From NCBI RefSeq assembly GCF_029338395.1, contig NZ_CP119809.1, forward strand, positions 1,116,001 through 1,180,000: a DNA stretch of 64,000 bases. Direction: 5' to 3'. The stretch comes from Halorussus caseinilyticus (GTDB lineage Archaea > Halobacteriota > Halobacteria > Halobacteriales > Haladaptataceae). Positions 1 to 64,000 of the stretch are shown here, piece by piece. Position 1 is the first letter of the stretch; each line of letters begins with the position of its first letter. The notes under the pieces were generated by a model. That model was given only the letters and a program-made list of their open reading frames with translations, ran no database searches and was not told the origin of the DNA. The translations under genes and the position numbers were made by a program.

Positions 1-433
1 TGTTCGACGGTGTTGTTAGAAAGGTACTAACAGCACGCGCATAAACCCCGTGGATTCGAACACATCCGAATTTCGTCGGGTAATCGCGGGACGGCAACGG
101 GTTCACGACGCAGAGAGATTGGCACAGCGACAGTTTTCCGGGGACCGGCGAGTCGCGTCTGGGCGCGTGACAAACGCCGCCCGGACCAGCGCCGTGAGAC
201 CCGTATCCGCCGCTCGCGGCCGTATTACGGCCACGAGCGGCGGATATTCGGTCGGAAGTCGCCGTCTCGCCGACGGCGGTGGCGATGGGGGAGGGGAATA
301 GAAATATTTCTCAAAGCAATGAAAATCAGTCTTAGGAATGGGTTATCATGTCCCGTTCCGGGGGTCGGAACACCTGCCGTGACGGATTCGCCGGGAAGAC
401 TATCAGAACCGACGCCGTATCGAAGTCGTCTCC
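1..433. other. Non-coding region before the broken AsnC gene
   Basis: I find no convincing gene here. The 83-codon GTG frame at 50-301 has an Arg-rich, composition-driven translation and no family resemblance. The stretch holds one strong hairpin, listed separately, and an A/T-rich patch around 299-340 that could be promoter DNA for the following regulator remnant. Confidence 0.5.
204..246. repeat. Long intergenic hairpin (19 of 20 bp paired)
   Basis: The arms read TATCCGCCGCTCG at 204-216 and CGAGCGGCGGATA at 234-246, followed inward by one C/A mismatch and a GGCCGT/ACGGCC stem around a 3-nt loop. There is no T-run on either side, so it is not a typical archaeal terminator. It could be a protein-binding or recombination site, or a structured RNA element. 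The role is unknown. Confidence 0.6.
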
Positions 434-777
434 ATGAACGACGACAGTCTCGACCGGACCGACACGGGTATCCTCTACTTGCTTCAGCGAGACGCCCGGA
501 GTACGGCCACCGAGGAAATCGGAGAGAAAGTCGGGGTGGCCGCCAGCACCGTGGCGACCCGGATACGGGACCTCGAAACTGCGGGCGTCGTCACCGACTA
601 CAAACCGACGAGGAAAACCTCCTCGTGGAACTGGTGAGTACCTCCCAAAACGAGACCGAGCGACGAATCGACCGACTGACCGACTGCGGCGTCGATGTCG
701 TGCGGACCGAGTTCCTCACCCGGGAGTTGTCCCGCCCGTTCGCGCACTTCGGCGAACAGTTCACCGACGACGCCTGA
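434..777 (+). pseudogene. Lrp/AsnC-family regulator, internally deleted and frameshifted
   Basis: The first reading frame (434-637) encodes a normal N-terminal AsnC winged helix: a short acidic start, then LDRTDTGILYLLQRDARS, then a recognition helix around VAASTVATRIRDLETAGVV. It stops after 67 codons. Another frame continues to 777 with a typical haloarchaeal Lrp C-terminus, including LLVELVSTSQNETER, VRTEFLTRELSRPFAHF and a terminal TDDA. The middle of the usual effector domain, roughly 50-60 residues, is absent, so this is an internal deletion combined with a frame change and not a single-base error. The product, if made, would be a free DNA-binding domain. A short functional HTH protein cannot be excluded. 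Confidence 0.65.
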
Positions 778-870
778 GTTGATTCCGCGGACGGAATCCG
801 GAAATCAGTCGCTCGGCGGGAAACCGAACCGCGAAGCGCCGCCGTTCGGCCGAATCATTGGCCTGCGACA

Positions 871-880
871 CTTTTTAGCC
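871..880 (+). promoter_or_regulatory. TATA-like element of the HalOD1 gene
   Basis: CTTTTTAGCC lies about 25 bases before the ATG at 904. This is the spacing expected for a leaderless haloarchaeal transcript. Confidence 0.4.
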
Positions 881-903
881 GGTCGCGTCGTCACAAACAG
901 TGT

Positions 904-1182
904 ATGCCAACTTCGCGGACCGCTCTCAGCGACGACCGGAGCGTCAGCACTGCAGTCGTAGACGCGGTGGCGGACGCCGAGGGGGTCGCTCCGACCGAAC
1001 TGACGCCGCCACTGTATCGCGCTATCGACCCGAACGCGCTGGACGAACTGTTCGGTTCGACGGTGGCCTCCGCGGAGAACGGACTTCGAATCTCGTTCAC
1101 CTACAGCGGGTACGAGGTGACCGTCGTTGGGACGGGGAATGTCGTCGTCCGACCGGCGGACGACGCCGAGCGAGACTCCTAA
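904..1182 (+). CDS. HalOD1 output domain protein
   Basis: This 92-residue protein consists of little more than one HalOD1 domain, a haloarchaeal domain found alone or at the end of sensor and signalling proteins. Recognisable elements are the N-terminal VVDAVADAEGVAPTELTPPLY, where disease-of-two-helices spacing leads to LYRAIDPNALDELF, and the beta-rich end GLRISFTYSGYEVTVVGTGNVVV. No membrane segment or catalytic motif is visible. The ATG sits about 25 bases after a TATA-like box, which favours leaderless expression. It probably acts as a stand-alone signalling output module. The partner is unknown, and the neighbours (a broken regulator and a convergent protease) do not reveal it. Confidence 0.8.
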   Translation: MPTSRTALSDDRSVSTAVVDAVADAEGVAPTELTPPLYRAIDPNALDELFGSTVASAENGLRISFTYSGYEVTVVGTGNVVVRPADDAERDS

Positions 1183-1242
1183 CTCACGCGAGCGCAGTCG
1201 CTACGCCGTTCGGCAAAAAAGAAATCGAACGTCGAGTGACGC

Positions 1243-2565
1243 TTACTCCAGTGCCGCGTAGGGGTTCAGCACGCCCGCGCCGTAGTACTTCTTGTCGAAG
1301 CCTTCGGGCACGTTCGCGGTGTTTTTGAGCTTCTGGCGGACCTCGTTCGCGTTGAGACCGGGGTTCTGACTCCGGACGAGTGCGACTGCGCCTGCGACCT
1401 GCGGCGCGGCCATCGAGGTGCCCGCGAGCCACGAGTAGGTGTAGTTCGCGCCGAGGTAGTTCCCGTCGGCGTCGAACTGGGGTTCGGCGAGCGTGTTGAA
1501 CACCATGTCGTAGTACCAGCCGGCCGGGAAGTTGGCGTCGTAGTTGCCACCGGGAGCGGCCACGTCGATGGCGTTCGTGCCGTAGTTGGTGTACTTCGCG
1601 GGTGTGCCGGTCGGGGACTCCAGACCGTCGCCGCCGTGGTTGAAGCCGACGGGTCCGGTCGCGGAGACCGAAACCACGTTGGACGCCTCGTTCGGGAGAC
1701 TGACGACGTTGCCGTCGTGCTGGAGGTCCGCGGCGTCGTTGCCCGCCGCGATGACGAGAACCGTGCCCTGTCTGCGGACGTAACTCGTCGTCCGGTTGAG
1801 GACCTTGCCGTAGAACTCGCCCTGAGCCTTCCGCGTGACCGGGTAGGCACCGAGGCTGAGGTTCGCGGCGTCACAGTCGACGCGTGCGCTGTAGACCATC
1901 GCGGCCACGATGTCGGCGAACGACGCGAGTTCGCTCGGCGAGAAGACGCGGCAGTCCACGACTTCCGTGCCGGGCGCAGAGCCGACGGTACCGAAGTCGT
2001 TCTGGTCGTCGGCCGCGACGATGCCCGCGACGTGCGTACCGTGGTACCCGCCGTAGGGAGCGCCAGCGCCGTAGCCGTCGCCAGTGAAGTCCCGCGAGAG
2101 GTCGGTGTTCACCGCGTGCTGGAGGTCGGGGTGGCCCGCCGCGACGCCCGTGTCGATGACCGCCACGCGGGTACCCTCACCGCGGGTGATTTCGTGCGCC
2201 TCGGGGATGTTCTGGGACTGCTTGTCCCACTGAATCGGGTAGAACGGCTCGTCTGACGACTCGTTGGACGTGATGGGTGCCTCCGTTTCGAGAGGCAGGT
2301 CGAGTGAGTATCGACTGTCCGCGGCGAAGTCGGCACCGAGCGACTGCACGTCGGACTCGGCACCTTCCACGACCAGCATGTCGATTTCGGGCAGGTCGTG
2401 AGCCACGTCGAGACCCGCCGCCTCCGCGTCGGACTTCGAGGTCTGCTTGCTGTCCACGAGGAATCGCTCGCTGGACGCCGCCGCCGTCACCGTACTGCCG
2501 ACCGCGATGCCGCCGAGTGCTGTGCCACTGAGCTTGAGGAACGACCGTCGGTTGTAACCGGCCAT
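1243..2565 (-). CDS. Tat-exported subtilisin-like serine protease (S8, halolysin type)
   Basis: This 440-residue protein starts with a twin-arginine signal (NRRSFLKLSGTALGG, then an Ala-rich end near residue 30), so it should be exported folded. An I9-like propeptide covers about residues 31-105. The S8 catalytic domain follows, with Asp138 in VAVIDTG, His175 in HGTHVAGI, the oxyanion Asn in VIAAGNDA and Ser384 in GTSMAAPQVAGA. The domain ends near the C-terminus, without the C-terminal extension of classic halolysins. The ATG follows an AT-rich promoter region shared with the divergent membrane-protein gene. Role: extracellular protein breakdown or processing. Confidence 0.92.
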   Translation of the reverse strand: MAGYNRRSFLKLSGTALGGIAVGSTVTAAASSERFLVDSKQTSKSDAEAAGLDVAHDLPEIDMLVVEGAESDVQSLGADFAADSRYSLDLPLETEAPITSNESSDEPFYPIQWDKQSQNIPEAHEITRGEGTRVAVIDTGVAAGHPDLQHAVNTDLSRDFTGDGYGAGAPYGGYHGTHVAGIVAADDQNDFGTVGSAPGTEVVDCRVFSPSELASFADIVAAMVYSARVDCDAANLSLGAYPVTRKAQGEFYGKVLNRTTSYVRRQGTVLVIAAGNDAADLQHDGNVVSLPNEASNVVSVSATGPVGFNHGGDGLESPTGTPAKYTNYGTNAIDVAAPGGNYDANFPAGWYYDMVFNTLAEPQFDADGNYLGANYTYSWLAGTSMAAPQVAGAVALVRSQNPGLNANEVRQKLKNTANVPEGFDKKYYGAGVLNPYAALE

Positions 2566-2736
2566 AAGAGTTTTACAATGGTTGTTACCTTATAACATCT
2601 TTGGTATTGGCTTGCATTACCGAATGTTTATATAAATATTACCTTATATGCTAATAGAAACTACACGAATAAAATGGTCGCGCGACCCGAGCCGTCGGCG
2701 ACAGGCTTTTCCGGATTTCATCGCCATGCTTATTCG
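2566..2736. promoter_or_regulatory. Divergent AT-rich promoter region (protease / CNNM protein)
   Basis: This is a markedly AT-rich island. On the minus strand, TTTATATAAAC (about 2627-2637) and a nearer GTTATAAGG can serve the protease. On the plus strand, CTTATATGC (about 2643-2651) lies about 25 bases before an ATG at 2674, and a second in-frame ATG follows at 2737. Transcription from both sides is likely. The exact start sites are inference. Confidence 0.5.
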
Positions 2737-3825
2737 ATGGTGGAACTCACGACGCTCGCTCGGGTCGTCGGCGGACTCGGTCTCCTGTTCGGGAACGCCT
2801 ACTTCGTGACTATCGAGTTCGCCATGACTCGCGTCCGGCAGTTCACCGAAGGCGAGTTCGAGGGGTCGCTCGGTCTCGAACGCGCGTGGGAGATGACCGA
2901 CAGACTCGAAATCTACCTCTCGGGGTGTCAACTCGGGATAACGATTTGTAGCGTGGGACTGGGCGTCGTGGCCGAACCCGCCCTCGCGCGCCTGCTGACG
3001 CCCGTCGTCGAACTGACCGGCGTGGGTTCCCACGCGCTGGCCGCTATCGTCGCGCTCGCAATCATCAACCTCCTGCACGTCGTGGTCGGCGAGCAGGCAC
3101 CCACCTATCTCGGCATCGAGCGAACCAAGTTCGTCGCCAAATACGGGTCCGCCCCGCTCTACTACTGGACCAAAGTCATGTCGCCGGTCATCGTCCTCGC
3201 GGACAAGACCGCCAAGTGGTTGCTCTCGCTGTTCGGCGTCGAAATCACCCGTTCGTGGACCGAGGCCGAAACCGAGGAGGGCGGCGCGCGCGAGGTGTCG
3301 AGTCGCGGCGACGCCCGGCGCGAGATGGGCGACATCCTCAGTCGGGTCGGACTCGAAGAGGAACGCGAAGAGGAGGTGCTGGCGGCCCTCGACATCGGGA
3401 CGATTGCGGTCCACGACATCATGGTCCCGCGCGAAGAAATCGTCGCGCTCTCGACCGAAGACGACTTCGAGGCGAACCTCCGGAAGATGCAGGAGCGCCC
3501 GCACGTCAGGTTTCCGCTGGTGGGCGAGACGCTGGACGACTTCCTCGGCATCGTCTACACGCCGCCGCTGGTCGGCCGCGAGGACGAACTCGCCGACGGG
3601 TCGCTGACGTGGGAAGGGGTAGCGGCCGACCCCGTGACGGTCGATGCCGACCTCCCGGTGAGCGAGGCCATCGACCGATTTCAGGCGGAAGGCCAAGAAC
3701 TCGCGCTGGTCGTCCGTGACGGCGAAGTCGTCGGGATGGTCACGTCCACCGACACGTTCGAAGCGATGATGGGCGAACTCGAAGACCCCTTCGACCGAAA
3801 CGAGTTTCCCGACGCCCGGTCGTGA
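2737..3825 (+). CDS. CNNM/HlyC-CorC-type membrane protein with CBS pair
   Basis: The product is about 362 residues. An N-terminal CNNM (DUF21) transmembrane domain has three clear hydrophobic segments: VVGGLGLLFGNAYFVTIEF, LSGCQLGITICSVGLGVVAEPAL (short form) and AAIVALAIINLLHVVVGEQ. It contains the family-typical EFAMTRVR and GEQAPTYLGIE signatures. A CBS pair follows (HDIMVPREEIVALSTEDDF, then a second repeat ending VVGMVTSTDTF). Relatives are proposed Mg2+/Co2+ transporters or regulators. The short C-terminus after the CBS pair lacks the CorC_HlyC domain. I chose ATG 2737 because DUF21 begins there. An in-frame ATG at 2674, correctly spaced from a TATA box, would add 21 residues. Confidence 0.85.
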   Translation: MVELTTLARVVGGLGLLFGNAYFVTIEFAMTRVRQFTEGEFEGSLGLERAWEMTDRLEIYLSGCQLGITICSVGLGVVAEPALARLLTPVVELTGVGSHALAAIVALAIINLLHVVVGEQAPTYLGIERTKFVAKYGSAPLYYWTKVMSPVIVLADKTAKWLLSLFGVEITRSWTEAETEEGGAREVSSRGDARREMGDILSRVGLEEEREEEVLAALDIGTIAVHDIMVPREEIVALSTEDDFEANLRKMQERPHVRFPLVGETLDDFLGIVYTPPLVGREDELADGSLTWEGVAADPVTVDADLPVSEAIDRFQAEGQELALVVRDGEVVGMVTSTDTFEAMMGELEDPFDRNEFPDARS

Positions 3826-3834
3826 ACAGGCCCG

Positions 3835-4611
3835 TCAGCCCTGAACGGTGCCGGTCGCCAAGTCCTTCAGTTTGCCTTCGACGGTGTAACTCGGCGTCTC
3901 GACTTCGATGGTCGAGTCGGGACCCACCTCGTGGAACTTGAGGTGAAGTTCGTAGCTTCCGTCGTCGGTGATGTCGGTCGATTCGACCTGTTCGGACGGC
4001 CGGTGGCGCGCCCACGCGTTCCGTCCGGCGAGGGCGGCGTCGGTCTCCCCGCTGACGACCCAATTTTTCGGCTTGTTGCTCACGTCGTTGCCCCGCATCG
4101 GGTAGCCCCGCTTGTGCCACTCCCAGAAGCCCTCGTCGATGACGTAGACGTTCTGGTAGCCCTCGTTGATGAGTTGGGACGCGCGGATTGACGAGAGGTG
4201 GTGAGGACACCCGCAGTAACAGACGATGCGGTCGTCCTTCGGCCAGTCCATCACGGGGTCGGCCGACGAGCGTCGGTCCGGGGCGGCCTGACTCAGGACC
4301 GCGCCGTAGACGTGCGAGGCCTTGTACGAGCGCTCGCCGCGAGCGTCGGCGATGCGAGCCTCGCCGCGCTTGTACCAGTAGTGAACCACGTCGATGGGCG
4401 CGAGGGGGACTTTCACGCCGTTCTCCGTGACCGTGCCGAACGACGAGGTATCGACGGTGCGCTTCTCCGGAACTTCGCCGAACTCCGGCGGATAGCCGTC
4501 CACGTCGCCGTCGGTCGGCGTCACGGCGAGGTCGCTTCCGCCTCCGCCGAGGCATCCGGCGACTGCCGAGAGGGAGACCGCACTGCTCGTCAGGAACGTT
4601 CGACGTTTCAT
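3835..4611 (-). CDS. Rhodanese-domain lipoprotein
   Basis: This 258-residue protein begins MKRRTFLTSSAVSLSAVAGC, a twin-arginine signal ending in a lipobox with Cys at residue 19 or 20. It should therefore be an exported, lipid-anchored protein. The central part is rhodanese-like: DRIVCYCGCPHHLSS carries the active-site cysteine loop, and the helix ASQLINEGYQNVYVIDEGF matches the usual 'GF..V..L.GG' region. The C-terminal 70 residues form a separate beta-rich region. Likely role: extracytoplasmic sulfur transfer or thiol chemistry. The substrate is unknown. It is convergent with the CNNM gene, with only nine bases between their ends. Confidence 0.82.
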   Translation of the reverse strand: MKRRTFLTSSAVSLSAVAGCLGGGGSDLAVTPTDGDVDGYPPEFGEVPEKRTVDTSSFGTVTENGVKVPLAPIDVVHYWYKRGEARIADARGERSYKASHVYGAVLSQAAPDRRSSADPVMDWPKDDRIVCYCGCPHHLSSIRASQLINEGYQNVYVIDEGFWEWHKRGYPMRGNDVSNKPKNWVVSGETDAALAGRNAWARHRPSEQVESTDITDDGSYELHLKFHEVGPDSTIEVETPSYTVEGKLKDLATGTVQG

Positions 4612-4704
4612 CTATGCCCACCTATAGCAAACCACGAGCTATTAATTTTATCATCAGTTCTTTCGCATACAGATTCCGGAAAATCAGCGAGCGCGCGGTC
4701 CGAA

Positions 4705-5235
4705 CTATTCGACCGAAATCTCCCGGTCGCAAAAGCCCCGGAGCCGGGAGTACGTCTCGTCGGTGACTGCATCCCGAACCGTGCAGTACGCGCCGCAGGC
4801 GTCTTTCTCGCGGGCGTTCGACACCACCGAGTCGAAGAGTCGAAAGACCTTCTCCTCGCGACCGTACATCAACAGGACGTTCACGTTGTCCACGACGACC
4901 CACCCGCCGGGCATGACGTACTGCATCGCCTTCGAGAGGCGGATGCTGATGCCCGTCAGGTCGCTGGGGTCCACCGGGTCGGTCGTCCAGAGCGGACCGT
5001 CGTACTCGGTCGGCGACCCCGTGACGGGGACGACCCCGACCTTCTCGGGGTCGCCGCCGCGACGTTCGACCAGCGACTCGACCTTCTCCGGCGAGGCGGT
5101 CGCCGACAGCACTAGCAGGTTCTCGAACGCGTCGTCTGGCAGAACCGACAGGGGCGACCCCATCGACGGCACCGACACCAGCGCCTGTTCGCCGGGCGTG
5201 AGGGAGAAGCCGCGGCCGTCAGTCGTCCCCGGCAC
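4705..5235 (-). CDS. DUF7504 family protein
   Basis: This is a protein of about 176 residues with the haloarchaeal DUF7504 pattern, a degenerate RecA/KaiC-like fold: LLVLSATASPEKVESLVERRGGDPEKVGVVPV, then LTGISIRLSKAMQYV, then VVVDNVNVLLMYGREEKVFRLFDSV. No intact Walker A motif is present, so it is probably not an ATPase. It is the last gene of a three-gene operon behind two small DUF7521 membrane proteins. The start is uncertain: GTG 5235 overlaps the upstream stop by 17 bases, while GTG 5286 would overlap by 68. A role in membrane-linked signalling is inference. A paralogue lies at 42263-43021. Confidence 0.7.
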   Translation of the reverse strand: MPGTTDGRGFSLTPGEQALVSVPSMGSPLSVLPDDAFENLLVLSATASPEKVESLVERRGGDPEKVGVVPVTGSPTEYDGPLWTTDPVDPSDLTGISIRLSKAMQYVMPGGWVVVDNVNVLLMYGREEKVFRLFDSVVSNAREKDACGAYCTVRDAVTDETYSRLRGFCDREISVE

Positions 5236-5572
5236 TCTCGAACCCTCCGGCGGTGTCGGCGACTCCAGTCGTCTCCACGTCGCCACCGTCGAGTCGGACG
5301 AACGGCCGGGCGAACTGCCAGACGCCCGCCGCGGCCAGAAGCGCGGCCGCGAGGTCCAGCGCCGACGAGACCAGCGTCATGCCGAACGGGACGGACGCGA
5401 CGTAGGAAACCGTCAGCGTGAGGAACGCACCGGCGAGCAAGAGCAGGCCCCGCGTGTGCGCGACGTTGCGGGCGTACGCGACGACCGGGTAGACCAGTAG
5501 CGCACTCGTGATGACCAGCATCGTCGTCTGTGCGATGAAGACGAACGAGAGGAGGTCGCTCATCGGAGTCAT
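5219..5572 (-). CDS. DUF7521 family small membrane protein
   Basis: The product is 117 residues with three hydrophobic helices: SFVFIAQTTMLVITSALLVYPV, GLLLLAGAFLTLTVSYVASVPFG and SALDLAAALLAAAGVWQFA. A hydrophilic tail of about 25 residues follows. The ATG overlaps the stop codon of the upstream paralogue (ATGA), so the two are probably translated together. DUF7521 proteins in haloarchaea are usually paired like this and sit beside regulators. The function is unknown. Confidence 0.72.
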   Translation of the reverse strand: MTPMSDLLSFVFIAQTTMLVITSALLVYPVVAYARNVAHTRGLLLLAGAFLTLTVSYVASVPFGMTLVSSALDLAAALLAAAGVWQFARPFVRLDGGDVETTGVADTAGGFESAGDD

Positions 5573-5853
5573 ACTTTCCTCCGCTCGGTCAGCAAGACGA
5601 GAACGTGCGCGGCCGAGACGAGCGCACCGATAGTCGCCACCGCCGACGCCACGATGTCGTAGACCGGCGGCACGGAGACGCCGATGACGACGTTCGCGTT
5701 GAGTGCGACGTACGCGAGCAAGACTACGGGTACCGGACGCAGGACCGAACCGAACGGCGCGTCCCGAAACCCGCGGGCCGCGATGACCGCGACCGGAAGC
5801 GTCCCCGCGAGGACGAGTGTGGTCGCCAGCGACAGTATGCGTTCGAGTGACAT
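5569..5853 (-). CDS. DUF7521 family small membrane protein
   Basis: The product is 94 residues with about three hydrophobic segments (ILSLATTLVLAGTLPVAVIA, PVPVVLLAYVALNANVVIG, IVASAVATIGALVSAAHVL) and a basic end. It is the first gene of the DUF7521-DUF7521-DUF7504 operon and shares an ATGA overlap with the next gene. It may form a hetero-oligomer with that paralogue, which is inferred from the pairing. The function is unknown. Confidence 0.7.
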   Translation of the reverse strand: MSLERILSLATTLVLAGTLPVAVIAARGFRDAPFGSVLRPVPVVLLAYVALNANVVIGVSVPPVYDIVASAVATIGALVSAAHVLVLLTERRKV

Positions 5854-6210
5854 TCGGCCCGGAATTTTCGCTCCCGGAGTAAATAACCCGGCGTTGATTC
5901 CGAACGGTGTTCATCGACCGCTGACGGCGGGCGAGTCACCGTCGCGCTCGCACGCGAGGCGGTCGCACCCGCACGCGAGGCGGCGGGCATTTCCGGCGAC
6001 GACTGGGAACGCTTCGCTAGCCTCTAAGCAATAATTTTCATACTTTAAGCAATCTAGAAATTTTCCTTGGACTGTTTTACGTTTTTCTGGGGCGTCAGTA
6101 GGTGTCTCCATGCCGAATCCGTCGCCCGCAGTTGCGGGCGACGGACTCGGCCCGTGTTCGACGGACTCGGCCCGTGTTCGACGCGCGAAGTCGCCCGCGC
6201 TGGCGGTCGC
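5854..6210. other. Intergenic region with hairpin and 20-bp tandem duplication
   Basis: No gene is supported. It contains a GC-rich stretch with two copies of GCACGCGAGGCGG (about 5948-5984), an AT-rich patch (6028-6090), a perfect 10-bp hairpin (arms at 6121-6130 and 6133-6142) and a 20-bp unit repeated twice exactly (6141-6160 and 6161-6180). The hairpin lies just past the end of the minus-strand GNAT gene and may end its transcript. Confidence 0.55.
6121..6180. repeat. Hairpin plus 2 x 20-bp direct repeat
   Basis: GTCGCCCGCA and TGCGGGCGAC form a perfect stem with a 2-nt loop. Immediately after come two identical 20-bp units beginning ACGGACTCGG. The duplication looks like recent slippage or strand-exchange damage in non-coding DNA. 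Confidence 0.6.
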
Positions 6211-6741
6211 CTACCCCTCCCACTCGCTCTCCAGCACGCCGAAGTACCGCATATCGACGTACTCGCCGCCGGTAAACGCCTCGTCGCGGTGGATGCCCTC
6301 CTCTTCGAAGCCCAACTTCTCCCAGATGCGCGCCGACGCCTCGTTGGTGGCCAGAACGCGGGCCTGAACCCGGTGCATCCGGAGTTCGCGGAAGGCGTAG
6401 TCGGTCACGAGTCGGGACGCTTCGGTACCGTAGCCCCGACCGTGGTACTCGGTAGCGAGCCAGATACCGACTTCGCAGTGGCCCGACCGCTGGTCCACGT
6501 CGTGGAGACCGACGGTGCCGGTTATCTCCCCGTCGGCGTAGATGGCGAGATGCACGTCGTCCTCGGCCGAGATGCGTTCCTCGAAGTACTCGCGCTCCTG
6601 TTCGGCGTTGATGGGGTACGCGGTCGTCAGACCCTCGCGCACGTCGGGGTCGTTGATGGCGTCTCGGAGGAAGTCGAGGTCGTCCTCTTCGATGGTCCGG
6701 AGTGTCACGTCGTCGCCCCGGAGGAACACTGCGCCGGGCAT
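6211..6741 (-). CDS. GNAT family N-acetyltransferase (RimJ/RimL type)
   Basis: The product is 176 residues with a complete GNAT fold. It begins with VTLRTIEEDDLDFLRDAINDPDVREGL, typical of the RimJ/RimL branch. The acetyl-CoA loop is LATEYHGRGYGTEASRLVTDYAF, matching the Q/R-x-x-G-x-G/A consensus. The end is MHRVQARVLATNEASARIWEKLGF. These enzymes move acetyl groups from acetyl-CoA to protein N-termini or small amines. The substrate cannot be read from the sequence. It is a single gene; repeat copy A lies about 100 bases upstream of its start. Confidence 0.88.
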   Translation of the reverse strand: MPGAVFLRGDDVTLRTIEEDDLDFLRDAINDPDVREGLTTAYPINAEQEREYFEERISAEDDVHLAIYADGEITGTVGLHDVDQRSGHCEVGIWLATEYHGRGYGTEASRLVTDYAFRELRMHRVQARVLATNEASARIWEKLGFEEEGIHRDEAFTGGEYVDMRYFGVLESEWEG

Positions 6742-6847
6742 GGGTGAGGGTACTCCGACGACGCCGATAAAGAATCGGGTGGTTTGGTACCGGTTGTCGT
6801 TCTGGTGTGAGAGTATCGTCGTCGGGGGCGTGAGTTCGCGAGAGAGC

Positions 6848-7001
6848 TAGCTTCAGGCTTGAACCAATCATACCGCAACCGCACCGCACCGCGACCGCGG
6901 ACCACACGCCTCCCCAACCGATTCCTTCGCTCCCTCCGGTCGCTCAGTCATCCCTCGCACGACGTTGGCGCGGCCACTTGCGGGCCGCGCCAGCGCGCGC
7001 C
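6848..7001 (+). repeat. Dispersed intergenic repeat, copy A (subfamily I)
   Basis: It begins TAGCTTCAGGCTTGAACCAA, runs through an ACCGC-rich tract and then CCTCCCCAACCGATT (6909-6923). It continues with CGCTCCCTCCGGTCGCTC and ends in a hairpin (GGCGCGGCC at 6967-6975 and GGCCGCGCC at 6983-6991). The same order of blocks recurs in copies F, G and H. It is non-coding and lies just before the dehydrogenase promoter. Confidence 0.75.
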
Positions 7002-7108
7002 GGGTCGGTGAGTTCCGTGGCGCAGGAACCCGAACAGTCGTCTCTCGCGCACGGACTCGTTTATCTCGCGCACGAATCGCTTTACGCCTCCGCGACGAAC
7101 ACCCCGAT

Positions 7109-8140
7109 ATGCGCACGGCAGTCCTGAGCGAACCCGGCCGACTCGCAGTCGAGGACCGGCCCCGGCCCGACCCCGCGCCCGACGAGGTGCTGGTCGCCGT
7201 CGGCGAAGTCGGCATCTGCGGGTCCGACGTTCACTACTACGAACACGGTCGAATCGGCGACTACGTGGTCGAAGACCCCCTGATTCTGGGTCACGAGAGC
7301 GCGGGCGAGGTGGTCGAAGTCGGCGAGGCGGTGGCCGACCTCGAACCCGGCGACAGGGTGGCGCTCGAACCCGGCGTCCCCTGTCGCCGGTGCGACCACT
7401 GCAAGCGCGGCGAGTACAACCTCTGCCCGGACGTGACCTTCATGGCGACTCCGCCCGACGACGGCGCGTTCGCCGAGTACGTCGCGTGGCCCGCCGACTT
7501 CGCCTACCGCCTCTCCGAGTCGGTCTCGACCCGCGAGGGCGCGCTCTGTGAACCCCTCAGCGTCGGCATCCACGTCGCGCGTCGCGGTGAGGTCGGCGTC
7601 GGCGACTCCGTGCTAATCACCGGAGCGGGACCAATCGGCCTGCTGGCGATGGAGGCCGCGCGCGCCGCGGGAGCGACCGAAATCTACGTCTCGGACGTGG
7701 TGGACACCAAACTCCGCCGGGCCGCCGACCGGGGCGCGGACGCGACCATCGACCCCCGCGAGGAGAACCTCGGGAGCGCAGTCGCCGACCTGACCGACGG
7801 CGCGGGCGCTGACGTGGTACTCGAAGCCTCGGGCGCGGAGTCGGCCATCACGGGGTCGCTCGACGCGGTTCGGCGCGGCGGCACCGTGGTCTTCGTCGGA
7901 CTCGCGGACGAGGCCGAAGTCCCACTCGACGTACTCGACATCGTGGACGACGAACTCGACGTTCGCGGGTCGTTTCGCTACCGTAACACCTACCCGACCG
8001 CAATCGAACTGCTCGCGGACGGCGCGGTGGACGCGGCGGGCATCGTGGACTTCGAAGCTCCCCTCGACGAGGTGGACGACGCCTTCCGGCGCGCGATGGA
8101 CCCGGAAACCGTGAAGGGGATGGTGACGCTCGGCGACTGA
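7109..8140 (+). CDS. Zinc-dependent polyol/alcohol dehydrogenase (MDR family)
   Basis: The product is 343 residues. The N-terminal GroES-like domain has the catalytic Zn site (GICGSDVHYYEHG, then GHESAGEVVEVG) and the structural Zn cysteines in PCRRCDHCKRGEYNLC. The Rossmann domain carries GAGPIGLLAMEAARAAG. The sorbitol/xylitol/threonine dehydrogenase branch fits best, so it should oxidise a polyol or sugar alcohol with NAD(P)+. The ATG at 7109 is the natural family start; longer upstream frames run back through a repeat element and are not credible. It is a single gene, convergent with the zinc-ribbon membrane protein. Confidence 0.9.
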   Translation: MRTAVLSEPGRLAVEDRPRPDPAPDEVLVAVGEVGICGSDVHYYEHGRIGDYVVEDPLILGHESAGEVVEVGEAVADLEPGDRVALEPGVPCRRCDHCKRGEYNLCPDVTFMATPPDDGAFAEYVAWPADFAYRLSESVSTREGALCEPLSVGIHVARRGEVGVGDSVLITGAGPIGLLAMEAARAAGATEIYVSDVVDTKLRRAADRGADATIDPREENLGSAVADLTDGAGADVVLEASGAESAITGSLDAVRRGGTVVFVGLADEAEVPLDVLDIVDDELDVRGSFRYRNTYPTAIELLADGAVDAAGIVDFEAPLDEVDDAFRRAMDPETVKGMVTLGD

Positions 8141-8144
8141 GACC

Positions 8145-8624
8145 TCAGAATCGCGGCGGGTTCTTCTCCGGTTGCTGGTAGACTTCCGTCGTGTGGTTGC
8201 CACACGACTGGCATTCGAGGGTCTCGCGGATGTACACCCGACTCGACTTCTCGGAGTCGCGCCGAATCGGTCGCTTCGAGACTCGCTCCTTCGAGAACGG
8301 GGTGTCGCACTCGTTACACGCCGTGTCGTCCCGGACGGCGTAGTAGCCGACGCCGAATCCGAACAGGAAGACGCCGCTCAGGACGCTCCACGGCGGGAGT
8401 CCGGCCCACTCGCTGGGTTCGAAGACGAACGCGTAGAACTGCCGAACCAAGACGAGCAGTCCGACCGCGGCCGACCCGCCGAACAGGACGAACCGGCGGC
8501 CGACGAGCCGGTGAAAGAACCCGTAGAACGAGACCCACGGCCCGTACCTCGGGAGCGCATCTTCACTGCTCTCGTCTTCTTCGAGGTCGGTTTCGGTGGG
8601 AGTCTCGCTGATATTACTGCTCAC
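8145..8624 (-). CDS. Two-TM membrane protein with C-terminal zinc ribbon
   Basis: The product is about 159 residues. An acidic N-terminal tail (ETPTETDLEEDESSED) precedes two membrane helices (FVLFGGSAAVGLLVLVRQFYAF and VLSGVFLFGFGVGYYAV). A cytosolic part then has two CxxC knuckles (CNECDTPF and CQSCGNH) separated by about 30 residues, a zinc-ribbon arrangement. I prefer GTG 8624, about 40 bases after a TATA-like AAATATAAG; TTG 8648 is an alternative. The function is unknown; related haloarchaeal proteins are annotated only as hypothetical membrane proteins. Confidence 0.65.
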   Translation of the reverse strand: MSSNISETPTETDLEEDESSEDALPRYGPWVSFYGFFHRLVGRRFVLFGGSAAVGLLVLVRQFYAFVFEPSEWAGLPPWSVLSGVFLFGFGVGYYAVRDDTACNECDTPFSKERVSKRPIRRDSEKSSRVYIRETLECQSCGNHTTEVYQQPEKNPPRF

Positions 8625-8708
8625 GGAGCGACTGCCTCTGAGCAACAATTACCATACTACTGACTTATATTTTATCCATATTTTACGGGATAGAGACAGG
8701 TAAAATGG

Positions 8709-9827
8709 CTACGCTTCGTCGCCCTCGGATTCGGTCCCGTCGCCGGGAGCGGACGCCGAGTCGCCGATGATTGCCTCCACGTCGGCGTGGTCGTGAAGCA
8801 GGTCCCGCATCGTCTCGACCGTCTCGGCGTCTCGGGTCCGACCGCTCCGAACCACGTCTTCGGCGCGCTCTATCGTCGTCAGCGTGTCCGACTGGACCAA
8901 CAGGACGGGGACGCCTTTCTCCTCGGCTTTACCGACGACGGCCCCCGGCGGCCGGAACCCGCCGGTCAGAATCAGGCACTTGACGCCCGGCGCTTCCAGC
9001 GCGACTCGCTGGAGGTCCGGCCGGTCGCCGCCGGTGATGAGCGCCGCGTCCTTCGTCCGGCGGAGGTGCCGAAGCGCCGAGTCGCCCGACATCGCGCCGA
9101 CGAGGAACCGCTCCACGAAGGCGTCACCGGGCGCGCTGTTCAACTGTTCGGCCGAGAGTTCCTCGGCGAGGTCCGCGACGGTCACGCCCGCCAACTCCTG
9201 TTCGCGCGGGACGACCCCGAGTACCGGGACGCCGCGGTTTTCGAGGAACGGGACCACCTCGGTCTCCAGTCCGTCGAAGTTGCCCTCTTGGACCGCGTTG
9301 AACAGCACGCCGAGGAGTCGGTCCTCACCGCCTGCCCGCACGTCGTCGGCGGCGGCCAGCAGGTCGTCCACGTCGCCGCTCTGCTCGTACTTCGAGAGGA
9401 GCAGGACCTCGGCGTCGAGGAGTTCGGCCACGTCGGGGTCGGTCAGACCCACGATGCCGCCGGTGGTGAGTTTCCCGCCGCCCTCGACGACCATGAGGTC
9501 CTTTCCTTCCGCGAGACTGTCGAAGCTCTCGCGGACCTGCTCGCGGAGTTCGTCGGGGTCCTCGCGGCCCCGAATCGCCTGCTCGACGAACGTCGGCGAG
9601 TAGACCACCGGTTCGAGGTTGTGCATCTCTGCGTCCAAGTCGAGCAGTTCCCGCGCGAGCATCGGGTCCTCGTCCAGCGTCTTGCCGACGTTGCTCTGGA
9701 GTCGGGTGCCCTTCGGTTTCATGTAGCCGACCGACAGGCCGCGCTCGGCGGCCAACTTTGCCAGCGCGAGCGCGACTGCGGTCTTGCCTGTACTCTCTTC
9801 GGTCGCGGTTACGAGTATCGTTTTCAT
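8709..9827 (-). CDS. Phosphotransacetylase-like protein with P-loop (BioD-like) and DRTGG domains
   Basis: The product is 372 residues. The N-terminal third is a BioD/cobyrinate-synthase-like P-loop domain with the nucleotide-binding loop TEESTGKTAVALALAKLA at about residues 8-25 and VVEGGGK near residue 115. A DRTGG domain (RFLVGAMSGDSALRHL to ALITGGDRPDLQ) occupies about residues 235-345. This arrangement is the N-terminal regulatory part of long phosphotransacetylases, here without the catalytic PTA domain. The gene overlaps the upstream acetyl-CoA synthetase by four bases (ATGA), so it probably senses or controls acetyl-CoA/acetate metabolism. That role is inference. Confidence 0.85.
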   Translation of the reverse strand: MKTILVTATEESTGKTAVALALAKLAAERGLSVGYMKPKGTRLQSNVGKTLDEDPMLARELLDLDAEMHNLEPVVYSPTFVEQAIRGREDPDELREQVRESFDSLAEGKDLMVVEGGGKLTTGGIVGLTDPDVAELLDAEVLLLSKYEQSGDVDDLLAAADDVRAGGEDRLLGVLFNAVQEGNFDGLETEVVPFLENRGVPVLGVVPREQELAGVTVADLAEELSAEQLNSAPGDAFVERFLVGAMSGDSALRHLRRTKDAALITGGDRPDLQRVALEAPGVKCLILTGGFRPPGAVVGKAEEKGVPVLLVQSDTLTTIERAEDVVRSGRTRDAETVETMRDLLHDHADVEAIIGDSASAPGDGTESEGDEA

Positions 9828-11944
9828 TGTCGTTCCAGTTCGTCGGTGTCTACGGTCAGTCGCACGTCCACGGCCTGTACCCCGTCTGGTCCGGCCACGA
9901 GGGGGTTCACGTCGAGTTCCAAGATTGCGGGGAAGTCGGTCACGAGTTGCGAGAGTCGCTGGAGGCTCTCTACGATGGCCTCTCTGTCCGCGGGGTCCCG
10001 GCCGCGCGCCCCTCGCAGGAGCGGCGCGGACCGAATCCCCTCGACCATCTCGGTCGCCTCGCGTGCGCTCACGGGCGCGACCCGCGTCTCGGTGTCCTCC
10101 AGCACTTCCACGAAGATGCCGCCGAGTCCGAACAGCAGAAGGGGACCGAACTGCGGGTCCCGGTTCATCCCGATGATGGTCTCGGTTCCGGAATCGAGGT
10201 CCACCATCTCTTGGACTTGGACCCCGAGGATGTCGGCGTCGGGTTGGTAGTTGCGGGCGCGAGTCACGAGGTCCTCGTAGGCGTCGTACACCTCCTCGTT
10301 CGGGACGCCGACCTTCACGCCGCCGATGTCGGACTTGTGGAGGATGTCGGGCGAGACGATTTTCATCACGACTTCGCCCTCGATGTCTTGGGCCGCGGCG
10401 ACGGCTTCCTCGGGTTTCTCGGCGATGGTACCCTCGGGCGTCGGAATGCCGTAGGCGTCTAACAGACCCATCGCCTCGACCCCGAGTCGGTTGTCGCCGC
10501 GGTCGGTCGCGCGCTCCAGAATCTCCCGGGCGCGCTCGCGGTCCACGTCGAACGTCTCGGGGTCCTCGTACTCGCGCTGGCTAATCGTCCGATAGCGCGA
10601 GAGGGCGTCGAGGCTCCGCACCGCGCGCGCGGGGTCAAAATAATTAGGGATGCCCGCCTCGCGCAGGACCTCCTTGGCCGACTCGGTTCGCTCGCCGCCC
10701 ATCAACACCGCGGCGGTCGGCTTTCCGTGTTCGGCCTGCAACTCGGTGACGACTTCGGCGAGTTGGTCGTAGTCGAGGACCGCCGTGGGAGCGGAGAGGA
10801 CCACAGCACACCCGACGTTCTCGTCGGCCAGCGCGATGTCGAGAGCTTTCTCGAACCGGTCGATGTCGGCGTCCCCGATGGCGTCGATGGGGTTGTAGAT
10901 GTTTGCCTCGTCGGGCATCGCCTCCGAGAGTTCCGAGAGGGTCTCCTCGGAGAACGACGCCAGCGAGAGGTTCGAGTCGCCCACCGCGTCGGTGGTCATC
11001 ACGCCCGGACCGCCCGCGTTGGTCACGATGGCAACGTCGTCGGACTCGGGAATCGGTTGGCCCGACAGAATCTGGGCGAAGTCGAACAGCTCTTGGACGT
11101 TCTCGACGCGCAGGACGCCCGCCTGTTCGAGTCCGGCCTCGTAGGCCTGTTCGCTCCCGGCGAGGGTGCCGGTGTGCGAGGAGACCGCCTGCGCACCGGC
11201 CTCGGTCCGGCCCGACTTGACCATCACGATGGGGGTGTCGTCGGTCACGTCGCGGGCGGCGTCGATGAACTCGCCGCCGTGTTCGACGCCTTCGAGATAC
11301 CCCAAGATTACGTCGGTGTCGGGGTCGTCGCCCCACGCCTCCACGAAGTCGGTCTCGTCGAGGACGGCCTTGTTCCCCAGCGACACCACGTCCTTGAAGC
11401 CGATGCCCTCGTCGTTGGCCCAGTCGAGGACCGCAGTGATGAACGCCCCCGACTGACTCATGAAGGAGATGGACCCGGAAAGTGCGTTCTCGGGGCCGAA
11501 CGTGGCGTTGAGGCCGGTGGGCGTACTCATCACGCCGAGGCTGTTCGGCCCGACCACGTTGAGGTCGTACTCCTCGGCCACCTCGGTCAGTTCGCGCTCC
11601 CGACTCGCGCCCTCGCTCCCGGTCTCGCCGAACCCGGCGGTGATGACCACGACGTTCTCGACGCCGGACTCGCCGCACTGTCGGACCGCCTCGACCGCGA
11701 TTTTCGGCGGCACGACGACTACCGCGAGGTTCAGTTCGCCCGGCACGTCCGCGATGTCGGGGTAGCACTTCAGCCCCAGCACGTCGTCGTAGTTGGGGTT
11801 CACCGGAACCGTCTCGCCCGCGAAGTCCGCCCGCAGGTTCTCCGTAATCGCGCGACCGATTGACCCGTCGCTCTCGGTCGCGCCGATTACGGCGACTCGC
11901 TCTGGCGCGAACAGTCCCGACAACCCTCCTGTGTTCTCGTCCAC
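9824..11944 (-). CDS. Acetate-CoA ligase (ADP-forming), fused alpha-beta subunits
   Basis: The product is 706 residues. The CoA-binding part comes first (RVAVIGATESDGSIGRAI, residues about 14-31), followed by two ligase-CoA domains with the phospho-histidine loop SSHTGTLAGSEQAYEA near residue 255. From about residue 485 comes an ATP-grasp domain (GIPTPEGTIAEKPEEAV, VVMKIVSPDILHKSDIGGV, EMVDLDSGTETIIGMNRDPQFGPLLLFGLGG in parts). This domain order is that of archaeal ADP-forming acyl-CoA synthetases, which convert acetyl-CoA + ADP + Pi to acetate + ATP + CoA, conserving energy. The start codon is GTG. It forms an operon with the DRTGG protein. Confidence 0.93.
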   Translation of the reverse strand: MDENTGGLSGLFAPERVAVIGATESDGSIGRAITENLRADFAGETVPVNPNYDDVLGLKCYPDIADVPGELNLAVVVVPPKIAVEAVRQCGESGVENVVVITAGFGETGSEGASRERELTEVAEEYDLNVVGPNSLGVMSTPTGLNATFGPENALSGSISFMSQSGAFITAVLDWANDEGIGFKDVVSLGNKAVLDETDFVEAWGDDPDTDVILGYLEGVEHGGEFIDAARDVTDDTPIVMVKSGRTEAGAQAVSSHTGTLAGSEQAYEAGLEQAGVLRVENVQELFDFAQILSGQPIPESDDVAIVTNAGGPGVMTTDAVGDSNLSLASFSEETLSELSEAMPDEANIYNPIDAIGDADIDRFEKALDIALADENVGCAVVLSAPTAVLDYDQLAEVVTELQAEHGKPTAAVLMGGERTESAKEVLREAGIPNYFDPARAVRSLDALSRYRTISQREYEDPETFDVDRERAREILERATDRGDNRLGVEAMGLLDAYGIPTPEGTIAEKPEEAVAAAQDIEGEVVMKIVSPDILHKSDIGGVKVGVPNEEVYDAYEDLVTRARNYQPDADILGVQVQEMVDLDSGTETIIGMNRDPQFGPLLLFGLGGIFVEVLEDTETRVAPVSAREATEMVEGIRSAPLLRGARGRDPADREAIVESLQRLSQLVTDFPAILELDVNPLVAGPDGVQAVDVRLTVDTDELERQ

Positions 11945-12223
11945 GCTCGGAGGTTCGCCGGATTCGCGCTTAAAAGTGATGTCCCGTTTCAGGACGGTGG
12001 GAATCGGGCGCGTCGGCGAGTCCTCGCCGTCGTCGCCGATAGTCCGAAAACGACGCTCGGTCCGCCAGTTGTAACAACTTGACCCTACCCGAACACAACC
12101 GCGGCCAACCGCCGCAAAACCCCGATTATTTACTCGGATGTGAAATCAAAAATCCGGAGAAGGAGCCGCGAGACTCGCGTAAATGGTGCATAATTATACG
12201 TCCGGGTACTCTTTCTTCACTCG
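11945..12223. promoter_or_regulatory. Divergent intergenic region with pckA TATA box
   Basis: On the plus strand CATAATTATAC (about 12189-12199) lies about 25 bases before the pckA ATG at 12224. This implies a leaderless, probably strongly transcribed gene. No other gene or repeat is visible in this region. Confidence 0.55.
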
Positions 12224-13756
12224 ATGTCAGAATCCGGGAAGTCAGTTCAATCGCTGGAGACAGCGCTTCCAGACCCGGCCGAAGCGGACGACGTAATATA
12301 CGACCCGTCGCTGGACCGACTGCGCGAGTTCTCCGAGCATCTCGAAACCACCACGGAGTTCGGTTCGCCGTCGTACGTCAGCGACGAGCGGTCGCGCAAC
12401 GCCGACAAGACGAAGAACGCGGTCGATTCGGAGTTCGGCGCGAGCGACTACGCCCGCGTCGAAGAGGCGTTCGAGGCGGCCCGCGAGCGAGAGATGGTGT
12501 GCGTGGACCGCCGGATGGGACGCTACGACGACCACTCGTACGTCTGTCGCCTCTACGTCCCCAAGGAGTACGGTCGCATCGCGCTGGCGTGGGCGAAACT
12601 CTTCGAGCCGGTGGAGGACGAAGGCGACTCCCGACCGGACCCGGACTTCGTGACGGTGCAGGTGCCCGACTTCGAAGAGACGGCCATCCGCATCCTACCC
12701 GACGAGGGCGTCACGGCCGTCCTCGGGAGCGACTACACCGGCGAGGCCAAAAAGTCGTTCCTCCGGTTGTTCATGTACTACGCCAAAAAGCAGGGCGGTC
12801 TCGGTCTCCACGCCGGGAGCAAACGGGTCCGACTGGCCGACGACTCCGGCGACCTTCAAGAGGTCGGACAGGCGTTCCTCGGCCTGTCGGCCACCGGCAA
12901 GTCCACCCTGACCGCGCACGGTCTCTGGTTGGACGAGGAGTCGGGCGAAGAGGCGACGATGCTTCAGGACGACGTGTGCGCCCTGCTCCCCGACGGGACG
13001 ATTGCCGGGAGCGAGGGCAACGGTCTCTACGTCAAGACCATCGGACTCGACGCCGACGAGCAACCCGCGATGCACGCCGCCGTGACCGACGAGTCGGCCG
13101 TCCTCGAAAACGTGGACGTGTCCGACGACGGCACCGTGGACTTCGACAGCGACCGACACACCTCGAACGGCCGGGCGGTCATCGAACGCGAGCAACTCTC
13201 GTCGGCGGGCGAGGACATCGACCTCGACAGCGTGGACCAAGTGTTCTTCATCACCCGAAACCCGGTGATGCCGCCGGTGGCGAAACTCTCGCCCGAGGAG
13301 GCCGCCGTCGCGTTCATGCTCGGCGAGTCCATCCAGACCAGCGCGGGCGACCTCTCGAAGGCCGGGGAGTCCATCCGCGTGGTCGGTACCAACCCGTTCA
13401 TCGTCGGGTCGAAAGGCGAGGAGGGCAACCGCTTCCGGAACCTCGTGGCCGACCTCGACGTGGACTGCTTCGTCATCAACACGGGCCACCTCGGGGCCGA
13501 CCAGAAGGACATCGGCGTCGAGGAGTCGGTGACGATTCTGCGCGAAATCGCCCGCGGGACGGTCAGTTGGCGCGACGACGCCGCGACCGGTCTGACGGTG
13601 CCGAGCGAGGTGCCCGGCATGGACATCTCGGCGTTCGACGTGGCCGAGAACGTCGAGAATCTGGACGAGAAACTGGCGAAACTCCGGACCGAACGCCGGA
13701 CCCACCTCGACACCTTCGAGGACTTGGACGACGAGATTCGGGACGCGGTGTACTGA
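12224..13756 (+). CDS. pckA: Phosphoenolpyruvate carboxykinase (ATP)
   Basis: The product is 510 residues. It carries the PEPCK-ATP kinase-1a P-loop FLGLSATGKSTLTAHGLWL (about residues 217-235), the kinase-2 motif MLQDDVCAL close after it, and VFFITRNPVMPPVAKLSPEEAAVAFMLGES (quoted in part), the region that binds the nucleotide and contains the conserved phosphate-contacting residues. It converts oxaloacetate + ATP to PEP + CO2 + ADP, the first committed step of gluconeogenesis. Haloarchaea that grow on organic and amino acids need this enzyme. It is a single gene with its own leaderless promoter, next to the acetyl-CoA synthetase operon, so central carbon genes cluster here. Confidence 0.9.
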   Translation: MSESGKSVQSLETALPDPAEADDVIYDPSLDRLREFSEHLETTTEFGSPSYVSDERSRNADKTKNAVDSEFGASDYARVEEAFEAAREREMVCVDRRMGRYDDHSYVCRLYVPKEYGRIALAWAKLFEPVEDEGDSRPDPDFVTVQVPDFEETAIRILPDEGVTAVLGSDYTGEAKKSFLRLFMYYAKKQGGLGLHAGSKRVRLADDSGDLQEVGQAFLGLSATGKSTLTAHGLWLDEESGEEATMLQDDVCALLPDGTIAGSEGNGLYVKTIGLDADEQPAMHAAVTDESAVLENVDVSDDGTVDFDSDRHTSNGRAVIEREQLSSAGEDIDLDSVDQVFFITRNPVMPPVAKLSPEEAAVAFMLGESIQTSAGDLSKAGESIRVVGTNPFIVGSKGEEGNRFRNLVADLDVDCFVINTGHLGADQKDIGVEESVTILREIARGTVSWRDDAATGLTVPSEVPGMDISAFDVAENVENLDEKLAKLRTERRTHLDTFEDLDDEIRDAVY

Positions 13757-13789
13757 CCGGTCGGTTCTCTTCGCTCCCTTTCTGCGCGC

Positions 13790-14005
13790 TCACTCCCGCG
13801 AACAGGTGTCGATACCGAGCAGTGCGTTCACGCCGCAGAACCGCGTGACGGCGTTGAACAGCAGTCCCGCGCCCGCCAGCGCCGCGGCGACGCCGATACC
13901 CCGGCGCGCGGTGAGAAACGCGCCGACTGCGACTGCGACCAGCGCGATTCCGACGACTGCGCGAGCGATGCGGTCGGTCCCGCCGACGTTCCGTTGGAGT
14001 GCCAT
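13790..14005 (-). CDS. YgaP-like membrane domain (DUF2892) protein
   Basis: The product is 71 residues. It starts MALQRNVGGTDRIARAVVGI, the standard opening of the inner-membrane YgaP-like DUF2892 domain, and contains two membrane helices (ALVAVAVGAFLTA and VAAALAGAGLLFNAVTRFCG) with a short tail. In other organisms this domain accompanies rhodanese or sulfide-handling proteins; here it stands alone. The ATG 14005 start matches the family. Confidence 0.85.
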   Translation of the reverse strand: MALQRNVGGTDRIARAVVGIALVAVAVGAFLTARRGIGVAAALAGAGLLFNAVTRFCGVNALLGIDTCSRE

Positions 14006-14150
14006 ACCCGGACCTGAGGGCCGAAGCCAGTTAGTTCTACGCCGGACGCGACGGCGGGGTCGGCCTGACGGGGTGCGCTCGGTGCGACAGACCACCGAGA
14101 TGCACCTGCCCGACCGACGGGACGCGCCCGACCGACAGTCTAGATGGACG

Positions 14151-14190
14151 AAGCCCCGCCCGCTCGCGGAACCGCGAGCGGGCGGGGCTT
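14151..14190 (-). terminator. Perfect 19-bp hairpin, probable terminator
   Basis: The arms at 14151-14169 and 14172-14190 (AAGCCCCGCCCGCTCGCGG and its exact complement) enclose an AA loop. The hairpin lies 36 bases past the stop of the minus-strand GIY-YIG gene, so it most likely ends that transcript. There is no long T-run, so the call rests on position and stem strength. Confidence 0.6.
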
Positions 14191-14225
14191 TCGAAGCGTT
14201 CGTCACCGAGATTCGAGACCGGAAC

Positions 14226-14645
14226 TCACTCGCTCGCCGACTCGTGTGCCCGCCGAACGTCGCGTTCCAGCGCCTCGCGCGCCGGAGCGAACTGCAGGTG
14301 GGAGTCGCAGTCGCAGTCCGACGCGCCGAGACCGGCGACGGACTCGGCCGCTCGCCCGACGTTCCGACTGACTTCGCACTCCACGTCCGCGCCCCCCGTC
14401 TTCACCACCGCCGCGACTCGACTCTCGGGGTGGCCCAGCAGGTAATCGACGTGCCAGTGGCGGGCGTCTCGCTCCCCGGCGGCGAGTTCGCGGTGACGCT
14501 CGACGCGCGCGAACCCGCCGGTTCCGAACGCGCTCCCGGTGTAGGCGTACCACCCGGCCGACAGGTCACGCTCGCCCGCCGCGCCGAACTCGACAGTCGC
14601 GCCGCCTTCGAGTTCCACTAGCAATGTATAGGTTCCTTTTGGCAT
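14226..14645 (-). CDS. DUF123 GIY-YIG nuclease-family protein
   Basis: This 139-residue protein matches the stand-alone DUF123 branch of the GIY-YIG superfamily: KGTYTLLVELEGG, then GWYAYTGSAFGTGGFARVERH (parts of the GIY-YIG core, with GWYAYTGSA in place of the literal motif), then RHWHVDYLLGHPESRV. A cysteine pair (ASDCDCDSHLQFAP) resembles the conserved CxCxSH of the family. Such proteins are predicted to bind or cut DNA, and the physiological role is unknown. It lies 33 bases downstream of the DUF4149-like membrane gene on the same strand. Confidence 0.85.
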   Translation of the reverse strand: MPKGTYTLLVELEGGATVEFGAAGERDLSAGWYAYTGSAFGTGGFARVERHRELAAGERDARHWHVDYLLGHPESRVAAVVKTGGADVECEVSRNVGRAAESVAGLGASDCDCDSHLQFAPAREALERDVRRAHESASE

Positions 14646-14678
14646 CGTATTTCTTCCTTTGGAATATATTTGAATTTC

Positions 14679-15095
14679 TCAAACGTTGGAGACGACCAGT
14701 CCGACGGCGACGGCGAGCATCGTCACGCCGTTGAGCGCGACCGACTGCTTGTGGTACTGCGCGAAGGCATCGTCGCCCGCCGCCTCCATCTTCGGGATGA
14801 GGACCTGCCGGGCGTAGAGGTCGAGAGCGACCCCGACTAGCGCGAGCGCGGCGAGGAGACCCCCGCCGTAGGGACCGACGCCGACGACCAGCGCGGCGGC
14901 GACCGCGACGACCCCGAGCGCCGCGCCGAACGAGTAGTACTTCGGGAAGATGGCGTTGACGACCCGCCCCGCGTCGTCGCCCAACACGTCGAACGTCGTC
15001 GGCGCGCCGACGAACGAGAAGAAGACGATGCTCCCGAGCCAGATTCCGAGTGCGGCGTCTACGACGGTCGTGAGAGCGGTTTCGAGGAAGCTCAT
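14679..15095 (-). CDS. DUF4149-like four-helix membrane protein
   Basis: The product is 138 residues with four membrane helices: ALGIWLGSIVFFSFVGAPTTF, SFGAALGVVAVAAALVVGVG, GLLAALALVGVALDLYA and VTMLAVAVGLVVSNV. The FVGAPTTFDVLG and IFPKYYSFG segments match the DUF4149 pattern. The function is unknown. It is probably co-transcribed with the downstream GIY-YIG gene. Confidence 0.75.
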   Translation of the reverse strand: MSFLETALTTVVDAALGIWLGSIVFFSFVGAPTTFDVLGDDAGRVVNAIFPKYYSFGAALGVVAVAAALVVGVGPYGGGLLAALALVGVALDLYARQVLIPKMEAAGDDAFAQYHKQSVALNGVTMLAVAVGLVVSNV

Positions 15096-15232
15096 GTCCG
15101 GCGGTTCGGACGCGCGGGAAATCAAGGATTCGAATAGCGGGACGAGCGTAGTGCGTGCCGTCGGCGGTGACTCGGAGACGGAGAAAGTCGAGGGAAGAGT
15201 CGAGACCACGGAGAAAGTCGGGGGACGCTAGC
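15096..15232. other. Intergenic segment before repeat copy B
   Basis: Nothing coding is supported. Around 15173-15225 GAGAAAGTCG occurs three times in a short G/A-rich stretch, a minor direct repeat just before the dispersed repeat element. Confidence 0.4.
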
Positions 15233-15414
15233 TCCTGCGTGAGCCGCTCAGAACTGCACAGCACCGCCGACCGCCACCGCCGACCGCAACCCCACCGCCA
15301 CCGCGCCCCCGTTCCTCCCCGCGTGCGTCTGCGCTCGCGGGGGACCGCGAGCGCGAGCGCAGACGCGGCGCATCCCGTGGTCGGTGTCGCCGGGCGCGTT
15401 TCCGGTGGTGGGTG
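15229..15414 (+). repeat. Dispersed intergenic repeat, copy B (left arm of inverted pair)
   Basis: From 15233 to 15414 it is the reverse complement of 19517-19685, with only one substitution and one 13-bp insertion in its ACCGC tract. The blocks are TCCTGCGTGAGCCGCTCAG, the ACCGC-rich tract, GTTCCTCCCCGCG, then a perfect 15-bp hairpin (15325-15339 with 15352-15366) and the closing GCGGCGCATCCCGTGG. It belongs to subfamily II with copies C and E. Confidence 0.85.
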
Positions 15415-15596
15415 GCGTCGGGCACGTCCCGTGGTCGATGTGGCCGAGCGGGGTCTCGTGGTCTGTCGCGGTTCTCGGTTCCGTGGTCCGTTGCAGTCCC
15501 GCGTCTCGTCTCCGCGGCGTCTCGCGCGTCGGCTTTTTCGCCCGTCTCTGTCCCGTCGGTAAACCCTTTTCCGGCGTCCTGCCGACGATACGGCCG
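15415..15596. other. Upstream region of the sugar kinase
   Basis: This is GC-rich DNA with repeated short GTGGTC/GGTCTCG words and no clear gene. The open frame running through it in phase with the kinase shows no family similarity before residue MTDTNPDILVAGE. Confidence 0.4.
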
Positions 15597-16619
15597 ATGA
15601 CCGACACCAACCCCGACATCCTCGTCGCTGGCGAAGCCCTGATAGACTTCTTGCCCGACGGCCCCGGCCCGCTTTCGGGCGTCGAGAACTTCTCGCGGCG
15701 CGCGGGCGGCGCGCCCGCCAACGTCGCGGTCGCGCTGGCGCGTCTCGACGCCGTACCGTGGTTCTGGACTCGCGTGGGCGAGGACCCCTTCGGCGACCAT
15801 CTCGCGGAGACGCTCGCGTCGTTCGGTGTCCCCGACCGGTTCGTCGAGCGCGACCCCGCGGCCAAGACCGCGCTGGCGTTCGTCAGTCACGACGCGGACG
15901 CCGACCGCGCCTTTACCTTCTACCGCGACGGGACCGCCGACACGCGCGTCGAACCCGGCGGGGTCCCCGACGAAATCCTCGATTCGGTGTCGTGGGTCTA
16001 CGTCGGCGGCGTGATGCTCGCGGCCGACCCCGGCCGGACGGCCACGCTGGACCTCGCCGAACGCGCTAGCGAGCGCGACTGCACCGTGGTCTTCGACCCC
16101 AACGCACGCCCGGAGCTGTGGGATTCCGACGAGGAGTTCGCCACAGCAGTCCACGAGATGCTGGCCTACGCCGACGTGGTGAAGGCCACGCCGGAAGACC
16201 TCGCCGCCGCCGGGTTCGGGAGCGAGGACGCGGAAGACGAGAGCGAGTCGCCCGAGAACCTCGCCGCGTCAGTCGTCGAGTCCGGGCCGCACACCGTCCT
16301 GCTCACGCTCGGCGGGTCGGGTGCGTTCGCGCGCTCGACCGACGCGGCTCCGTGGGGGTCGGGCGCGGCCTCCCACGGCGGCTACGAAGTCGAGTCGGTT
16401 GCGGACACGACCGGTGCAGGAGACGCCTTTACTGCCGGGGCGCTGGCCGCCTTCGCTACCGGCACGGACCGCGAGGGTGGAGCGACCACGGACCCGACCG
16501 ACCGCTCGCTCTCGGACCTCCTCGGGTTCGCCAACGCGGTGGCGGCGGTCACGACGACTGCGCCGGGCGCGATGACGGCGTTGCCGACCCGCGAGGAGGT
16601 CCGGCAGTTCCGCCAGTGA
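15597..16619 (+). CDS. PfkB-family carbohydrate kinase (fructokinase-like)
   Basis: The product is 340 residues. It opens with ILVAGEALIDFLPDGPGPLSGVENF, then the PfkB signature 1 region RRAGGAPANVAVALARLDA. The C-terminal signature 2 is DTTGAGDAFTAGALAAFA, with the catalytic Asp in GAGD. This profile fits fructokinase/ribokinase enzymes that phosphorylate a ketose with ATP; fructose is the best guess but the substrate is not proven. It is followed by otsA on the same strand after about 190 bases. Both lie inside the B/C inverted-repeat pair. Confidence 0.88.
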   Translation: MTDTNPDILVAGEALIDFLPDGPGPLSGVENFSRRAGGAPANVAVALARLDAVPWFWTRVGEDPFGDHLAETLASFGVPDRFVERDPAAKTALAFVSHDADADRAFTFYRDGTADTRVEPGGVPDEILDSVSWVYVGGVMLAADPGRTATLDLAERASERDCTVVFDPNARPELWDSDEEFATAVHEMLAYADVVKATPEDLAAAGFGSEDAEDESESPENLAASVVESGPHTVLLTLGGSGAFARSTDAAPWGSGAASHGGYEVESVADTTGAGDAFTAGALAAFATGTDREGGATTDPTDRSLSDLLGFANAVAAVTTTAPGAMTALPTREEVRQFRQ

Positions 16620-16813
16620 GGGTCAGAACGCTTCGGGAGCGGGGCGGCCCGGAAGTTCCGGAAGTAAGGAAGTTCTCGACGAAAGCGGGCGAACTTCGAG
16701 TCCCGGCACCCAAAACCAGATGATGCTGTACGACGTTACCAGAAAACGATGCATCTCTCGACTCCAGTTCTATCGACCTCGAAGCCTGACCGAAACGGCC
16801 GTACACGCTCGCC

Positions 16814-18295
16814 ATGACGGGGGAGGAACCGACGGACCACGGCTCGGCCCCGACCGAGGGACTGGTCGTCGTCTCGAACCGGGAACCGTACAGCCACTCC
16901 TACGACGGCGACGAAATCGTGGTCGACCGACCGGTCGGCGGCCTGACCGCCGGACTCGACCCGGTGATGCAACGCGCGGCCGGAACGTGGGTCGCGTGGG
17001 GCGACGGCGAGGCCGACCGCGAAGTCGTGGACGACGAGGACAGGGTTCGGGTGCCTCCCGAGGACCCAGCCTACACACTCAAGCGCATCTGGCTCGACGA
17101 CGACGAGATAGACGAGTACTACTACGGCTACAGCAATCAGGTCCTGTGGCCGCTCTGCCACAGCGACCGGGGGAAGATTACCTACGAACCGCGCTTTTGG
17201 GAGCGCTACCGCGAGGTCAACCGGCGGTTCGCCGAGGCCGCCGTCAACGAGGTCGAACCGGGGTCGCTGATTTGGTTTCAGGATTACCACTTCGGACTCG
17301 CGCCGAAGATGGTTCGCCAAGAACTCGGCGACGACGCGATGCTGGCGCACTTCTGGCACATCCCGTGGCCGACGTGGGACGACTTCCGGGTCTGTCCCCA
17401 GAGCGAGCAGTTGCTGGAGGGCCTGCTGGCGAACGACCTGCTGGGCTTCCACGTCGGGCGGTTCTGCGCGCAGTTCCTCGAAGGCGTCCAAGCCTGCTTC
17501 GGCGACGCGGTGGTGGACTGGGACTCGGGCGTGGTCTACCACGACGGGTCGCCGACGCTCGTCAAACCGTTTCCGATGGGCGTGGACGCCGAGCGCATCG
17601 CGCGACTCGCCGGGAGCGACGAGGCCGACCGGTTCTGGCGGGACTTCTGTGAGGAGCAGGGCATCGCCGACGACGCCGTCGTCGCGGTCGGTGTGGACCG
17701 CCTCGACTACACGAAGGGAATTCCCGAGCGCGTTCGGGCCATCGAGTACTTCCTCGACGAGCATCCCGAGTACCGCGGGGAGTTCGTCTACGTCCAGAAG
17801 GCCAGCGAGAGTCGGAGCGAGATTCCGGCGTATCAGGAACTCCAGCGAGAAGTTTCCGAGACCGTCGAGCGCGTCAACGACCGCTTCGGAACCGACGATT
17901 GGCGACCCGTGGTCTCCATCACGGAGAGACTCTCGGTGCGGGCGCTGTACGGTCTCTATCGGTACGCGGACCTCGCACTGGTCAGTTCCGTCCGGGACGG
18001 AATGAACCTCGTCGCCGAGGAGTACGTCGCGGCGCAGTTGGACGACGCGGGCGCGCTAGTTCTCTCGGACTTCGCCGGGGTGGACGAGACGCTGGGCGAC
18101 TACGCCTACACTATCAACCCCTACGCGACCGAGAAGTTTGCCGACACTATCTACCGCACCATCACTGACTCGCCCGACGAGCGCCGCAGGCGGATGCGCC
18201 AGATGCGCCAACTCGTGACCGCCTACGACTTGGACGCGTGGATGGACGACATCTTCGAGACCGTGGCCAGTCTTCGGGACGAGAGCGCCGAGTGA
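16814..18295 (+). CDS. otsA: Trehalose-6-phosphate synthase (GT20)
   Basis: The product is 493 residues with the GT20 landmarks in order: LVVVSNREPYSHSYDGDEI, VGGLTAGLDPVMQRAAGTWVAWGDG (in part), VWFQDYHF-like IWFQDYHFGLAPKMVRQ, HFWHIPWPTWDDFR, FPMGVDAERIA, VGVDRLDYTKGIPERVRAIEYF and the C-terminal VRDGMNLVAEEYVAAQ. It joins UDP- or GDP-glucose to glucose-6-phosphate, giving trehalose-6-phosphate for the osmolyte trehalose. No phosphatase (otsB) is fused or adjacent in this window. An alpha-glucosidase gene at the far end could act on related sugars, though the two are not linked. Confidence 0.92.
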   Translation: MTGEEPTDHGSAPTEGLVVVSNREPYSHSYDGDEIVVDRPVGGLTAGLDPVMQRAAGTWVAWGDGEADREVVDDEDRVRVPPEDPAYTLKRIWLDDDEIDEYYYGYSNQVLWPLCHSDRGKITYEPRFWERYREVNRRFAEAAVNEVEPGSLIWFQDYHFGLAPKMVRQELGDDAMLAHFWHIPWPTWDDFRVCPQSEQLLEGLLANDLLGFHVGRFCAQFLEGVQACFGDAVVDWDSGVVYHDGSPTLVKPFPMGVDAERIARLAGSDEADRFWRDFCEEQGIADDAVVAVGVDRLDYTKGIPERVRAIEYFLDEHPEYRGEFVYVQKASESRSEIPAYQELQREVSETVERVNDRFGTDDWRPVVSITERLSVRALYGLYRYADLALVSSVRDGMNLVAEEYVAAQLDDAGALVLSDFAGVDETLGDYAYTINPYATEKFADTIYRTITDSPDERRRRMRQMRQLVTAYDLDAWMDDIFETVASLRDESAE

Positions 18296-18401
18296 GACGG
18301 ACTCGACCGGTCGATTTTCCCGGCGAGTCGATTCGACGGAACTCCGAGAAGTTTGTGAGTAGCTAACAGGTAACACGTCGATACCGGAGTCGGTGGGGAC
18401 G

Positions 18402-18938
18402 ATGACAGCACGAACGACGGAATCGCCGTCACAGCGACCGACGTGGGTCAGAACGTGGGGCGGCGGCGTCGCGGGACTCGTGGCCGGGGTCAGTATGGGT
18501 CTCGTCGTCCAGTTCGGCGCGGGCACGATGGCGCTCGTCGGCGCACTGTACGGACAACCGACGCTCCTCGCGGGGTGGGTCGCGCACCTGTTCCACAGCG
18601 TGGTCTTCGCGCTCGGGGTCGTCGCGGTGGTCTCCCGGCCGCTCTTGAGCGATTACACGTCGCTCCCGGCCGAACTCGTCGGTCTCGGCGTCGGTTACGG
18701 CGCGGCGCTCGGCGTGTTCGCGGGCGGGTTCCTGTTCCCAGTCGGCTTGCGCGCGGTCGGTGCGACCGAGTTACCGGTGCCGCTCCTGCCGATTCCGGCC
18801 GTCGTCGGCGAGTTCGTGTTTCCGGTCGTCTTCGGCGTGGCGCACCTCGTCTACGGCGCGCTCCTCGGCGGCGTGTACGCCGCGGTTGCGGGCGTCGAAT
18901 CTGACCCCAGAACGGACGACACCGGAATCGGCGGATAG
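18402..18938 (+). CDS. Multi-pass membrane protein, function unknown
   Basis: The product is 178 residues with about five hydrophobic segments, including VAGLVAGVSMGLVVQFGAGTM, LLAGWVAHLFHSVVFALGVVAVV, VGLGVGYGAALGVFAGGFLF and FVFPVVFGVAHLVYGALLGGVYAAV. The repeated small-residue helices and a His in each of helices 2 and 4 (HLFHS, AHLVYG) resemble haloarchaeal proteins often mislabelled 'histidine kinase', but no kinase domain is present. ATG 18402 is preferred over GTG 18393. It may share a transcript with the YbaK gene downstream. Confidence 0.65.
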   Translation: MTARTTESPSQRPTWVRTWGGGVAGLVAGVSMGLVVQFGAGTMALVGALYGQPTLLAGWVAHLFHSVVFALGVVAVVSRPLLSDYTSLPAELVGLGVGYGAALGVFAGGFLFPVGLRAVGATELPVPLLPIPAVVGEFVFPVVFGVAHLVYGALLGGVYAAVAGVESDPRTDDTGIGG

Positions 18939-18989
18939 CTCGAACGTCTCCGAACAAGCCTCGGTTCCGACCCCCGACCTATTTGAGCC

Positions 18990-19487
18990 ATGGCGACACA
19001 ACCCACGGGCATGCACGAGCGAGCCGAGGAGTTCGCCGACCGCGCGCGCCGCGAGTACGGTTTCGAGGTCGCCGTCGAGGAGTTCCCCGAGGGGACGAAG
19101 ACCGCCGCGGACGCCGCCGAAGCCGTCGGTTGCGACGTGGCACAGATTGCGAGCAGTATCGCTATGCGGGCCGACGACCGCCTCGTCGTGGTCGTGACCA
19201 GCGGTGCGAACCGCGTCAGCGAAGCGAAACTCGCGGGGCTACTCGAACTCGCCGAGGAGGACGTGGAGATGGCCGACGCGGGCGAAATCAAGGCCGCGCT
19301 CGGGTGGTCCATCGGCGGAGTGCCGCCCTTCTGCCACGACGCCGACGTGCCGGTGTATCTGGACCGGACGCTGACCGAGTTCGAGACGGTGTGGGCCGCC
19401 GCGGGCACTCCGGAGGCGGTCTTCCCCATCGCGCCGGAGAAACTTCGGGAACTGTCGGGAGCTGAAGTCGCGGACGTGGCGGAGTGA
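18990..19487 (+). CDS. YbaK/EbsC-family aminoacyl-tRNA deacylase
   Basis: The product is 165 residues, a single YbaK domain. It contains VAQIASSIAMRADDRLVVVVTSGANRVSEAKLAGLL (quoted in part), the nucleotide-like binding pocket region, and GWSIGGVPPFCHDADVPVYLDRTL, the family's GG.PP.GH-like strand. YbaK proteins remove wrongly attached amino acids (Cys, Ala, Pro) from tRNA in trans. The exact substrate is not clear. It is the last gene before the right-arm repeat C. Confidence 0.9.
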   Translation: MATQPTGMHERAEEFADRARREYGFEVAVEEFPEGTKTAADAAEAVGCDVAQIASSIAMRADDRLVVVVTSGANRVSEAKLAGLLELAEEDVEMADAGEIKAALGWSIGGVPPFCHDADVPVYLDRTLTEFETVWAAAGTPEAVFPIAPEKLRELSGAEVADVAE

Positions 19488-19516
19488 ACCGCCGCCGACC
19501 ACGGCGCGCGAGTTTT

Positions 19517-19685
19517 CACCCACCACCGGAAACGCGCCCGGCGACACCGACCACGGGATGCGCCGCGTCTGCGCTCGCGCTCGCGGTCCCCCGCGAGCGC
19601 AGACGCGCGCGGGGAGGAACGGGGGCGCGGTGGCGGTGGGGTTGCGGTCGGCGGTGCTGTGCAGTTCTGAGCGGCTCACGCAGGA
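19517..19685 (-). repeat. Dispersed intergenic repeat, copy C (right arm of inverted pair)
   Basis: It is the reverse complement of 15233-15414 except for one base and one 13-bp deletion. It lies between the convergent ends of the YbaK and TIM-barrel genes. With copy B it encloses the sugar kinase, otsA, a membrane protein and YbaK (15415-19516). Confidence 0.85.
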
Positions 19686-19687
19686 CC

Positions 19688-20467
19688 TCAGTCCACGTTC
19701 GCCAGCACGTCGTCCAGATACTCCTTGCTCACGCCGATGTAGCCGTAATCCAGTGTGAACACCTCCAGCGAGAGCGTCCCCGACCAGTCGTCGGGTAGCG
19801 CGCCCAGAATTCGCCGGAAGTCGAGCGTCCCCGACCCGAACGGCAGGTGTTCGTCCTGTGGCTTGCGGGTGTCGTTGAGGTGGAAGTGCGAGATTCGGTC
19901 GGCGTGCTTGCCGACGAAGCTCGACATCTCCACGGAGTTGAGACCGTCCACGCGGGCGTGGCCCGTGTCGAGGGTCATCGCGGCGTCGGTGGTCTCGAAC
20001 AGGTCGGGGAAGTTCCGCGTCGAGAAGACGCCGCGCGGGATGTTCTCGAAGCACACCTCGAAGCCGTCGGGCGTCCTCGCTTGCACCTCGCGGACCGATT
20101 CGAGGACAGTCTCGCGGAGGTCCCGGTCGTCCCACGCCGGTCGCCACGCCTTCGAGTCGGCGTGGGCGACCCCTTTCTCGGCCCCCATCTCGGTCGCCGT
20201 CTCCACCGCCGCGACGAGTTCCCGAATCGCGCCCTCGCGGACGTGTTCGTAGGTAGACCCCACGTCGAGCGCGAACGGGAGGTGAACCATCAGGTCGAGG
20301 TCCCGGTCGGCGGCCGCTTCGCGGACGGCCGCGGGGTCGAACTCCCGACGCTCGTAGTCGCCGTCCATCAGCAGTTCCACGTAGTCGAAGTCGCACTCCG
20401 CGGCGGCGTCGAAGGCCGTCTCGTGGTTCATCCCGAGTTGGGTGACGAACCCAGTAGTGGCGTCCAT
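19688..20467 (-). CDS. Sugar phosphate isomerase/epimerase-like TIM barrel protein
   Basis: The product is 259 residues of the AP-endonuclease-2/xylose-isomerase-like TIM barrel type. It opens with TQLGMNHETAFDAAAECDFDYVELLMDG. Metal-site motifs follow: MVHLPFALDVGS, GVAHADSK, CFENIPRGVF, TLDTGHARVDG and SHFHLNDTRKPQDEHLPFGSG (in part). These supply the usual His/Glu/Asp ligands. It probably isomerises or epimerises a sugar or inositol derivative; an endonuclease role is less likely. It ends three bases from repeat C. Confidence 0.85.
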   Translation of the reverse strand: MDATTGFVTQLGMNHETAFDAAAECDFDYVELLMDGDYERREFDPAAVREAAADRDLDLMVHLPFALDVGSTYEHVREGAIRELVAAVETATEMGAEKGVAHADSKAWRPAWDDRDLRETVLESVREVQARTPDGFEVCFENIPRGVFSTRNFPDLFETTDAAMTLDTGHARVDGLNSVEMSSFVGKHADRISHFHLNDTRKPQDEHLPFGSGTLDFRRILGALPDDWSGTLSLEVFTLDYGYIGVSKEYLDDVLANVD

Positions 20468-20702
20468 ACCGGCATCACGCCCGCCGAGCAGTTAGTCGTT
20501 GTCGGATAGCGGGCGGCCCGTTTCAGTCCACCCAGACCGGCGGTCGGTGGGTCGTCGCGCTTCCGGCGGTTGGTCGGCCGAGCGTCACATGCGTGTCTGC
20601 CAACCATCGTCGCCGGTGGTCTGGTCGGGACGCTCGAAACTCGCGGTCGGCGTGGCCCGTGGTTTCTTACGGACTCACGGCCAAGTCAGAGGGGGAAAAG
20701 AG

Positions 20703-21383
20703 ATGATGGGGGACGCGACAACCGCCGAGAGCGGGGATTCGACGCCCGACGGGAGCGGGGCACGACCGGCGAGAGGGAGCGAACGAGCGACCGGCGACGG
20801 TAAAAACACCGACGGAAGCGCGGCCGGAGGTATGACGCGCCGGGGGTTCGTCCGGTCGGCGGGTGCGACCGCCGCGGCGGGAACGGTCGCCGCAGTCGGT
20901 GCGGATGAGGCGGCGGCCCAGACCCAGACCTACCGCTTCGGCGGCGAAGTGGCGGCGTGGCGGGGCCGGGAACCGTCGGCCATCTCGGGGCAGTCGAACC
21001 CGACCATCGAGTTGCGGGCAGGCAACGAGTACGAATTCTGGTTCGAGAACATCGACGGCGCGCCCCACAACATCACGATACAGGACGCCGACAGCAACGC
21101 CATCGCCCAGAGCGAACTCGTCTCCAGTCAGGGCGCGACCGCCTCGGTGACGTTCACCGCGACCCCGCAGATGACCCAGTACATCTGTACGATTCACCCG
21201 ACGACGATGGTCGCGGACCTCGAAGTCACCGGCGAAGTCGAGGGCGGCGGCGGTCTCGGCGTCCCGTTCGGGGCGCTCGTCCTCGTCGCCGGACTCGCGC
21301 TCGCGTTCGTCTCGCCGATTCTGTTCGCGCTGTTTCTCTTCTCGCGGCGGGGCGGGAGCGGCGGAGAAACGACCGCCGGATAA
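20703..21383 (+). CDS. Tat-exported cupredoxin (halocyanin/plastocyanin-like), membrane anchored
   Basis: From ATG 20703 the product is 226 residues: a low-complexity acidic leader, then MTRRGFVRSAGATAAAGTVA, a twin-arginine signal. ATG 20832, directly at that signal, is an equally good start. The cupredoxin domain has FWFENIDGAPHNITIQ (first copper His) and MTQYICTIHPTTMVADLEV (Cys, His and Met of the type 1 copper site), so copper binding is expected. A C-terminal helix (VPFGALVLVAGLALAFVSPILFALFLF, in part) anchors it. Role: an electron carrier on the outer face of the membrane. Confidence 0.85.
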   Translation: MMGDATTAESGDSTPDGSGARPARGSERATGDGKNTDGSAAGGMTRRGFVRSAGATAAAGTVAAVGADEAAAQTQTYRFGGEVAAWRGREPSAISGQSNPTIELRAGNEYEFWFENIDGAPHNITIQDADSNAIAQSELVSSQGATASVTFTATPQMTQYICTIHPTTMVADLEVTGEVEGGGGLGVPFGALVLVAGLALAFVSPILFALFLFSRRGGSGGETTAG

Positions 21384-21462
21384 GCGCCAACGAGCGATTT
21401 CCGGATTTCAATCGGTTGTGACCGCGGCGGGCGTTATTTGGCTCGGGGACGCACTCTGAGCC

Positions 21463-24141
21463 ATGAGACTCACCGCACTCGCGTTCGTCGTGGCGACGGT
21501 CGTCGCGGCGGGCGCGACTCCCGCGGTCCCTGCGCTCGCCCAAGACGAAGGAACGGTCGTCGGCCGACCCAATCTGGAACTCTCGGCGACCGAAAACCGA
21601 TTCGGGCCGGGCGAGCGGGCGATATTCGAGGTGTTCGTCTCGAACAACGGCGACATCGACCGCGGCGGTCCCTCGGAACTCGAAGAGCGGGTCACGACCG
21701 CCCGGAACGTCAGACTCGAAATTCAAGACGACCGCCTGCCCCCGGCACTCGCGGAGGGGTTGCAGGTCGAGACCAGCGAGATATTCGCCGGGTCGGTCCC
21801 CGAGGGTGCCTCCGGGCCGTTCGCGTTCAACGTCGAAATCTCGGAGTCGGTCGCTCCGGGGACTTACGAGATTCCGGTCGAAGTCACCTACGACTACACC
21901 AACTTCGTGCGCTACGGCCCGAATCAGGCCCCCGAGTACGGCGACAGTCAGCGAACCCAGACCGCCTACTTCACCGTCGTCGTCGAGGACCGCCCGCAGT
22001 TCGACATCCGGACGCAGAACCTCACGCGCGTCCCTGCCGGTGACACCGCGACCTACCGAATCAACGTCACCAACTCCGGAACGTCGCCCGCGACCGACGC
22101 GCGCGTCCAGTTGTCGGTCGCCAACACCTCAATCTTCTTCGGCGGACCGGACAACCCCCAACAGCGGACCAGCGTCTTCTTCCGGAGTGTCGCGCCCGGC
22201 GAGACCAAGACGTTCACCGTCACGGTCGGCGCGGACCGCAACACTGCGCCGGGGACGTACCTCGCCGACGCGTTCGTCTCGTACACGAACGCCAACGGCG
22301 TCCAAGAGCGTTCGAAGCCCCTGACGTTCGGCGTGTCGGTCGGCGGCGAACAGACGTTCGCGGTCAGAGACGTTCACAGCACTCTCAGGGTCGGCGACAC
22401 CGGAGTCGTCAGCGGGCGACTGGTCAACACCGGCACGAGCAACGTCACGGAGGCAGTCGTCGTGACGACCGGTGAGAATCAGAACTTGCAGGCCCGCGAG
22501 ACCGAGTACGTGGTCGGGGACCTCGCGTCCGGCGAGTCGGCCAACTTCTCGTTCCGGGTGGACACCGCGAACGGGACCGAACCCGGACCTCGCCGGACCA
22601 CCGTCCGGGTCCAGTACCGGAACGCCGACGGCGACCAGCGAACCAGCGAACCGATAGACATCCAAGTCGCCGTCGCCAGCGAACAGACCTTCGAGGTGGG
22701 TGCGACCGCCACCGGTCTGATAGCCGGGGACCGCGGGACGGTTTCCGGCGTCGTGACCAACACCGCGGAGACCAACGTCTCGGACGCCGTGGTCGTCCTC
22801 CAGACGGAGGGGTCGGGTCTCCGACCCTTGGAGCGCGAGTACGCGCTCGGGGACCTCGCGTCCGGCGAGTCGGCCACCTTCGACTTCGAGGTGGCCGTGC
22901 CCAACGAGTCGAATCCGGGCGTCCGACCGGTGTCGTTCCGGGTCCGGTACCGCAACCCTGAGAACGAGATTCTGTACTCCGACTCGTTCGACGTGGCGGT
23001 GTCGGTGGCGGGCGAGCGAACGTTCGCCGTCCGGAACGTGGCCGCCGACTTGCAGGTGGGCGACTCGGGCACGGTGTCGGGGTCGGTCGTCAACACGGCC
23101 GACGTTCCGGTCTCGAACGCCGTGGTCGTCTTCGGCGGGACCCCGAACCTCGTCCCGCGGGAACGGGAGGTGGCGGTCGGGGACCTCGAACCGGGCGAAG
23201 CGGCCCGGTTCGAGTTCACCGTGGACGTGCCCAACACCTCCGACCCCGGCCCTCGGCAGGTGTCGCTTCTCGTGCGCTATCGCAACCGGAACGGCGACTT
23301 GCAGGTCAGCGACGGGTTGGACGCGCAGGTCGAAGTCGGCGACGAACAGACGTTCGGGGTCGAGAACGTCGATAGCACGCTCCGGGTCGGCGAGACCGGC
23401 GACGTGACGGGGCAGGTAGTCAACACGGGCGAGCGTCCCGTCTCGAACGCGGTGGTGGTGATGCAGACGAACAACCCGAACCTCGACGCCCGCGAAACCG
23501 AGTACGCGCTGGGTCGCCTCGCGCCCGGCGAGTCGGCCCCCTTCGAGTTCACCGTGGACGTGAACGGCGACGCCGAACCGGGTCCCCGGCAGGTGTCGTT
23601 CCGCGTGCGCTACCGCAACCAGAACGACGACCTGCGACTGAGCGACACGATGGATGCCCGCGTCGAGGTGGCCGAGGAGCGAGACGAATTCCGGGTCGAA
23701 GCGGTCAACGCGACGGTCCCCTCCGGGTCGTCGGAGGTAGTCGAGTTCCGGGTCACGAACACTGCGAACCAGACGCTCCGGGACGTGGAGGCCAAACTGT
23801 TCGCCAGCGACCCCCTGTCGAGCGACAACGACGAGGCGTTCGTCGCGCGACTCGACGCGGGCGAGTCCGCGACGATGGAGTTTCGGGTCGCCGCCGCGGG
23901 CGGCGCGATTCCGAAGGTCTACCCGGTCTCGGTCGATTTCACCTACGAGAACGAACGGGGCGACACCGTTCTCTCGGACACCTACCGGGTCCCGGTCGAG
24001 GTGAGCGAGCGCCAGCGCCGGGGTCTGCCGCTTCCGACCGGCGCGGTGTCGCCCGTGCTGGTCGCCCTCGGCGCGTTGCTGGTGGCCGTCACCGTCCTCG
24101 TCTGGTGGAAACACGACGCCATCGCCCGACTCCTCCCCTGA
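21463..24141 (+). CDS. Large surface protein built of CARDB/COG1361-like repeats
   Basis: The product is 892 residues. A Sec signal (LTALAFVVATVVAAGATPAVPALA) is followed by two N-terminal beta domains. Then come four strongly alike repeats of about 110 residues, each starting EQTF or ERTF and containing 'LRVGDTGxVSGxVVNTG' and 'ALGDLxSGESAxFxFxVDV' elements. A divergent fifth repeat and one C-terminal helix (VSPVLVALGALLVAVTVLVWW) with a basic stop sequence complete it. The fold is expected to be Ig-like, as in adhesion modules. It is probably an envelope stalk or adhesin, or an accessory of an exporter. A TATA-like GTTATTT 24 bases before ATG 21463 suggests a leaderless transcript. Confidence 0.85.
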   Translation: MRLTALAFVVATVVAAGATPAVPALAQDEGTVVGRPNLELSATENRFGPGERAIFEVFVSNNGDIDRGGPSELEERVTTARNVRLEIQDDRLPPALAEGLQVETSEIFAGSVPEGASGPFAFNVEISESVAPGTYEIPVEVTYDYTNFVRYGPNQAPEYGDSQRTQTAYFTVVVEDRPQFDIRTQNLTRVPAGDTATYRINVTNSGTSPATDARVQLSVANTSIFFGGPDNPQQRTSVFFRSVAPGETKTFTVTVGADRNTAPGTYLADAFVSYTNANGVQERSKPLTFGVSVGGEQTFAVRDVHSTLRVGDTGVVSGRLVNTGTSNVTEAVVVTTGENQNLQARETEYVVGDLASGESANFSFRVDTANGTEPGPRRTTVRVQYRNADGDQRTSEPIDIQVAVASEQTFEVGATATGLIAGDRGTVSGVVTNTAETNVSDAVVVLQTEGSGLRPLEREYALGDLASGESATFDFEVAVPNESNPGVRPVSFRVRYRNPENEILYSDSFDVAVSVAGERTFAVRNVAADLQVGDSGTVSGSVVNTADVPVSNAVVVFGGTPNLVPREREVAVGDLEPGEAARFEFTVDVPNTSDPGPRQVSLLVRYRNRNGDLQVSDGLDAQVEVGDEQTFGVENVDSTLRVGETGDVTGQVVNTGERPVSNAVVVMQTNNPNLDARETEYALGRLAPGESAPFEFTVDVNGDAEPGPRQVSFRVRYRNQNDDLRLSDTMDARVEVAEERDEFRVEAVNATVPSGSSEVVEFRVTNTANQTLRDVEAKLFASDPLSSDNDEAFVARLDAGESATMEFRVAAAGGAIPKVYPVSVDFTYENERGDTVLSDTYRVPVEVSERQRRGLPLPTGAVSPVLVALGALLVAVTVLVWWKHDAIARLLP

Positions 24142-24146
24142 GTCGA

Positions 24147-24177
24147 GGGTCGGCGGCGAGGGACTCGCCGCCGACCC
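24147..24177 (+). terminator. GC hairpin after the surface-protein gene
   Basis: GGGTCGGCGGCG (24147-24158) pairs perfectly with CGCCGCCGACCC (24166-24177), loop 7 nt, starting five bases after the stop codon. A T-rich stretch (CTTTTTTCTTTG) follows about 40 bases later. Confidence 0.55.
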
Positions 24178-24249
24178 GGACGCGACGGGAGATAATTATA
24201 GCTATCTCTAAGACTCTTTTTTCTTTGTTTAAGAATTAATTTGGTTGCT

Positions 24250-24465
24250 CTAGGAATTGTGTACGACGGCCTTCGAGACGGTCGATTGGGAGTAGTCCAC
24301 GGCGTCGGCGAGTTCCGTAATGGAAAACGTGCCGGTGTGGTAACGGGATAAAAACGAGAGTACCTCGTGGACTGCCCGACTCTTGAAGATATTCGCGTCT
24401 TGAGCGGGTATATCGAGGCTTATTTTCGCTCTACTAACCGAGTCTGTATTCGCTTTACCCCCCAT
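24250..24465 (-). pseudogene. N-terminal fragment of an HTH-nucleotidyltransferase protein
   Basis: The 71-78 residue product reads ISLDIPAQDANIFKSRAVHE, then VLSFLSRYHTGTFSITELAD and a recognition helix YSQSTVSKAVV, then stops. Intact haloarchaeal homologues begin the same way but go on for about 200 more residues into a MNT-type nucleotidyltransferase domain, which is missing here. The sequence diverges right after SKAV and ends in HNS, consistent with a truncation. ATG 24465 and TTG 24486 are both possible starts. A surviving small DNA-binding protein is possible. The surrounding DNA is AT-rich. Confidence 0.55.
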
Positions 24466-24690
24466 AGTAAAGGTTCTCTTCTGCAAGATACTTAAAGTTT
24501 ATATGTATTTAGCACACCACTTATATACGAGTCCGGGAGTACGCACCCCGAAGAGACCTGCACGTTTCCGTCACGCACCGCCAAAATCGGTCACGAACCT
24601 TCGCCTTCGAGTGAACGTCGGCGACTCCGAACACTGCCCTAACCGCCCCCGCGAACTTTCTTGTCGGCCCGCGTCGATAGCGGGGACGGG
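24466..24690. other. AT-rich intergenic promoter region
   Basis: It contains TTATATGTATTTAGC and ACTTATATACGAG (about 24498-24535), TATA-like on either strand, between the truncated HTH gene (leftward) and the BGTF paralogue (rightward, start 160 bases away). No gene is supported. Confidence 0.4.
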
Positions 24691-25758
24691 ATGGGGGACT
24701 CGAACCGACGCCGAGCGCGGTCGGTACTCGCGGTCGGACTCGCGCTTCTCGTAGCGGTTTCGCTGTCGGCGACGGCACTCACGTACCCCGTCGGCGACCC
24801 GGCGGGCGGGTCCGAAACGGACCCGCCCGTTCGGGTCTCGTCGGCCCCACACCTCCCTGCGCCCCGCCAGCAGACCACCACCGAGTCGGGACCAGCGTTC
24901 GACGCGACCGTTTTCAAGGACATCGCGGGACAGGTCGCCACCGAGGACGGCGTAGTGCCCGTCCGAGGGACCGCCACCGGCACCGACAGCGTGTTGGTCG
25001 TGCTGTTCGACCGGCGAGGGCGAGTCGTCACGGAACTCCTCTCGGTCAACGACAGCGACGTGTTCGAGGAGGAGGACCTCGAACTCGTCACCGACGACGG
25101 GACGCCGCTCGCCGAGGGTCGCGTCGTGGCGACGGTGCTGTCGCCCGGCCGTGATGGGGTCGTCGGCGACGGCGAGGTTTCGGGGGTCGCTCGCGCCGAC
25201 CTCGCGGATTTCGAAGAGGAGTTCCTTGACGCGGCAGGTCGGGGTGCCGCCGACGGGCGCGTCACGCGGACCCAACAGCAACTGGTCGAACTCTACTACG
25301 ACCAGACAATCGAGGATTCGGGGAGCGACGACCTTCTGCTGGCCGAGGAGTTCGTCTACACAGACGGTCGGACCACTATCGAGCGAGTCGTCCCCCAGTC
25401 GCAGGCGAATCGGACCGCCCGGTCGCGGGCGAATCGGACCGCGCCCGAACCGATTCGCGTCGGCGACACGATGGTCGTTGCCGGACTCACCAACCGGCGG
25501 CCGGACGACAGCACCGTCTTCGTCGAGGTTGTCGGGGGACCGAGCGCCGCGGCGTTCGACCTCGCGGCGACCCAGACGTGGGGCACCGACGGCGCGTGGT
25601 CGGTCGCCATCGAGGTGCCCGACGACGCCGAACCCGGCACGTACCGCGTCGAGGCCGAGGACGGCGACGACGCCGAGACGGTTCGTTTCGAAATCCGTCC
25701 GAGAGGCGCTAACGAAACTGCTGAGGTGGGAGTCGGAGGTGGTTGGAGACGAACGTAG
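24691..25758 (+). CDS. BGTF surface-domain protein, short paralogue of the S-layer-like glycoprotein
   Basis: The product is 355 residues. The signal segment VLAVGLALLVAVSLSATALT is followed by a low-complexity linker. A BGTF surface domain extends from TVFKDIAGQVATEDGVVPVRG to near the end. It aligns block by block with residues about 590-840 of the large protein at 26410: VLVVLFDRRGRVVTELLSVNDSDVFEEEDLEL versus VLVVMIDSRGRTVTETVSVDDNDVFEEDDIEL (both shortened here in meaning), and TMVVAGLTNRRPDDSTVFVEV versus TMVVRGVTNRRPDDNTITVEV. There is no PGF-CTERM anchor. ATG 24691 is chosen; TTG 24661 adds ten unlikely residues. It is an envelope protein. Confidence 0.8.
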   Translation: MGDSNRRRARSVLAVGLALLVAVSLSATALTYPVGDPAGGSETDPPVRVSSAPHLPAPRQQTTTESGPAFDATVFKDIAGQVATEDGVVPVRGTATGTDSVLVVLFDRRGRVVTELLSVNDSDVFEEEDLELVTDDGTPLAEGRVVATVLSPGRDGVVGDGEVSGVARADLADFEEEFLDAAGRGAADGRVTRTQQQLVELYYDQTIEDSGSDDLLLAEEFVYTDGRTTIERVVPQSQANRTARSRANRTAPEPIRVGDTMVVAGLTNRRPDDSTVFVEVVGGPSAAAFDLAATQTWGTDGAWSVAIEVPDDAEPGTYRVEAEDGDDAETVRFEIRPRGANETAEVGVGGGWRRT

Positions 25759-26409
25759 TCGCGTCCGACGGCCAGCGTAACGAGCGATAGACGGCGCAGT
25801 GGGGTGCAGTTACCGCCGTTAGTCACCGACTGACTCCCGGTCGGTCGGGAGAACGGGAGACAATCGACGGATAATCGTATATAAGCGGGAGTGAGCGACT
25901 GCCGGACTCCATCGAAGCGCGACCACTTCCGAATCAGTACATATCAGTTGGGTTTCCCTAACATGATTCCGAGCGTATAGTTTCGATGGCGACAGCTTCG
26001 CCGCGTTCATCACCAGCGAAGAGAGACGTAATACGGCGTTCTACTCGGTCTCTCGCTGACACACCGCGGTGAAGCGCCGAGACCGTTGTCCGCGCAGAGT
26101 GACCGAATCCCGATACTACCCTCGGCCTATCCTCGGTACTGTCGGTCGATGTTCTCGTCCTATGTGAGTAACATCGGTTGTCGTAACTTCAGTCGGTCGT
26201 GGACTCCCGGTATTAAGAAATACTTAAGCACCCCACCCGAAAACGGTCTGCGCTTTTTATCAACTAATCCGGCGTCGCAGTTTCCCGAGGTGAAACCCGC
26301 GAGCAATCAGGACGCCGAGAGGACGATTTGACGAACGACGACGACAGGATGGGGGGAACCGGTTGTAGAACACTGATAGGGGACCGAACAAATCCCGTAT
26401 CAGACAGAT
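25759..26409. promoter_or_regulatory. Long upstream region of the S-layer-like gene
   Basis: This is about 650 bases without a convincing gene. TATA-like elements include GTATATAAGCGGG (about 25878), AAGAAATACTTAAGCACC (about 26215-26232) and CTTTTTATCAAC (about 26251). A long leader is plausible because highly expressed haloarchaeal S-layer genes often have one. The short frames at 25819-26331 lack family signals. Confidence 0.45.
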
Positions 26410-29400
26410 ATGACAAAAATGATAAAGAAAATACCATCGAGAAAGAAAGCGAGCGCACTCGTACTCACAGCACTGCTGGTGCTTTCGACGGTAGCGATGT
26501 CGGGGGCGGTACTGGGTGCAGACGTACGACGCGGCGGAGACCAACCGACGTTCAGTCCGGGCGTCGGCGGACCGAACGACGTCGTCGTTTCCGAAGGAAA
26601 GCCGGTCGTCTTCCAAGGTGAGGACGACATCGACTTCGTTGGGGCAAACGGGCAAGACATCGACCCGTCGAACCTCATCGGTGTCTCGGGTAACGCGGAG
26701 GGCATCCCGCTCGAATCGCCCGTCCCCGAGGACCAAGAACTCGGTCAGTACGCCATCGACGGCCGGGCCGCGAACATCGGCGTGACCGTCCAACGGCCGC
26801 GAGTGACCGACCTCGAAGTGTTCAACGAGCGCGGGGTCGACGTTGAAGGCTCGACCGTTCAGGAGGACGAAACTCTGCTCATCAGCGCCGAGTGGAACTT
26901 CCAGAACGCCGAGGACCTCTCGCTCGAAGTCACCGACGAGAACGGCAACGAGATTACGGGCGACGTACTCACGCGGGTCGAGGACCTCTCTCAGTCCCAG
27001 CGTGAACAGCTCACCGGCCCGTACGCGCAGAACCCCGAGAAAGTCGATAACCCCGGTCAGCGCGGCACCGAAACCGGCATCGAGTACCTGCAGGGTCTAG
27101 GTCAGTTCAACGAGTCCGAACTCAACCAGACTCAGAGCCTCGAAGCCGCTTACTGGGCCATCGACCTGAGCGACCAGGACGCTGGCGACTACACCATCAC
27201 GGTGGAAGGCTGGGACAACCTCGACACCGGGTCGGCGACCCGTTCGACCGTCGTCTCGGTGACGGGTGACGAGAACGTCGTCCTCGACCTCGAGAACGAC
27301 GAAGCGACTCGCGGCCAGAACATCCGGTACACGGTCCGGGGTTCGACCGCGGGCGCGACCCACTACGTCGCCATCGAGGACACCGACTTCCGGAACAATC
27401 AGGTTGACGAGCGCGTCTTCCGCGACGTTGAAGACACCGTTGACCGCGGGAGCCTCGACACCAACGGGGACGGCCAAGCGGACCTCGCGTGGGCGCAAAT
27501 CGAAGTCGATGACGACACCGGCATCGGCGTCGGGCAAATCGACACCACGTACCTCGACGACACGAGCGTGGACGTGAACCTTTACGAGGCCGACCAGAAC
27601 CTCTCGGACATCGCCGAGAACGTGGGTAGCACCGAGGACGACCTGTCTCTCGACGTTTCCGAGGGTGAACTCAGCATCGACAGTCCGGCGGGGACCTACA
27701 TCGCCGGACAGGAAGAGGACGTGCGCGGGACGGCCGCGCAGGGCGTGGACGACGTGGCACTCTACGTGCGCGACCAAGGTGACTGGGAACTCGTGGACGT
27801 CAACGAGGACGGCGAGTTCACCCAGCAGGACCTCATCAGCGTCGACGCCGACGGCGAGTGGGAAGAGCGCGACGTGACCCTCTCGCAGGCGAACGACATC
27901 CTGAGCATCCCCGGCCGCTACCGCATCGGCGTCGTGGAAGCGGTGGACGTGACTCAGAACGGGACAATCGCCGACACGCTCACCACCTCGGAGTTCAGCA
28001 GTGCGACCAGCGAGCAGACATCGATAATAGTCACCGAACCGACGCTCGGCGGCGGTAACTCCTCGATGATAGCGCCGCTCGGAGGGTCGCCGATGGCGAT
28101 GCAGAACCAGAACAACACGACGCAGGAAGACGGACAGCAGACTGACACCACCGAGGACTCGACGTGGGTCTTCCGCACCTACAACAGCCAAATCGCGGTC
28201 GAGGACGGTACCGTCGAGGTCACGGGCGTCGCGCCCGGTCTCGACGAGGTTCTCGTCGTGATGATTGACTCGCGCGGACGGACCGTCACCGAGACGGTCA
28301 GCGTGGACGACAACGACGTGTTCGAGGAGGACGACATCGAACTCATCACCAGAGAAGGCCGGGAACTCAACGAGGGCCAAATCAGAGGCATGGTCATCGG
28401 TCTCGGCCGTGACACCGTCGTCGGCGACGGGGTTCTCCCCGGCGTGGATGACGCGGACCTAGCCTCGCTCGAGACGTGGATTACGAGCTTCGGCGCAGGT
28501 CTCACGCAGGAACAGGTCAACGAGCGCATCACCGACGAGACCATCGACGAAGCAGGTAGCGACGACCTGATACTCCAACAGACGTTCCGCTACGCGGACG
28601 CGGCGACCTCGGTCACTGCCATCCTGCCGCAGGGACAGGCCGACCAGCCGGTGACGCCCGGTCTCCAGACGGAGACCCGACCCGTGGAAGTCGGCGAGAC
28701 GATGGTCGTGCGCGGCGTGACCAACCGGCGACCCGACGACAACACCATCACGGTGGAAGTCATCGACGGCCCGAGCGCCGCCGACTTCGACTCGGCCGCG
28801 ACCGACGAGTGGAGTCGTAACGGCATCTGGTCGGTCAACCTGAGTACCGAAGGCATCGAACCCGGCACCTACACCCTCGAAGTGGACGACGGCGACAACA
28901 CCGACATCGTGCAGTTCGAGGTCGTCGAGGAGGGTGCGGGCCAGCAGGACGGCGAGCAACAGGACGAGACGACGACCACCGAACAACCCGAAACGACCGA
29001 AACAGGAGAAAACGAGACTACGACGACCGAAGAGGGAAATGAGACCACCGCGGCGGGACAAAACGAGACCGACGTAGGCGAGGAGACGACTGCCGCCGCG
29101 GGTAATCAGACCGAGCAAGCGCAGGCCGGAAACACCCTCGAAATCCAGAGCGAAGGGACGCCGCTGAACTACACCCTCTCGTTCGCAGGGGATGTCGAAG
29201 CGGTCAGCGACCAAACCGAGGGGACCGACGAGGTGCAGGACGGAACCGTCACCGGCCAAGTCGGTGACGGCGACGAGAGCGACGCCTACGAGTTCGTCGG
29301 GCGAATCACCGACATCTCCGCCGAAGGGGACCTCGGTAACGCGACGTTCGTCCTCAACGGCGAGGAAGTCGAACCCGGCGACCTGCCGGATGCGACTGCG

Positions 29401-29448
29401 AACAACTCGTCGATGGTCGCCCCGGCAGTTCCGACCGTTCCGGCGTAA
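26410..29448 (+). CDS. S-layer-like major cell-surface glycoprotein (BGTF domain), without PGF-CTERM
   Basis: The product is 1012 residues. The haloarchaeal surface-glycoprotein signal is typical (RKKASALVLTALLVLSTVAM). N-terminal S-layer domains (VVVSEGKPVVFQGEDDIDFVG, ATRGQNIRYTVRGST, YIAGQEEDVRGTAAQGVDDVALY in part) lead to a BGTF domain at about 590-840. A Thr/Glu-rich stretch with NETTT-type sites (about 850-905) looks like an O- and N-glycosylated linker. A final beta domain starts at NTLEIQSEG. The chain ends ANNSSMVAPAVPTVPA. There is no PGF motif or C-terminal helix, unlike classic ArtA-processed S-layer proteins. It probably forms or contributes to the cell wall lattice. Confidence 0.85.
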   Translation: MTKMIKKIPSRKKASALVLTALLVLSTVAMSGAVLGADVRRGGDQPTFSPGVGGPNDVVVSEGKPVVFQGEDDIDFVGANGQDIDPSNLIGVSGNAEGIPLESPVPEDQELGQYAIDGRAANIGVTVQRPRVTDLEVFNERGVDVEGSTVQEDETLLISAEWNFQNAEDLSLEVTDENGNEITGDVLTRVEDLSQSQREQLTGPYAQNPEKVDNPGQRGTETGIEYLQGLGQFNESELNQTQSLEAAYWAIDLSDQDAGDYTITVEGWDNLDTGSATRSTVVSVTGDENVVLDLENDEATRGQNIRYTVRGSTAGATHYVAIEDTDFRNNQVDERVFRDVEDTVDRGSLDTNGDGQADLAWAQIEVDDDTGIGVGQIDTTYLDDTSVDVNLYEADQNLSDIAENVGSTEDDLSLDVSEGELSIDSPAGTYIAGQEEDVRGTAAQGVDDVALYVRDQGDWELVDVNEDGEFTQQDLISVDADGEWEERDVTLSQANDILSIPGRYRIGVVEAVDVTQNGTIADTLTTSEFSSATSEQTSIIVTEPTLGGGNSSMIAPLGGSPMAMQNQNNTTQEDGQQTDTTEDSTWVFRTYNSQIAVEDGTVEVTGVAPGLDEVLVVMIDSRGRTVTETVSVDDNDVFEEDDIELITREGRELNEGQIRGMVIGLGRDTVVGDGVLPGVDDADLASLETWITSFGAGLTQEQVNERITDETIDEAGSDDLILQQTFRYADAATSVTAILPQGQADQPVTPGLQTETRPVEVGETMVVRGVTNRRPDDNTITVEVIDGPSAADFDSAATDEWSRNGIWSVNLSTEGIEPGTYTLEVDDGDNTDIVQFEVVEEGAGQQDGEQQDETTTTEQPETTETGENETTTTEEGNETTAAGQNETDVGEETTAAAGNQTEQAQAGNTLEIQSEGTPLNYTLSFAGDVEAVSDQTEGTDEVQDGTVTGQVGDGDESDAYEFVGRITDISAEGDLGNATFVLNGEEVEPGDLPDATANNSSMVAPAVPTVPA

Positions 29449-29451
29449 CGT

Positions 29452-29484
29452 TCCGGAGCCCGGATTTTCCGGACGAAGTTTTTT
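29452..29484 (+). terminator. Hairpin plus T6, S-layer gene terminator
   Basis: TCCGGA at 29452-29457 pairs with TCCGGA at 29468-29473, and a run of six T follows at 29479-29484. It sits directly after the TAA stop and four bases before the end of the convergent exporter gene, so it can insulate both. Confidence 0.6.
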
Positions 29485-29487
29485 CGG

Positions 29488-31989
29488 TCACTCCGCTTCC
29501 CCGGAAGCGGCGGGTGCGTCGGACGCGTCGGCGCGCGACCCCGCGCCGGAGAATCGCTCCCAGACGACCAGCACCGACGGGAGTATCAGAATCGACGCGA
29601 GATAGGAGTAGACGACGCTCAGCGCAGTGAGCAGGCCGAACTGTCCGATGGCCGGGAACACCGCCAGCACGAGAACGCCGATGCCGAAGACGGTGGTGAG
29701 TACGCTCCCGGTCAGCGCACCGCCGGTCCCGGTGACTGTGCGTTCGAGTGCGACGATGGGGTCGTCCTGTTCTTCTACCTCGTCGGTGAACCGGTGGACG
29801 ACGTGGACGGAGTAGTCGATGCCGAGACCGATGGTGATGGCCAGCACCGTCGCGGTGAAGGCGTTGAGCGAGATGCCGACCAACCGCATCGTGGCCGCGA
29901 CTGTCGCGACGGTGACGACGATGGGGACGAGATTGGCGAGTCCGAGCGAGGGTCGGCCGGTGAGGACGCCGTAGACGAGGACGAGGAAGACGGCGGTGCC
30001 CGCGAGCGCGACGGCGAGGCTGACGATGGCCGACTCGAAGATGAGGTCCGAGATGGCCTGAAATACGACGATGTTGCCCGTGGCGGTGGCCTCGTAGCGG
30101 TAGCGGTCGGCGACAGTCCGGGCGTCTGCGGTGACTTCCGCCGAGTCCGCGTCGGCCTCGACCGAATAGACCACGCGGGCGCTCCGGCGCTCGTCGGTGA
30201 GGTACTGACCCGCGAGCGCGGCGTACTCCGAGTCGAAGAGCGCGTCGTAGATTACGTCGAGATTTCGGTCCGGGACGCCGTTGGCGTCCCGGTCGTTGCG
30301 GGCGACGAGTCGGGCGAACTCGGGGTCGGTCGCCGCGAGCGACCGGACGACGGTGACGATGCTCTGCTCGCTCGCGCGCCGGTCCTCCACGACGAAGGTG
30401 TCCGGCGGGTCTGCGCCCGCCCGGTGGATGGATTCGAGCGCGATGTCCCGCTCCATCGGCCCTTCGACGTAGATTATGACCTGTTCGTCCTCGCCGGTCT
30501 CGAAGTTGTCTTCGAGGAAGTTGATGTCCCGCGTGACGGTGTACTCGTTGGGCCGGAACGGTTCCGGGAGCGCGCGGAGGTAGTCGGGCGTCTCCTCGGG
30601 CGGGAGGAACTGCTCTTGGCTGAAGGAGGTGTCCACGCCGGTCGCGTAGCCCGTCGCTCCGGCGGTGAACGCGGCGGTGAGCAGGAGGAAGACGAGCGGC
30701 GCGCGGCGGGCGATGCCGACGCCGCCGGTCAGGACGCGCCCGAGCGAGGAGTCCTCGGACCCGAGCGGCGTCTGACTGAACGTCGGGACGGGATAGCGCT
30801 GGCGGGCGTAGTCCAGCAGGACCTTCGCGGCCGGGAGGAACACGCCGAAGATGAGCGCGGTGAAGACGATGCCGACGCTGGCGACGACGCCGAAGTCCCG
30901 GATGGGGAGCAACTGGCTGGTGAGGTTCGAGGCGAACCCGATGACCGAGGTGGTCGTGACGATGAAGAACGCGACGAGCAGTTGGTCGGTCGCGGTCCGC
31001 ATCGAGTCGGCGACCCCGTAGCCTTGGACGCGCTCCTCGCGGTAGCGGTTGACCGCGTGGATGCCGAAGTCGATGCCGACCGCGAGCAGGAGCGGCGGGA
31101 CCGCGATGAGAATCTGGTTGAACGGGATGCCGACCAGCCCCATGAAGCCGAACGTCCAGACGATTGCCATCACGAGCGCGACGACGCCGAGCAGGAGGTC
31201 CGCGAGGTCCCGGTAGGCCACGACGAGGAAGAGGACGATGAGGACCGCGGCGGCGGGCACGACGATGAGCAGGGTGTCGCCGATGACGGTCCCGAACTCG
31301 GCGTCGATGATTCCGGACCCGAACACCCGGATGTCGCCGCCGACCGAGGCGGAGACCGACTGCATCTCGCGCTGGATGGGCGTCAGCGGGTTCGACCCGG
31401 CGGCTTGCTCGTCGGGCGCGAGTTCGGGAATCGCGTGTTCGACCACGGTGACGGACGACGTGGCGCGGGCCGACTCGGGGTTGAAGTCCTTGCTCAGGAG
31501 GTTCCGGAACGCGGGGTTGTCGCGGGCGGCGGCCCGGACCGCGATGTCGATTCGGTTCGGTGAGGCGCGTTCGACCGCCCGGAGTTGTTCCTCGGCGGTG
31601 GCCGCGTCGGGGTCGAGCGTGCGCGCGACGATGCCCGCGGGACCGGTCGTCCCGACGATTCGGAGGTCCTCGCGGCGTTCGAGGCGGTACTGGAGTGTCA
31701 GCATCCGCGTCAGGCCCTGTTTCGAGAGGACGTTTTCGCCGGTGTGGATGAGTTGGGTCGAAGTCGTCCCCGGCCCGAACGGGGGTTCGAACTCGCTGTT
31801 CACCGCGTCGAGGGCGTCCTGTTCGGGCACGTCCTCGGCGAAGCTTTCGGTGCCCGATTCGGTGGACACCTGTGTCGCGCCGACGGCGAAGACGGCCGTC
31901 ACGACGAGGAAGACGGCGACGATTCGGCCCGGCCGGTTCACGATGCGGTCGTCCAGCCAGTCGATGACGCGCTGATAGTCGAGTGCCAC
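29488..31989 (-). CDS. RND/MMPL-family exporter
   Basis: The product is 833 residues with the duplicated RND plan. A first helix (PGRIVAVFLVVTAVFAVGA) precedes an extracytoplasmic loop and a five-helix bundle with GIDFGIHAVNRYREE. A second such half follows, with ITIGLGIDYSVHVVHRFTDE near the end. Both GxDYxxH/GIDFGxH signatures of MMPL/SSD proteins are present. No MFP or outer-membrane partner is expected in archaea. It probably moves lipids, pigments or hydrophobic compounds across or within the membrane. The start codon is GTG. It converges on the S-layer gene and shares an AT-rich upstream region with the next, divergent gene. Confidence 0.9.
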   Translation of the reverse strand: MALDYQRVIDWLDDRIVNRPGRIVAVFLVVTAVFAVGATQVSTESGTESFAEDVPEQDALDAVNSEFEPPFGPGTTSTQLIHTGENVLSKQGLTRMLTLQYRLERREDLRIVGTTGPAGIVARTLDPDAATAEEQLRAVERASPNRIDIAVRAAARDNPAFRNLLSKDFNPESARATSSVTVVEHAIPELAPDEQAAGSNPLTPIQREMQSVSASVGGDIRVFGSGIIDAEFGTVIGDTLLIVVPAAAVLIVLFLVVAYRDLADLLLGVVALVMAIVWTFGFMGLVGIPFNQILIAVPPLLLAVGIDFGIHAVNRYREERVQGYGVADSMRTATDQLLVAFFIVTTTSVIGFASNLTSQLLPIRDFGVVASVGIVFTALIFGVFLPAAKVLLDYARQRYPVPTFSQTPLGSEDSSLGRVLTGGVGIARRAPLVFLLLTAAFTAGATGYATGVDTSFSQEQFLPPEETPDYLRALPEPFRPNEYTVTRDINFLEDNFETGEDEQVIIYVEGPMERDIALESIHRAGADPPDTFVVEDRRASEQSIVTVVRSLAATDPEFARLVARNDRDANGVPDRNLDVIYDALFDSEYAALAGQYLTDERRSARVVYSVEADADSAEVTADARTVADRYRYEATATGNIVVFQAISDLIFESAIVSLAVALAGTAVFLVLVYGVLTGRPSLGLANLVPIVVTVATVAATMRLVGISLNAFTATVLAITIGLGIDYSVHVVHRFTDEVEEQDDPIVALERTVTGTGGALTGSVLTTVFGIGVLVLAVFPAIGQFGLLTALSVVYSYLASILILPSVLVVWERFSGAGSRADASDAPAASGEAE

Positions 31990-32275
31990 GCTGTTTCCCC
32001 CGATTTCTCCCGGTTTCCGTCCGCGGCGGAGTATGCACAGAGTAGCACGCCGAGCAGGAAATAGCCGCGGGTAGCCGAAGCCGAGGGTAGCCGACGAGTG
32101 GCATCTCGTCGGCTAGGTCGTCGCACTCGACAGTAGTGATACAAAAAGCGGGTTTGAAACGCTCTTACGTTATAAAATATTTAAGAAACTACCTAGTGGA
32201 TTTCTATTATTATCCAATTATTGCATAACAGCAAAAAATATTAAATACTACTACTTCTACGTCTTAGTTGCAGAG
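31990..32275. promoter_or_regulatory. Divergent intergenic region with 11-bp hairpin and AT-rich island
   Basis: TAGCCGACGAG (32088-32098) and CTCGTCGGCTA (32105-32115) form a perfect hairpin about 100 bases upstream of the exporter start. From 32164 to 32265 the DNA is strikingly AT-rich, with AAAATATTAAATAC (32235-32248) about 30 bases before ATG 32276. Confidence 0.5.
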
Positions 32276-33043
32276 ATGGAACGAAGAAAATTCCTCAAGT
32301 CGATGGGTGTCGCTACTACGAGCATGGCTCTCGGGTCTTCTGTAGTGGCCGCCGACGACGAACGTATGCAGAACCAGTCGAACCCTCGCGCCGGGGCACG
32401 GGTAATTTACGCCGACGAACACGGGCGGATTCTCGAAAAATCACCGACGAGTCATATGATAGTCGGTGCCAAATCGAAGTCGGACTACGACTTCCTGATG
32501 GACAAGCGCGAAGAGTTGGTCTTCGACCAGTTGACCGACGGCGATGTCTCTACCGCGACTCACAGCGACTCCGGAAGCGCGACCACGACGGGGACGTGGT
32601 TCAACAACCCCGACTACGACTATCAAATCGACTCGGAGTTCTGGGCACAGGCCGACAACGGCGACGCGTCGGTCAGCGGAAGTTGCGCTCCGGTCTGGTG
32701 GGGTGACGCCTACTGGGTGGACGACCCGCTAGAAGTTGAGGAGATTACCATCAAGGTAGAGGTGACGGCGTTCGTGGAGAGTCTCTCCAGCCTCTCGATT
32801 AGCATCCCGCCGGGATACCAATACACGAAGACCACCGACTCCGCGGTTCTCCAGGACACCTTCACCAGCACGAGTTCGCCGTCGCTGGCGTACGAAGAAG
32901 GCGCAATCAGCTTCACGGTCGGAAACTGTTACCACAAAATCGAGCAACACTCGTCGGTGAAGTTTAAGTTCGCCAACGGGAACACCCGATACGACGGCAA
33001 CACTATCGTCGCCGACGTTGGACACTGCGGGGACTACATCTAA
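32276..33043 (+). CDS. Tat-exported cysteine-containing protein, function unknown
   Basis: The product is 255 residues. MERRKFLKSMGVATTSMALG is a twin-arginine signal, with probable cleavage near VVAAD. The mature part has three cysteines (GSCAPVWWGD, VGNCYHKIE, VGHCGDYI) and is rich in Ser, Thr, Tyr and Trp, which suggests a compact beta-rich secreted protein. I recognise no family. Codon choice is less GC-biased than in its neighbours, and the promoter lies in an AT-rich island. The gene downstream, also with a Cys pair, is 110 bases away on the same strand. Confidence 0.7.
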   Translation: MERRKFLKSMGVATTSMALGSSVVAADDERMQNQSNPRAGARVIYADEHGRILEKSPTSHMIVGAKSKSDYDFLMDKREELVFDQLTDGDVSTATHSDSGSATTTGTWFNNPDYDYQIDSEFWAQADNGDASVSGSCAPVWWGDAYWVDDPLEVEEITIKVEVTAFVESLSSLSISIPPGYQYTKTTDSAVLQDTFTSTSSPSLAYEEGAISFTVGNCYHKIEQHSSVKFKFANGNTRYDGNTIVADVGHCGDYI

Positions 33044-33152
33044 CTGCTACTCCCTCGGTAGAGAAACGAAATCGAAGCGAACCACACTATTTCCGGAACG
33101 TTCCGCTATCCGAACAAAAGTGGTAAAATTGTCAAGGATAACTTAGAGATTA

Positions 33153-33707
33153 ATGGTCGAGAAGCGAGATGCCGCAGTCGGAGTAACGCTTATCTTCGCT
33201 ATCGTCGCGGGGGCCGCGATACTGAATCAGGGCGCGGGACCGTCAGGTGCGGATTCGACTACGGAGTCCGACTCCGAAGTGGGACTCGTAATCGGTTCCA
33301 GCGGACCGACGTGTCTCGACGACGCCGTCAAGCGCGACGGCGGGCGGGTGGAACTCGTGCCAAACGAGGGCGTGCCCGCGGTCAAACTCAACGTGACGGT
33401 CGCACACGACCGGGGACGGACGGTGACGGTCGCGTCGAAAGCGGTCGGAGACGGCGTGTACGAGGTCCGACTACGCACGAGCAATCGGTCGGACGACGAG
33501 ACGGCCGAAAACGTCTCCATCGACTCGGCAAACTGCGCCGTCGGGACGCACGTACGCGCGTCGGGCAATCTGAACGAGAACGCGACGACAGTCAGAGTAC
33601 TCCTCGACGGCGAAGTCGTGGAGACGGTCGAGAACGAAGGCCAGTTGCCGGTCGTACGGACGTTACCGAACCCGCTCAACGCCTCGGTCCGAGGCCGAAC
33701 GGCGTAG
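33153..33707 (+). CDS. Small membrane-anchored or secreted protein, function unknown
   Basis: The product is 184 residues. An uncleaved or signal-type helix (AVGVTLIFAIVAGAAILNQG) is followed by an acidic linker and a beta-rich domain. Two cysteines (GPTCLDDAVK and SANCAVGTH) could form one disulfide. Several NxS/T sites (NVTV, NRSD, NVS, NATT, NAS) suggest N-glycosylation outside the cell. No family is recognised. It may be expressed together with the preceding Tat protein. Confidence 0.62.
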   Translation: MVEKRDAAVGVTLIFAIVAGAAILNQGAGPSGADSTTESDSEVGLVIGSSGPTCLDDAVKRDGGRVELVPNEGVPAVKLNVTVAHDRGRTVTVASKAVGDGVYEVRLRTSNRSDDETAENVSIDSANCAVGTHVRASGNLNENATTVRVLLDGEVVETVENEGQLPVVRTLPNPLNASVRGRTA

Positions 33708-33724
33708 CGAAGGAGCGACCGCGA

Positions 33725-33752
33725 GGGAGCGAGAACCGAAACCTTCGCTCCC
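33725..33752 (+). terminator. 8-bp hairpin after the small exported-protein gene
   Basis: GGGAGCGA (33725-33732) and TCGCTCCC (33745-33752) form a stem 18 bases past the stop at 33707. A T/A-rich tract follows. Confidence 0.45.
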
Positions 33753-33856
33753 GAGAGGGAATTGTATTCCTTCACTTCAAGCATATTATTATATGTCTAG
33801 TATTCCTATATAACCCTATAGTATATCTATACCTTGCTTAGCGCACACGGTCGAGA

Positions 33857-34147
33857 TTAGAACGACTGCCGGACGCTCCAGTAGAGACCGGAGAGAGCGT
33901 TTCGGACGGCCGCGAGCGGCGAAGCTTCGCCGGGGTCGGCCGCGCGCTCGAACGCCTCCGAGAGCGTGGCGGGAGCGACGTGCCGGAGTTCGCCGGTGTG
34001 GGCGCGCCGACCCCTCGCGTCGGCTACCCGGAGCAGGGCTACGTCGTCGCCAGAGCCGACGACGCGGTAGACGCCGGGAACGAGACGTTCGCCGTCGGCG
34101 TCGCGGGCGTCGTCCGTCGGTCGGTAGTGTTCGCCGAGTTCGGCCAT
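33857..34147 (-). CDS. Conserved haloarchaeal small protein, function unknown
   Basis: The product is 96 residues. It is acidic, with a beta-rich first half (GERLVPGVYRVVGSGDDVALLRVADARGRR) that reads like a small SH3-like barrel, and a helical second half (TLSEAFERAADPGEASPLAAVRNALSGLY). It has no Cys and no membrane segment. ATG 34147 is chosen because the longer frame starts inside non-conserved sequence. It sits between the exported proteins and repeat copy D. The function is unknown. Confidence 0.6.
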   Translation of the reverse strand: MAELGEHYRPTDDARDADGERLVPGVYRVVGSGDDVALLRVADARGRRAHTGELRHVAPATLSEAFERAADPGEASPLAAVRNALSGLYWSVRQSF

Positions 34148-34194
34148 GCGTGTTTCTCCCGGTGGTCGTTCGAGGACCGAGTAAGTGTCGGAGC

Positions 34195-34345
34195 GCGGTG
34201 GGAGTGGCACAGTGGCGGTGCTGTGACGGTTGCGGTGCTGTGACGGTTGCGGTGCTGTGACGGTTGCGGTGCTGTGACGGTTGCGGTGCTGTGACGGTTG
34301 CGGTGCTGTGACGGTTGCGGTGGCGGTTGCGGTCCGGGCTAGCGC
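34195..34345 (-). repeat. Dispersed intergenic repeat, copy D (partial) with expanded tract
   Basis: It has the GCGGT-rich tract of the family followed by a GCTAGC end, but the head and hairpin blocks are weak or missing. Its tract contains a perfect 17-bp x 6 tandem array, listed separately. Confidence 0.5.
34217..34318. repeat. 17-bp tandem repeat, six exact copies
   Basis: The unit GGTGCTGTGACGGTTGC is repeated six times without a mismatch (102 bp). It lies in non-coding DNA about 250 bp past the end of orc1, which is on the minus strand. Exact copies imply recent expansion. Confidence 0.95.
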
Positions 34346-34563
34346 GTCCGACCGCGAGCGAGGGAGCGCGAGGCGTCGGCGCGGAGCGCCGACGCCGGAG
34401 CGACCGAGCGAGCGGGCTTTTTTGGTCTCTTCGGGAGCGAAGCGAACGAAGGCTCGTCAGAGTTCGCTCTGACGGCGCAGATTTTTCGAGGAGTGGTGGC
34501 CGAAGGGCGCTCGGCGCGATGCGCCGCGCGCCCGAGACCACCCGACGAAGAAAAAAGGTGGTT
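34346..34563. other. Hairpin-rich region downstream of orc1
   Basis: It contains GGCGTCGGCGC/GCGCCGACGCC (around 34373-34398), a T6 run at 34419-34424, GTCAGAG/CTCTGAC (around 34454-34472) and GCTCGGCGCG with GCGCCGCGCGCCCGAG close to the gene end. These are good candidates for termination of orc1 on the minus strand. No gene is visible. Confidence 0.5.
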
Positions 34564-35778
34564 CTACAGGTAGCCCTTCACGCTCGCGTGGACGCCCATC
34601 GACGCGAACGTCTCTTCAAGGGCGTCGAGTACGACCGCGAGGTCCTGCTGGAGGTCGTACTCCCGGTACTTGCCGCCCGCCGACCCCTCGTTGATTTCGG
34701 TGACGTTGAGGATGCCGAGCATGGCGAGGTCGTCCAGATGCTCGCGGAGCCATCGTGCCGTGAGCGAGTTCTTCCCGGCGGCGTCGGCCAGCGACTTGTA
34801 GCGGGTGTAGATTTCCCGCGAGCGGGCGGGCGTGTCGCCCTCGGCCTCCAGCGTGGCGAGGGCGTAGACGACCAGTCGCTCGTGGTCGTTGAGGTCCGCG
34901 ATACCGCGGGCGACCTGTTCGCGTTCGAGCAGTTCCCGCCCTCGGCGGACGTGCTGTTCGGCGACTTCCTCGTCGTTCTCCTCGCGGGCGAGGTCCCCGG
35001 CCTTCAGGAGGAGGTCGAGGGCTTTTCGGGCGTCCCCGGACTCTTGGGCACCGAACGCGGCGCAGAGCGGCACCACGTCGTCGGTCAGCACGTCGTCTTT
35101 GAATGCGACTTCCTTGCGCTGTTCGAGGACCGCGCGGAGTTCGTTGGCGTCGTAGGTCGAGAAGGAGATGGCGCGCTCACAGAGCGACGAGCGGACTTTC
35201 GGCGAGAGGGAGTCACGGAAGGTGAGGTCGTTGCTGATGCCGATGAGACCGATGCGGGCCTCGGTCAGGTTCTCGTTCTCGCGGGCGCGGGAGAGTTGAT
35301 AGAGGATGGAGTCGTCCTTGAGGTGGTCGATTTCGTCCAGCACGATGAGGATGATGCCGCCGTAGTCGTCGAGTTCCTCCCACATCAGGTCGTAGACCTG
35401 CGAGCGCGAGTACCCCGTCTCGCTGATGTGGTTCGAGGGCGCGCGCATCGTGTTGACGAGGTTGCTGGCGACTCGGTACGACGAGTTGAGACCGTCGCAG
35501 TTGATGATTTCGGTGCGCACGTCCAAGTCGTCGTACTCCTCGGCGTTGTCTTCGAGTTTGTTCAGCAGGAAGCGCGTGGCCGCGGTCTTACCGACTCCCG
35601 CTTTCCCGTAGAGGAAGATGTTGTCCGGTTGCTCGCCGTAGATTGCAGGTTGAAGCGCGCCGTGGTACTCGTCCAACTCGTCGTCGCGCCCGACCAACGT
35701 ATCGGGCGTGTAGTCGTCCAGTAACGCCTCGCGGTTGGTGTACGGGGAGTATTCTCGAACGAAGTCGAAAGAACCCAT
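34564..35778 (-). CDS. orc1: Orc1/Cdc6 replication initiator
   Basis: The product is 404 residues. The AAA+ core has Walker A GKAGVGKT (residues 58-65), Walker B ILIVLDEID (about 143-151), sensor 1 IGISNDL and sensor 2 in SGDARKALDLLL. The C-terminal winged helix (about 300-404: RSREIYTRYKSLADAAGKNSL, then WLREHLDDLAMLGILNV) binds origin repeats. It loads the replicative helicase at the adjacent origin. The start region FDFVREYSPYTNREALLDDY is typical. Divergent upstream DNA holds inverted origin repeats, so this protein very probably serves that origin. Confidence 0.95.
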   Translation of the reverse strand: MGSFDFVREYSPYTNREALLDDYTPDTLVGRDDELDEYHGALQPAIYGEQPDNIFLYGKAGVGKTAATRFLLNKLEDNAEEYDDLDVRTEIINCDGLNSSYRVASNLVNTMRAPSNHISETGYSRSQVYDLMWEELDDYGGIILIVLDEIDHLKDDSILYQLSRARENENLTEARIGLIGISNDLTFRDSLSPKVRSSLCERAISFSTYDANELRAVLEQRKEVAFKDDVLTDDVVPLCAAFGAQESGDARKALDLLLKAGDLAREENDEEVAEQHVRRGRELLEREQVARGIADLNDHERLVVYALATLEAEGDTPARSREIYTRYKSLADAAGKNSLTARWLREHLDDLAMLGILNVTEINEGSAGGKYREYDLQQDLAVVLDALEETFASMGVHASVKGYL

Positions 35779-35870
35779 GTTATCTGTGAACGAGTTGGGT
35801 CGGGTTCATGAAGGTGTCGAAACCACCCGTTCCGCTGATTCCTCTGATTCATCTGAACCGATTATTTAAG

Positions 35871-35900
35871 AAACACCCCCACCCCATCGTTCCGCTGAAT
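35871..35900 (+). repeat. ORB-like repeat, left copy
   Basis: A C-rich stretch followed by CATCGTTCCGCTGAAT. It pairs as an inverted repeat with 36082-36111. Confidence 0.8.
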
Positions 35901-36081
35901 ATCGTGAGAAATGGGGAGGAGGGGGTAGCCCTCCGGAGGCCTCTAGAAAAGGAAACTTTCTTGTTCTAGTCCTCGAAACAGTAGCCGCAAACTAGTCAGA
36001 GTAGTCTTTTTCGTCTATCTAGATGTGGAAAGAACGTCGATAGCTCACGAGAGAAACCGCCCACCCCACCGTCCGCGAACG

Positions 36082-36111
36082 ATTCAGCGGAACGATGGGG
36101 TGGGTGTGTTT
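36082..36111 (-). repeat. ORB-like repeat, right copy
   Basis: ATTCAGCGGAACGATG followed by a G-rich arm. It differs from the complement of the left copy by one base. Confidence 0.8.
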
Positions 36112-36220
36112 ATAAACTAACCCAAACAGACGAAACAGCGGAAATGGTGGTTCGCCGTACCATGACTGGCCGTGTCGAGAAGATTCTTCAAAATGTACCC
36201 GAATATTTTTACCTCGGCGT

Positions 36221-37669
36221 TTGCTCCACCCGTCCGTGGACGACGACGATGTATCCCGTGGAGTCCCTCTCGATGACCGAGACGGTCTTGACAACCGAGA
36301 CGGCCGCAACGCCCGAGACGCCCGCGACGACGGAAACCCTTCCCGCGACGGCGACGACGGAAACCCTTCCCGCGACGGCGACCCCCTCCGAAACGCCCGC
36401 GGCGCGGTGTACATCCCGCAGAAGGACTGGAACGCCTATCAGACGTGGGCCGACTACGAGAACTCCGTCGTAGAGCGGGACCTCGGATACGCCGCCGAAC
36501 TCGGCCTGAACAGCGTCCGCGTCTTCGCGTCCTACGAGTACTGGCGCGAGGACGGCCCGACGTTCTTCGCGCACGTCGAGCATTTCCTGTCGGCCTGTCA
36601 CGCCCGCGACATCCGCCCGCTCGTTGTCCTGTTCGAGGCCCCGCCGAAGTCTCCGCCCACCGAGGCCAACCTCCACGCGACCGACCCCGAGAACGCCTTC
36701 GGCGTCCACTCGCCGTCGCGTCCCGAAGTCCTCCAACCCCGAAACTGGAAGGGGTACGACCGGTCGCCCGCCCACTTCGCCCGGCGGTGGGCACGGGAGT
36801 ACGCCGAGGACGACCGCTTGCTCGCTACCGAAATCATGAACGAACCCGGCAAGGTCCGACCACGCCGGGACTTCGTAATCGACGCGCTCCGAGCGGTCCG
36901 GTCCGAAGCCCCGGACGCCACGCTCACGATGGGCACCAAGGACGTGCGCTTCGCTCGGTTCTACGACGACAGCACCCGCCTCGACGGTCTCGCCGGACTC
37001 GACGCCTACCAGTTTCACATGAACCTCCCGCGGACGCCGGACGACGCTCGCCGGTACGCGACCGAACAGCGCGCGCTCGCCGACGAAATCGCCGAGGAGG
37101 TGGCGGAACGCGACGGACCCGCCCGCAAACCCCTCTGGTGTACCGAGTGGCAACGCACCCTCGAAGAACCGCCTTCGCGATTCGCGCCGAACCTCGCCAG
37201 TCTCGCGCCGACGATGCGGCGACTCCGCGAGGAGGGAACCATCGACGGCGACTTCTTCTGGAGTCTGATGCTCCGCCCGGCGTACCTCCGCGAACCGCGG
37301 CAGAAGGGACGCGTCAACGGCCTGTTCCACGAGGACGGCGCGGTCTACTCCCGACTCGACGCCGAGATAGTCGCGGACCGACAACTCGACCTGACCGGCC
37401 GACACGCGTTCCCCTCGTCGTGGAGCGCACACCGATTTCCGTATCCGGACGCGGTGGCCGAGGTGGTTCCCGATTCGAGCGACGCGACCGGTGCGGACGA
37501 CGTGAACGACGCCGCCTTCTCCGCGGCCGAAACTCGCTCGGAGGCGGAAGCACGCTCCGCGACCGAACCCCGGTCGGAGGCCGACGGCCCCGCGACCTTC
37601 CGAGAACTCCGGGAGTCGCTGGCGGAGCGAATCAGACGGACGCTCGGGTTGAAATCCGACGACGAGTGA
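36221..37669 (+). CDS. Clan GH-A glycoside hydrolase-like protein (GH5-type)
   Basis: The product is up to 482 residues. A (beta/alpha)8 hydrolase core runs from about residue 62 (GAVYIPQKDWNAYQTWADYE, then ELGLNSVRVFASYEYW). The acid/base glutamate is in EIMNEPGKV (Glu208) and the probable nucleophile is in PLWCTEWQR (Glu309), the clan GH-A pattern. No signal peptide is seen, so it acts in the cytosol or its start is misread. The first 60 residues are Asp/Arg/Asn-rich with a duplicated 9-residue unit. TTG 36221 is the longest start; GTG 36407, right at the core, is an alternative. The C-terminal 60 residues are low-complexity plus an amphipathic helix. The substrate is unknown. Confidence 0.75.
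   Translation: MLHPSVDDDDVSRGVPLDDRDGLDNRDGRNARDARDDGNPSRDGDDGNPSRDGDPLRNARGAVYIPQKDWNAYQTWADYENSVVERDLGYAAELGLNSVRVFASYEYWREDGPTFFAHVEHFLSACHARDIRPLVVLFEAPPKSPPTEANLHATDPENAFGVHSPSRPEVLQPRNWKGYDRSPAHFARRWAREYAEDDRLLATEIMNEPGKVRPRRDFVIDALRAVRSEAPDATLTMGTKDVRFARFYDDSTRLDGLAGLDAYQFHMNLPRTPDDARRYATEQRALADEIAEEVAERDGPARKPLWCTEWQRTLEEPPSRFAPNLASLAPTMRRLREEGTIDGDFFWSLMLRPAYLREPRQKGRVNGLFHEDGAVYSRLDAEIVADRQLDLTGRHAFPSSWSAHRFPYPDAVAEVVPDSSDATGADDVNDAAFSAAETRSEAEARSATEPRSEADGPATFRELRESLAERIRRTLGLKSDDE
36324..36377 (+). repeat. 27-bp perfect tandem duplication inside the glycosidase N-terminus
   Basis: The units at 36324-36350 and 36351-36377 are identical. The length is a multiple of three, so if the region is translated it adds nine residues (a GNPSRDGDD-type unit). 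It lies just before the conserved core. Confidence 0.9.
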
Positions 37670-37730
37670 CGAATCGGAGGAGGTAGCTACCGCTGTGGAG
37701 TTCGAGCGACTGGTGCTGGAAGTTCTGAGA

Positions 37731-37814
37731 GACGAGAGAACGTAGACGAGAGAACGTAGACGAGAGAACGTAGACGAGAGAACGTAGACGAGAGAACGTA
37801 GACGAGAGAACGTA
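37731..37814. repeat. 14-bp tandem repeat, six exact copies
   Basis: The unit GACGAGAGAACGTA is repeated six times without mismatch (84 bp). The array runs directly into the TAGC start of repeat copy E. The unit length is not a multiple of three, which fits non-coding DNA. Confidence 0.95.
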
Positions 37815-37958
37815 GCTAGCTATCGCTTGAGCCAATCAGACCGCACCGCCACCGCACAACACCGCCACCGCACCAGCACCGCGCCCCGAACCTCCCCGCG
37901 TTCGCCTGCGCTCGCGCAGAACCGCGTGCGCGAGCGCAGGCGCGGCGCATCCGGGTGG
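37813..37958 (+). repeat. Dispersed intergenic repeat, copy E (subfamily II)
   Basis: TAGCTAGCTATCGCTTGAGC and CCAATCAGACCGC are followed by the ACCGC-rich tract and AACCTCCCCGCG. A perfect 15-bp hairpin comes next (37904-37918 with 37927-37941), then GGCGCGGCGCATCCGGGTGG. It shares the hairpin plan and the GCGGCGCATCC end with copies B and C. Confidence 0.8.
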
Positions 37959-38016
37959 TTGGAAAAGGTCGCGTTCTCAGGGGTTTGTCGAGAGTCGAAA
38001 CGCCGAGTGGTGACGT

Positions 38017-39447
38017 TCAGAGGATGATGCTCTTCTTGCGGACCATCTCCTCGATGGTGGTGTGGAGACCCTGCCGACCGATGCCGGAGGCCTTGTTTCC
38101 GCCGAAGGGAACGTCGCCCAGACCGTGACTCGGGGCACCGTTGATGCGGACCGCGCCAGCGTCGAGTTCGTCGGCCATCTGCATCGCGCGGTCGTAGTCG
38201 CTGGTGAACACCGCGGCGTCGAGCGCGAGGTCCCCGTGGTTCGCAATCTCGACGGCCTCCTCCTCGTCCTCGAAGGTCGTCACGACGGCGACCGGTCCGA
38301 ACTGCTCTTCGTGGACGATGCGGGCGTCGTGGGGAACGTTCGCCAGCAGGGTGGGTTCGAAGTGAGCGCCGTCGCGTTCGCCGCCGCGCACGAGGTCAGC
38401 GCCCTTCTCCACGGCGTCTTCGACCAGTTCCTCGACCCACTCGGCCTGCCCCTCGTTGATGAGCGGTCCCATCGTGGTGTCCTCCTCGAAGAGGTCGCCG
38501 GGTTGCCAGCTATCGACTTCGGCCTCCAGCAGGTCCACGATTTCGTCGTGAGCTTCCTCGTGGGCCAGCACCCTGCTGACCGCCGAGCATCGCTGGCCCG
38601 CGTACTTGAACGACCCCTTGGCGCACTGGCCCGCCACGTCCGACAGGTCGGCGTCGGGGAAGACGACGGCGGGCGCGTTCCCGCCGAGTTCCATGTGGAG
38701 GTTGACCATGCCGCTCTCCTTGGCGACGTGCTTGCCCGCTCCGCTGGAGCCGGTCATCGACACGACGTTGATGCGGTCGTCCCCCGAGAGCACGTCGCCG
38801 ATGACGCTCCCGCGGCCCGAAACGAAGTTGAACGCGCCGTCGGGAAGGTCGAGTTCCGACACTACGTCGGCCAGAATCGCGGCGCTGACCGGCGTGTCGC
38901 TCGCGGGCTTGAGGATGACGCAGTTGCCCGAGGCCATCGCGGGCGCGACCGACAGCGCGGTGGTCGAGACCGGGTAGTTGTACGGCGTGATAGCCAGCAC
39001 GGTCCCCATCGGTTCGTGCTTGACGATGGCGTCCCAGCCTTCGTGTCCGGCGGTGGTCCCCTCGCGGAACTCGCCTTTCAGCGAGCGAATCTCCTCTTTG
39101 GCGCGCCGGAACCGCTCGGCGGCGGACTCGACTTCGCCGCGGGCCGACGAGATGGGCTTGCCCGCCTCGCGGACGATGACCTCCGCGAGTTCCTCCTTGC
39201 GTTCGAGCAGGCCGTCGGCAATCTCGTCCATCCACTCGGCGCGCTGAGGGATGGTGGTCTCGCGCATCGCGGACTGGGCGCGTTGCGCGGCGGCGAGCGC
39301 GTCGTCGGCCTGTTCGGGACTCGCGGCGGCTACCTGTGCGAACGACCCGCCGTCCGCGAGGTCGGTGACTTCGAGTACGTCGTCGGCGTCGAGCCATTCG
39401 CCATCGATGTACAGGCGCTCCCGACGCTGGAGTGGTTGTTGGGACAT
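38017..39447 (-). CDS. Aldehyde dehydrogenase family protein
   Basis: The product is 476 residues with all class features: TPYNYPVSTTALSVAPA, the NAD(P) contact ILKPASDTPVSA, VSMTGSSGAGKHVA, the catalytic Glu253 in MELGGNAP, and the catalytic Cys287 in YAGQRCSAV. It oxidises an aldehyde to an acid with NAD(P)+. The closest named groups, from general features, are lactaldehyde / non-phosphorylating glyceraldehyde-3-phosphate dehydrogenases. The substrate is not certain. It is divergent from the nitrilase gene. Confidence 0.9.
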   Translation of the reverse strand: MSQQPLQRRERLYIDGEWLDADDVLEVTDLADGGSFAQVAAASPEQADDALAAAQRAQSAMRETTIPQRAEWMDEIADGLLERKEELAEVIVREAGKPISSARGEVESAAERFRRAKEEIRSLKGEFREGTTAGHEGWDAIVKHEPMGTVLAITPYNYPVSTTALSVAPAMASGNCVILKPASDTPVSAAILADVVSELDLPDGAFNFVSGRGSVIGDVLSGDDRINVVSMTGSSGAGKHVAKESGMVNLHMELGGNAPAVVFPDADLSDVAGQCAKGSFKYAGQRCSAVSRVLAHEEAHDEIVDLLEAEVDSWQPGDLFEEDTTMGPLINEGQAEWVEELVEDAVEKGADLVRGGERDGAHFEPTLLANVPHDARIVHEEQFGPVAVVTTFEDEEEAVEIANHGDLALDAAVFTSDYDRAMQMADELDAGAVRINGAPSHGLGDVPFGGNKASGIGRQGLHTTIEEMVRKKSIIL

Positions 39448-39550
39448 ACACCCCTCTTTGCGCTCCGTGGGTAAAATATTTACTCACGATTGGATTAATG
39501 CCGATTTCGGTACCGAATCGCTTTTCGCTCGGGGCTTCGACCTGACGGAC

Positions 39551-40441
39551 GTGACCGACGCCGGACCTCCCGCCGACGCGCCGACCGTCGCGGCCTGCCA
39601 GATGTCGGTGGCCGACCTCGACGTAGCGGCGAACGTAGAGTCGATTTGCGAGCGCGTGAGCGACCTTCCCCCGGACGTGGACGTGGCGCTGTTCCCCGAG
39701 TACGCCCTGACGGGGTTCGTCGCGGACGAACGCGCCTACGCCGCCGCCCGGTCGCGCGACGCGGACGAACTCGCCCGTCTGAGCGACCTCGCGGTCACAA
39801 CCGACTGCGCCCTCCTCGTCGGATTCGTCGAGGTAGTGGGCGACGACGACGCTATCCCGGACGCCAGCGTCGTTTCGACGGCCGAACCGTCCCCCAGTGC
39901 CGCGCCCTCCGAACCGACCTCCCGCGCCGCACCGCCGGAACCGGCCTACTACAACGCCGTCGCGTACCTTCACCCTGACGGCGGGACCACGGTCTACCGC
40001 AAGCGCCACCTTTGGGCGGGCGAGCGCGAAGTCCTCCTCCCCGGCCGTGAACGCGTCACCGTCGAGACGCCCGCGGGCACGACGGGTCTCCTGACGTGCT
40101 ACGACCTCAACTTCGTCGGCGAGAGCGCGGCGTTCGCCCGGCCGGAGGTGGATGCCCTCTTCGTCGTCGGCGCGTGGCCCGCGGCCCACAGCCAGAACTG
40201 GAAACTCCTCCTGCGCGCCCGCGCCCTCGACGGGGTTCGCTGGGTCGTCGGTGCCGGTCGCACGGGCGAGAAGACGGTCGGCGACCCTACGGAGTACGCC
40301 GGGCGCTCGCGTGTCGTCCGACCGGACGGGAGCGTGCAGGCCGGGTTGAACCGCGCCGAGCGCGATTTGGTGGCCGACTTGGACCCCGCGGTACTGGCTG
40401 AGTGCCGGGAGTTCGTCCCGGTGTTCGAGGACAGGAAATGA
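39551..40441 (+). CDS. Carbon-nitrogen hydrolase (nitrilase superfamily)
   Basis: The product is 296 residues with the Glu-Lys-Cys triad: Glu in VALFPEYALTGF, Lys in VYRKRHLWAGERE and Cys in GLLTCYDLNFVGESAAFA. The end (NWKLLLRARALDGVRWVVGAGRTG) is typical. A family start MSVADLD is preceded by VAACQ, which belongs to the first strand, so translation must begin earlier; GTG 39551 gives the natural length, and upstream frame residues run into the divergent gene. It hydrolyses an amide or nitrile; an omega-amidase or carbamoyl-type role is possible. An unusual Ser/Pro/Glu-rich insert sits near residues 105-130. Confidence 0.87.
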   Translation: MTDAGPPADAPTVAACQMSVADLDVAANVESICERVSDLPPDVDVALFPEYALTGFVADERAYAAARSRDADELARLSDLAVTTDCALLVGFVEVVGDDDAIPDASVVSTAEPSPSAAPSEPTSRAAPPEPAYYNAVAYLHPDGGTTVYRKRHLWAGEREVLLPGRERVTVETPAGTTGLLTCYDLNFVGESAAFARPEVDALFVVGAWPAAHSQNWKLLLRARALDGVRWVVGAGRTGEKTVGDPTEYAGRSRVVRPDGSVQAGLNRAERDLVADLDPAVLAECREFVPVFEDRK

Positions 40442-40564
40442 AATTTATTTGTTTGAGAATCTTCTGTATTTGCTAGGAGTATGTATGGTTGTGTGAGGTC
40501 GTCGCTTTTCGAGCGGGAGAGGGCGACGGTGAAGAGGTGAGACGACGGTGAGGTGGTGAGACGC
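40442..40564. other. AT-rich tail and short direct repeats before copy F
   Basis: ATTTATTTGTTTG after the nitrilase stop, then GTGAGACGACGGTGAGGTGG with GTGAGACG repeated. No gene is supported. Confidence 0.4.
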
Positions 40565-40779
40565 TAGCTTCAGGCTTGAGCCAATCAAACCGCACAACAC
40601 CGCGACCGCACCGCCACCGCGGGCCACGCCCTCCCCAACCGATTGCGCGTCTCGCTCCCTCCGGTCGCTCCGATGCTCATCCACCGTCGGAAGCGAGTTC
40701 CGACGAGCCTTCCGTCGCTTCGCTCCGGAAGACCTCGCGCGGTGGGCGCGGCGCACGAGCGCCGCGCCCGCGCGCGCCG
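40565..40779 (+). repeat. Dispersed intergenic repeat, copy F (subfamily I, full length)
   Basis: Complete block order: TAGCTTCAGGCTTGAGCCAA, the ACCGC-rich tract, CCTCCCCAACCGATT (40630-40644), CGCTCCCTCCGGTCGCTC, a small hairpin GTCGGAA...TTCCGAC, TCGCTCCGGAAGACCTCGCG (approximate) and a GC hairpin GGCGCGGCG...CGCCGCGCC. Copy G at 45550-45750 matches it nearly base for base in the other orientation. Confidence 0.85.
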
Positions 40780-40887
40780 GAAAAGATTAAAATAAAACGC
40801 GACTCTCTCACGCGAATCGTCGCCCCGCCCCGACCTGCGAACAACCTTAAGCGGCCGCCGGTGGTACCCGGTCAGGGGGAACACAAC

Positions 40888-41424
40888 GTGAGCCAACAGC
40901 GGCAGGTACTCCAGCAGGCGGGCACCGTCGAGGGCAACGCCGTGCGCTTCGACGCCGAGAAAGCCGAGCAGGTGGTCGAGGCGCTGAACGCCGACCTCTC
41001 GGCGACCTACGTCCTCTATCACCAACTTCGGAAGCACCACTGGAACGTCGCGGGGGCGCAGTCGGGCGAACTCCGGCGGTTCCTCGGCGAGGCGGCCGCC
41101 GACGCCCAACGCCACGCCGACGCGCTAGCGCGTCGAATCGGCGCAATCGGCGGCGTCCCCGTGAGCGGTCCGGCGGCGTTCGAGCGCCACAGTCCCGTCC
41201 CGTTCGAGGGCGAGGACGTGTACGACGTGCGGACTTCGCTCGAAAACGACCTCGAAGCCTACGGCGACCTCATCGAGAGCGTCAGTAGCCACATCGAACT
41301 CGCCGAGAGTCTCGGCGACCACGCCACCGGCACCCTCCTGCGGAACCAACTGGTCGACCTCGAATCGCGCGCCCACGCCATCGACGGCTTTCTCGGCCAC
41401 GACTCGCTGACGTTGTGGGGGTGA
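40888..41424 (+). CDS. dpsA: Dps-family ferritin-like protein (DpsA)
   Basis: The product is 178 residues. The Dps four-helix core is clear: LNADLSATYVLYHQLRKHHW, where the ferroxidase His pair lies, then FLGEAAADAQRHADALARRI and DVYDVRTSLENDLEAYGDLI, and TGTLLRNQLVDLESRAHAID. It closely resembles haloarchaeal DpsA, a dodecamer that stores iron and protects DNA from oxidants. GTG 40888 is selected because the family N-terminus (SQQRQVLQQAGTVEGNAVRFD, in part) starts there; upstream frame is repeat DNA. A possible promoter CTTAAG lies at about 40845. Confidence 0.9.
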   Translation: MSQQRQVLQQAGTVEGNAVRFDAEKAEQVVEALNADLSATYVLYHQLRKHHWNVAGAQSGELRRFLGEAAADAQRHADALARRIGAIGGVPVSGPAAFERHSPVPFEGEDVYDVRTSLENDLEAYGDLIESVSSHIELAESLGDHATGTLLRNQLVDLESRAHAIDGFLGHDSLTLWG

Positions 41425-41500
41425 CGGTCCGGAAACGCTCGGCGCGTCCGTCCGAGAGCTTGACGACCGTATTCGATTCTCGTTTCTGATAATGTACGAG

Positions 41501-41510
41501 AAATTTAATA
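41501..41510 (+). promoter_or_regulatory. TATA-like element of the 248-residue unknown gene
   Basis: AAATTTAATA lies about 32 bases before ATG 41542, in a locally AT-rich segment. Confidence 0.35.
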
Positions 41511-41541
41511 TCGGGGGGTCGCTCCCAACAAAGTAGCGTCG

Positions 41542-42288
41542 ATGGTGTCGAAAGCATTCTTTACGGGGTCGAAGTACCTCGTCGAAGTGAACGACGGGCG
41601 ACACGACCACCTCAGATACAACGGGGAACGATTTCTGGAAGCGTTATCTGTGGCGGGACAGAAAGTCGTCCGACTGCCGTTCGCTACCGACGAAGCCAAG
41701 CGGAGGTATCTGAAGACGCTCGTCGGACTCAACGAGAGTTACGTCGCGGCCCGTGCGTACGAGGATGACTCGAAGGGCAAGTACCTGAAACACGACGAGA
41801 ACGCCGAGCAACTCTTCCGTGTTCAGACGGCAGAGCGACTCAGCGACCGAGTTGACGAACTCCACGCGGTGTTCTCGGCCCACGACGCGCTAGTCGAGAG
41901 CGCCGTCGAACGGGCCGAACGCTCGGAGGGGAAACCCGGTCCCGGCCGCGTTCGTACGATTCTGCTGGCTTGCACCGACCGAGCGATAAGCGGCGGATGG
42001 TACCCGACCGTGGAGTCGTACTATCACAGTCTCAGTCCCGGCGAACTCGTCGCCGAGGACCGCGAGCGCCGGAAACAGCGCATCAAGGGTACCGAAGACT
42101 CCAGAGGAATCGAGGAACTCCTCGGGAAGCCCCACTTCGAACGACTGGGAGAGCGCGACTTACGACGGATTCGGGATATAAACCGGGAGTCACCCGGTTC
42201 GGACGCGCGCGTCTGGAAGCAGATTCTCGAACGATACTCGTGGTACTACGGTCGCGACCGACCTACAGCGCAAGCCAGTCCGTCGTGA
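41542..42288 (+). CDS. Conserved-looking protein of unknown function
   Basis: The product is 248 residues, soluble, mixed alpha/beta, without signal or membrane segment. Notable stretches: LVEVNDGRHDHLRYNGERFLEA, GLNESYVAARAYEDDSKGKY, LLACTDRAISGGWYPTVESYYHSL (in part) and a charged C-terminus ending in WKQILERYSWYYGRDRP. There is a single cysteine. I do not recognise the family. It is convergent with a DUF7504 gene and overlaps its end by 26 bases. Its Tyr/Lys content is higher than in its neighbours. Confidence 0.62.
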   Translation: MVSKAFFTGSKYLVEVNDGRHDHLRYNGERFLEALSVAGQKVVRLPFATDEAKRRYLKTLVGLNESYVAARAYEDDSKGKYLKHDENAEQLFRVQTAERLSDRVDELHAVFSAHDALVESAVERAERSEGKPGPGRVRTILLACTDRAISGGWYPTVESYYHSLSPGELVAEDRERRKQRIKGTEDSRGIEELLGKPHFERLGERDLRRIRDINRESPGSDARVWKQILERYSWYYGRDRPTAQASPS

Positions 42289-43021
42289 TGTCGGGGTCCG
42301 CGAGGTGCCAGCGTTGCTCTATCCCGCCGCTTCCGTACTGGACTTCGACCACTGCGTCGAACAGGGCTTCGATGGAATCGACCGTCTCCGAGTCGTATTC
42401 GGCCGGAAGGTGGTAGTGAGCCATGCCGTCGAATCGTTCGACGGTCTCGGTCACGCCGAGCAGGAACCGGCGTACGTCCCGGTCGTCGTAGTCGGCGACT
42501 ATCGGCGTAATCGACTCGAAGCAGAGCCGAAGCTCTGCGGGCGAGAGACTCCCGACGCCCGAACCGAGTTGTTCGATGGTCTCCTCGATGCTCGTCCCGA
42601 GGTCCCCGAGAGCGTCGCTATCGACCGTCACGGACCGGAACGACGGACCCGTCGAATCGCGGACGCTCGGCCCGTCCTCCCCGGAACGGCCCGAACCGTC
42701 GGTCGGCGTCTCGCCGCGGACGCCGGTCGCACACCCGCCCCGAACGTCGGCCTGCCAGTCCACGACTGCGGCCTCGTCGCGGTACGGTCCCGACTGGGCG
42801 GACGTGAGCTTCGAGTGTGCTACCGCCGGTGTCGCGTCCGTCGTCACGAACAACCGGTACCGAGGGCCTGCGCTCGACTCCCCCAAAAGCCGCTCGCAGG
42901 CCGCGTCCAAGGCGTCGGTACCGACGAGTAAGATGTTGCACCCGCTTCGTTTGAGACTCGCAAGCCGATGTCGAAATCGGGCTGTCGCTTCCGGACTCCC
43001 CCTTCGTTCCTCCCCACACAT
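42263..43021 (-). CDS. DUF7504 family protein
   Basis: The product is 252 residues. Family features: RFRHRLASLKRSGCNILLVGTDALDAACERLLG (in part), RYRLFVTTDATPAVAHSKL and a C-terminal region IEETIEQLGSGVGSLSPAELRLCFESITPIV (in part) plus VRRFLLGVTETVERFDGMAHYHLPAE, typical of DUF7504 (a degenerate RecA-like fold). ATG 43021 begins just before the domain; the longer minus-strand frame up to 44269 is a shadow of the flavin enzyme. A paralogue is at 4705-5235. It is presumed to be a signalling protein of unknown mechanism. Its end overlaps the convergent gene by 26 bases. Confidence 0.75.
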   Translation of the reverse strand: MCGEERRGSPEATARFRHRLASLKRSGCNILLVGTDALDAACERLLGESSAGPRYRLFVTTDATPAVAHSKLTSAQSGPYRDEAAVVDWQADVRGGCATGVRGETPTDGSGRSGEDGPSVRDSTGPSFRSVTVDSDALGDLGTSIEETIEQLGSGVGSLSPAELRLCFESITPIVADYDDRDVRRFLLGVTETVERFDGMAHYHLPAEYDSETVDSIEALFDAVVEVQYGSGGIEQRWHLADPDITTDWLAL

Positions 43022-43147
43022 TGATTCACCAATAACGGCTATGTCTACAATAAGTGTTTCGGACAGTTGAAACGCCAGTCCAGACTCTTCGGCAAGAAAC
43101 GTGGGTGAGCCGAGACCTTTCGGGCGCGGAGCGCCGAGGGGGACCCG

Positions 43148-44242
43148 ATGAGTGACCACCTGTTCAGTCCGCTGTCGATTCGCGGGACCACGGTCCGAAA
43201 CCGCGTGATGGTGTCGCCGATGTGTCAGTACTCGTGCGACCGCGACGGTTTCGCCACCGACTGGCACGAGGTTCACCTCGGGAGTCGCGCCACCGGCGGC
43301 GCTGGCATCGTGATGACCGAAGCGACCGCGGTGGAACCGCGGGGTCGCATCTCGCCACACGACCTCGGCATCTGGAGCGACGACCACGCAGACGCCCTCG
43401 CGCCGGTCGCCGCGTTCGTCTCCGAACGCGGCGCGACTCCGGCAATCCAGTTGGCCCACGCGGGCCGAAAGGCCAGCAAGACCCGGCCGTGGGACGGTAG
43501 CGAACCGCTCCAACCCGACGAGGGCGGATGGGAGACCCTCGCGCCGAGCGCGGTCCCCTACCCCTTCGAGGAAGGCGAACCGCCACGGACCGCGCGGATG
43601 GACCTCGACGACATCGAAGGACTCCGAGACGACTTCGTGGCCGCCGCAGAGCGCGCCCTCGACGCTGGCTTCGAAATCGCGGAGGTCCACGCCGCCCACG
43701 GCTACCTGCTCCACGAGTTCCTCTCGCCCGTCACGAACCGCCGCGACGACGAGTACGGCGGCGACTTCGAGGGCCGGACCCGCCTCGTCCGCGAAATCGT
43801 CGAAGAAGTCCGCGAAGTCTGGCCCGACGACAAGCCGGTGTTCGTCCGGGTCTCGGCGACCGACTGGCTTCCCGACCGCGAGTCGTGGACCGTCGAGGAC
43901 ACCGCCAGACTCGCGCCGCTTCTCGCCGAGGCGGGCGCGGACCTCGTGGACGTGAGCGCGGGCGGACTCCACCCCGACCAGCAGATTCCACAGATGGGAC
44001 CGAACTATCAGGTGCGCTACGCCGAGCGAGTGGGCGAGTCCACGGATGCGCTCGTCGGCGCTGTCGGGGGCATCTCCGAGGCCGAACAAGCCGACGCCTT
44101 GATTCGCAACGACCGGGCGGACCTCGCCATCGTCGGCCGGGAACATCTCCGAGACCCCTACTTCGCGCTCCACGCCGCCGAGAAACTGGGCGTTGAGGAC
44201 GAGGTAGAGTGGCCGATTCAGTACCGGCGCGCGGTCCAGTAG
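43148..44242 (+). CDS. Old yellow enzyme family NADH:flavin oxidoreductase (YqjM-like)
   Basis: The product is 364 residues. FMN and substrate residues are well kept: VMVSPMCQYSCDRDGFATDWH, where the Cys of the YqjM branch lies, then IQLAHAGRKAS, EVHAAHGYLLHEFLSPVTN and GGISEAEQADALIRNDRADL, with a terminal REHLRDPYFALHAA. It should reduce alpha,beta-unsaturated carbonyls or related compounds using NAD(P)H and FMN. It is a single gene. The acetyltransferase follows after 66 bases with its own promoter. Confidence 0.93.
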   Translation: MSDHLFSPLSIRGTTVRNRVMVSPMCQYSCDRDGFATDWHEVHLGSRATGGAGIVMTEATAVEPRGRISPHDLGIWSDDHADALAPVAAFVSERGATPAIQLAHAGRKASKTRPWDGSEPLQPDEGGWETLAPSAVPYPFEEGEPPRTARMDLDDIEGLRDDFVAAAERALDAGFEIAEVHAAHGYLLHEFLSPVTNRRDDEYGGDFEGRTRLVREIVEEVREVWPDDKPVFVRVSATDWLPDRESWTVEDTARLAPLLAEAGADLVDVSAGGLHPDQQIPQMGPNYQVRYAERVGESTDALVGAVGGISEAEQADALIRNDRADLAIVGREHLRDPYFALHAAEKLGVEDEVEWPIQYRRAVQ

Positions 44243-44308
44243 CGCGAGTATTGGCACACAGTACCACACCGGAGCAACCTATTTGGTCGCCTCGGACGCC
44301 TCTCCGAC

Positions 44309-45502
44309 ATGAACTATCGCGCGCTCCCGGACGATCGGAAGGAGCAGTTTCAGGAGTACGTCGAGTACGCCTTCAGCCTCGAAGAGGGGCCGCAGGACGA
44401 CTACGACTGGGACCCCGACGACCAACCGGACGAACCGCGCGCGCTGTTCGACGGCGACCGGATGCTCTGCGTCTGCAGTCACAACTGGTTCCGGACCTCG
44501 CTCCGGGGGCGGGAGTTCGAGATGCCCGGCCTGTCGGCGGTGGCGTCCCCGCCCGAACACCGTCGGCAGGGCAACGTCGCCCGGTTGCTCGCGGAGTCGC
44601 TGGCGGAGTACCGCGAGCGCGGCGACTTCCTGACGGCGCTGTGGGCGTTCGAGCATCCCTTCTACGAGCGACAAGGGTGGGGGATAGCGAACAAGTGCGG
44701 CCGGTACGAGTGCGCGCCCGAGGCGCTGTCGTTCGCCAGAGACTCCCCGCTCGCTGGCGGCGAGTTCCGACCGGTGGACCGAGACGAGTACGACCGCCTC
44801 GCCCCGGTTCTCACGGCCGCGGACGAGGGGTACGAACTCACCGTCCAGCGAACCGAAGAGTGGTGGCGAAAGCGCGTCTTCAGCGACTGGCGCGGGGACG
44901 CCTACGTCTACGGGTGGGAGCGCGACGGCGACATCCGGGGCTACGTCGTCTACCGCGTCCTCGACGCGAACGAGGGCAAGCGCCTCCACGTCGAGGAACT
45001 CGCCGCGGCGGACCGCGAGGCGCGCCTGAACTGCCTGCGACTGCTCGCAAACCACGACTCGCAGGTCGAGCAGGTGAGCATCTACGGACCGCCGGAGACG
45101 ACCCTACTCGACGCCGCCGCCGACCCAGAGGCCATCGACTGCGAGATTAGCGCCGGGCCGATGGTCCGACTCGTGGACGTTCCGGCCGCGTTCGAGGCGT
45201 TGGAGTACCCGACCGACCTCGACGCCGAGTTTTCGATTTCGGTCGCCGACCCCCTCGCGGCGTGGAACGACGGGACCTTCCGGGTCGCCGTCGCGGACGG
45301 TCGGGCGACCTGCGAACCCGCGGACGAGGACCGCCCGGACGCGACCGCCGGGGTCGGCGCGCTCTCGCAGGTCTACGTCGGCTATCACTCGGTCGCGGAC
45401 GCCGAGACGTTCGCCGACATCGAAGTCCGGGATTCGGGGACGCGAGACGCCCTCGTCGCGATGTTCCCCGAGCGAGAGGTGTTCCTCCGCGAGACGTTCT
45501 GA
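44309..45502 (+). CDS. Eis-like GNAT N-acetyltransferase
   Basis: The product is 397 residues, three-domain Eis type. The N-terminal GNAT has LSAVASPPEHRRQGNVARLLAESL with its acetyl-CoA loop and LTALWAFEHPFYERQGWGIA. A second, degenerate GNAT follows. A SCP2-like C-terminal domain starts near RLVDVPAAFEALEYP and ends with the free C-terminal FREVFLRETF-like residues (REVFLRETF), the conserved end that serves in catalysis. It acetylates amines or peptides from acetyl-CoA. TATA-like CCTATTT (44278-44284) is 25 bases before the ATG, so the transcript is leaderless. Confidence 0.87.
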   Translation: MNYRALPDDRKEQFQEYVEYAFSLEEGPQDDYDWDPDDQPDEPRALFDGDRMLCVCSHNWFRTSLRGREFEMPGLSAVASPPEHRRQGNVARLLAESLAEYRERGDFLTALWAFEHPFYERQGWGIANKCGRYECAPEALSFARDSPLAGGEFRPVDRDEYDRLAPVLTAADEGYELTVQRTEEWWRKRVFSDWRGDAYVYGWERDGDIRGYVVYRVLDANEGKRLHVEELAAADREARLNCLRLLANHDSQVEQVSIYGPPETTLLDAAADPEAIDCEISAGPMVRLVDVPAAFEALEYPTDLDAEFSISVADPLAAWNDGTFRVAVADGRATCEPADEDRPDATAGVGALSQVYVGYHSVADAETFADIEVRDSGTRDALVAMFPEREVFLRETF

Positions 45503-45892
45503 GGCGCGGGGTCTGGGGTTCGAGGGAGCTCTATTTATAGAGGTCTCGACGCGCGCGCGACCCTCCGTGGCCGCGCCCATCCGCGCGAGGTCTTCGGGAG
45601 CGTAGCGACCGAAGGCTCGTCGGAACTCGTTTCCGACGGTGGACGACTGAGCGACCGGAGGGAGCGAAGGAGTCGGTTGGGGAGGGCGTGGCCCGCGGTG
45701 GCGGTGCGGTTGCGGTGCGGGCGGTCTTCGTTGGCTCAAGCCTGAAGCTAGCGACTTTTTGTCTCCATCTCTCGTTCCCCTTCGTCCGACCCTCGAACAC
45801 CGACCTCTCCTCCCCCGACTCTAACTTCCACGAACTCCACGCCCTCCCGAGAAGCGGCCAAACTCTTTACGGCGCGACACGTACCCTCGGCC
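45503..45892. other. Intergenic region containing repeat copy G and the DUF7547 promoter
   Basis: Repeat G fills 45550-45750. After it comes unrelated DNA with TATA-like CTCTTTACG at 45863-45871, about 25 bases before ATG 45893. No gene is visible. Confidence 0.55.
45550..45750 (-). repeat. Dispersed intergenic repeat, copy G (subfamily I, full length)
   Basis: In reverse orientation it carries the same head (complement of CTTCAGGCTTGAGCCAA at the right end), the GCGGT tract, AGTCGGTTGGGGAGG (about 45671-45685), GAGCGACCGGAGGGAGCGA, GTCGGAACTCGTTTCCGAC and GC-rich end. It is the closest partner of copy F. Confidence 0.85.
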
Positions 45893-46744
45893 ATGAGAGA
45901 CGACCGCGACGACCGAGACGGCGAAGACGGCCGGCGCAATCCCGAAAAACTGGACGAGCGAGTCGAGGAACTCGAAACCCGAGTGCGCGAACTCCGCGAC
46001 GAACTCGGCCGACCGCCCGAGGGACCGCTGGGTCTGCCGCGTCCGCCGACCCCGCGCGAGGTGCTGTCGTTTACCGGCGAGTACGCCATCCCGACCGCTA
46101 TCGCCATGCTGGAGGCCAACGTCCGGGCGCTGAAGGCGCTCCAGCAGGTCATCCGACTGCTCGACCCCGAGCGGAGCGTCGTGAGCGAGGAGCGCGACCG
46201 ACTCCAGTCGCGGGCCGCCGACGCGAGCAGACTCACCCTCGACCGACTGGAGTCGGCGCTCGAAGACGTGGAGACGACGATTCGGGAGGGCGACCTGCCC
46301 CGCGAGGACGAGGCCCGGAGCATCCTCGACGACGCCCGGCGCATCAACCGCGAGATACGCGACCGGGTGGAGAGCGAGCGCCGTGAGGCGGACGAGACCC
46401 GCGAGCGCAAGCGGGACATCGACCGCGAGCGGTCTTCGTCCGACTCCCCCGACGCCGGACTCGACGGCGGGACGACAATCGAACTGACCGACGAGAGCGA
46501 CGCGGACGGCGAGAGTGCTGACGACGAATCGGCCGAAGAGCGCGCGGAGGTCGACGTGGAGGCCGAACTTCGGTCCATCAAGGACGAACTCGAAGGGCGC
46601 GACGAGCGCGGTCCGGAGGTGGGCAAAGCGGATGCGGAAGACGAAGCGGACGAGGACGCCCGAGCGGACGCTGAGTCGGACGATGGCGACGGTGACGCTG
46701 ACGGCGGCGCTGAATCGAGCGAGGACGACGCGGACGCCGAATAG
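45893..46744 (+). CDS. Acidic coiled-coil protein (DUF7547-like), function unknown
   Basis: The product is 283 residues. An N-terminal coiled coil (KLDERVEELETRVRELRDELG) is followed by a conserved block with Pro-rich PLGLPRPPTPREVLSFTGEY and AIPTAIAMLEANVRALKALQQVIRL (in part). This matches, as I recall, the haloarchaeal DUF7547 group. A second helical region (LTLDRLESALEDVETTIREG) leads to a very acidic Asp/Glu/Ala/Ser-rich tail of about 90 residues. It is soluble, with no enzyme motifs. It is probably leaderless, and the role is unknown. Confidence 0.68.
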   Translation: MRDDRDDRDGEDGRRNPEKLDERVEELETRVRELRDELGRPPEGPLGLPRPPTPREVLSFTGEYAIPTAIAMLEANVRALKALQQVIRLLDPERSVVSEERDRLQSRAADASRLTLDRLESALEDVETTIREGDLPREDEARSILDDARRINREIRDRVESERREADETRERKRDIDRERSSSDSPDAGLDGGTTIELTDESDADGESADDESAEERAEVDVEAELRSIKDELEGRDERGPEVGKADAEDEADEDARADAESDDGDGDADGGAESSEDDADAE

Positions 46745-47299
46745 CTACTCGGCCACCGACTCACGGCCGCGGAGTCGGCGGTAGAGTCGGCGGGCGAGCG
46801 ACGACCGACGGTCGGCGCGTCGGCCAGCGAACCACGCCGCCGTCGCCACGGCGACGCCGCCCGCGAACATGGCGTAGTTGGCGGCGTCGTTGGTCGCGCG
46901 AACGAGGTCCAGCGAGTAGAGCGCGGGCGAGACGGGGTAAATCGGCATCACGCCCCACGGGTTCAGTACGTCCGCGAGGAGGTGGGCGACCACCGCGAAA
47001 CTGCCGAGGAAGAACGACCAGAGCGCGCCGCGAACCGCCTCGCGGCGGGGTCGATTCGGGAGTGCCGACGCCACGACCAGCACGCAGAAGACTCCGACCG
47101 CGAGCGCGAACCAGAGGGTGTGAGTCACGCCGCGGTGGACCAGAAACTCGAACTGGCCGTCCACGTCCGGGAAGAGGGTGTACGAGAGGACGATTCCGCC
47201 GCCCGAGAGCGCGTCACGGACGTACCCCCGCGAGAGCAGGGCGTACCCGACCACCGCGTAGAGCGCGAGCGCCATCCCGTAGTGGCCCGGCGGAAACAT
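46745..47299 (-). CDS. Metal-dependent membrane hydrolase (YdjM/DUF457 type)
   Basis: The product is 184 residues with about four membrane helices. The family's metal motifs are visible: LFPDVDGQFEFLVHRGVTHTLWFALAVG (in part), where D-D-H-R-G-x-T-H gives the ligands, and AHLLADVLNPWGVMPIYPVS. Such proteins are predicted inner-membrane hydrolases related to LexA-regulated YdjM. ATG 47299 fits the family; TTG 47323 would add eight residues. It ends within one base of the convergent coiled-coil gene. Confidence 0.82.
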   Translation of the reverse strand: MFPPGHYGMALALYAVVGYALLSRGYVRDALSGGGIVLSYTLFPDVDGQFEFLVHRGVTHTLWFALAVGVFCVLVVASALPNRPRREAVRGALWSFFLGSFAVVAHLLADVLNPWGVMPIYPVSPALYSLDLVRATNDAANYAMFAGGVAVATAAWFAGRRADRRSSLARRLYRRLRGRESVAE

Positions 47300-47494
47300 A
47301 CCCTGAATCGGCCACGGATTCAATGTTAATCTATCGGTTGATAAGGTGTTGGCCGCCGCACACGCTGTCGGGCGTCGTCGTCGCGCTCGGCGCGACGACG
47401 ACGAAAGCGCGACGATAAACGTCTGAACGGCTCTTAGAACTACTTACCTTTCTCAAGAATAGGAAATCCGTTCTTTGATGAAGGAAAATATTCG
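47300..47494. other. Short intergenic region
   Basis: It contains the inverted words GTCGTCGTCGCGCTCGGCGC and GCGCGACGACGACG (47374-47412), a hairpin that can close the minus-strand MaoC transcript or act upstream of the membrane hydrolase. No gene is present. Confidence 0.4.
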
Positions 47495-47881
47495 TCAGAC
47501 CTGCTTCCACACCAGTCCCTCGACGGTGCCGGTCATCACCGTCTCGCCGTCCTCGTTCTCGCAGGTGACGGCCGCCGAGAGGTCGTAGCGGTCCGCCCGC
47601 TCCGTGACTTCCTCGATGGTCATCTCGCAGGTCAGCGTCTCGCCGGTGTAGACGGGCTTGCGGAAGTCGAACGCCATCGAGCGACCGAGGACCTCCAAGT
47701 CGCCGCCGATTTTGGTCGGCATCGTGGCCGTGAGCAGGCCGTGGACCAGCAGGCGGCCCTCGTCGTCGGGTTCGAGGTGGCGGGGTTGCTCGTCGCCGGA
47801 GACTTCGCCGAACTGCCGAACGTCCTCGGGCGTGAAGGTGCGCTGGAAGGTCCGGGTGTCGCCCTCCGAAGGTGGCGTCAT
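47495..47881 (-). CDS. MaoC/hotdog-fold dehydratase-like protein
   Basis: The product is 128 residues, a single hotdog fold. The R-hydratase-like loop FTPEDVRQFGEVSGDEQPRHL precedes LLVHGLLTATMPTKIGGDL, where the central His-Gly is conserved, and the strand region YTGETLTCEMTIEEV is typical. It probably hydrates or dehydrates an acyl-CoA or acts as a thioesterase. ATG 47881 is preferred because the family starts there. A thiolase and DUF35 pair lies 1 kb upstream on the same strand, separated by a membrane-protein gene. Confidence 0.82.
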   Translation of the reverse strand: MTPPSEGDTRTFQRTFTPEDVRQFGEVSGDEQPRHLEPDDEGRLLVHGLLTATMPTKIGGDLEVLGRSMAFDFRKPVYTGETLTCEMTIEEVTERADRYDLSAAVTCENEDGETVMTGTVEGLVWKQV

Positions 47882-47944
47882 TTTCCTCACGTACTTCGCC
47901 GGAGGGGATAAGCGTCCCCGTCGGCGTCGGTCCGACCCGCCGCG

Positions 47945-48802
47945 CTACTCCGGTGAAGCACCCTCCCCGTCGCCCGCGTCCGCCGTCTGCGACGGCGGAC
48001 GCATCGCCCGGAGGTAGGTCGCGCCGAGCGCGAGACTGACCGCCGAGACGACGCCGAAGAGCGCGATTTCGCCGAGTTCGCCGCCCTGTCCCGTCCGGCG
48101 CATCCACCCGGCCATGGCGAGGACGGCGAGTCCGAGCGTCGTGAACTTGACCAGCAGGACGCCCGCGAGGACGTACCCCCAGTCGCGCCGTCGCCAGAGC
48201 CACGCCGCCGTCAGGAGTGCGGCCGGGAGCAGGACCGAGAGGTCGAGAACGTGAATCACGTTCGCCGGAACGTCCGCGAGTCGGACGCCCTCGGGGGCGG
48301 TCCCCCGGAGCGTGGCGGGCACGATTTCTGCCAGCCACCCCGCCGCGAAGAACAGCGCGATTGCCGCGAGATAGCCGCTCGTCGCCCGGACCGGAAGCCG
48401 ACCGTCCAACCGGTCGCGCACCGCGCCGGGGTCCGCGCGCAGGACGCCGCCGACGAACGTGAACAGCGACAGGCCGAACAGCGCCACGTAGACGAGGAAC
48501 AATTCGTTGAAGTAGAGCATCAGCGCGTAGGAGGCCCACGTGTAGAGCATGTACGCCAACCCTCCGAGCCAGACCACGTACCCCCGGAGCGACCCGCGCG
48601 CCGCGTACCAGAGACCCACCGCCAGCAGTGGGACGCCGACCCCGAGCGTCACCACGTCTTGGCCGTACACCTGCGGGAGCGTCACCGCCGCGTCCCGGTA
48701 GTGACCCGGACGGAGGAGACCGACGAGCGTTGCGAGGACCGAGAGACCGAGCATCGCTACGGTTGAGGCTACCTGCCAGCGTGGGAGAGACGTGTCGCTC
48801 AT
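47945..48802 (-). CDS. Multi-pass membrane protein, function unknown
   Basis: The product is 285 residues with about seven membrane helices (for example VASTVAMLGLSVLATLVGLL, VTLGVGVPLLAVGLWYAARG, NELFLVYVALFGLSLFTFVGG, LDLSVLLPAALLTAAWLW and VLLVKFTTLGLAVLAMAGWM). YTWASYALMLYFN between helices 3 and 4 is the most characteristic segment. No transporter or enzyme signature is seen. The tail is acidic. It lies on the same strand as the MaoC gene, 63 bases away. Confidence 0.7.
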   Translation of the reverse strand: MSDTSLPRWQVASTVAMLGLSVLATLVGLLRPGHYRDAAVTLPQVYGQDVVTLGVGVPLLAVGLWYAARGSLRGYVVWLGGLAYMLYTWASYALMLYFNELFLVYVALFGLSLFTFVGGVLRADPGAVRDRLDGRLPVRATSGYLAAIALFFAAGWLAEIVPATLRGTAPEGVRLADVPANVIHVLDLSVLLPAALLTAAWLWRRRDWGYVLAGVLLVKFTTLGLAVLAMAGWMRRTGQGGELGEIALFGVVSAVSLALGATYLRAMRPPSQTADAGDGEGASPE

Positions 48803-48893
48803 ACGTACGGATTCGACAGCGGGAGATAAATGCTCGTTCGCCGATTCTCACTCCGGTAGAATCAGCGTCGGGAGGCGGTTCGTCGCGGTTCGC

Positions 48894-49259
48894 TCAGACC
48901 GACTCGAACCGATACCCGTCCCACTCCTGACTCGCCTTCTCACGGATTCCGGCGTCGGGGTCGCGCAGTTCCTCGGCGTACACCGGGCGCACCTCGTCGC
49001 CGATTTCGACCTCCGCGTCCTCTGCCAGTTGGCCAATCGCTCGGACCGACTCGCCCTCGACTTCGAACTCCACGATGGCCAGCGAGTTGGGTTGCCGGAC
49101 GCCCGGCGGGGTCGCGGTGTTCGTCGTCCACGTCACCACCTCCGCGGTCCGGTCGCTCAGGTCGATTGCCTCGGTCTGTTCCTCGCCGCACTCGGGACAG
49201 AGTTCGTGGCCCGGATAGGTCGCGTGCCCGTTCGGGCATCGGTAGGCGTTCAGCGTCAT
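48894..49259 (-). CDS. DUF35 zinc-ribbon/OB-fold protein, thiolase partner
   Basis: The product is 121 residues. The N-terminal zinc ribbon YRCPNGHATYPGHELCPECG is followed by an OB-fold (EVVTWTTNTATPPGVRQPNSLAIVEF, in part). DUF35 proteins bind CoA and form complexes with thiolases in archaea. Its ATG overlaps the stop of the thiolase gene (ATGA, 49256-49259), strong evidence of translational coupling and a shared complex. Confidence 0.9.
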   Translation of the reverse strand: MTLNAYRCPNGHATYPGHELCPECGEEQTEAIDLSDRTAEVVTWTTNTATPPGVRQPNSLAIVEFEVEGESVRAIGQLAEDAEVEIGDEVRPVYAEELRDPDAGIREKASQEWDGYRFESV

Positions 49260-50416
49260 TGGGGTTCCTCCAGAATCGTGGTGGTCACGCAGTTGCCGAA
49301 TCCGCCGACGTTGCAGGCCAGACCGACCTCGCAATCGACCTGCCGGTCGCCCGCCTCGCCGAGCAGTTGGCGGTGGAGTTCGTAGACCTGTGCGACGCCG
49401 CTCGCGCCGAGCGGGTGGCCCTTCGATTTGAGACCGCCCGAGGTGTTGACCGGCAACTCGCCGTCGCGGTCGGTGACCCCCTCCTCGACGGCCTTCCAGC
49501 CTTCGCCCTGTTCGAAGAAGCCGACGGCCTCGCTCTGGAGGAATTCGAGGATGGTGAACATGTCGTGGAGTTCCGCCACGTCCACGTCCTCCGGCCCGAG
49601 TCCGGCCATCTCGTAGGCCGTCTCGGAACTCTCGACTGCGCCGCCCATCACGGTCGGGTCGTCGCGTTCGTGGACGACGTGGGTGTCGGTCGCGCCGCCG
49701 ACGCCCGAGACGACGGTGTACTCGTCTTCGGGGACGTATTCCTTGGCCACCGACTCGGGGCAGAACAGCAGGCCAGCGCTCCCGTCGGTAATCGGGCAGA
49801 AGTCGTAGAGGCGCAGGGGGTCGGCCACGATTGGCGACTCCATCACGGTCTCCAAATCGACCTCCTTGCGGAACTGGGCGTGGGGGTTGTCCAATCCGTT
49901 TCTGTGGTTCTTCACCGCGACCTTCGCCAGACTCTCGCGGGGCGCGTCGTACTCGTGGAGGTAGCGACGCGCCGTCAGTCCGGCGAAACTCGGGAGCGTC
50001 ACGCCGTGCTTGTACTCCACGGGATGCGTGAGCGAGGCGATTACGTCGGTCGCTTCGGCCGTCGTCTTGTGGGTCATCTTCTCGCCACCCACGAGGAGCG
50101 TCATGTCGCTCGCGCCCGAGGCGACCGACTGCCACGCGGCGTAGATGCCCGCGCCGCCGGAGGCGGAGGTCTGGTCTACGCGCTGTGTGTAGGCGGGCAT
50201 CGCCCCGAGGTCGTGTGCGAGGGCGTTGGGCGCACCGGTCTGGCCCTCGAACTCCCCGCTGGCCATGTTCGAGACGTACAGGTGGTCTACGTCGTCGGGG
50301 GCGACTTCGGCGTCGGCGAGGCACTCGCGCCCGGCCTGCGCGAGCAGGTCCCGGAGCCACGCGTCGCGCTCGCCGAACTGGGTCATCGACGCCCCGATAA
50401 TCGCTACGCGGTCCAT
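49256..50416 (-). CDS. Thiolase family protein (SCP2-type), nucleophile Cys not seen
   Basis: The product is 386 residues with thiolase fold landmarks: RVAIIGASMTQFGERDAWL, then VDQTSASGGAGIYAAWQSV, SKGHPLGASGVAQVYELHRQ (the conserved His) and ACNVGGFGNCVTTTI at the end. In canonical thiolases the first of these central loops carries the acyl-accepting Cys (C-x-S-G); here the equivalent residue appears to be Ser84. It could be a variant that works with the DUF35 partner, or a non-cleaving homologue. It forms an operon with the DUF35 gene by ATGA overlap. Confidence 0.88.
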   Translation of the reverse strand: MDRVAIIGASMTQFGERDAWLRDLLAQAGRECLADAEVAPDDVDHLYVSNMASGEFEGQTGAPNALAHDLGAMPAYTQRVDQTSASGGAGIYAAWQSVASGASDMTLLVGGEKMTHKTTAEATDVIASLTHPVEYKHGVTLPSFAGLTARRYLHEYDAPRESLAKVAVKNHRNGLDNPHAQFRKEVDLETVMESPIVADPLRLYDFCPITDGSAGLLFCPESVAKEYVPEDEYTVVSGVGGATDTHVVHERDDPTVMGGAVESSETAYEMAGLGPEDVDVAELHDMFTILEFLQSEAVGFFEQGEGWKAVEEGVTDRDGELPVNTSGGLKSKGHPLGASGVAQVYELHRQLLGEAGDRQVDCEVGLACNVGGFGNCVTTTILEEPQ

Positions 50417-50590
50417 ACCTCACCGAAGACGAAGTAGGGCTTTATAACTCGGGGATGGGGCAGTCTTCCGACACCGGGGCGATAGCTCGCCGACCAAACA
50501 ACCGGGAGCGACCGGCCGACCTCCGCACGGGACGGCCGACCTCCGCACGGGACCGTAACGCGCAAACCCCGCGTCTTCGTCCGTCCGGGC

Positions 50591-51073
50591 ATGGAGACGA
50601 CTCGACACTTCACCGCGACCGTCTACGTCGTCAACGACGGCGCAGTCGCACTGCACCACCACGACCGACTCGACATGTGGCTCTCGCCCGGCGGCCACTT
50701 GGACCGCGACGAACTCCCGCGGGAGGCCGCCCGCCGCGAAGTCCGCGAGGAGACAGGTCTCGACGTGGACCTGCTGGAACCCGAGACGAGCGTCCCCGTC
50801 GATGCGGGCCGGGAACTCGCGCCCGCCGAACACGTCATGCTGTTCGACATCGACGTGTACCCCGACGGCGAGGTCGGCCACCAGCACGTAGACCACGTGT
50901 ACTTCGCCGAAGCGTCGGACCGCGACATCGCTCCCGAGGGCCACGACGAGGCCGACGCCGACGAGTGGGAGTGGTTCACCCCCGAAGACCTCCGGACGGA
51001 CGACGAGTTGTCGACCGAAGTGGTCGAAATCGGCTTGGAGGCCATCGAGAGAGTCGAGTCCCGGTCAGCGTAG
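50591..51073 (+). CDS. NUDIX hydrolase
   Basis: The product is 160 residues. The Nudix box is complete: GGHLDRDELPREAARREV followed by REETGL. Flanking strands (FTATVYVVNDGAVALHHHDRL and HQHVDHVYFAEAS) fit the fold. The His-rich MWLSPGGHLD start resembles MutT-like nucleotide or ADP-ribose hydrolases. The exact substrate is unknown. It is a single gene. A direct repeat ACCTCCGCACGGGAC-like (50517-50553) lies upstream. Confidence 0.9.
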   Translation: METTRHFTATVYVVNDGAVALHHHDRLDMWLSPGGHLDRDELPREAARREVREETGLDVDLLEPETSVPVDAGRELAPAEHVMLFDIDVYPDGEVGHQHVDHVYFAEASDRDIAPEGHDEADADEWEWFTPEDLRTDDELSTEVVEIGLEAIERVESRSA

Positions 51074-51119
51074 GCCAGACCCAGATTTTCAAATAAGCTA
51101 ACTATTTTACTGCTTGAGA

Positions 51120-51133
51120 AGGTTAATTAACCT
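51120..51133. promoter_or_regulatory. 14-bp palindrome overlapping a probable TATA box
   Basis: AGGTTAATTAACCT is a perfect palindrome centred about 30 bases before ATG 51156. Its AT core can serve as the TATA box, so a dimeric repressor bound here would block initiation. The regulator is unknown. Confidence 0.45.
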
Positions 51134-51155
51134 CGGTTCTGAATGACTCGCTTAC

Positions 51156-51677
51156 ATGAGCGTCGGCGAGGTCGGCGTCGAGAACGCGCCGGACGACTCC
51201 GCGACGAGGTTCGAAGCCGAACTCGAACCCGACGAGGAGGTCCGCCTCTCGTGGACCGCCTCGGGGGTCCACTGGGCGAACCAGTGGGGTATCGACCCCG
51301 AGACGCCGACCGCGTTCGCCGCGACCGACCGGCGCGTCCTCTTCGAGACCGAGGACGCCATCACCTCTATCGGCTACAATCACGTCCGGGCCGTGAAGGT
51401 GGACGCCGCGGGCGGCGAACTCGACCTGTCGGTCGCGTTCGTCGCGTGCGGGGGTCTCTGTCTGCTCGTCGGCCTGCTGGTCGCGTCCCGCGACTTCGGC
51501 AACGGCGCGGGACTGGTCGTCCTCTCGGTCGTGTTACTCGTCGCGGGGAGCGCGATGGGCAACGAGACCGACCGCGCGACAGTCACCCTCGTCATCGACA
51601 ACGAGCGCCAGCGACTCGGCTTCTCGGTGGACGAAGACGCGGGCGAGGAACTCGCCCGACTCGCCGAGACGTTCTAA
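51156..51677 (+). CDS. Membrane protein with PH-like domain, function unknown
   Basis: The product is 173 residues. An N-terminal part (ELEPDEEVRLSWTASGVHW, FAATDRRVLFETEDAITSIGYNHV in part) resembles bacterial PH-like/YdbT-type lipid-proximal domains that begin with 'GE.V....' and contain 'TdrRvl'. Two membrane helices follow (VAFVACGGLCLLVGLLVA and GLVVLSVVLLVAGSAM). A short strand (TLVIDNERQRLGFSV) and an acidic helix end it. It is probably membrane-associated and regulated at the 51120 palindrome. Its stop overlaps the end of the convergent gene by four bases. Confidence 0.65.
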   Translation: MSVGEVGVENAPDDSATRFEAELEPDEEVRLSWTASGVHWANQWGIDPETPTAFAATDRRVLFETEDAITSIGYNHVRAVKVDAAGGELDLSVAFVACGGLCLLVGLLVASRDFGNGAGLVVLSVVLLVAGSAMGNETDRATVTLVIDNERQRLGFSVDEDAGEELARLAETF

Positions 51678-52819
51678 TCGACCCGCGAGGCGACGTACTT
51701 CGAGACGTGGTCGTCCATCCGGCGCTTGAACCCCTCTTGGCGGGCGAGTCGGTCCAACTCGCGGGCGACCAGACTCCCGTACTGGACCGCCTTCTTCTCG
51801 CGGAACGCCACCCGGTCGGGGACGAACTCGCGGGCCGCGAGTCTGAGCGCCTTCTTGCGCTCGCCGCGGGAATCGACCAGCAGGTCGCCCGGCAGTCCGA
51901 GCGCAGTCCGGACCACCCGGTCGTCCAAAAGCGGCGCGACTGGTTCGACGCCCGCCTCGCGCAACGCTAGCAGGTCTCGCTCCAGTTGGTCGGGAAAAGT
52001 CGCCACGACTTCGCGTGCCGCACCGCGGACCGTCTCGGCCTCGACGCGGGGGTCCTCGGGCGCGCGCGCGACCTTGGCGTAGCCACCGAACAGTTCGTCC
52101 GCGCCCTGTCCGACCGCGAGACGGTCGAAGCCGTCGGCCGACGCTTGCTCTCCGGCAAGGTATAGCGGAAGCGCGATTTGCACGTCCATCGCGTTCGTCC
52201 GTCCGGTCGCGCGGGCCACCTCCGGCACCGCGCGCTCTACGTCCGATACGTCGAGTTCCACGACTCGGAGGTCCGCCTCCCGGTCCATCAGTTCGGCCGC
52301 GAGCCGGGCCGCCGCCACGTCGTGGCTCCCGGGAAAGCCGACGACGTAGAGCGGCGCGTCGAAGGCGCTGGCGACCACCGCGGAGTCCACCCCGCCCGAG
52401 AACGCGACTGCCAGCCCCGCCGAATCGACCGCGCTCAGCGATTCTTCGAGCGAACGCTGGAGGGCGGCGACCGCTTCACGGTCGCCGCCCGCGGGCGTCG
52501 GGTCGGGGAGCGAGAAGACGCGCTCGGGGGACCTTCCGCCGGGGTCGCCCGACCCGAGGTCTAGCACGTGGCCCGCCGGGAGGGGTTCGGGGTCGGCGAG
52601 GTCGGCGGGCGAGAAGGACCAGTCGCTCGCGCCTCGGTCGCTTCCTTTCCGGACGCTCGCCTCCACGAAAATCGGCTGGCGGCCCAGCACGTCCCGGACG
52701 AGTCGGCCGTCCGGCAGTCGCCCGGCGAAGCCAGCGGTTCCGGAGAGCGACTCTCGTTCCCGGACCGCGCGCGCGACGGTCTCGGGCGACGTGCCCCGCA
52801 TCGAATCTTCGGCCGTCAT
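51674..52819 (-). CDS. Asparagine-synthase-like amidotransferase domain protein without glutaminase domain
   Basis: The product is 381 residues. The PP-loop synthase site is intact: LAVAFSGGVDSAVVASAF, with later signatures VGQGADELFGGYAKVAR and RGERKKALRLAAREFVPDRVAFREKKAVQYGSL (in part). The usual N-terminal class-II glutaminase with Cys2 is absent; the first 115 residues instead show a reduced domain (GFAGRLPDGRLVRDVLGRQPIFV) without the catalytic Cys. It likely adenylates a carboxylate and uses free ammonia or another nucleophile. It overlaps the PHP gene by ATGA (52816-52819). Confidence 0.85.
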   Translation of the reverse strand: MTAEDSMRGTSPETVARAVRERESLSGTAGFAGRLPDGRLVRDVLGRQPIFVEASVRKGSDRGASDWSFSPADLADPEPLPAGHVLDLGSGDPGGRSPERVFSLPDPTPAGGDREAVAALQRSLEESLSAVDSAGLAVAFSGGVDSAVVASAFDAPLYVVGFPGSHDVAAARLAAELMDREADLRVVELDVSDVERAVPEVARATGRTNAMDVQIALPLYLAGEQASADGFDRLAVGQGADELFGGYAKVARAPEDPRVEAETVRGAAREVVATFPDQLERDLLALREAGVEPVAPLLDDRVVRTALGLPGDLLVDSRGERKKALRLAAREFVPDRVAFREKKAVQYGSLVARELDRLARQEGFKRRMDDHVSKYVASRVD

Positions 52820-53502
52820 TCGAGCAACTCGCCGAGGCGGTTTTTCACTCGGCGCTTGGCACCGCCCGCGGCCTGTCGGAAACTGACGTGCCACGGTGTG
52901 CGCTTGCCTTCTACACTCGTCCGCCCGGCGACGATGGCGTCGAGAATCGCCTCCGTACTCGGTTCGTCGGCCCCGATTCGGGTGACTGCCTGTCCGACCA
53001 TCTCGCTGATGTGGGCGTCGCTCCCCGCGGTCTGCGGAAGCCCCCGGCGCTCGGCGAACCGCTTGGCCTTCCGGTTGCCCCGGCCGGTCAGCAGTCTGGA
53101 GTTGTACACCTCGATGGCGTCGGCCTCCGCGAGTTCGTCCTCGCCGATGTTCGCCATCACGCCGCTTCGGGACTTCTGGTAGGGGTGGGGAACGACCGCC
53201 ACGCCGCCCAGTTCGTGAATCCGGTCGAGGGTCTCGCCGAACGAGAGTCCGGCGGGGACACGCTCGGTGATGCCGAGTCCGAGGACGTGACCCGCCGCGG
53301 AACTAATCTCCATGCCGGGGACGCCGACCAGTCCGTACTCGCTTGCCTGCTCTGCGGCCGCGAGACTCGCGTCGATTTCGTCGTGGTCGGTGATTGCCAG
53401 CGCGTCGAGACCGACCGCCGCCGCCTGCTCCAAGAGCAGGTCAACCGAGTCGCGGCCGTCGTACGAGAGCGACGAGTGGGCGTGTAACTCGACCGATAGC
53501 AC
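52816..53502 (-). CDS. PHP-domain phosphoesterase
   Basis: The product is about 228 residues. Metal motifs of the PHP family: VELHAHSSLSYDGRDSVDLL, LAITDHDEID, GVAVVPHPYQ and AGSDAHISEMVG. It should be a metal-dependent phosphatase or phosphodiesterase on nucleotides or small molecules. GTG 53502 sits at the family start; GTG-like 53529 would add a Pro-rich stretch. Its stop overlaps the ATG of the asparagine-synthase-like gene, so the pair is translationally coupled. Confidence 0.88.
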   Translation of the reverse strand: MLSVELHAHSSLSYDGRDSVDLLLEQAAAVGLDALAITDHDEIDASLAAAEQASEYGLVGVPGMEISSAAGHVLGLGITERVPAGLSFGETLDRIHELGGVAVVPHPYQKSRSGVMANIGEDELAEADAIEVYNSRLLTGRGNRKAKRFAERRGLPQTAGSDAHISEMVGQAVTRIGADEPSTEAILDAIVAGRTSVEGKRTPWHVSFRQAAGGAKRRVKNRLGELLE

Positions 53503-53852
53503 AGGTGGGGGTTCGCGTGGCGGCGGCAAAAGCGCCTCGGTACGACTCTGGGCGTGGTGGCGAGCGACCGCGACTCGTCGCGGTCGCTCGCCGTTCGCAG
53601 TCGCGGCGACGATATTCTCCCTTACCCGAGACGCGCCCGGCGGTAACGGAAATTACGGCGACGGCGGCGCTCCATCGGCGGTCCGGATTCCCTCGCCGCG
53701 GGTGTGACCGCGGCCGGACTACCGATAGGTGACTCGAATTAATCCGTTTCTTCGTTAAAAACATAGTAACTCGGACCTATCGTCTGGAATCGAACGCATA
53801 ATTAGTGTGAACGGTAGGAATCCCTATTCACGAGACCGTCGCGGTTGTAACT
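53503..53852. promoter_or_regulatory. Divergent intergenic region, promoter of the subtilase/ATP-grasp operon
   Basis: GC-rich near the PHP gene, including GCGACCGCGACTCGTCGCGGTCGC (around 53558-53583), a hairpin made of GCGACCGCGA and TCGCGGTCGC. It turns AT-rich after 53740. GCATAATTAGTG (53797-53808) is the best TATA candidate, 45-55 bases before ATG 53853, implying a short leader. No gene is seen. Confidence 0.5.
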
Positions 53853-55985
53853 ATGGAACGGGAGTACTACGTCAGAGGTGAGAAGCGCACGGCCGAAGAA
53901 CTCGAAGACGTTCTAGGCGTCCAGTTGGAGTCGCCCCCGGAGGAACCCGAGTCGGCCGCCGCGGACTTCGGCGAACTGGCGACCGACGCGTCTCGGGCCG
54001 AAGACCCGGACGTGCCGATTTCCGACGACGAGCGGGACGCGTTCGCCAGCGCCGGATGGCTCTTCGTCCGGCCTTCCGAGTCGATGTCTCGGTCGGTCGA
54101 GGAAGACGAAGTACCCGAGGGAGCCACGTCGGTCGGGAAAGTGTATCGACGCTCGGACGACCGAGTGGTCGTCGGCACCGACCGACTGACGGTCCAGTTG
54201 CAGTCGGACCTGAGTCAGGACGAGGCCGAGGCCGCATTGGAAGAGGAGGGTCTGACGATAGTTCGTCGCCTCGGGTTCGGGCCGAACCTCTACGAGGTCC
54301 GCGCCCCCGCAGACCGCAACCAGTTCGACGTGTCCGTGGACTTGCAGGAGAACGACGACTTCGTGTTCGCCGAACCGGAACTCATCGAACACGTCCCCCA
54401 GCGATACCAGCCCTCGGACCCCAACTACTCCCAGCAGTGGCAGTGGCACAACGACGGGTCCGGCGGCGGGACTGCTGGCGCTGACGTTGAAGCGGAACCG
54501 GCGTGGGACCACGAGCGCGGGAGCGGCGTCCGAGTCTCGGTCATCGACAACGGCTTCGACTTGAACCACCCCGATTTGAATCCGGCGGTGGGCGGCGGCG
54601 CGGCCTACTTCGAGAACACCTCGTCCGGGGCCGAACTCGTCGTCGGCACGTCGAACTACCCCGACAGCAGTCACGGCACCTTCTGCGCGGGGATGGCGCT
54701 CGCACGGGCCGACAACGGGCAAGGTGGCTGTGGCGGTGCCCACGTCGCCGAGTTCATGCCGGTCGCGGCGCTTCCCGACCAAGTCGGGAGCCAAACCACC
54801 TTGGCGCGGGCCGTCGCGTTCGCGGCCGACCCGACCACGGAGTCGAAGGGGGTCGCGGCCGGTCTGACCAGCGCCGACGGCGCGGACGTAATTTCGTGTA
54901 GCCTCGGCCCGAACGGGGCCAACTGGCAACTCCAGTCGGTCCTCGAAACCGCCATCGAGTTCGCGCAGAACGACGGTCGAAGCGGGCAGGGGACGCCCAT
55001 CTTCTGGGCGGTCAGCAACGGGAACTTCCCGGTGGCCTCCGACGAAGTGTGTTCCCACCCTGACACCATCGCGGTGGGTCGCTCGGACCGCAACGACACC
55101 GAAGACGGGTCGGCGTACGGCCCGGAACTCGACTTCCTCGCACCCGGCGTGAACGTCTACAGCACGACCTCCGGTGGCGGATACGGCACGAGTACCGGGA
55201 CGAGTTTCGCCGCGCCCTGCGCCGCCAGCGTCGGGTCGCTCGTGTTGGGTGCCGACGCCACGCTCTCGGCCGACCAAGTTCGCCAGACCCTCCGGGACAC
55301 TTGCGAGAAGGTGGGCGGCGTCAGCTACGGTAGCGACGGACGACACGAGAAATACGGCCACGGCCGGGTCAACGCCGCCAGAGCCGTCGAGCGCGTCTCG
55401 GGTCCAATCATCGACAAGCATCCCATCATCGACGAGTGGGACAAACATCCCGTCATCGACAAGCACCCGATTACCGACAAACACCCCATCATCGACGAGT
55501 GGAACGGGAAGCTACCGCTGGAGGACGAGGACACCCCGCCCCACATCGACTACTACAAGCGACCGATGCTCGACAAGCAGTTCGAAGACGAGAAGCGCCC
55601 GGGGTCCGACGACTTCCCGCGTGACCCGCGCGACCCGTGGCGGCCGTTTCCGGGAGTCGAACTGGAGCGGTCTCGCTCGGAGTCCGGGCGGCAGGAGAGC
55701 GGTTCCGGACGCGAGTCCCGTCGTCGCCGAGAGGGTGCCAGACAGGGCCGCTCGCGCAGACGACGCCGCGAGAGCGGCGGAAGCCGACCGTTCGCGCTGG
55801 AGACGCCCCATCACTACTCCGGGGCACGACGGCGAGGCGGCGAGTCCCGCGGCGAGTCCGGCCGGGAGTCGGACGACGAGTCCATCGAGCGACTCGACCG
55901 CGAGATTCGCCGTCGGGCGAGCGAACTCGCGGAGATGAACGAGGAGTTCCGGCAGTTGCTCCGCGAGTACCGCGACGACCGATGA
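53853..55985 (+). CDS. Cytoplasmic subtilase (S8) with Lys/Asp-rich repeat tail, candidate graspetide precursor-protease
   Basis: The product is 710 residues, with no signal peptide. Residues 1-105 are an acidic unknown region. About 108-185 is an inhibitor-I9-like propeptide (TVQLQSDLSQDEAEAALEEE). The S8 domain covers about 195-515, with Asp232 (SVIDNGFD), His274 (SSHGTFCAGM), Asn389 (AVSNGNF) and Ser451 (GTSFAAPCA), so it should be active. Residues 519-550 are a degenerate tandem of D-K-H-P-[IV]-[IT]-D units. Then come a Pro/Asp/Lys-rich part, a Ser/Arg/Gly-rich linker, RPFALETPHHYSG (645-657) and a terminal amphipathic helix (675-707). Its stop overlaps the ATP-grasp start (ATGA). The protease role is firm; the precursor role is inference from the partner and the tail. 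Confidence 0.88.
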   Translation: MEREYYVRGEKRTAEELEDVLGVQLESPPEEPESAAADFGELATDASRAEDPDVPISDDERDAFASAGWLFVRPSESMSRSVEEDEVPEGATSVGKVYRRSDDRVVVGTDRLTVQLQSDLSQDEAEAALEEEGLTIVRRLGFGPNLYEVRAPADRNQFDVSVDLQENDDFVFAEPELIEHVPQRYQPSDPNYSQQWQWHNDGSGGGTAGADVEAEPAWDHERGSGVRVSVIDNGFDLNHPDLNPAVGGGAAYFENTSSGAELVVGTSNYPDSSHGTFCAGMALARADNGQGGCGGAHVAEFMPVAALPDQVGSQTTLARAVAFAADPTTESKGVAAGLTSADGADVISCSLGPNGANWQLQSVLETAIEFAQNDGRSGQGTPIFWAVSNGNFPVASDEVCSHPDTIAVGRSDRNDTEDGSAYGPELDFLAPGVNVYSTTSGGGYGTSTGTSFAAPCAASVGSLVLGADATLSADQVRQTLRDTCEKVGGVSYGSDGRHEKYGHGRVNAARAVERVSGPIIDKHPIIDEWDKHPVIDKHPITDKHPIIDEWNGKLPLEDEDTPPHIDYYKRPMLDKQFEDEKRPGSDDFPRDPRDPWRPFPGVELERSRSESGRQESGSGRESRRRREGARQGRSRRRRRESGGSRPFALETPHHYSGARRRGGESRGESGRESDDESIERLDREIRRRASELAEMNEEFRQLLREYRDDR
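55407..55502 (+). repeat. Coding repeat: candidate crosslinked core of the subtilase tail
   Basis: It encodes 32 residues (519-550) with four D-K-H-P units: DKHPIIDEW, DKHPVI, DKHPIT and DKHPIIDEW. The lysines and one threonine could accept, and the Asp/Glu residues could donate, side-chain amide or ester bonds. The units differ at the DNA level by synonymous changes, so the protein pattern looks selected. Confidence 0.6.
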
Positions 55986-56965
55986 TACTCGTCGTCTCCA
56001 CCGAACACGACCGGCACGCGCGGGTCGTGGCTCGACAGGTGGACCGCGAGGGTGGCGACGCCCGACTCCTCGACCTCTCGGAGTTCCCGCGGGACCTCCG
56101 GTTGACGATAGACTACGACGACGGGCGTCCGGACGCTCGGCTTCGGCACGCCGACGCGAGCGAGGACCTGCCGCTGTCGGAGTGCAACGTCGTCTGGTGG
56201 CGGCGGCCACAGCAGTTCGCGCTCCCGGAGTCGGTCGAGCGCCGGGAGGACTACCAGTTCGCGTACAACGAGTGCCAGTCGGCGTTCGACGGTCTCTGGT
56301 CGCTGTTGGACGCCGAGTGGGTCAACCACCCGCTCAGCGACGAGCGTGCGGGTCGCAAGCCGTATCAGCTTCGAGTCGCCGACGAGGTGGGATTCGATAT
56401 TCCCGAGACCTGCATCACGAACGACCCCGAGCGAGCGCGGGCGTTCGTGAACGAGCGCGGGCCGGAACAGACGGTGTACAAGGCGTTCTCGGCGACCGAA
56501 GAGGCGTGGCGCGAGACCCGAATCCTCGAACCCGACGAACTCGAACTGCTCGGGAGCGTCCAGTTCGCGCCGGTCATCTTTCAGGAGTACGTCCCGGCCG
56601 ATGCGGACCTGCGCGTGACCGTCGTCGGCGACGAGACGTTCACCGCGGCAATCGACGCCGGGGACACCTCCTATCCGGTGGACTTCCGGATGGCGATGGA
56701 CGAAGCGCGCTTCGAGCGGTTCGACCTTCCCGAGTCGGCCCGCGAGACGGTGCTGGCGTTCACCGACCGCCTCGGACTCTCCTACGCCGCAATCGACCTC
56801 CGGTACACGTCGGACGGGGAGTTCGTCTTCCTCGAAGTCAATCCGGCCGGGCAGTGGCTATTCGCCGAGCGCCGGGCCGGGCTCCCGATTACGGAGGCGT
56901 TCGCCGACCTCCTGCTGGCGAAGGACGAACCGACCGACCGGGCCGAACGGTCCGCCCGGAGTTAG
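55982..56965 (+). CDS. MvdC/MvdD-family ATP-grasp peptide ligase (graspetide synthetase-like)
   Basis: The product is 327 residues. The N-terminal MvdD pre-ATP-grasp region has ILVVSTEHDRHARVVARQV and the hallmark VWWRRPQQF (71-79). The ATP-grasp part has TVYKAFS (164-170), IFQEYVPADADLRVTVVG (199-216), YPVDFRMAMDEARFERFDLP (231-250, the D-x-R region) and the Mg/ATP loop FLEVNPAGQW (283-292). Family members form omega-ester or omega-amide bonds between Ser/Thr/Lys and Asp/Glu of a substrate peptide. Translational coupling to the repeat-tailed subtilase (ATGA) suggests that protein is its substrate. Confidence 0.88.
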   Translation: MILVVSTEHDRHARVVARQVDREGGDARLLDLSEFPRDLRLTIDYDDGRPDARLRHADASEDLPLSECNVVWWRRPQQFALPESVERREDYQFAYNECQSAFDGLWSLLDAEWVNHPLSDERAGRKPYQLRVADEVGFDIPETCITNDPERARAFVNERGPEQTVYKAFSATEEAWRETRILEPDELELLGSVQFAPVIFQEYVPADADLRVTVVGDETFTAAIDAGDTSYPVDFRMAMDEARFERFDLPESARETVLAFTDRLGLSYAAIDLRYTSDGEFVFLEVNPAGQWLFAERRAGLPITEAFADLLLAKDEPTDRAERSARS

Positions 56966-56990
56966 TTCCGCTTTCGAGACCGGAAATCGT

Positions 56991-57443
56991 ATGCTCCCGG
57001 CGCATCAGTGCCCGGACGTGACTCCTCGTCCGCCGCGCCGTCGAGTTCTCCGCGCCGCTTTCGTCGGGTTCGCGTCGGTCACGCTCGCGGGGTGTACGAC
57101 CGACGACATCGACTCGCCCGAGGACCGGCCCGGACGACCCGACATCCAGTTGAAGAACTGCTACGCCGACTCGAAGGAGGTTCGCGTCGTCGTGACCTAC
57201 CTCGAAACCGGCGAGAGCGTCTACGACGAGACCCACGTGGTGCCCGGCGACTTCTGTAGCGACGCGGGACCCTCCTACAACCTCGAAGCGGTGTGGACCG
57301 AACCGGGCGCGTACCGCGTCCGCGTCGAGGTTCCCGGAATCGGCGCGAGCGAGGCGACGGTGGACCTGTCGGAGCAGGCAGTCGGGGACGACACCGCGAC
57401 TCGCTCGGTGTACGTAGACGACGGAGAGATAGAAATCGGGTAG
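56991..57443 (+). CDS. Small predicted lipoprotein
   Basis: The product is up to 150 residues. A basic start (PRPPRRRVLRAAFVGFASVTLAGC) ends in a lipobox with Cys near residue 35. GTG 57018 (VTPRPPRRR) would give a more normal signal length. The mature part is one beta-sandwich-like domain (NCYADSKEVRVVVTYLETGE, then VPGDFCSDAGPSYNLEAVW) with two further cysteines that could pair. No named family. It lies 25 bases after the ATP-grasp gene on the same strand, so it may belong to that operon. Confidence 0.65.
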   Translation: MLPAHQCPDVTPRPPRRRVLRAAFVGFASVTLAGCTTDDIDSPEDRPGRPDIQLKNCYADSKEVRVVVTYLETGESVYDETHVVPGDFCSDAGPSYNLEAVWTEPGAYRVRVEVPGIGASEATVDLSEQAVGDDTATRSVYVDDGEIEIG

Positions 57444-57479
57444 CCGGAAGTCGGGCAGTCGGAAATCGAGTAGCCGAGT

Positions 57480-58775
57480 TCAGCGGAACTCGTGGAGGAA
57501 CCCGCGGATGTAGAGTCCCGCCATGTCGATGCAGTTCTCCGTGATGCGCTTCATGTAGTCTTTGGTGTCGGCGTCCCAGTTGGTCCAGTCGGTCCGGCCC
57601 TCGTCCAAGATGTGGTGGTACACGTCGTAGGAGTACTGGCCGCTCTCGGTCGCCATGTCCTGAATGGCCTGCTGGACATCGTTGATGGGGTAGTAACAGT
57701 AGTAGCCGTCGCTACACTGGTCGCTTCCGTACTCGTACTTGAGGTAGTGGCCGCCAGTCCAGTTGTCCGAGACGTACTCCTCGTACTCGCTGTGAAGCCA
57801 GTACATCGGGTCCACGCTCCATTCCATCGAGAGACTCCACACGTCGTAGTAGACGTTCAGGTTGGCCTGTTCCCACCCCATCCCGGTGTGAAGCGGGACG
57901 CTCATGTCCGAGGGGTAGTGGGTGGCCTTCCCGAGGTACTTGTTGCGCTCGCTCCCCGACGAGTAGCGGGCGTTGTTGACGTGCCAGTCGGCGGCGTAGG
58001 GTGCCCCGCCGAGGTTCCCGAAGTCGTCGCTGTGGTCGCCGCTCTCCCACACCTCGAAGGCGTCGGTGTCGAGGTATTGGCCGTAGTGGTGGAGAACCTC
58101 TTCGAGGGCGTTTTCGAGTCCCTCCTCGACGGTCTGCTCGTGGGGGATGCCGTCGGGTACGCCGAGTTCGACGTTCGGATTGTCCGGGTCGTCGGCGTAA
58201 CTCGCCAACTCGTCGGTGTCCGTCGAGTCGATGCCCATCTCGTTGCAGGCGTCGCGGGTCATCGCGCGGTGGAGACCCGTCTTGTGCGCCGCGGACGGGC
58301 CGTCGCGGAGTTCCCCCGCGGTGCCCTTGGCGAACGCTCGGCCCGCCTTCGAGAAGTGTTCGGCGTCCTCCTTCGTCTTCGACGGGTTACTCGTCGCCAG
58401 CGTGTACCACGTCGTGTTTCCGTCCTTCTCCTTGCGGACGGGGAACCGCCGCCGAAGTTCGGCGAGCGACCGGCGTGCCTCGCCTTTCTCCTGCTTCGAG
58501 AGACCGCTGGCGTCGATGTACGACAGCACGGTGTCCTCCGGGAGCGTCAGGAGCGGATAGCGCGCCGAGACCGCTTTGACCGACTTATCGACTCGCCGGA
58601 CCTGCACGTCTGGGTTCGGCGGTTCGTGGTCCTCGGGCGAGACGGCCTTACCGGTGGGTCCGGCCGCCTCCGTTCGGGTCGAGAAGAACCCGAGACCGCC
58701 GACGGTTCCGGCCGCCCCGAGCGTCTTCAGTACGCTTCGTCGTCCTACGTCGCTGGAGTCGGATTTTCGGTTCAA
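57480..58775 (-). CDS. Tat-exported zinc-dependent phospholipase C/P1 nuclease-like protein
   Basis: The product is 431 residues. The start RKSDSSDVGRRSVLKTLGAA is a twin-arginine signal. The centre has the Zn-PLC-like block KATHYPSDMSVPLHTGMG, where H, D and H could bind zinc, with another candidate ligand in ADWHVNNARY and AAHKTGLHRAMT. The C-terminal half is rich in Tyr/Trp (MYWLHSEYEEYVSDNW) and has a Cys pair (DQCSDGYYCYY). It is expected outside the cell, acting on phospholipids or nucleic acids. TTG 58775 is chosen because GGTGAT precedes it and the longer frame reads into non-coding DNA. Confidence 0.72.
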   Translation of the reverse strand: MNRKSDSSDVGRRSVLKTLGAAGTVGGLGFFSTRTEAAGPTGKAVSPEDHEPPNPDVQVRRVDKSVKAVSARYPLLTLPEDTVLSYIDASGLSKQEKGEARRSLAELRRRFPVRKEKDGNTTWYTLATSNPSKTKEDAEHFSKAGRAFAKGTAGELRDGPSAAHKTGLHRAMTRDACNEMGIDSTDTDELASYADDPDNPNVELGVPDGIPHEQTVEEGLENALEEVLHHYGQYLDTDAFEVWESGDHSDDFGNLGGAPYAADWHVNNARYSSGSERNKYLGKATHYPSDMSVPLHTGMGWEQANLNVYYDVWSLSMEWSVDPMYWLHSEYEEYVSDNWTGGHYLKYEYGSDQCSDGYYCYYPINDVQQAIQDMATESGQYSYDVYHHILDEGRTDWTNWDADTKDYMKRITENCIDMAGLYIRGFLHEFR

Positions 58776-58778
58776 GCT

Positions 58779-58784
58779 ATCACC
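58779..58784 (-). promoter_or_regulatory. Shine-Dalgarno element deciding the TTG start
   Basis: On the minus strand AGGTGAT ends three bases before TTG 58775, complementary to the 16S rRNA 3' end (AUCACCU). This supports the unusual start codon. Confidence 0.5.
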
Positions 58785-59220
58785 TATAAAAATTAATAAA
58801 CTAAAACAATTTAAAAGTTGTGTCAGGTTTTCTCGCCGCCTGCGCGAGCGGCCGAACCACCTACACATTTCTAAAGAAATCTAAAATATTTCTTATAGAA
58901 ATATAAAATTGTCTTAGAGACATATTTCTATGTCTTTCACATCCGTCTCCACACTAACTCGCTTGCTCCGCGAATCCGTCCGCGACGGGCCGCCCGAACT
59001 CGGATTTAGTATATCGACATATAGTTTACGAGTCAGCAGTCGCGCACCGAGAAACATCACCGATAGGACAAGAACCGCGAGCAGAGTCCCGAAATTCCGA
59101 GCCGTCGGCCTGCTCTCGCCACCCGACGCCGAGCGCAGACGCCGCTCCGTCTCTCCGGGTGGTATGCACGCACCTGCACATAGAAAGGCATTAATTCGCC
59201 GTGTCTGTACAGACAGGTGA
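58785..59220. other. Intergenic region before purL
   Basis: AT-rich to about 58930 (TTAATAAACTAAAACAATTT and TAAAATATTTCTTATAG), giving promoter DNA for the exported protein. It then becomes GC-rich. A hydrophobic run (FGTLLAVLVLSVMFLGARLL) is readable on the minus strand at about 59020-59090, but without a start codon. GTCTGTACAGAC, a 12-bp palindrome, lies at 59203-59214 just before the purL ATG and could be an operator. Confidence 0.5.
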
Positions 59221-61342
59221 ATGAGTCTCTCCGAACCAGACCGCGAACTCGTCGTCGCCGAACTCGACCGGGACCCGACCCCGGCGGAGGCGGCGCTGTT
59301 CGAGAACCTCTGGAGCGAACACTGCGCGTACCGGTCGTCCCGACCGCTCCTGTCGGCCTTCGATTCGGAGGGCGAGCAGGTCGTCGTCGGTCCGGGCGAC
59401 GACGCCGCAGTCGTGGAAGTCGCGGACGGCACGTACGTCACGATGGGTATCGAGAGCCACAACCACCCGTCGTTCGTGGACCCCTACGACGGCGCGGCCA
59501 CCGGTGTCGGCGGCATCGTTCGCGACACCCTCTCGATGGGTGCCTACCCCATCGCGCTGGCCGACTCGCTGTACTTCGGCGACTTCGACCGCGAACACTC
59601 CCGCTACCTGCTGGAGGGCGTCGTGGAAGGGATTTCGGACTACGGCAACTCCATCGGCGTCCCGACCGTGGCGGGAAGCACGGCGTTCCACCCCGACTAC
59701 GAGGGCAATCCGCTCGTGAACGTGGCCTGTGTGGGCCTGCTCGACGCCGAACGCCTCGTCACGGCCGACGCGAAGGAACCGGGCAACAAACTGATGCTGG
59801 TCGGCAACGCGACCGGCCGGGACGGACTCGGCGGCGCGAGTTTCGCCAGCGAGGACCTCTCGGAGGACGCCGAGACCGAAGACCGGCCCGCAGTACAGGT
59901 CGGCGACCCCTACACCGAGAAACTGCTCATCGAGGCGAGCGAGACCCTCGTCGACCGCGAGTTAGTCGAGGCGGCCCGCGACCTCGGCGCGGCGGGACTC
60001 GGCGGCGCGTCGAGCGAGATGATAGCCAAGGGCGGTCTCGGCGCGGAAATCGAACTCGAACGCGTCCACCAGCGCGAACCGAACATGAACGCCCTCGAAA
60101 TTCTGCTCGCCGAATCTCAAGAGCGGATGTGCTACGAGGTCCGCCCCGAGAACGTCGATGCAGTCCGGGAAGTCGCCGAGAAGTACGACCTCGGCTGTTC
60201 GGTCATCGGCGAAGTCACGGAGGGCAACTACGTCTGCACCTTCGAGGGCGAGGTCGTAGTCGATGTCGATGCCGAGTTCTTGGGCGAGGGCGCACCGATG
60301 AACGACCTCGACGCCGAGGAACCCACCCGACCCGACCGCAACCTGCCCGACGCCGACCTCCGGGAGGCGTTCGAGTCGGTCGTCGGCCACCCCAACACCG
60401 CGAGCAAGCGGTGGGTCTACCGCCAGTACGACCACGAGGTGCAGGTCCGGACCGCGACCGGACCGGGCGACGACGCCGCGGTTCTCGCGCTCCGAGAGGC
60501 CGAAAAAAGGTCTCTCCGTCTCCTCGGGCGCGGACCCGCGCTGGACCGCGGCCGCGCCCTACGAGGGCGCGCGCGCAGTCGCGTTGGAGAACGCCACGAA
60601 CCTCGCGGCGAAGGGCGCGACCCCCCTCGCCGCGGTGGACTGTCTCAACGGCGGCAACCCCGAGAAGCCCGACGTGTACGGCGGATTCAAGGGAATCGTG
60701 GACGGTCTCGCCGACATGTGTTCGGCGCTCGACGCGCCGGTCGTCGGCGGGAACGTCTCGCTGTACAACGACTCGCCGTCGGGTCCCATCCCGCCGACGC
60801 CGACGCTGGCGATGACCGGTACGAAGGAGGGCTACGACGCGCCTCCGGCCGCCCTCTCGGACGACGCGGCCGACTCGACCCTCCTCGCGGTCGGCGACTC
60901 GGGCGGCGACCGACTCGGCGGGTCGGAGTACCTCGCGCAGACGGGCGGGAGCGACCGCTTCCCCGCGCTTCCGGAGAATCCCCGCGAAGTCGTGGAGACG
61001 CTCGCCGAGATTGCGGACCACGAGGCGACCGCCGCGGTCCACGACGTGAGCCACGGGGGTCTGGCGGTCGCGCTCGCCGAGATGGTCACGGACGAGGCGG
61101 GCGCGACGGCGGACGTGGCGTCGGTCGAAGCTCTCTTCGCCGAGACGCCGGGTCGCGCCGTCGTCGCCACGACCGACGCCGAGGCAGTCCGCGAGGCGTT
61201 CGAGGGCGTCGCGCCGGTCGCCGAACTCGGCGAGGCAGACGACTCGGGCGCGCTCTCGCTGACGGTCGATGGGGAGTCGCTGAACTACGGCGCCGCGGAA
61301 ATCGCCGACCTCCGGGACGTGCTGGCGCGCGAACTCGACTAG
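59221..61342 (+). pseudogene. purL: Phosphoribosylformylglycinamidine synthase, interrupted by a one-base frameshift
   Basis: The first frame (59221 to about 60509) encodes the N-terminal two-thirds of Pur[69 protein letters not shown] and [14 protein letters not shown]. At A6 (60503-60508) the frame changes by one base, and the rest continues in the next frame: [52 protein letters not shown] and [16 protein letters not shown] to stop 61342. With one A removed the protein is whole (about 707 residues). It makes FGAM from FGAR in purine synthesis. A sequencing or assembly error is the simplest explanation; a real mutation or slippage is possible. Confidence 0.85.
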
Positions 61343-61706
61343 GTAGGGATTGTTCCCGGCATCTCTTTTTCCCCGGCGCGTGCGGGCGCGCCCTCCGTGG
61401 TCCGCCCGGTCGCGCGAGGGATGAGTAGCACAGCGACCGGAGAGAGCGAGGCTTGCGAGACGCTTCGCGTCTCGCTGACCTGCGGTCGCGGGCAACGCAA
61501 TCGGTTGGGGAGGGTGTGTCCCGCGGTCGCGGTGCGGTCTCACAGGAGTCGGCAGTAGCTCGCTCCCTCGTAACTATCACTCTCCACTCGCGGACCTTCG
61601 AACTGTTACACTCTCACGACACCGACCCCCCGACATCCACCGTCGGCGACGCCACGACGCGCTCCCGAAGAGCAAAAACTCGCCGAAAAAGTACCGAGAC
61701 GGTCGC
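61343..61706. other. Intergenic region with repeat copy H
   Basis: Between the convergent purL and DUF7550-like genes. Repeat H fills 61375-61562. The remainder is unremarkable, and no gene is supported. Confidence 0.5.
61375..61562 (-). repeat. Dispersed intergenic repeat, copy H (subfamily I, diverged)
   Basis: In reverse orientation it has the GC-rich end (GGCGCGTGCGGGCGCGCC), GCGACCGGAGAGAGCGA, an inserted hairpin GCGAGACGC...GCGTCTCGC, then AATCGGTTGGGGAGG (61499-61513), the GCGGT tract and an AGCT end. The CAGGCTTGAGCC head is degraded. Confidence 0.7.
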
Positions 61707-61874
61707 TCAGGCCGCGAGGAGCGGAAGCGCGAACGCCACGACGAGTCCGACCGCGAGAACCGCGAAACCGATGCCGACCTGCGACATCGAGAAGTCCTGC
61801 ATCGGGGAAGTAACTCGGTCTAGACCCTCTACGTCGTGGCCGTGGTCGGTGTGGTCGTCGTTGTGGTCGTCCAT
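61707..61874 (-). CDS. Small one-helix membrane protein (DUF7550-like)
   Basis: The product is 55 residues. A His/Asp-rich start (MDDHNDDHTDHGHD) precedes SPMQDFSMSQVGIGFAVLAV and one membrane helix through AVGLVVAFALPLLAA. The pattern of acidic/His head, SPMQ-F-xx-SQV and short hydrophobic tail is shared by a family of tiny haloarchaeal proteins, as I recall DUF7550. The His/Asp head could bind metal. Function unknown. It is divergent from the alpha-glucosidase gene. Confidence 0.72.
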   Translation of the reverse strand: MDDHNDDHTDHGHDVEGLDRVTSPMQDFSMSQVGIGFAVLAVGLVVAFALPLLAA

Positions 61875-61946
61875 GCCTCAGCGTTCCCGGTCCTCCCACT
61901 TAAGCGCAACCAAACCTAAGCCGTCGGGACTCGATAGTCCGACCAC

Positions 61947-63716
61947 ATGGAGCGAGGTGACCCCCAGTCGTCGGTAGACGCGAGCGGAGACGCCGAGGCG
62001 TCCGCCGACTGGTCCGATGCGCTCGGCGTGAACCGGGAGTGGTGGAAGGAAGCCGTCGTCTACCAACTCTACCCGCGGAGCTTCTTCGACTCCGACGGCG
62101 ACGGAATCGGAGACTTGCGCGGCGTTGAGGAGAAACTGGACTACCTCGAGGCCCTCGGCGTGGACGTGGTGTGGCTCAACCCCGTCTACGACTCGCCGAA
62201 CGCCGACAACGGCTACGACATCCGCGACTACCGCGCCATCATGGACGAGTTCGGGACGATGGACCACTTCGACCGCCTGCTCGACGGACTCCACGAGCGC
62301 GATATTCGGCTCATCATGGACCTCGTGGTCAACCACACGTCCGACGAACACGAGTGGTTCCGGAAGTCCCGCGAGTCCGGAGACGGCGAGTTCCGGGACT
62401 TCTACGTCTGGCGCGACGGCCGCGGCGACGGACCGGGCGGGAAGGGAAAGCCACCCAACAACTGGGAGTCGGCGTTCGGCGGGTCGGCGTGGACCTACGA
62501 CGACCGGACCGAGCAGTATTACCTCCACCTCTTCGACGAGAAGCAACCCGACCTCAACTGGGAGAACCCCGAGGTCCGCGAACGAATCTACGAGATGATG
62601 CGGTGGTGGCTCGACAAAGGCATCGACGGCTTTCGGATGGACGTTATCGACCTCATCTCGAAGGCCGACGGCCTGCCCGACGGCGACCCCGACTCGGGAT
62701 GGGTCGGCGCGGAACACTTCATGACCGGGCCGCGCGCCCACGAGTACATCTCGGAGATGTACGACGAGGTGCTTTCGGGCCGGGACGTGATGACCGTCGG
62801 CGAGATGCCCGGTGCAACTGTCGAAGAGGCCCAGCAGTACCTCGGACCGGACGGCGACGGCCTGAACATGGTGTTTCACTTCGAACACGTCACGCTCGAC
62901 TACGGCGAGAGCGGCGACCGGTGGACCATCGGCGACTTCTCGCTCCCGGAGTTCAAGCAGGTGCTGACGAAGTGGCAGAACGGCTTGGAGGGTGAGGGCT
63001 GGAACAGCGTCTACCTCGGCAACCACGACTGGCCCCGGATGCTCTCGCGGTTCGGCGACGACGACCTCTACCGCATCGAGTCCGCGAAGATGCTGGCGAC
63101 GTTGCTGTTTACCCTCCGCGGGACGACCTACGTCTATCAGGGCGACGAAATCGGCATGACGAACTTCCCCTTCGAGCGCGAGGAGCAGGTCATGGACGTG
63201 GGCGCGCGGAACTTCGTGAACCGCGCCAAGCGACAGGGCCGGGAGATGGACGAGATTCTCCGCATCGTGACCCGCAGAAGCCGCGACAACGCCCGGACGC
63301 CGATGCAGTGGTCCGACGCCGAGAACGCGGGGTTCACCGACGGAGAGCCGTGGATTCCGGTCAACCCGAACTACGAGACGGTGAACGTCGCGGACGCGAG
63401 GGCGCGCGCCGACTCCATCTGGCACTACTACAGGGACCTCGTGGACTTCCGGAAATCGACGCCCGTCGCGGTCTACGGCGACTACGACCTGCTCCTGCCC
63501 GACGACCCGGACATCTACGCCTACCTTCGGACGCTCGGCGACGACCGACTCCTCGCGGTCCTGAACTTCGGCGACGGGACCCCGACGTTCTCGCTCCCGC
63601 CGGGTATAGAGTACGACGACGCCGAGTGCGTCCTGCACAACTACGCGGTGGACGCCGCGGGACCGCGCTCGTTCGAGATGCGGCCCTACGAGGCCCGAGT
63701 GTACGAGTTGGAGTGA
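61947..63716 (+). CDS. GH13 alpha-glucosidase (oligo-1,6-glucosidase/trehalose-type branch)
   Basis: The product is 589 residues. The GH13 (beta/alpha)8 barrel has its conserved regions: DLVVNHTSDEHEWF (I), GIDGFRMDVIDLISK (II, nucleophile Asp), MTVGEMPGATVEEA (III, acid/base Glu) and YLGNHDWPRMLSRFG (IV, Asp). The opening WWKEAVVYQLYPRSFFDSDGDGIGDL (in part) is that of oligo-1,6-glucosidases and alpha-glucosidases. A C-terminal beta domain ends at VYELE. No signal peptide, so it works in the cytosol on short alpha-glucosides. Possible promoters: ACTTAAGCG (61895) or ACCTAAGCC (61913). Confidence 0.92.
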   Translation: MERGDPQSSVDASGDAEASADWSDALGVNREWWKEAVVYQLYPRSFFDSDGDGIGDLRGVEEKLDYLEALGVDVVWLNPVYDSPNADNGYDIRDYRAIMDEFGTMDHFDRLLDGLHERDIRLIMDLVVNHTSDEHEWFRKSRESGDGEFRDFYVWRDGRGDGPGGKGKPPNNWESAFGGSAWTYDDRTEQYYLHLFDEKQPDLNWENPEVRERIYEMMRWWLDKGIDGFRMDVIDLISKADGLPDGDPDSGWVGAEHFMTGPRAHEYISEMYDEVLSGRDVMTVGEMPGATVEEAQQYLGPDGDGLNMVFHFEHVTLDYGESGDRWTIGDFSLPEFKQVLTKWQNGLEGEGWNSVYLGNHDWPRMLSRFGDDDLYRIESAKMLATLLFTLRGTTYVYQGDEIGMTNFPFEREEQVMDVGARNFVNRAKRQGREMDEILRIVTRRSRDNARTPMQWSDAENAGFTDGEPWIPVNPNYETVNVADARARADSIWHYYRDLVDFRKSTPVAVYGDYDLLLPDDPDIYAYLRTLGDDRLLAVLNFGDGTPTFSLPPGIEYDDAECVLHNYAVDAAGPRSFEMRPYEARVYELE

Positions 63717-64000
63717 TTTTCCGGGGGAGACGACTGCCCGAGTCTGGCTTTTGAGGTTATATTATTTGATGTACGGCACGCGCGAGCGCGACGCTCTCGT
63801 GCGCCGCGCGAACGCGCGAGGTCCGCACTCGGCCCGACGAACCACCGGACGCGCGCCGGACGACCAACCGCCCGGGTGGGGTGAAGGGACCGTCCGGTCG
63901 CGTTCACTGTGGTCGCCTCAGTGACCCCTATCCGAGCGAGCGAACGCAGTGAGCGAGCGAGGATATGTCACTGAGCGGCCGTCTCGTGAACGGATGTGAA
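63717..64000. other. Non-coding end of the window with imperfect hairpin
   Basis: After the glucosidase stop come GC-rich alternating words (GGCACGCGCGAGCGCGACGC) and an imperfect inverted repeat: CTCAGTGAC (63918-63926) with GTCACTGAG (63967-63975), plus TATCC/GGATA inside. The centre holds GAGCGAGCGAACGCAGTGAG, a short-period GAGC repeat. No gene is supported. Confidence 0.45.

Follow-up and report, generated by a model that had tools for sequence, protein, structure and literature searches.

The window, a stretch of 64,000 nucleotides from Halorussus caseinilyticus (GCF_029338395.1, contig NZ_CP119809.1, forward strand, 1,116,001–1,180,000; coordinates below are window positions), contains a protease gene that is overlapped at its 3' end by the gene of an ATP-grasp ligase. 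The protease gene (53,853–55,985, + strand) encodes an S8 subtilase of 710 residues that has a C-terminal tail and no signal peptide. Its Peptidase_S8 catalytic domain (PF00082, 117 bits) spans residues 223–504 (54,519–55,364, + strand) and contains the Asp/His/Ser triad of peptidase family S8. All three residues, Asp232, His274 and Ser451, are intact, as is the oxyanion Asn391.

Might this be a secreted, halolysin-type subtilase? Residues 1–75 were searched for a hydrophobic stretch and for a Tat RR motif, and neither was found; the protease thus lacks the Tat or Sec signal peptide that such an enzyme would carry. In this it is unlike most of the S8 paralogues checked in its own genome, which start with Tat-type SRRN or DRRS leaders. 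The sequence-only reading of this DNA had described an intact, signal-less S8 gene overlapping the ligase gene by ATGA, and on both points it was right: the ligase ATG (55,982–55,984) and the protease TGA (55,983–55,985) together make up the ATGA at 55,982–55,985.

The ligase gene (55,982–56,965, + strand) encodes a graspetide-synthetase-like protein of 327 residues. The landmarks listed for it earlier, VWWRRP, D208-L-R210 and FLEVNPAGQW, are all present. The second is the DxR element (56,606–56,614, + strand), which is invariant among the closest relatives described below, and R210 is invariant across 22 ligases. Both domains of the superfamily were detected, the MvdD-type pre-ATP-grasp domain (PF21068, 40 bits; cut-off 27) and the ATP-grasp domain (as RimK, PF08443, 25 bits; cut-off 21). 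Against NCBIfam the ligase scored 245 with TIGR04187 (cut-off 350), 187 with MvdC (425) and 176 with MvdD (475), below the curated cut-off in all three cases, which places it inside the MvdC/MvdD/TIGR04187 superfamily and outside its curated subfamilies. Judged from its sequence, the ligase is a separate subfamily of the graspetide synthetases. Among PDB sequences it matches MdnB best (5ig8, E 2.6e-42). The predicted structure (pLDDT 86) is closest to AMdnB and MdnC (TM about 0.8) and lies nearer to the MdnB/MdnC/CdnC/PsnB group than to RimK (TM about 0.7). By sequence and model, then, the ligase is a relative of the graspetide synthetases with a predicted side-chain macrocyclisation activity.

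A small lipoprotein gene (56,991–57,443) does follow 25 nt downstream, as had been noted. It is absent from the three other loci described below and is not part of the system. No methyltransferase adjoins the window pair.

The tail of the protease

The tail occupies residues ~516–710. The model of the whole protease is poor (pLDDT 48) and served solely to describe the disordered tail and its C-terminal helix: residues 519–673 are predicted to be disordered (pLDDT 26–36) and residues 674–709 to form a helix (pLDDT ~54–78). Three elements follow one another. The predicted core (55,416–55,610, + strand) holds eight [K/T]xxxxD units, where 1.1 would be expected: KHPIID, KHPVID, KHPITD, KHPIID, KLPLED, TPPHID, KRPMLD and KRPGSD. 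Within it lies a block common to other tails, T-x2-[HYF]-[IV]-D-x2-K-x3-[LF]-D-K (TPPHIDYYKRPMLDKQ; 55,533–55,580, + strand). Next comes a predicted ligase-recognition motif, RPFALETPHH (residues 645–654; 55,785–55,814, + strand), which is kept in four tails, and last the C-terminal helix (55,872–55,979, + strand), placed by AlphaFold2 and by alignment, whose end resembles the YxxLLxEY of the other tails. The tail is not a separate short peptide with an N-terminal leader; it is fused to the protease, and the motif comes after the core. Scanned against NCBIfam at E 10, the tails gave no match.

How regular is the core? Among spacings of 0–12 residues between Lys or Thr and Asp, the window tail peaks at a gap of four. 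Over four tails the unit [Lys/Thr]-x4-Asp was seen 33 times where 7.4 were expected (z 10.8); tandem repeats inflate such counts within a tail, and the argument is the agreement of four tails with different repeat sequences. In one of these, from an archaeon of another class (G605), gaps of 2, 3 and 5 are also frequent, so that its register taken alone is ambiguous. When all 20 residues were considered at the position five before Asp, only Lys (z 9.1) and Thr (z 5.6) were enriched in the four tails; Arg and Ser were not. The catalytic parts of the proteases show no peak at a gap of four. Lys and Thr are donor residues of graspetides, and the tails thus present regularly spaced donors and acceptors. 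The acceptor in register is Asp and not Glu, so that of the Lys/Asp/Glu/Thr repeat first proposed, Lys, Thr and Asp stand in register above chance and Glu does not. We know of no proven graspetide ring that joins residues i and i+5.

Related loci

Is the pair found elsewhere? Three further ligases are 48–54% identical to that of the window; pairwise identities among the four loci are 49–54%, and the four form one clade with 100/100 support in a tree of 18 rows in which the frame of one sequence (G697) was corrected; nine long-branch or distant rows were left out, and the support applies to this reduced set. An earlier, larger tree that contained the misframed row and long branches did not group the four. 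Each of the four genes lies directly 3' of a protease gene, and the protease domains are an S8 in the window, a trypsin-like S1 in Halorubrum, an M43 zinc protease in Burkholderia stagnalis and, at the G605 locus, an S8 that is 27% identical to the window S8.

All four proteases end in a tail of the same order: repeats, then the motif, aligned as [RA]PF[AVI]L[EQSA]TPHH, then the C-terminal helix. In pairwise comparison the tails of the M43 and G605 proteases (z 19.9) and those of the window S8 and the Halorubrum S1 (z 14.7) match strongly; for the two S8 proteins the whole-tail comparison is weak (z 1.5) and the motif parts match (z 5.9). Clearly related tails are therefore borne by catalytic domains that are unrelated or only 27% identical; the protease domain has been exchanged. 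We conclude that the proposal of precursor and protease in one polypeptide is supported by the tail shared at these four loci, the total at which we have seen the fusion. The same holds for the expectation that the pair would recur with alignable tails, since all four ligases of the clade are accompanied by the motif and the [K/T]x4D register. It had also been put forward as a possible archaeal system; the Burkholderia locus shows that it is not confined to archaea. With three archaeal lineages, one Burkholderia and four catalytic domains, the unit behaves as a transferable module.

Across 391 Halobacteria genomes the motif pattern was found only at the two ligase-bearing loci and in one short open reading frame (G333, L089), a chance match. 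In its own genome the full motif occurs once; the short RPFxL alone is not distinctive there (45 occurrences, against 39 in reversed controls). A pattern search of genome contigs, with patterns that proved too narrow, returned only the Halorubrum locus already known. Alignment searches of viral contigs found no such ligase, and the seven viral matches to the tail pattern lie in reading frames that all lack a protease or ligase, and were judged chance. The haloarchaeal ATP-grasp paralogues (L054–L069, 24–31% identity) belong to a different group, many of them followed by an M50-type membrane protein, and have no protease tail. Nor is there a protease fusion at G282, G697, G781 and the other ligases under ~35% identity, several of which have a short upstream open reading frame. 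In sequence, the [RA]PF[AVI]LxTPHH of the tails resembles the RPWALRF/RPFGL of TgmA and the MRPFLLQF of the G282 precursor, as a recognition motif might.

A proposed role for the tail

What might the ligase do with the tail? We think it probable that the two genes form a complete graspetide-type system on their own, the tail of the protease serving as a precursor in cis and the ligase making Lys/Thr-to-Asp rings. The ligase would recognise [RA]PFxLxTPHH, which, lying C-terminal to the core, would act as a natural 'follower'. It would then activate with ATP the Asp of every [K/T]-x4-D unit and close small side-chain rings, Lys–Asp isopeptides in the window tail and Thr–Asp esters in that of Burkholderia. 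The outcome would be a protease whose end carries some eight rings, arranged like a ladder. Both the substrate role of the tail and the choice of partner residues we infer from the motif and the register. We know of no established natural graspetide with a C-terminal leader.

Other roles for the tail are conceivable. It might be a charged or ligand-binding segment, or a disordered linker, that neighbours the ligase for another reason. Acidic tails are common in haloarchaea, and this one is of low complexity and largely predicted to be disordered; the same tail, however, occurs in Burkholderia and in an archaeon of another class, exchanges Lys for Thr and not for Arg, and accompanies every ligase of the clade, which makes this reading highly improbable. 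No better placed is a RimK-like modification, in which the ligase would extend side chains or the C-terminus with amino acids and form no rings. The tail does end in a conserved helix and the ATP-grasp core also matches RimK, but the ligase has an MvdD-type N-terminal domain, the graspetide synthetases are nearer to it in sequence and fold, and RimK chemistry leaves the fixed spacing from Lys or Thr to Asp unexplained.

A little more plausible, yet still unlikely, is a docking arm: the tail would only bind the ligase through RPFxLxTPHH, and the substrate would be another protein, or the cross-links would run between chains. Cross-linking of assembled protein chains is within the reach of ThfB (PMC12291112), and Makarova et al. 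suggested that protease-linked ATP-grasps have precursors located elsewhere (PMC8939145). Against this, the register of donors and acceptors sits in the tail itself, a separate short precursor gene is not evident beside any of the four ligases, and the full motif occurs just once in the genome that encodes it.

If the tail is indeed cross-linked by its ligase, what would the rings do for the protease? Here we are more speculative. The attached protease may cut its own modified tail free, or it may retain the tail, either as an arm that resists proteolysis or as a regulator; we give these two equal weight, each at somewhat less than an even chance. Slightly more doubtful is the general form of the idea, in which a mobile 'tail plus ligase' module is shared by archaeal and bacterial proteases with three or more folds between them, and isopeptide or ester stapling of its own C-terminus controls or matures an enzyme and does not yield a free natural product. 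The tails would then supply the precursors that protease-linked graspetide ligases have seemed to lack.

Comparison with known systems

No described fusion of protease and precursor was found in the literature, in agreement with the sequence-only reading, which knew of none. Ligases beside peptidases of several unrelated families have been surveyed, as Makarova 2022 branches 7/8, for which precursors were not found (PMC8939145), and as Carter 2026 group 32, with precursors listed apart; there the peptidases are neighbours, and ligase-adjoining proteases have been interpreted as maturation or resistance genes (PMC13097080). At our loci the precursor appears to be the protease's own end, which makes an open question testable with two genes.

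MdnB and MdnC of microviridin are the nearest solved structures, and their leader motif likewise centres on P-F. That system differs in having two ligases, a short separate precursor and a tricyclic core, and a separate enzyme, the protease NosP, cleaves off its leader (PMC13039773). Corallotide (group 15, Corallococcus) resembles the window tail in that a single large precursor carries multiple Lys...Asp repeats; its repeated Lys–Asp isopeptides, in KxxxD, are proven and made by a TIGR04187 ligase (PMC13097080). The spacing there is KxxxD and not [K/T]xxxxD, an oxygenase partner is needed, and the precursor is not fused to a protease.

The closest likeness in ligase profile is to the fuscimiditide/TgmA type (ThfB, TgmB), since TIGR04187 is the top-scoring family and the precursors share an RPF/RPW motif (RPFG in ThfA, PMC13003496; RPWALRF/RPFGL in TgmA). 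Those precursors are separate peptides of ~90–100 residues in which the leader precedes the core, and a methyltransferase is often present; in the window a protease terminates in the putative precursor, whose motif comes after the core, and a methyltransferase does not adjoin. A leader moved by engineering to the C-terminal side remains functional with ThfB (PMC13003496), and the tails would provide a natural case of what had previously been engineered only. They suggest that working enzymes may be modified by stapling of their side chains.

The protease and its ligase

The S8 protease gene (window 53853-55985, plus strand) encodes 710 residues, with the S8 domain at residues 223-504 (Pfam). 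The sequence-only reading of an intact, signal-less protease was borne out: Asp232, His274, Asn391 and Ser451 are all present, and inspection of the N-terminal sequence revealed no signal peptide. Elsewhere in this genome, most of the S8 paralogues checked begin, unlike this protease, with Tat-type leaders; so do most of those checked in a tandem array of about ten S8 subtilase matches (G000:C1:1658997-1671763). The predicted structure of the whole protease is a poor model. Its stop codon does overlap the start of the ligase gene (55982-56965, plus strand) by ATGA, as had been claimed. The ligase carries MvdD pre-ATP-grasp and RimK-like domains. Its best family, at 245 bits, below the cut-off of 350, is TIGR04187, the NCBIfam family that includes TgmB and ThfB. 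By sequence and predicted fold it groups with the macrocyclases MdnB, MdnC, AMdnB, CdnC and PsnB ahead of RimK.

Does the same gene pair occur elsewhere? We searched with the ligase or the tail through 1908 genome slots in all (overlapping samples), chiefly Halobacteria and their phylum, and through plasmids, phages and viral contigs. Close ligases were found at only three further places, each paired with a protease whose tail could be aligned: Halorubrum sp. Hd13 (locus L052, 54% identical to the window ligase), plasmid plas1 of Burkholderia stagnalis YJ-2 (L080, 49%) and an archaeon of the same phylum outside the class (L111, genome G605 of 4.2 Mb, 49%). Pairwise identity among the four is 49-54%. 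They form a single clade with a support of 100/100 in an 18-row tree; a 27-row tree, one row of which is misframed, does not resolve it.

The protease directly upstream is exchanged from locus to locus. It is S8 in the window, trypsin-like in Halorubrum (Pfam Trypsin_2 and Trypsin), an M43 zinc protease in Burkholderia and a second S8 protease in G605, only 27% identical to the first in its catalytic part. The S8, S1 and M43 families are mutually unrelated. Family-typical catalytic motifs were found in all four proteases, and a signal peptide is absent from the three checked. The Burkholderia genes also overlap by ATGA; the gaps in Halorubrum and G605 are about 124 and 84 nt.

The small lipoprotein gene 25 nt 3' of the window ligase (56991-57443) is not conserved at the other three loci. 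Beyond it, the minus strand (57480-58868) encodes a protein of 462 aa that neither Pfam nor NCBIfam matched; by eye it has an RRSVLKTLG-type twin-arginine leader, and its segment ATHYPSDMSVPLHTG is similar to the signature of zinc phospholipase C / S1-P1 nucleases. Two proteins without Pfam match lie upstream of proteases: one of 90 aa directly before the G605 S8 gene (L111:5660-5932), which could be a prodomain-like inhibitor or partner, and one of 111 aa before the M43 gene (L080:6063-6398), not found at the other loci.

The shared tail and its register

In all four proteins the tail runs from a repeat region through [RA]PF[AVI]L[EQSA]TPHH to a C-terminal helix with a YxxLLxEY-like end. Measured against shuffles, tail alignments gave z 19.9 (M43 and G605 S8), 14.7 (window S8 and Halorubrum S1), 11.8 (S1 and M43) and 10.1 (window S8 and M43); between the two S8 proteases the whole tail aligned weakly (z 1.5), but the part from motif to end reached z 5.9. 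Among 391 Halobacteria genomes the PFxLxTPHH DNA pattern marks only the window and Halorubrum loci; a third match, in a short ORF, was dismissed as chance.

Tail by tail, Lys or Thr stands exactly five positions before Asp 8, 7, 10 and 8 times. The resulting 33 [K/T]x4D units compare with an expectation of 7.4 from shuffled sequences (z 10.8). A gap of four residues is the clear peak over the four tails together, and the catalytic parts of the proteases have no such peak. When all 20 residues were compared at this position, enrichment was confined to Lys (z 9.1) and Thr (z 5.6), with Arg depleted and Ser showing no enrichment. Beyond acting as donors in graspetide linkages, these two residues share little. 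Lys predominates in the haloarchaeal S8 and G605 tails and Thr in the Burkholderia tail, while the Halorubrum tail uses both. Of the Lys/Asp/Glu/Thr repeats read earlier, Lys, Thr and Asp thus stand in register; Glu does not, the acceptor position being Asp. Three of the four tails contain a T-x2-[HYF]-[IV]-D-x2-K-x3-[LF]-D-K block, whose G605 counterpart is KFKFRDEPKQPGLD.

What role might the tail play? We infer that it is the substrate of the ligase, with Lys/Thr and Asp paired as in the register. The ligase would dock on RPFALETPHH of the window protease and then activate the Asp of each [K/T]x4D unit, and a ring would close between this Asp and the Lys or Thr at the start of the unit. Because all four ligase partners are proteases, of three folds, proteolysis itself seems to matter. 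Either the protease would free its own ladder of rings, or the stapled arm would have to withstand the active protease beside it, or the arm would regulate the protease. A role as one inhibitor directed at the active site is less probable, because it would have to suit both serine and zinc proteases; the ring sequences, it is true, are not the same in the two kinds.

Comparison with known graspetides

RPWALRF, RPWVLRF or RPFGL occur in separate precursors (TgmA) adjoining TIGR04187-type ligases. In the precursor ThfA the key recognition sequence is the tetrapeptide RPFG, and the leader still functions when moved behind the core (PMC13003496). A haloarchaeal locus in genome G282 holds a separate, small acidic ORF of 73 aa starting MRPFLLQF (L053:9310-9531), likely a stand-alone archaeal graspetide precursor; directly after it comes a ligase 31% identical to that of the window (L053:9540-10493). 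Other haloarchaeal ATP-grasp ligases (L054-L069, 24-31% identical to the window ligase) repeatedly have directly 3' (e.g. L055:9401-11310, L056, L057, L063, L066, L067, L068) a membrane protein with an HExxH (M50-like) motif and, by eye, a PqqD-like N-terminus. No short precursor is evident at these loci, which look like another undescribed peptidase-linked ATP-grasp pair.

One survey describes ligases that adjoin diverse peptidases but for which it found no precursor (branches 7/8, PMC8939145); another assigns peptidases of this sort, in group 32 and others, to maturation or resistance (PMC13097080). The literature searched, survey supplements aside, where a listing may have passed unnoticed, describes no precursor fused to a protease. 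Judged from its sequences, the system would be a variant within the graspetide kind, known from four loci. A parallel to the predicted linkage is corallotide, in which a TIGR04187 ligase is proven to join Lys to Asp by isopeptide bonds in repeated units (PMC13097080); the spacing there is KxxxD, whereas that of the four tails is [K/T]x4D.
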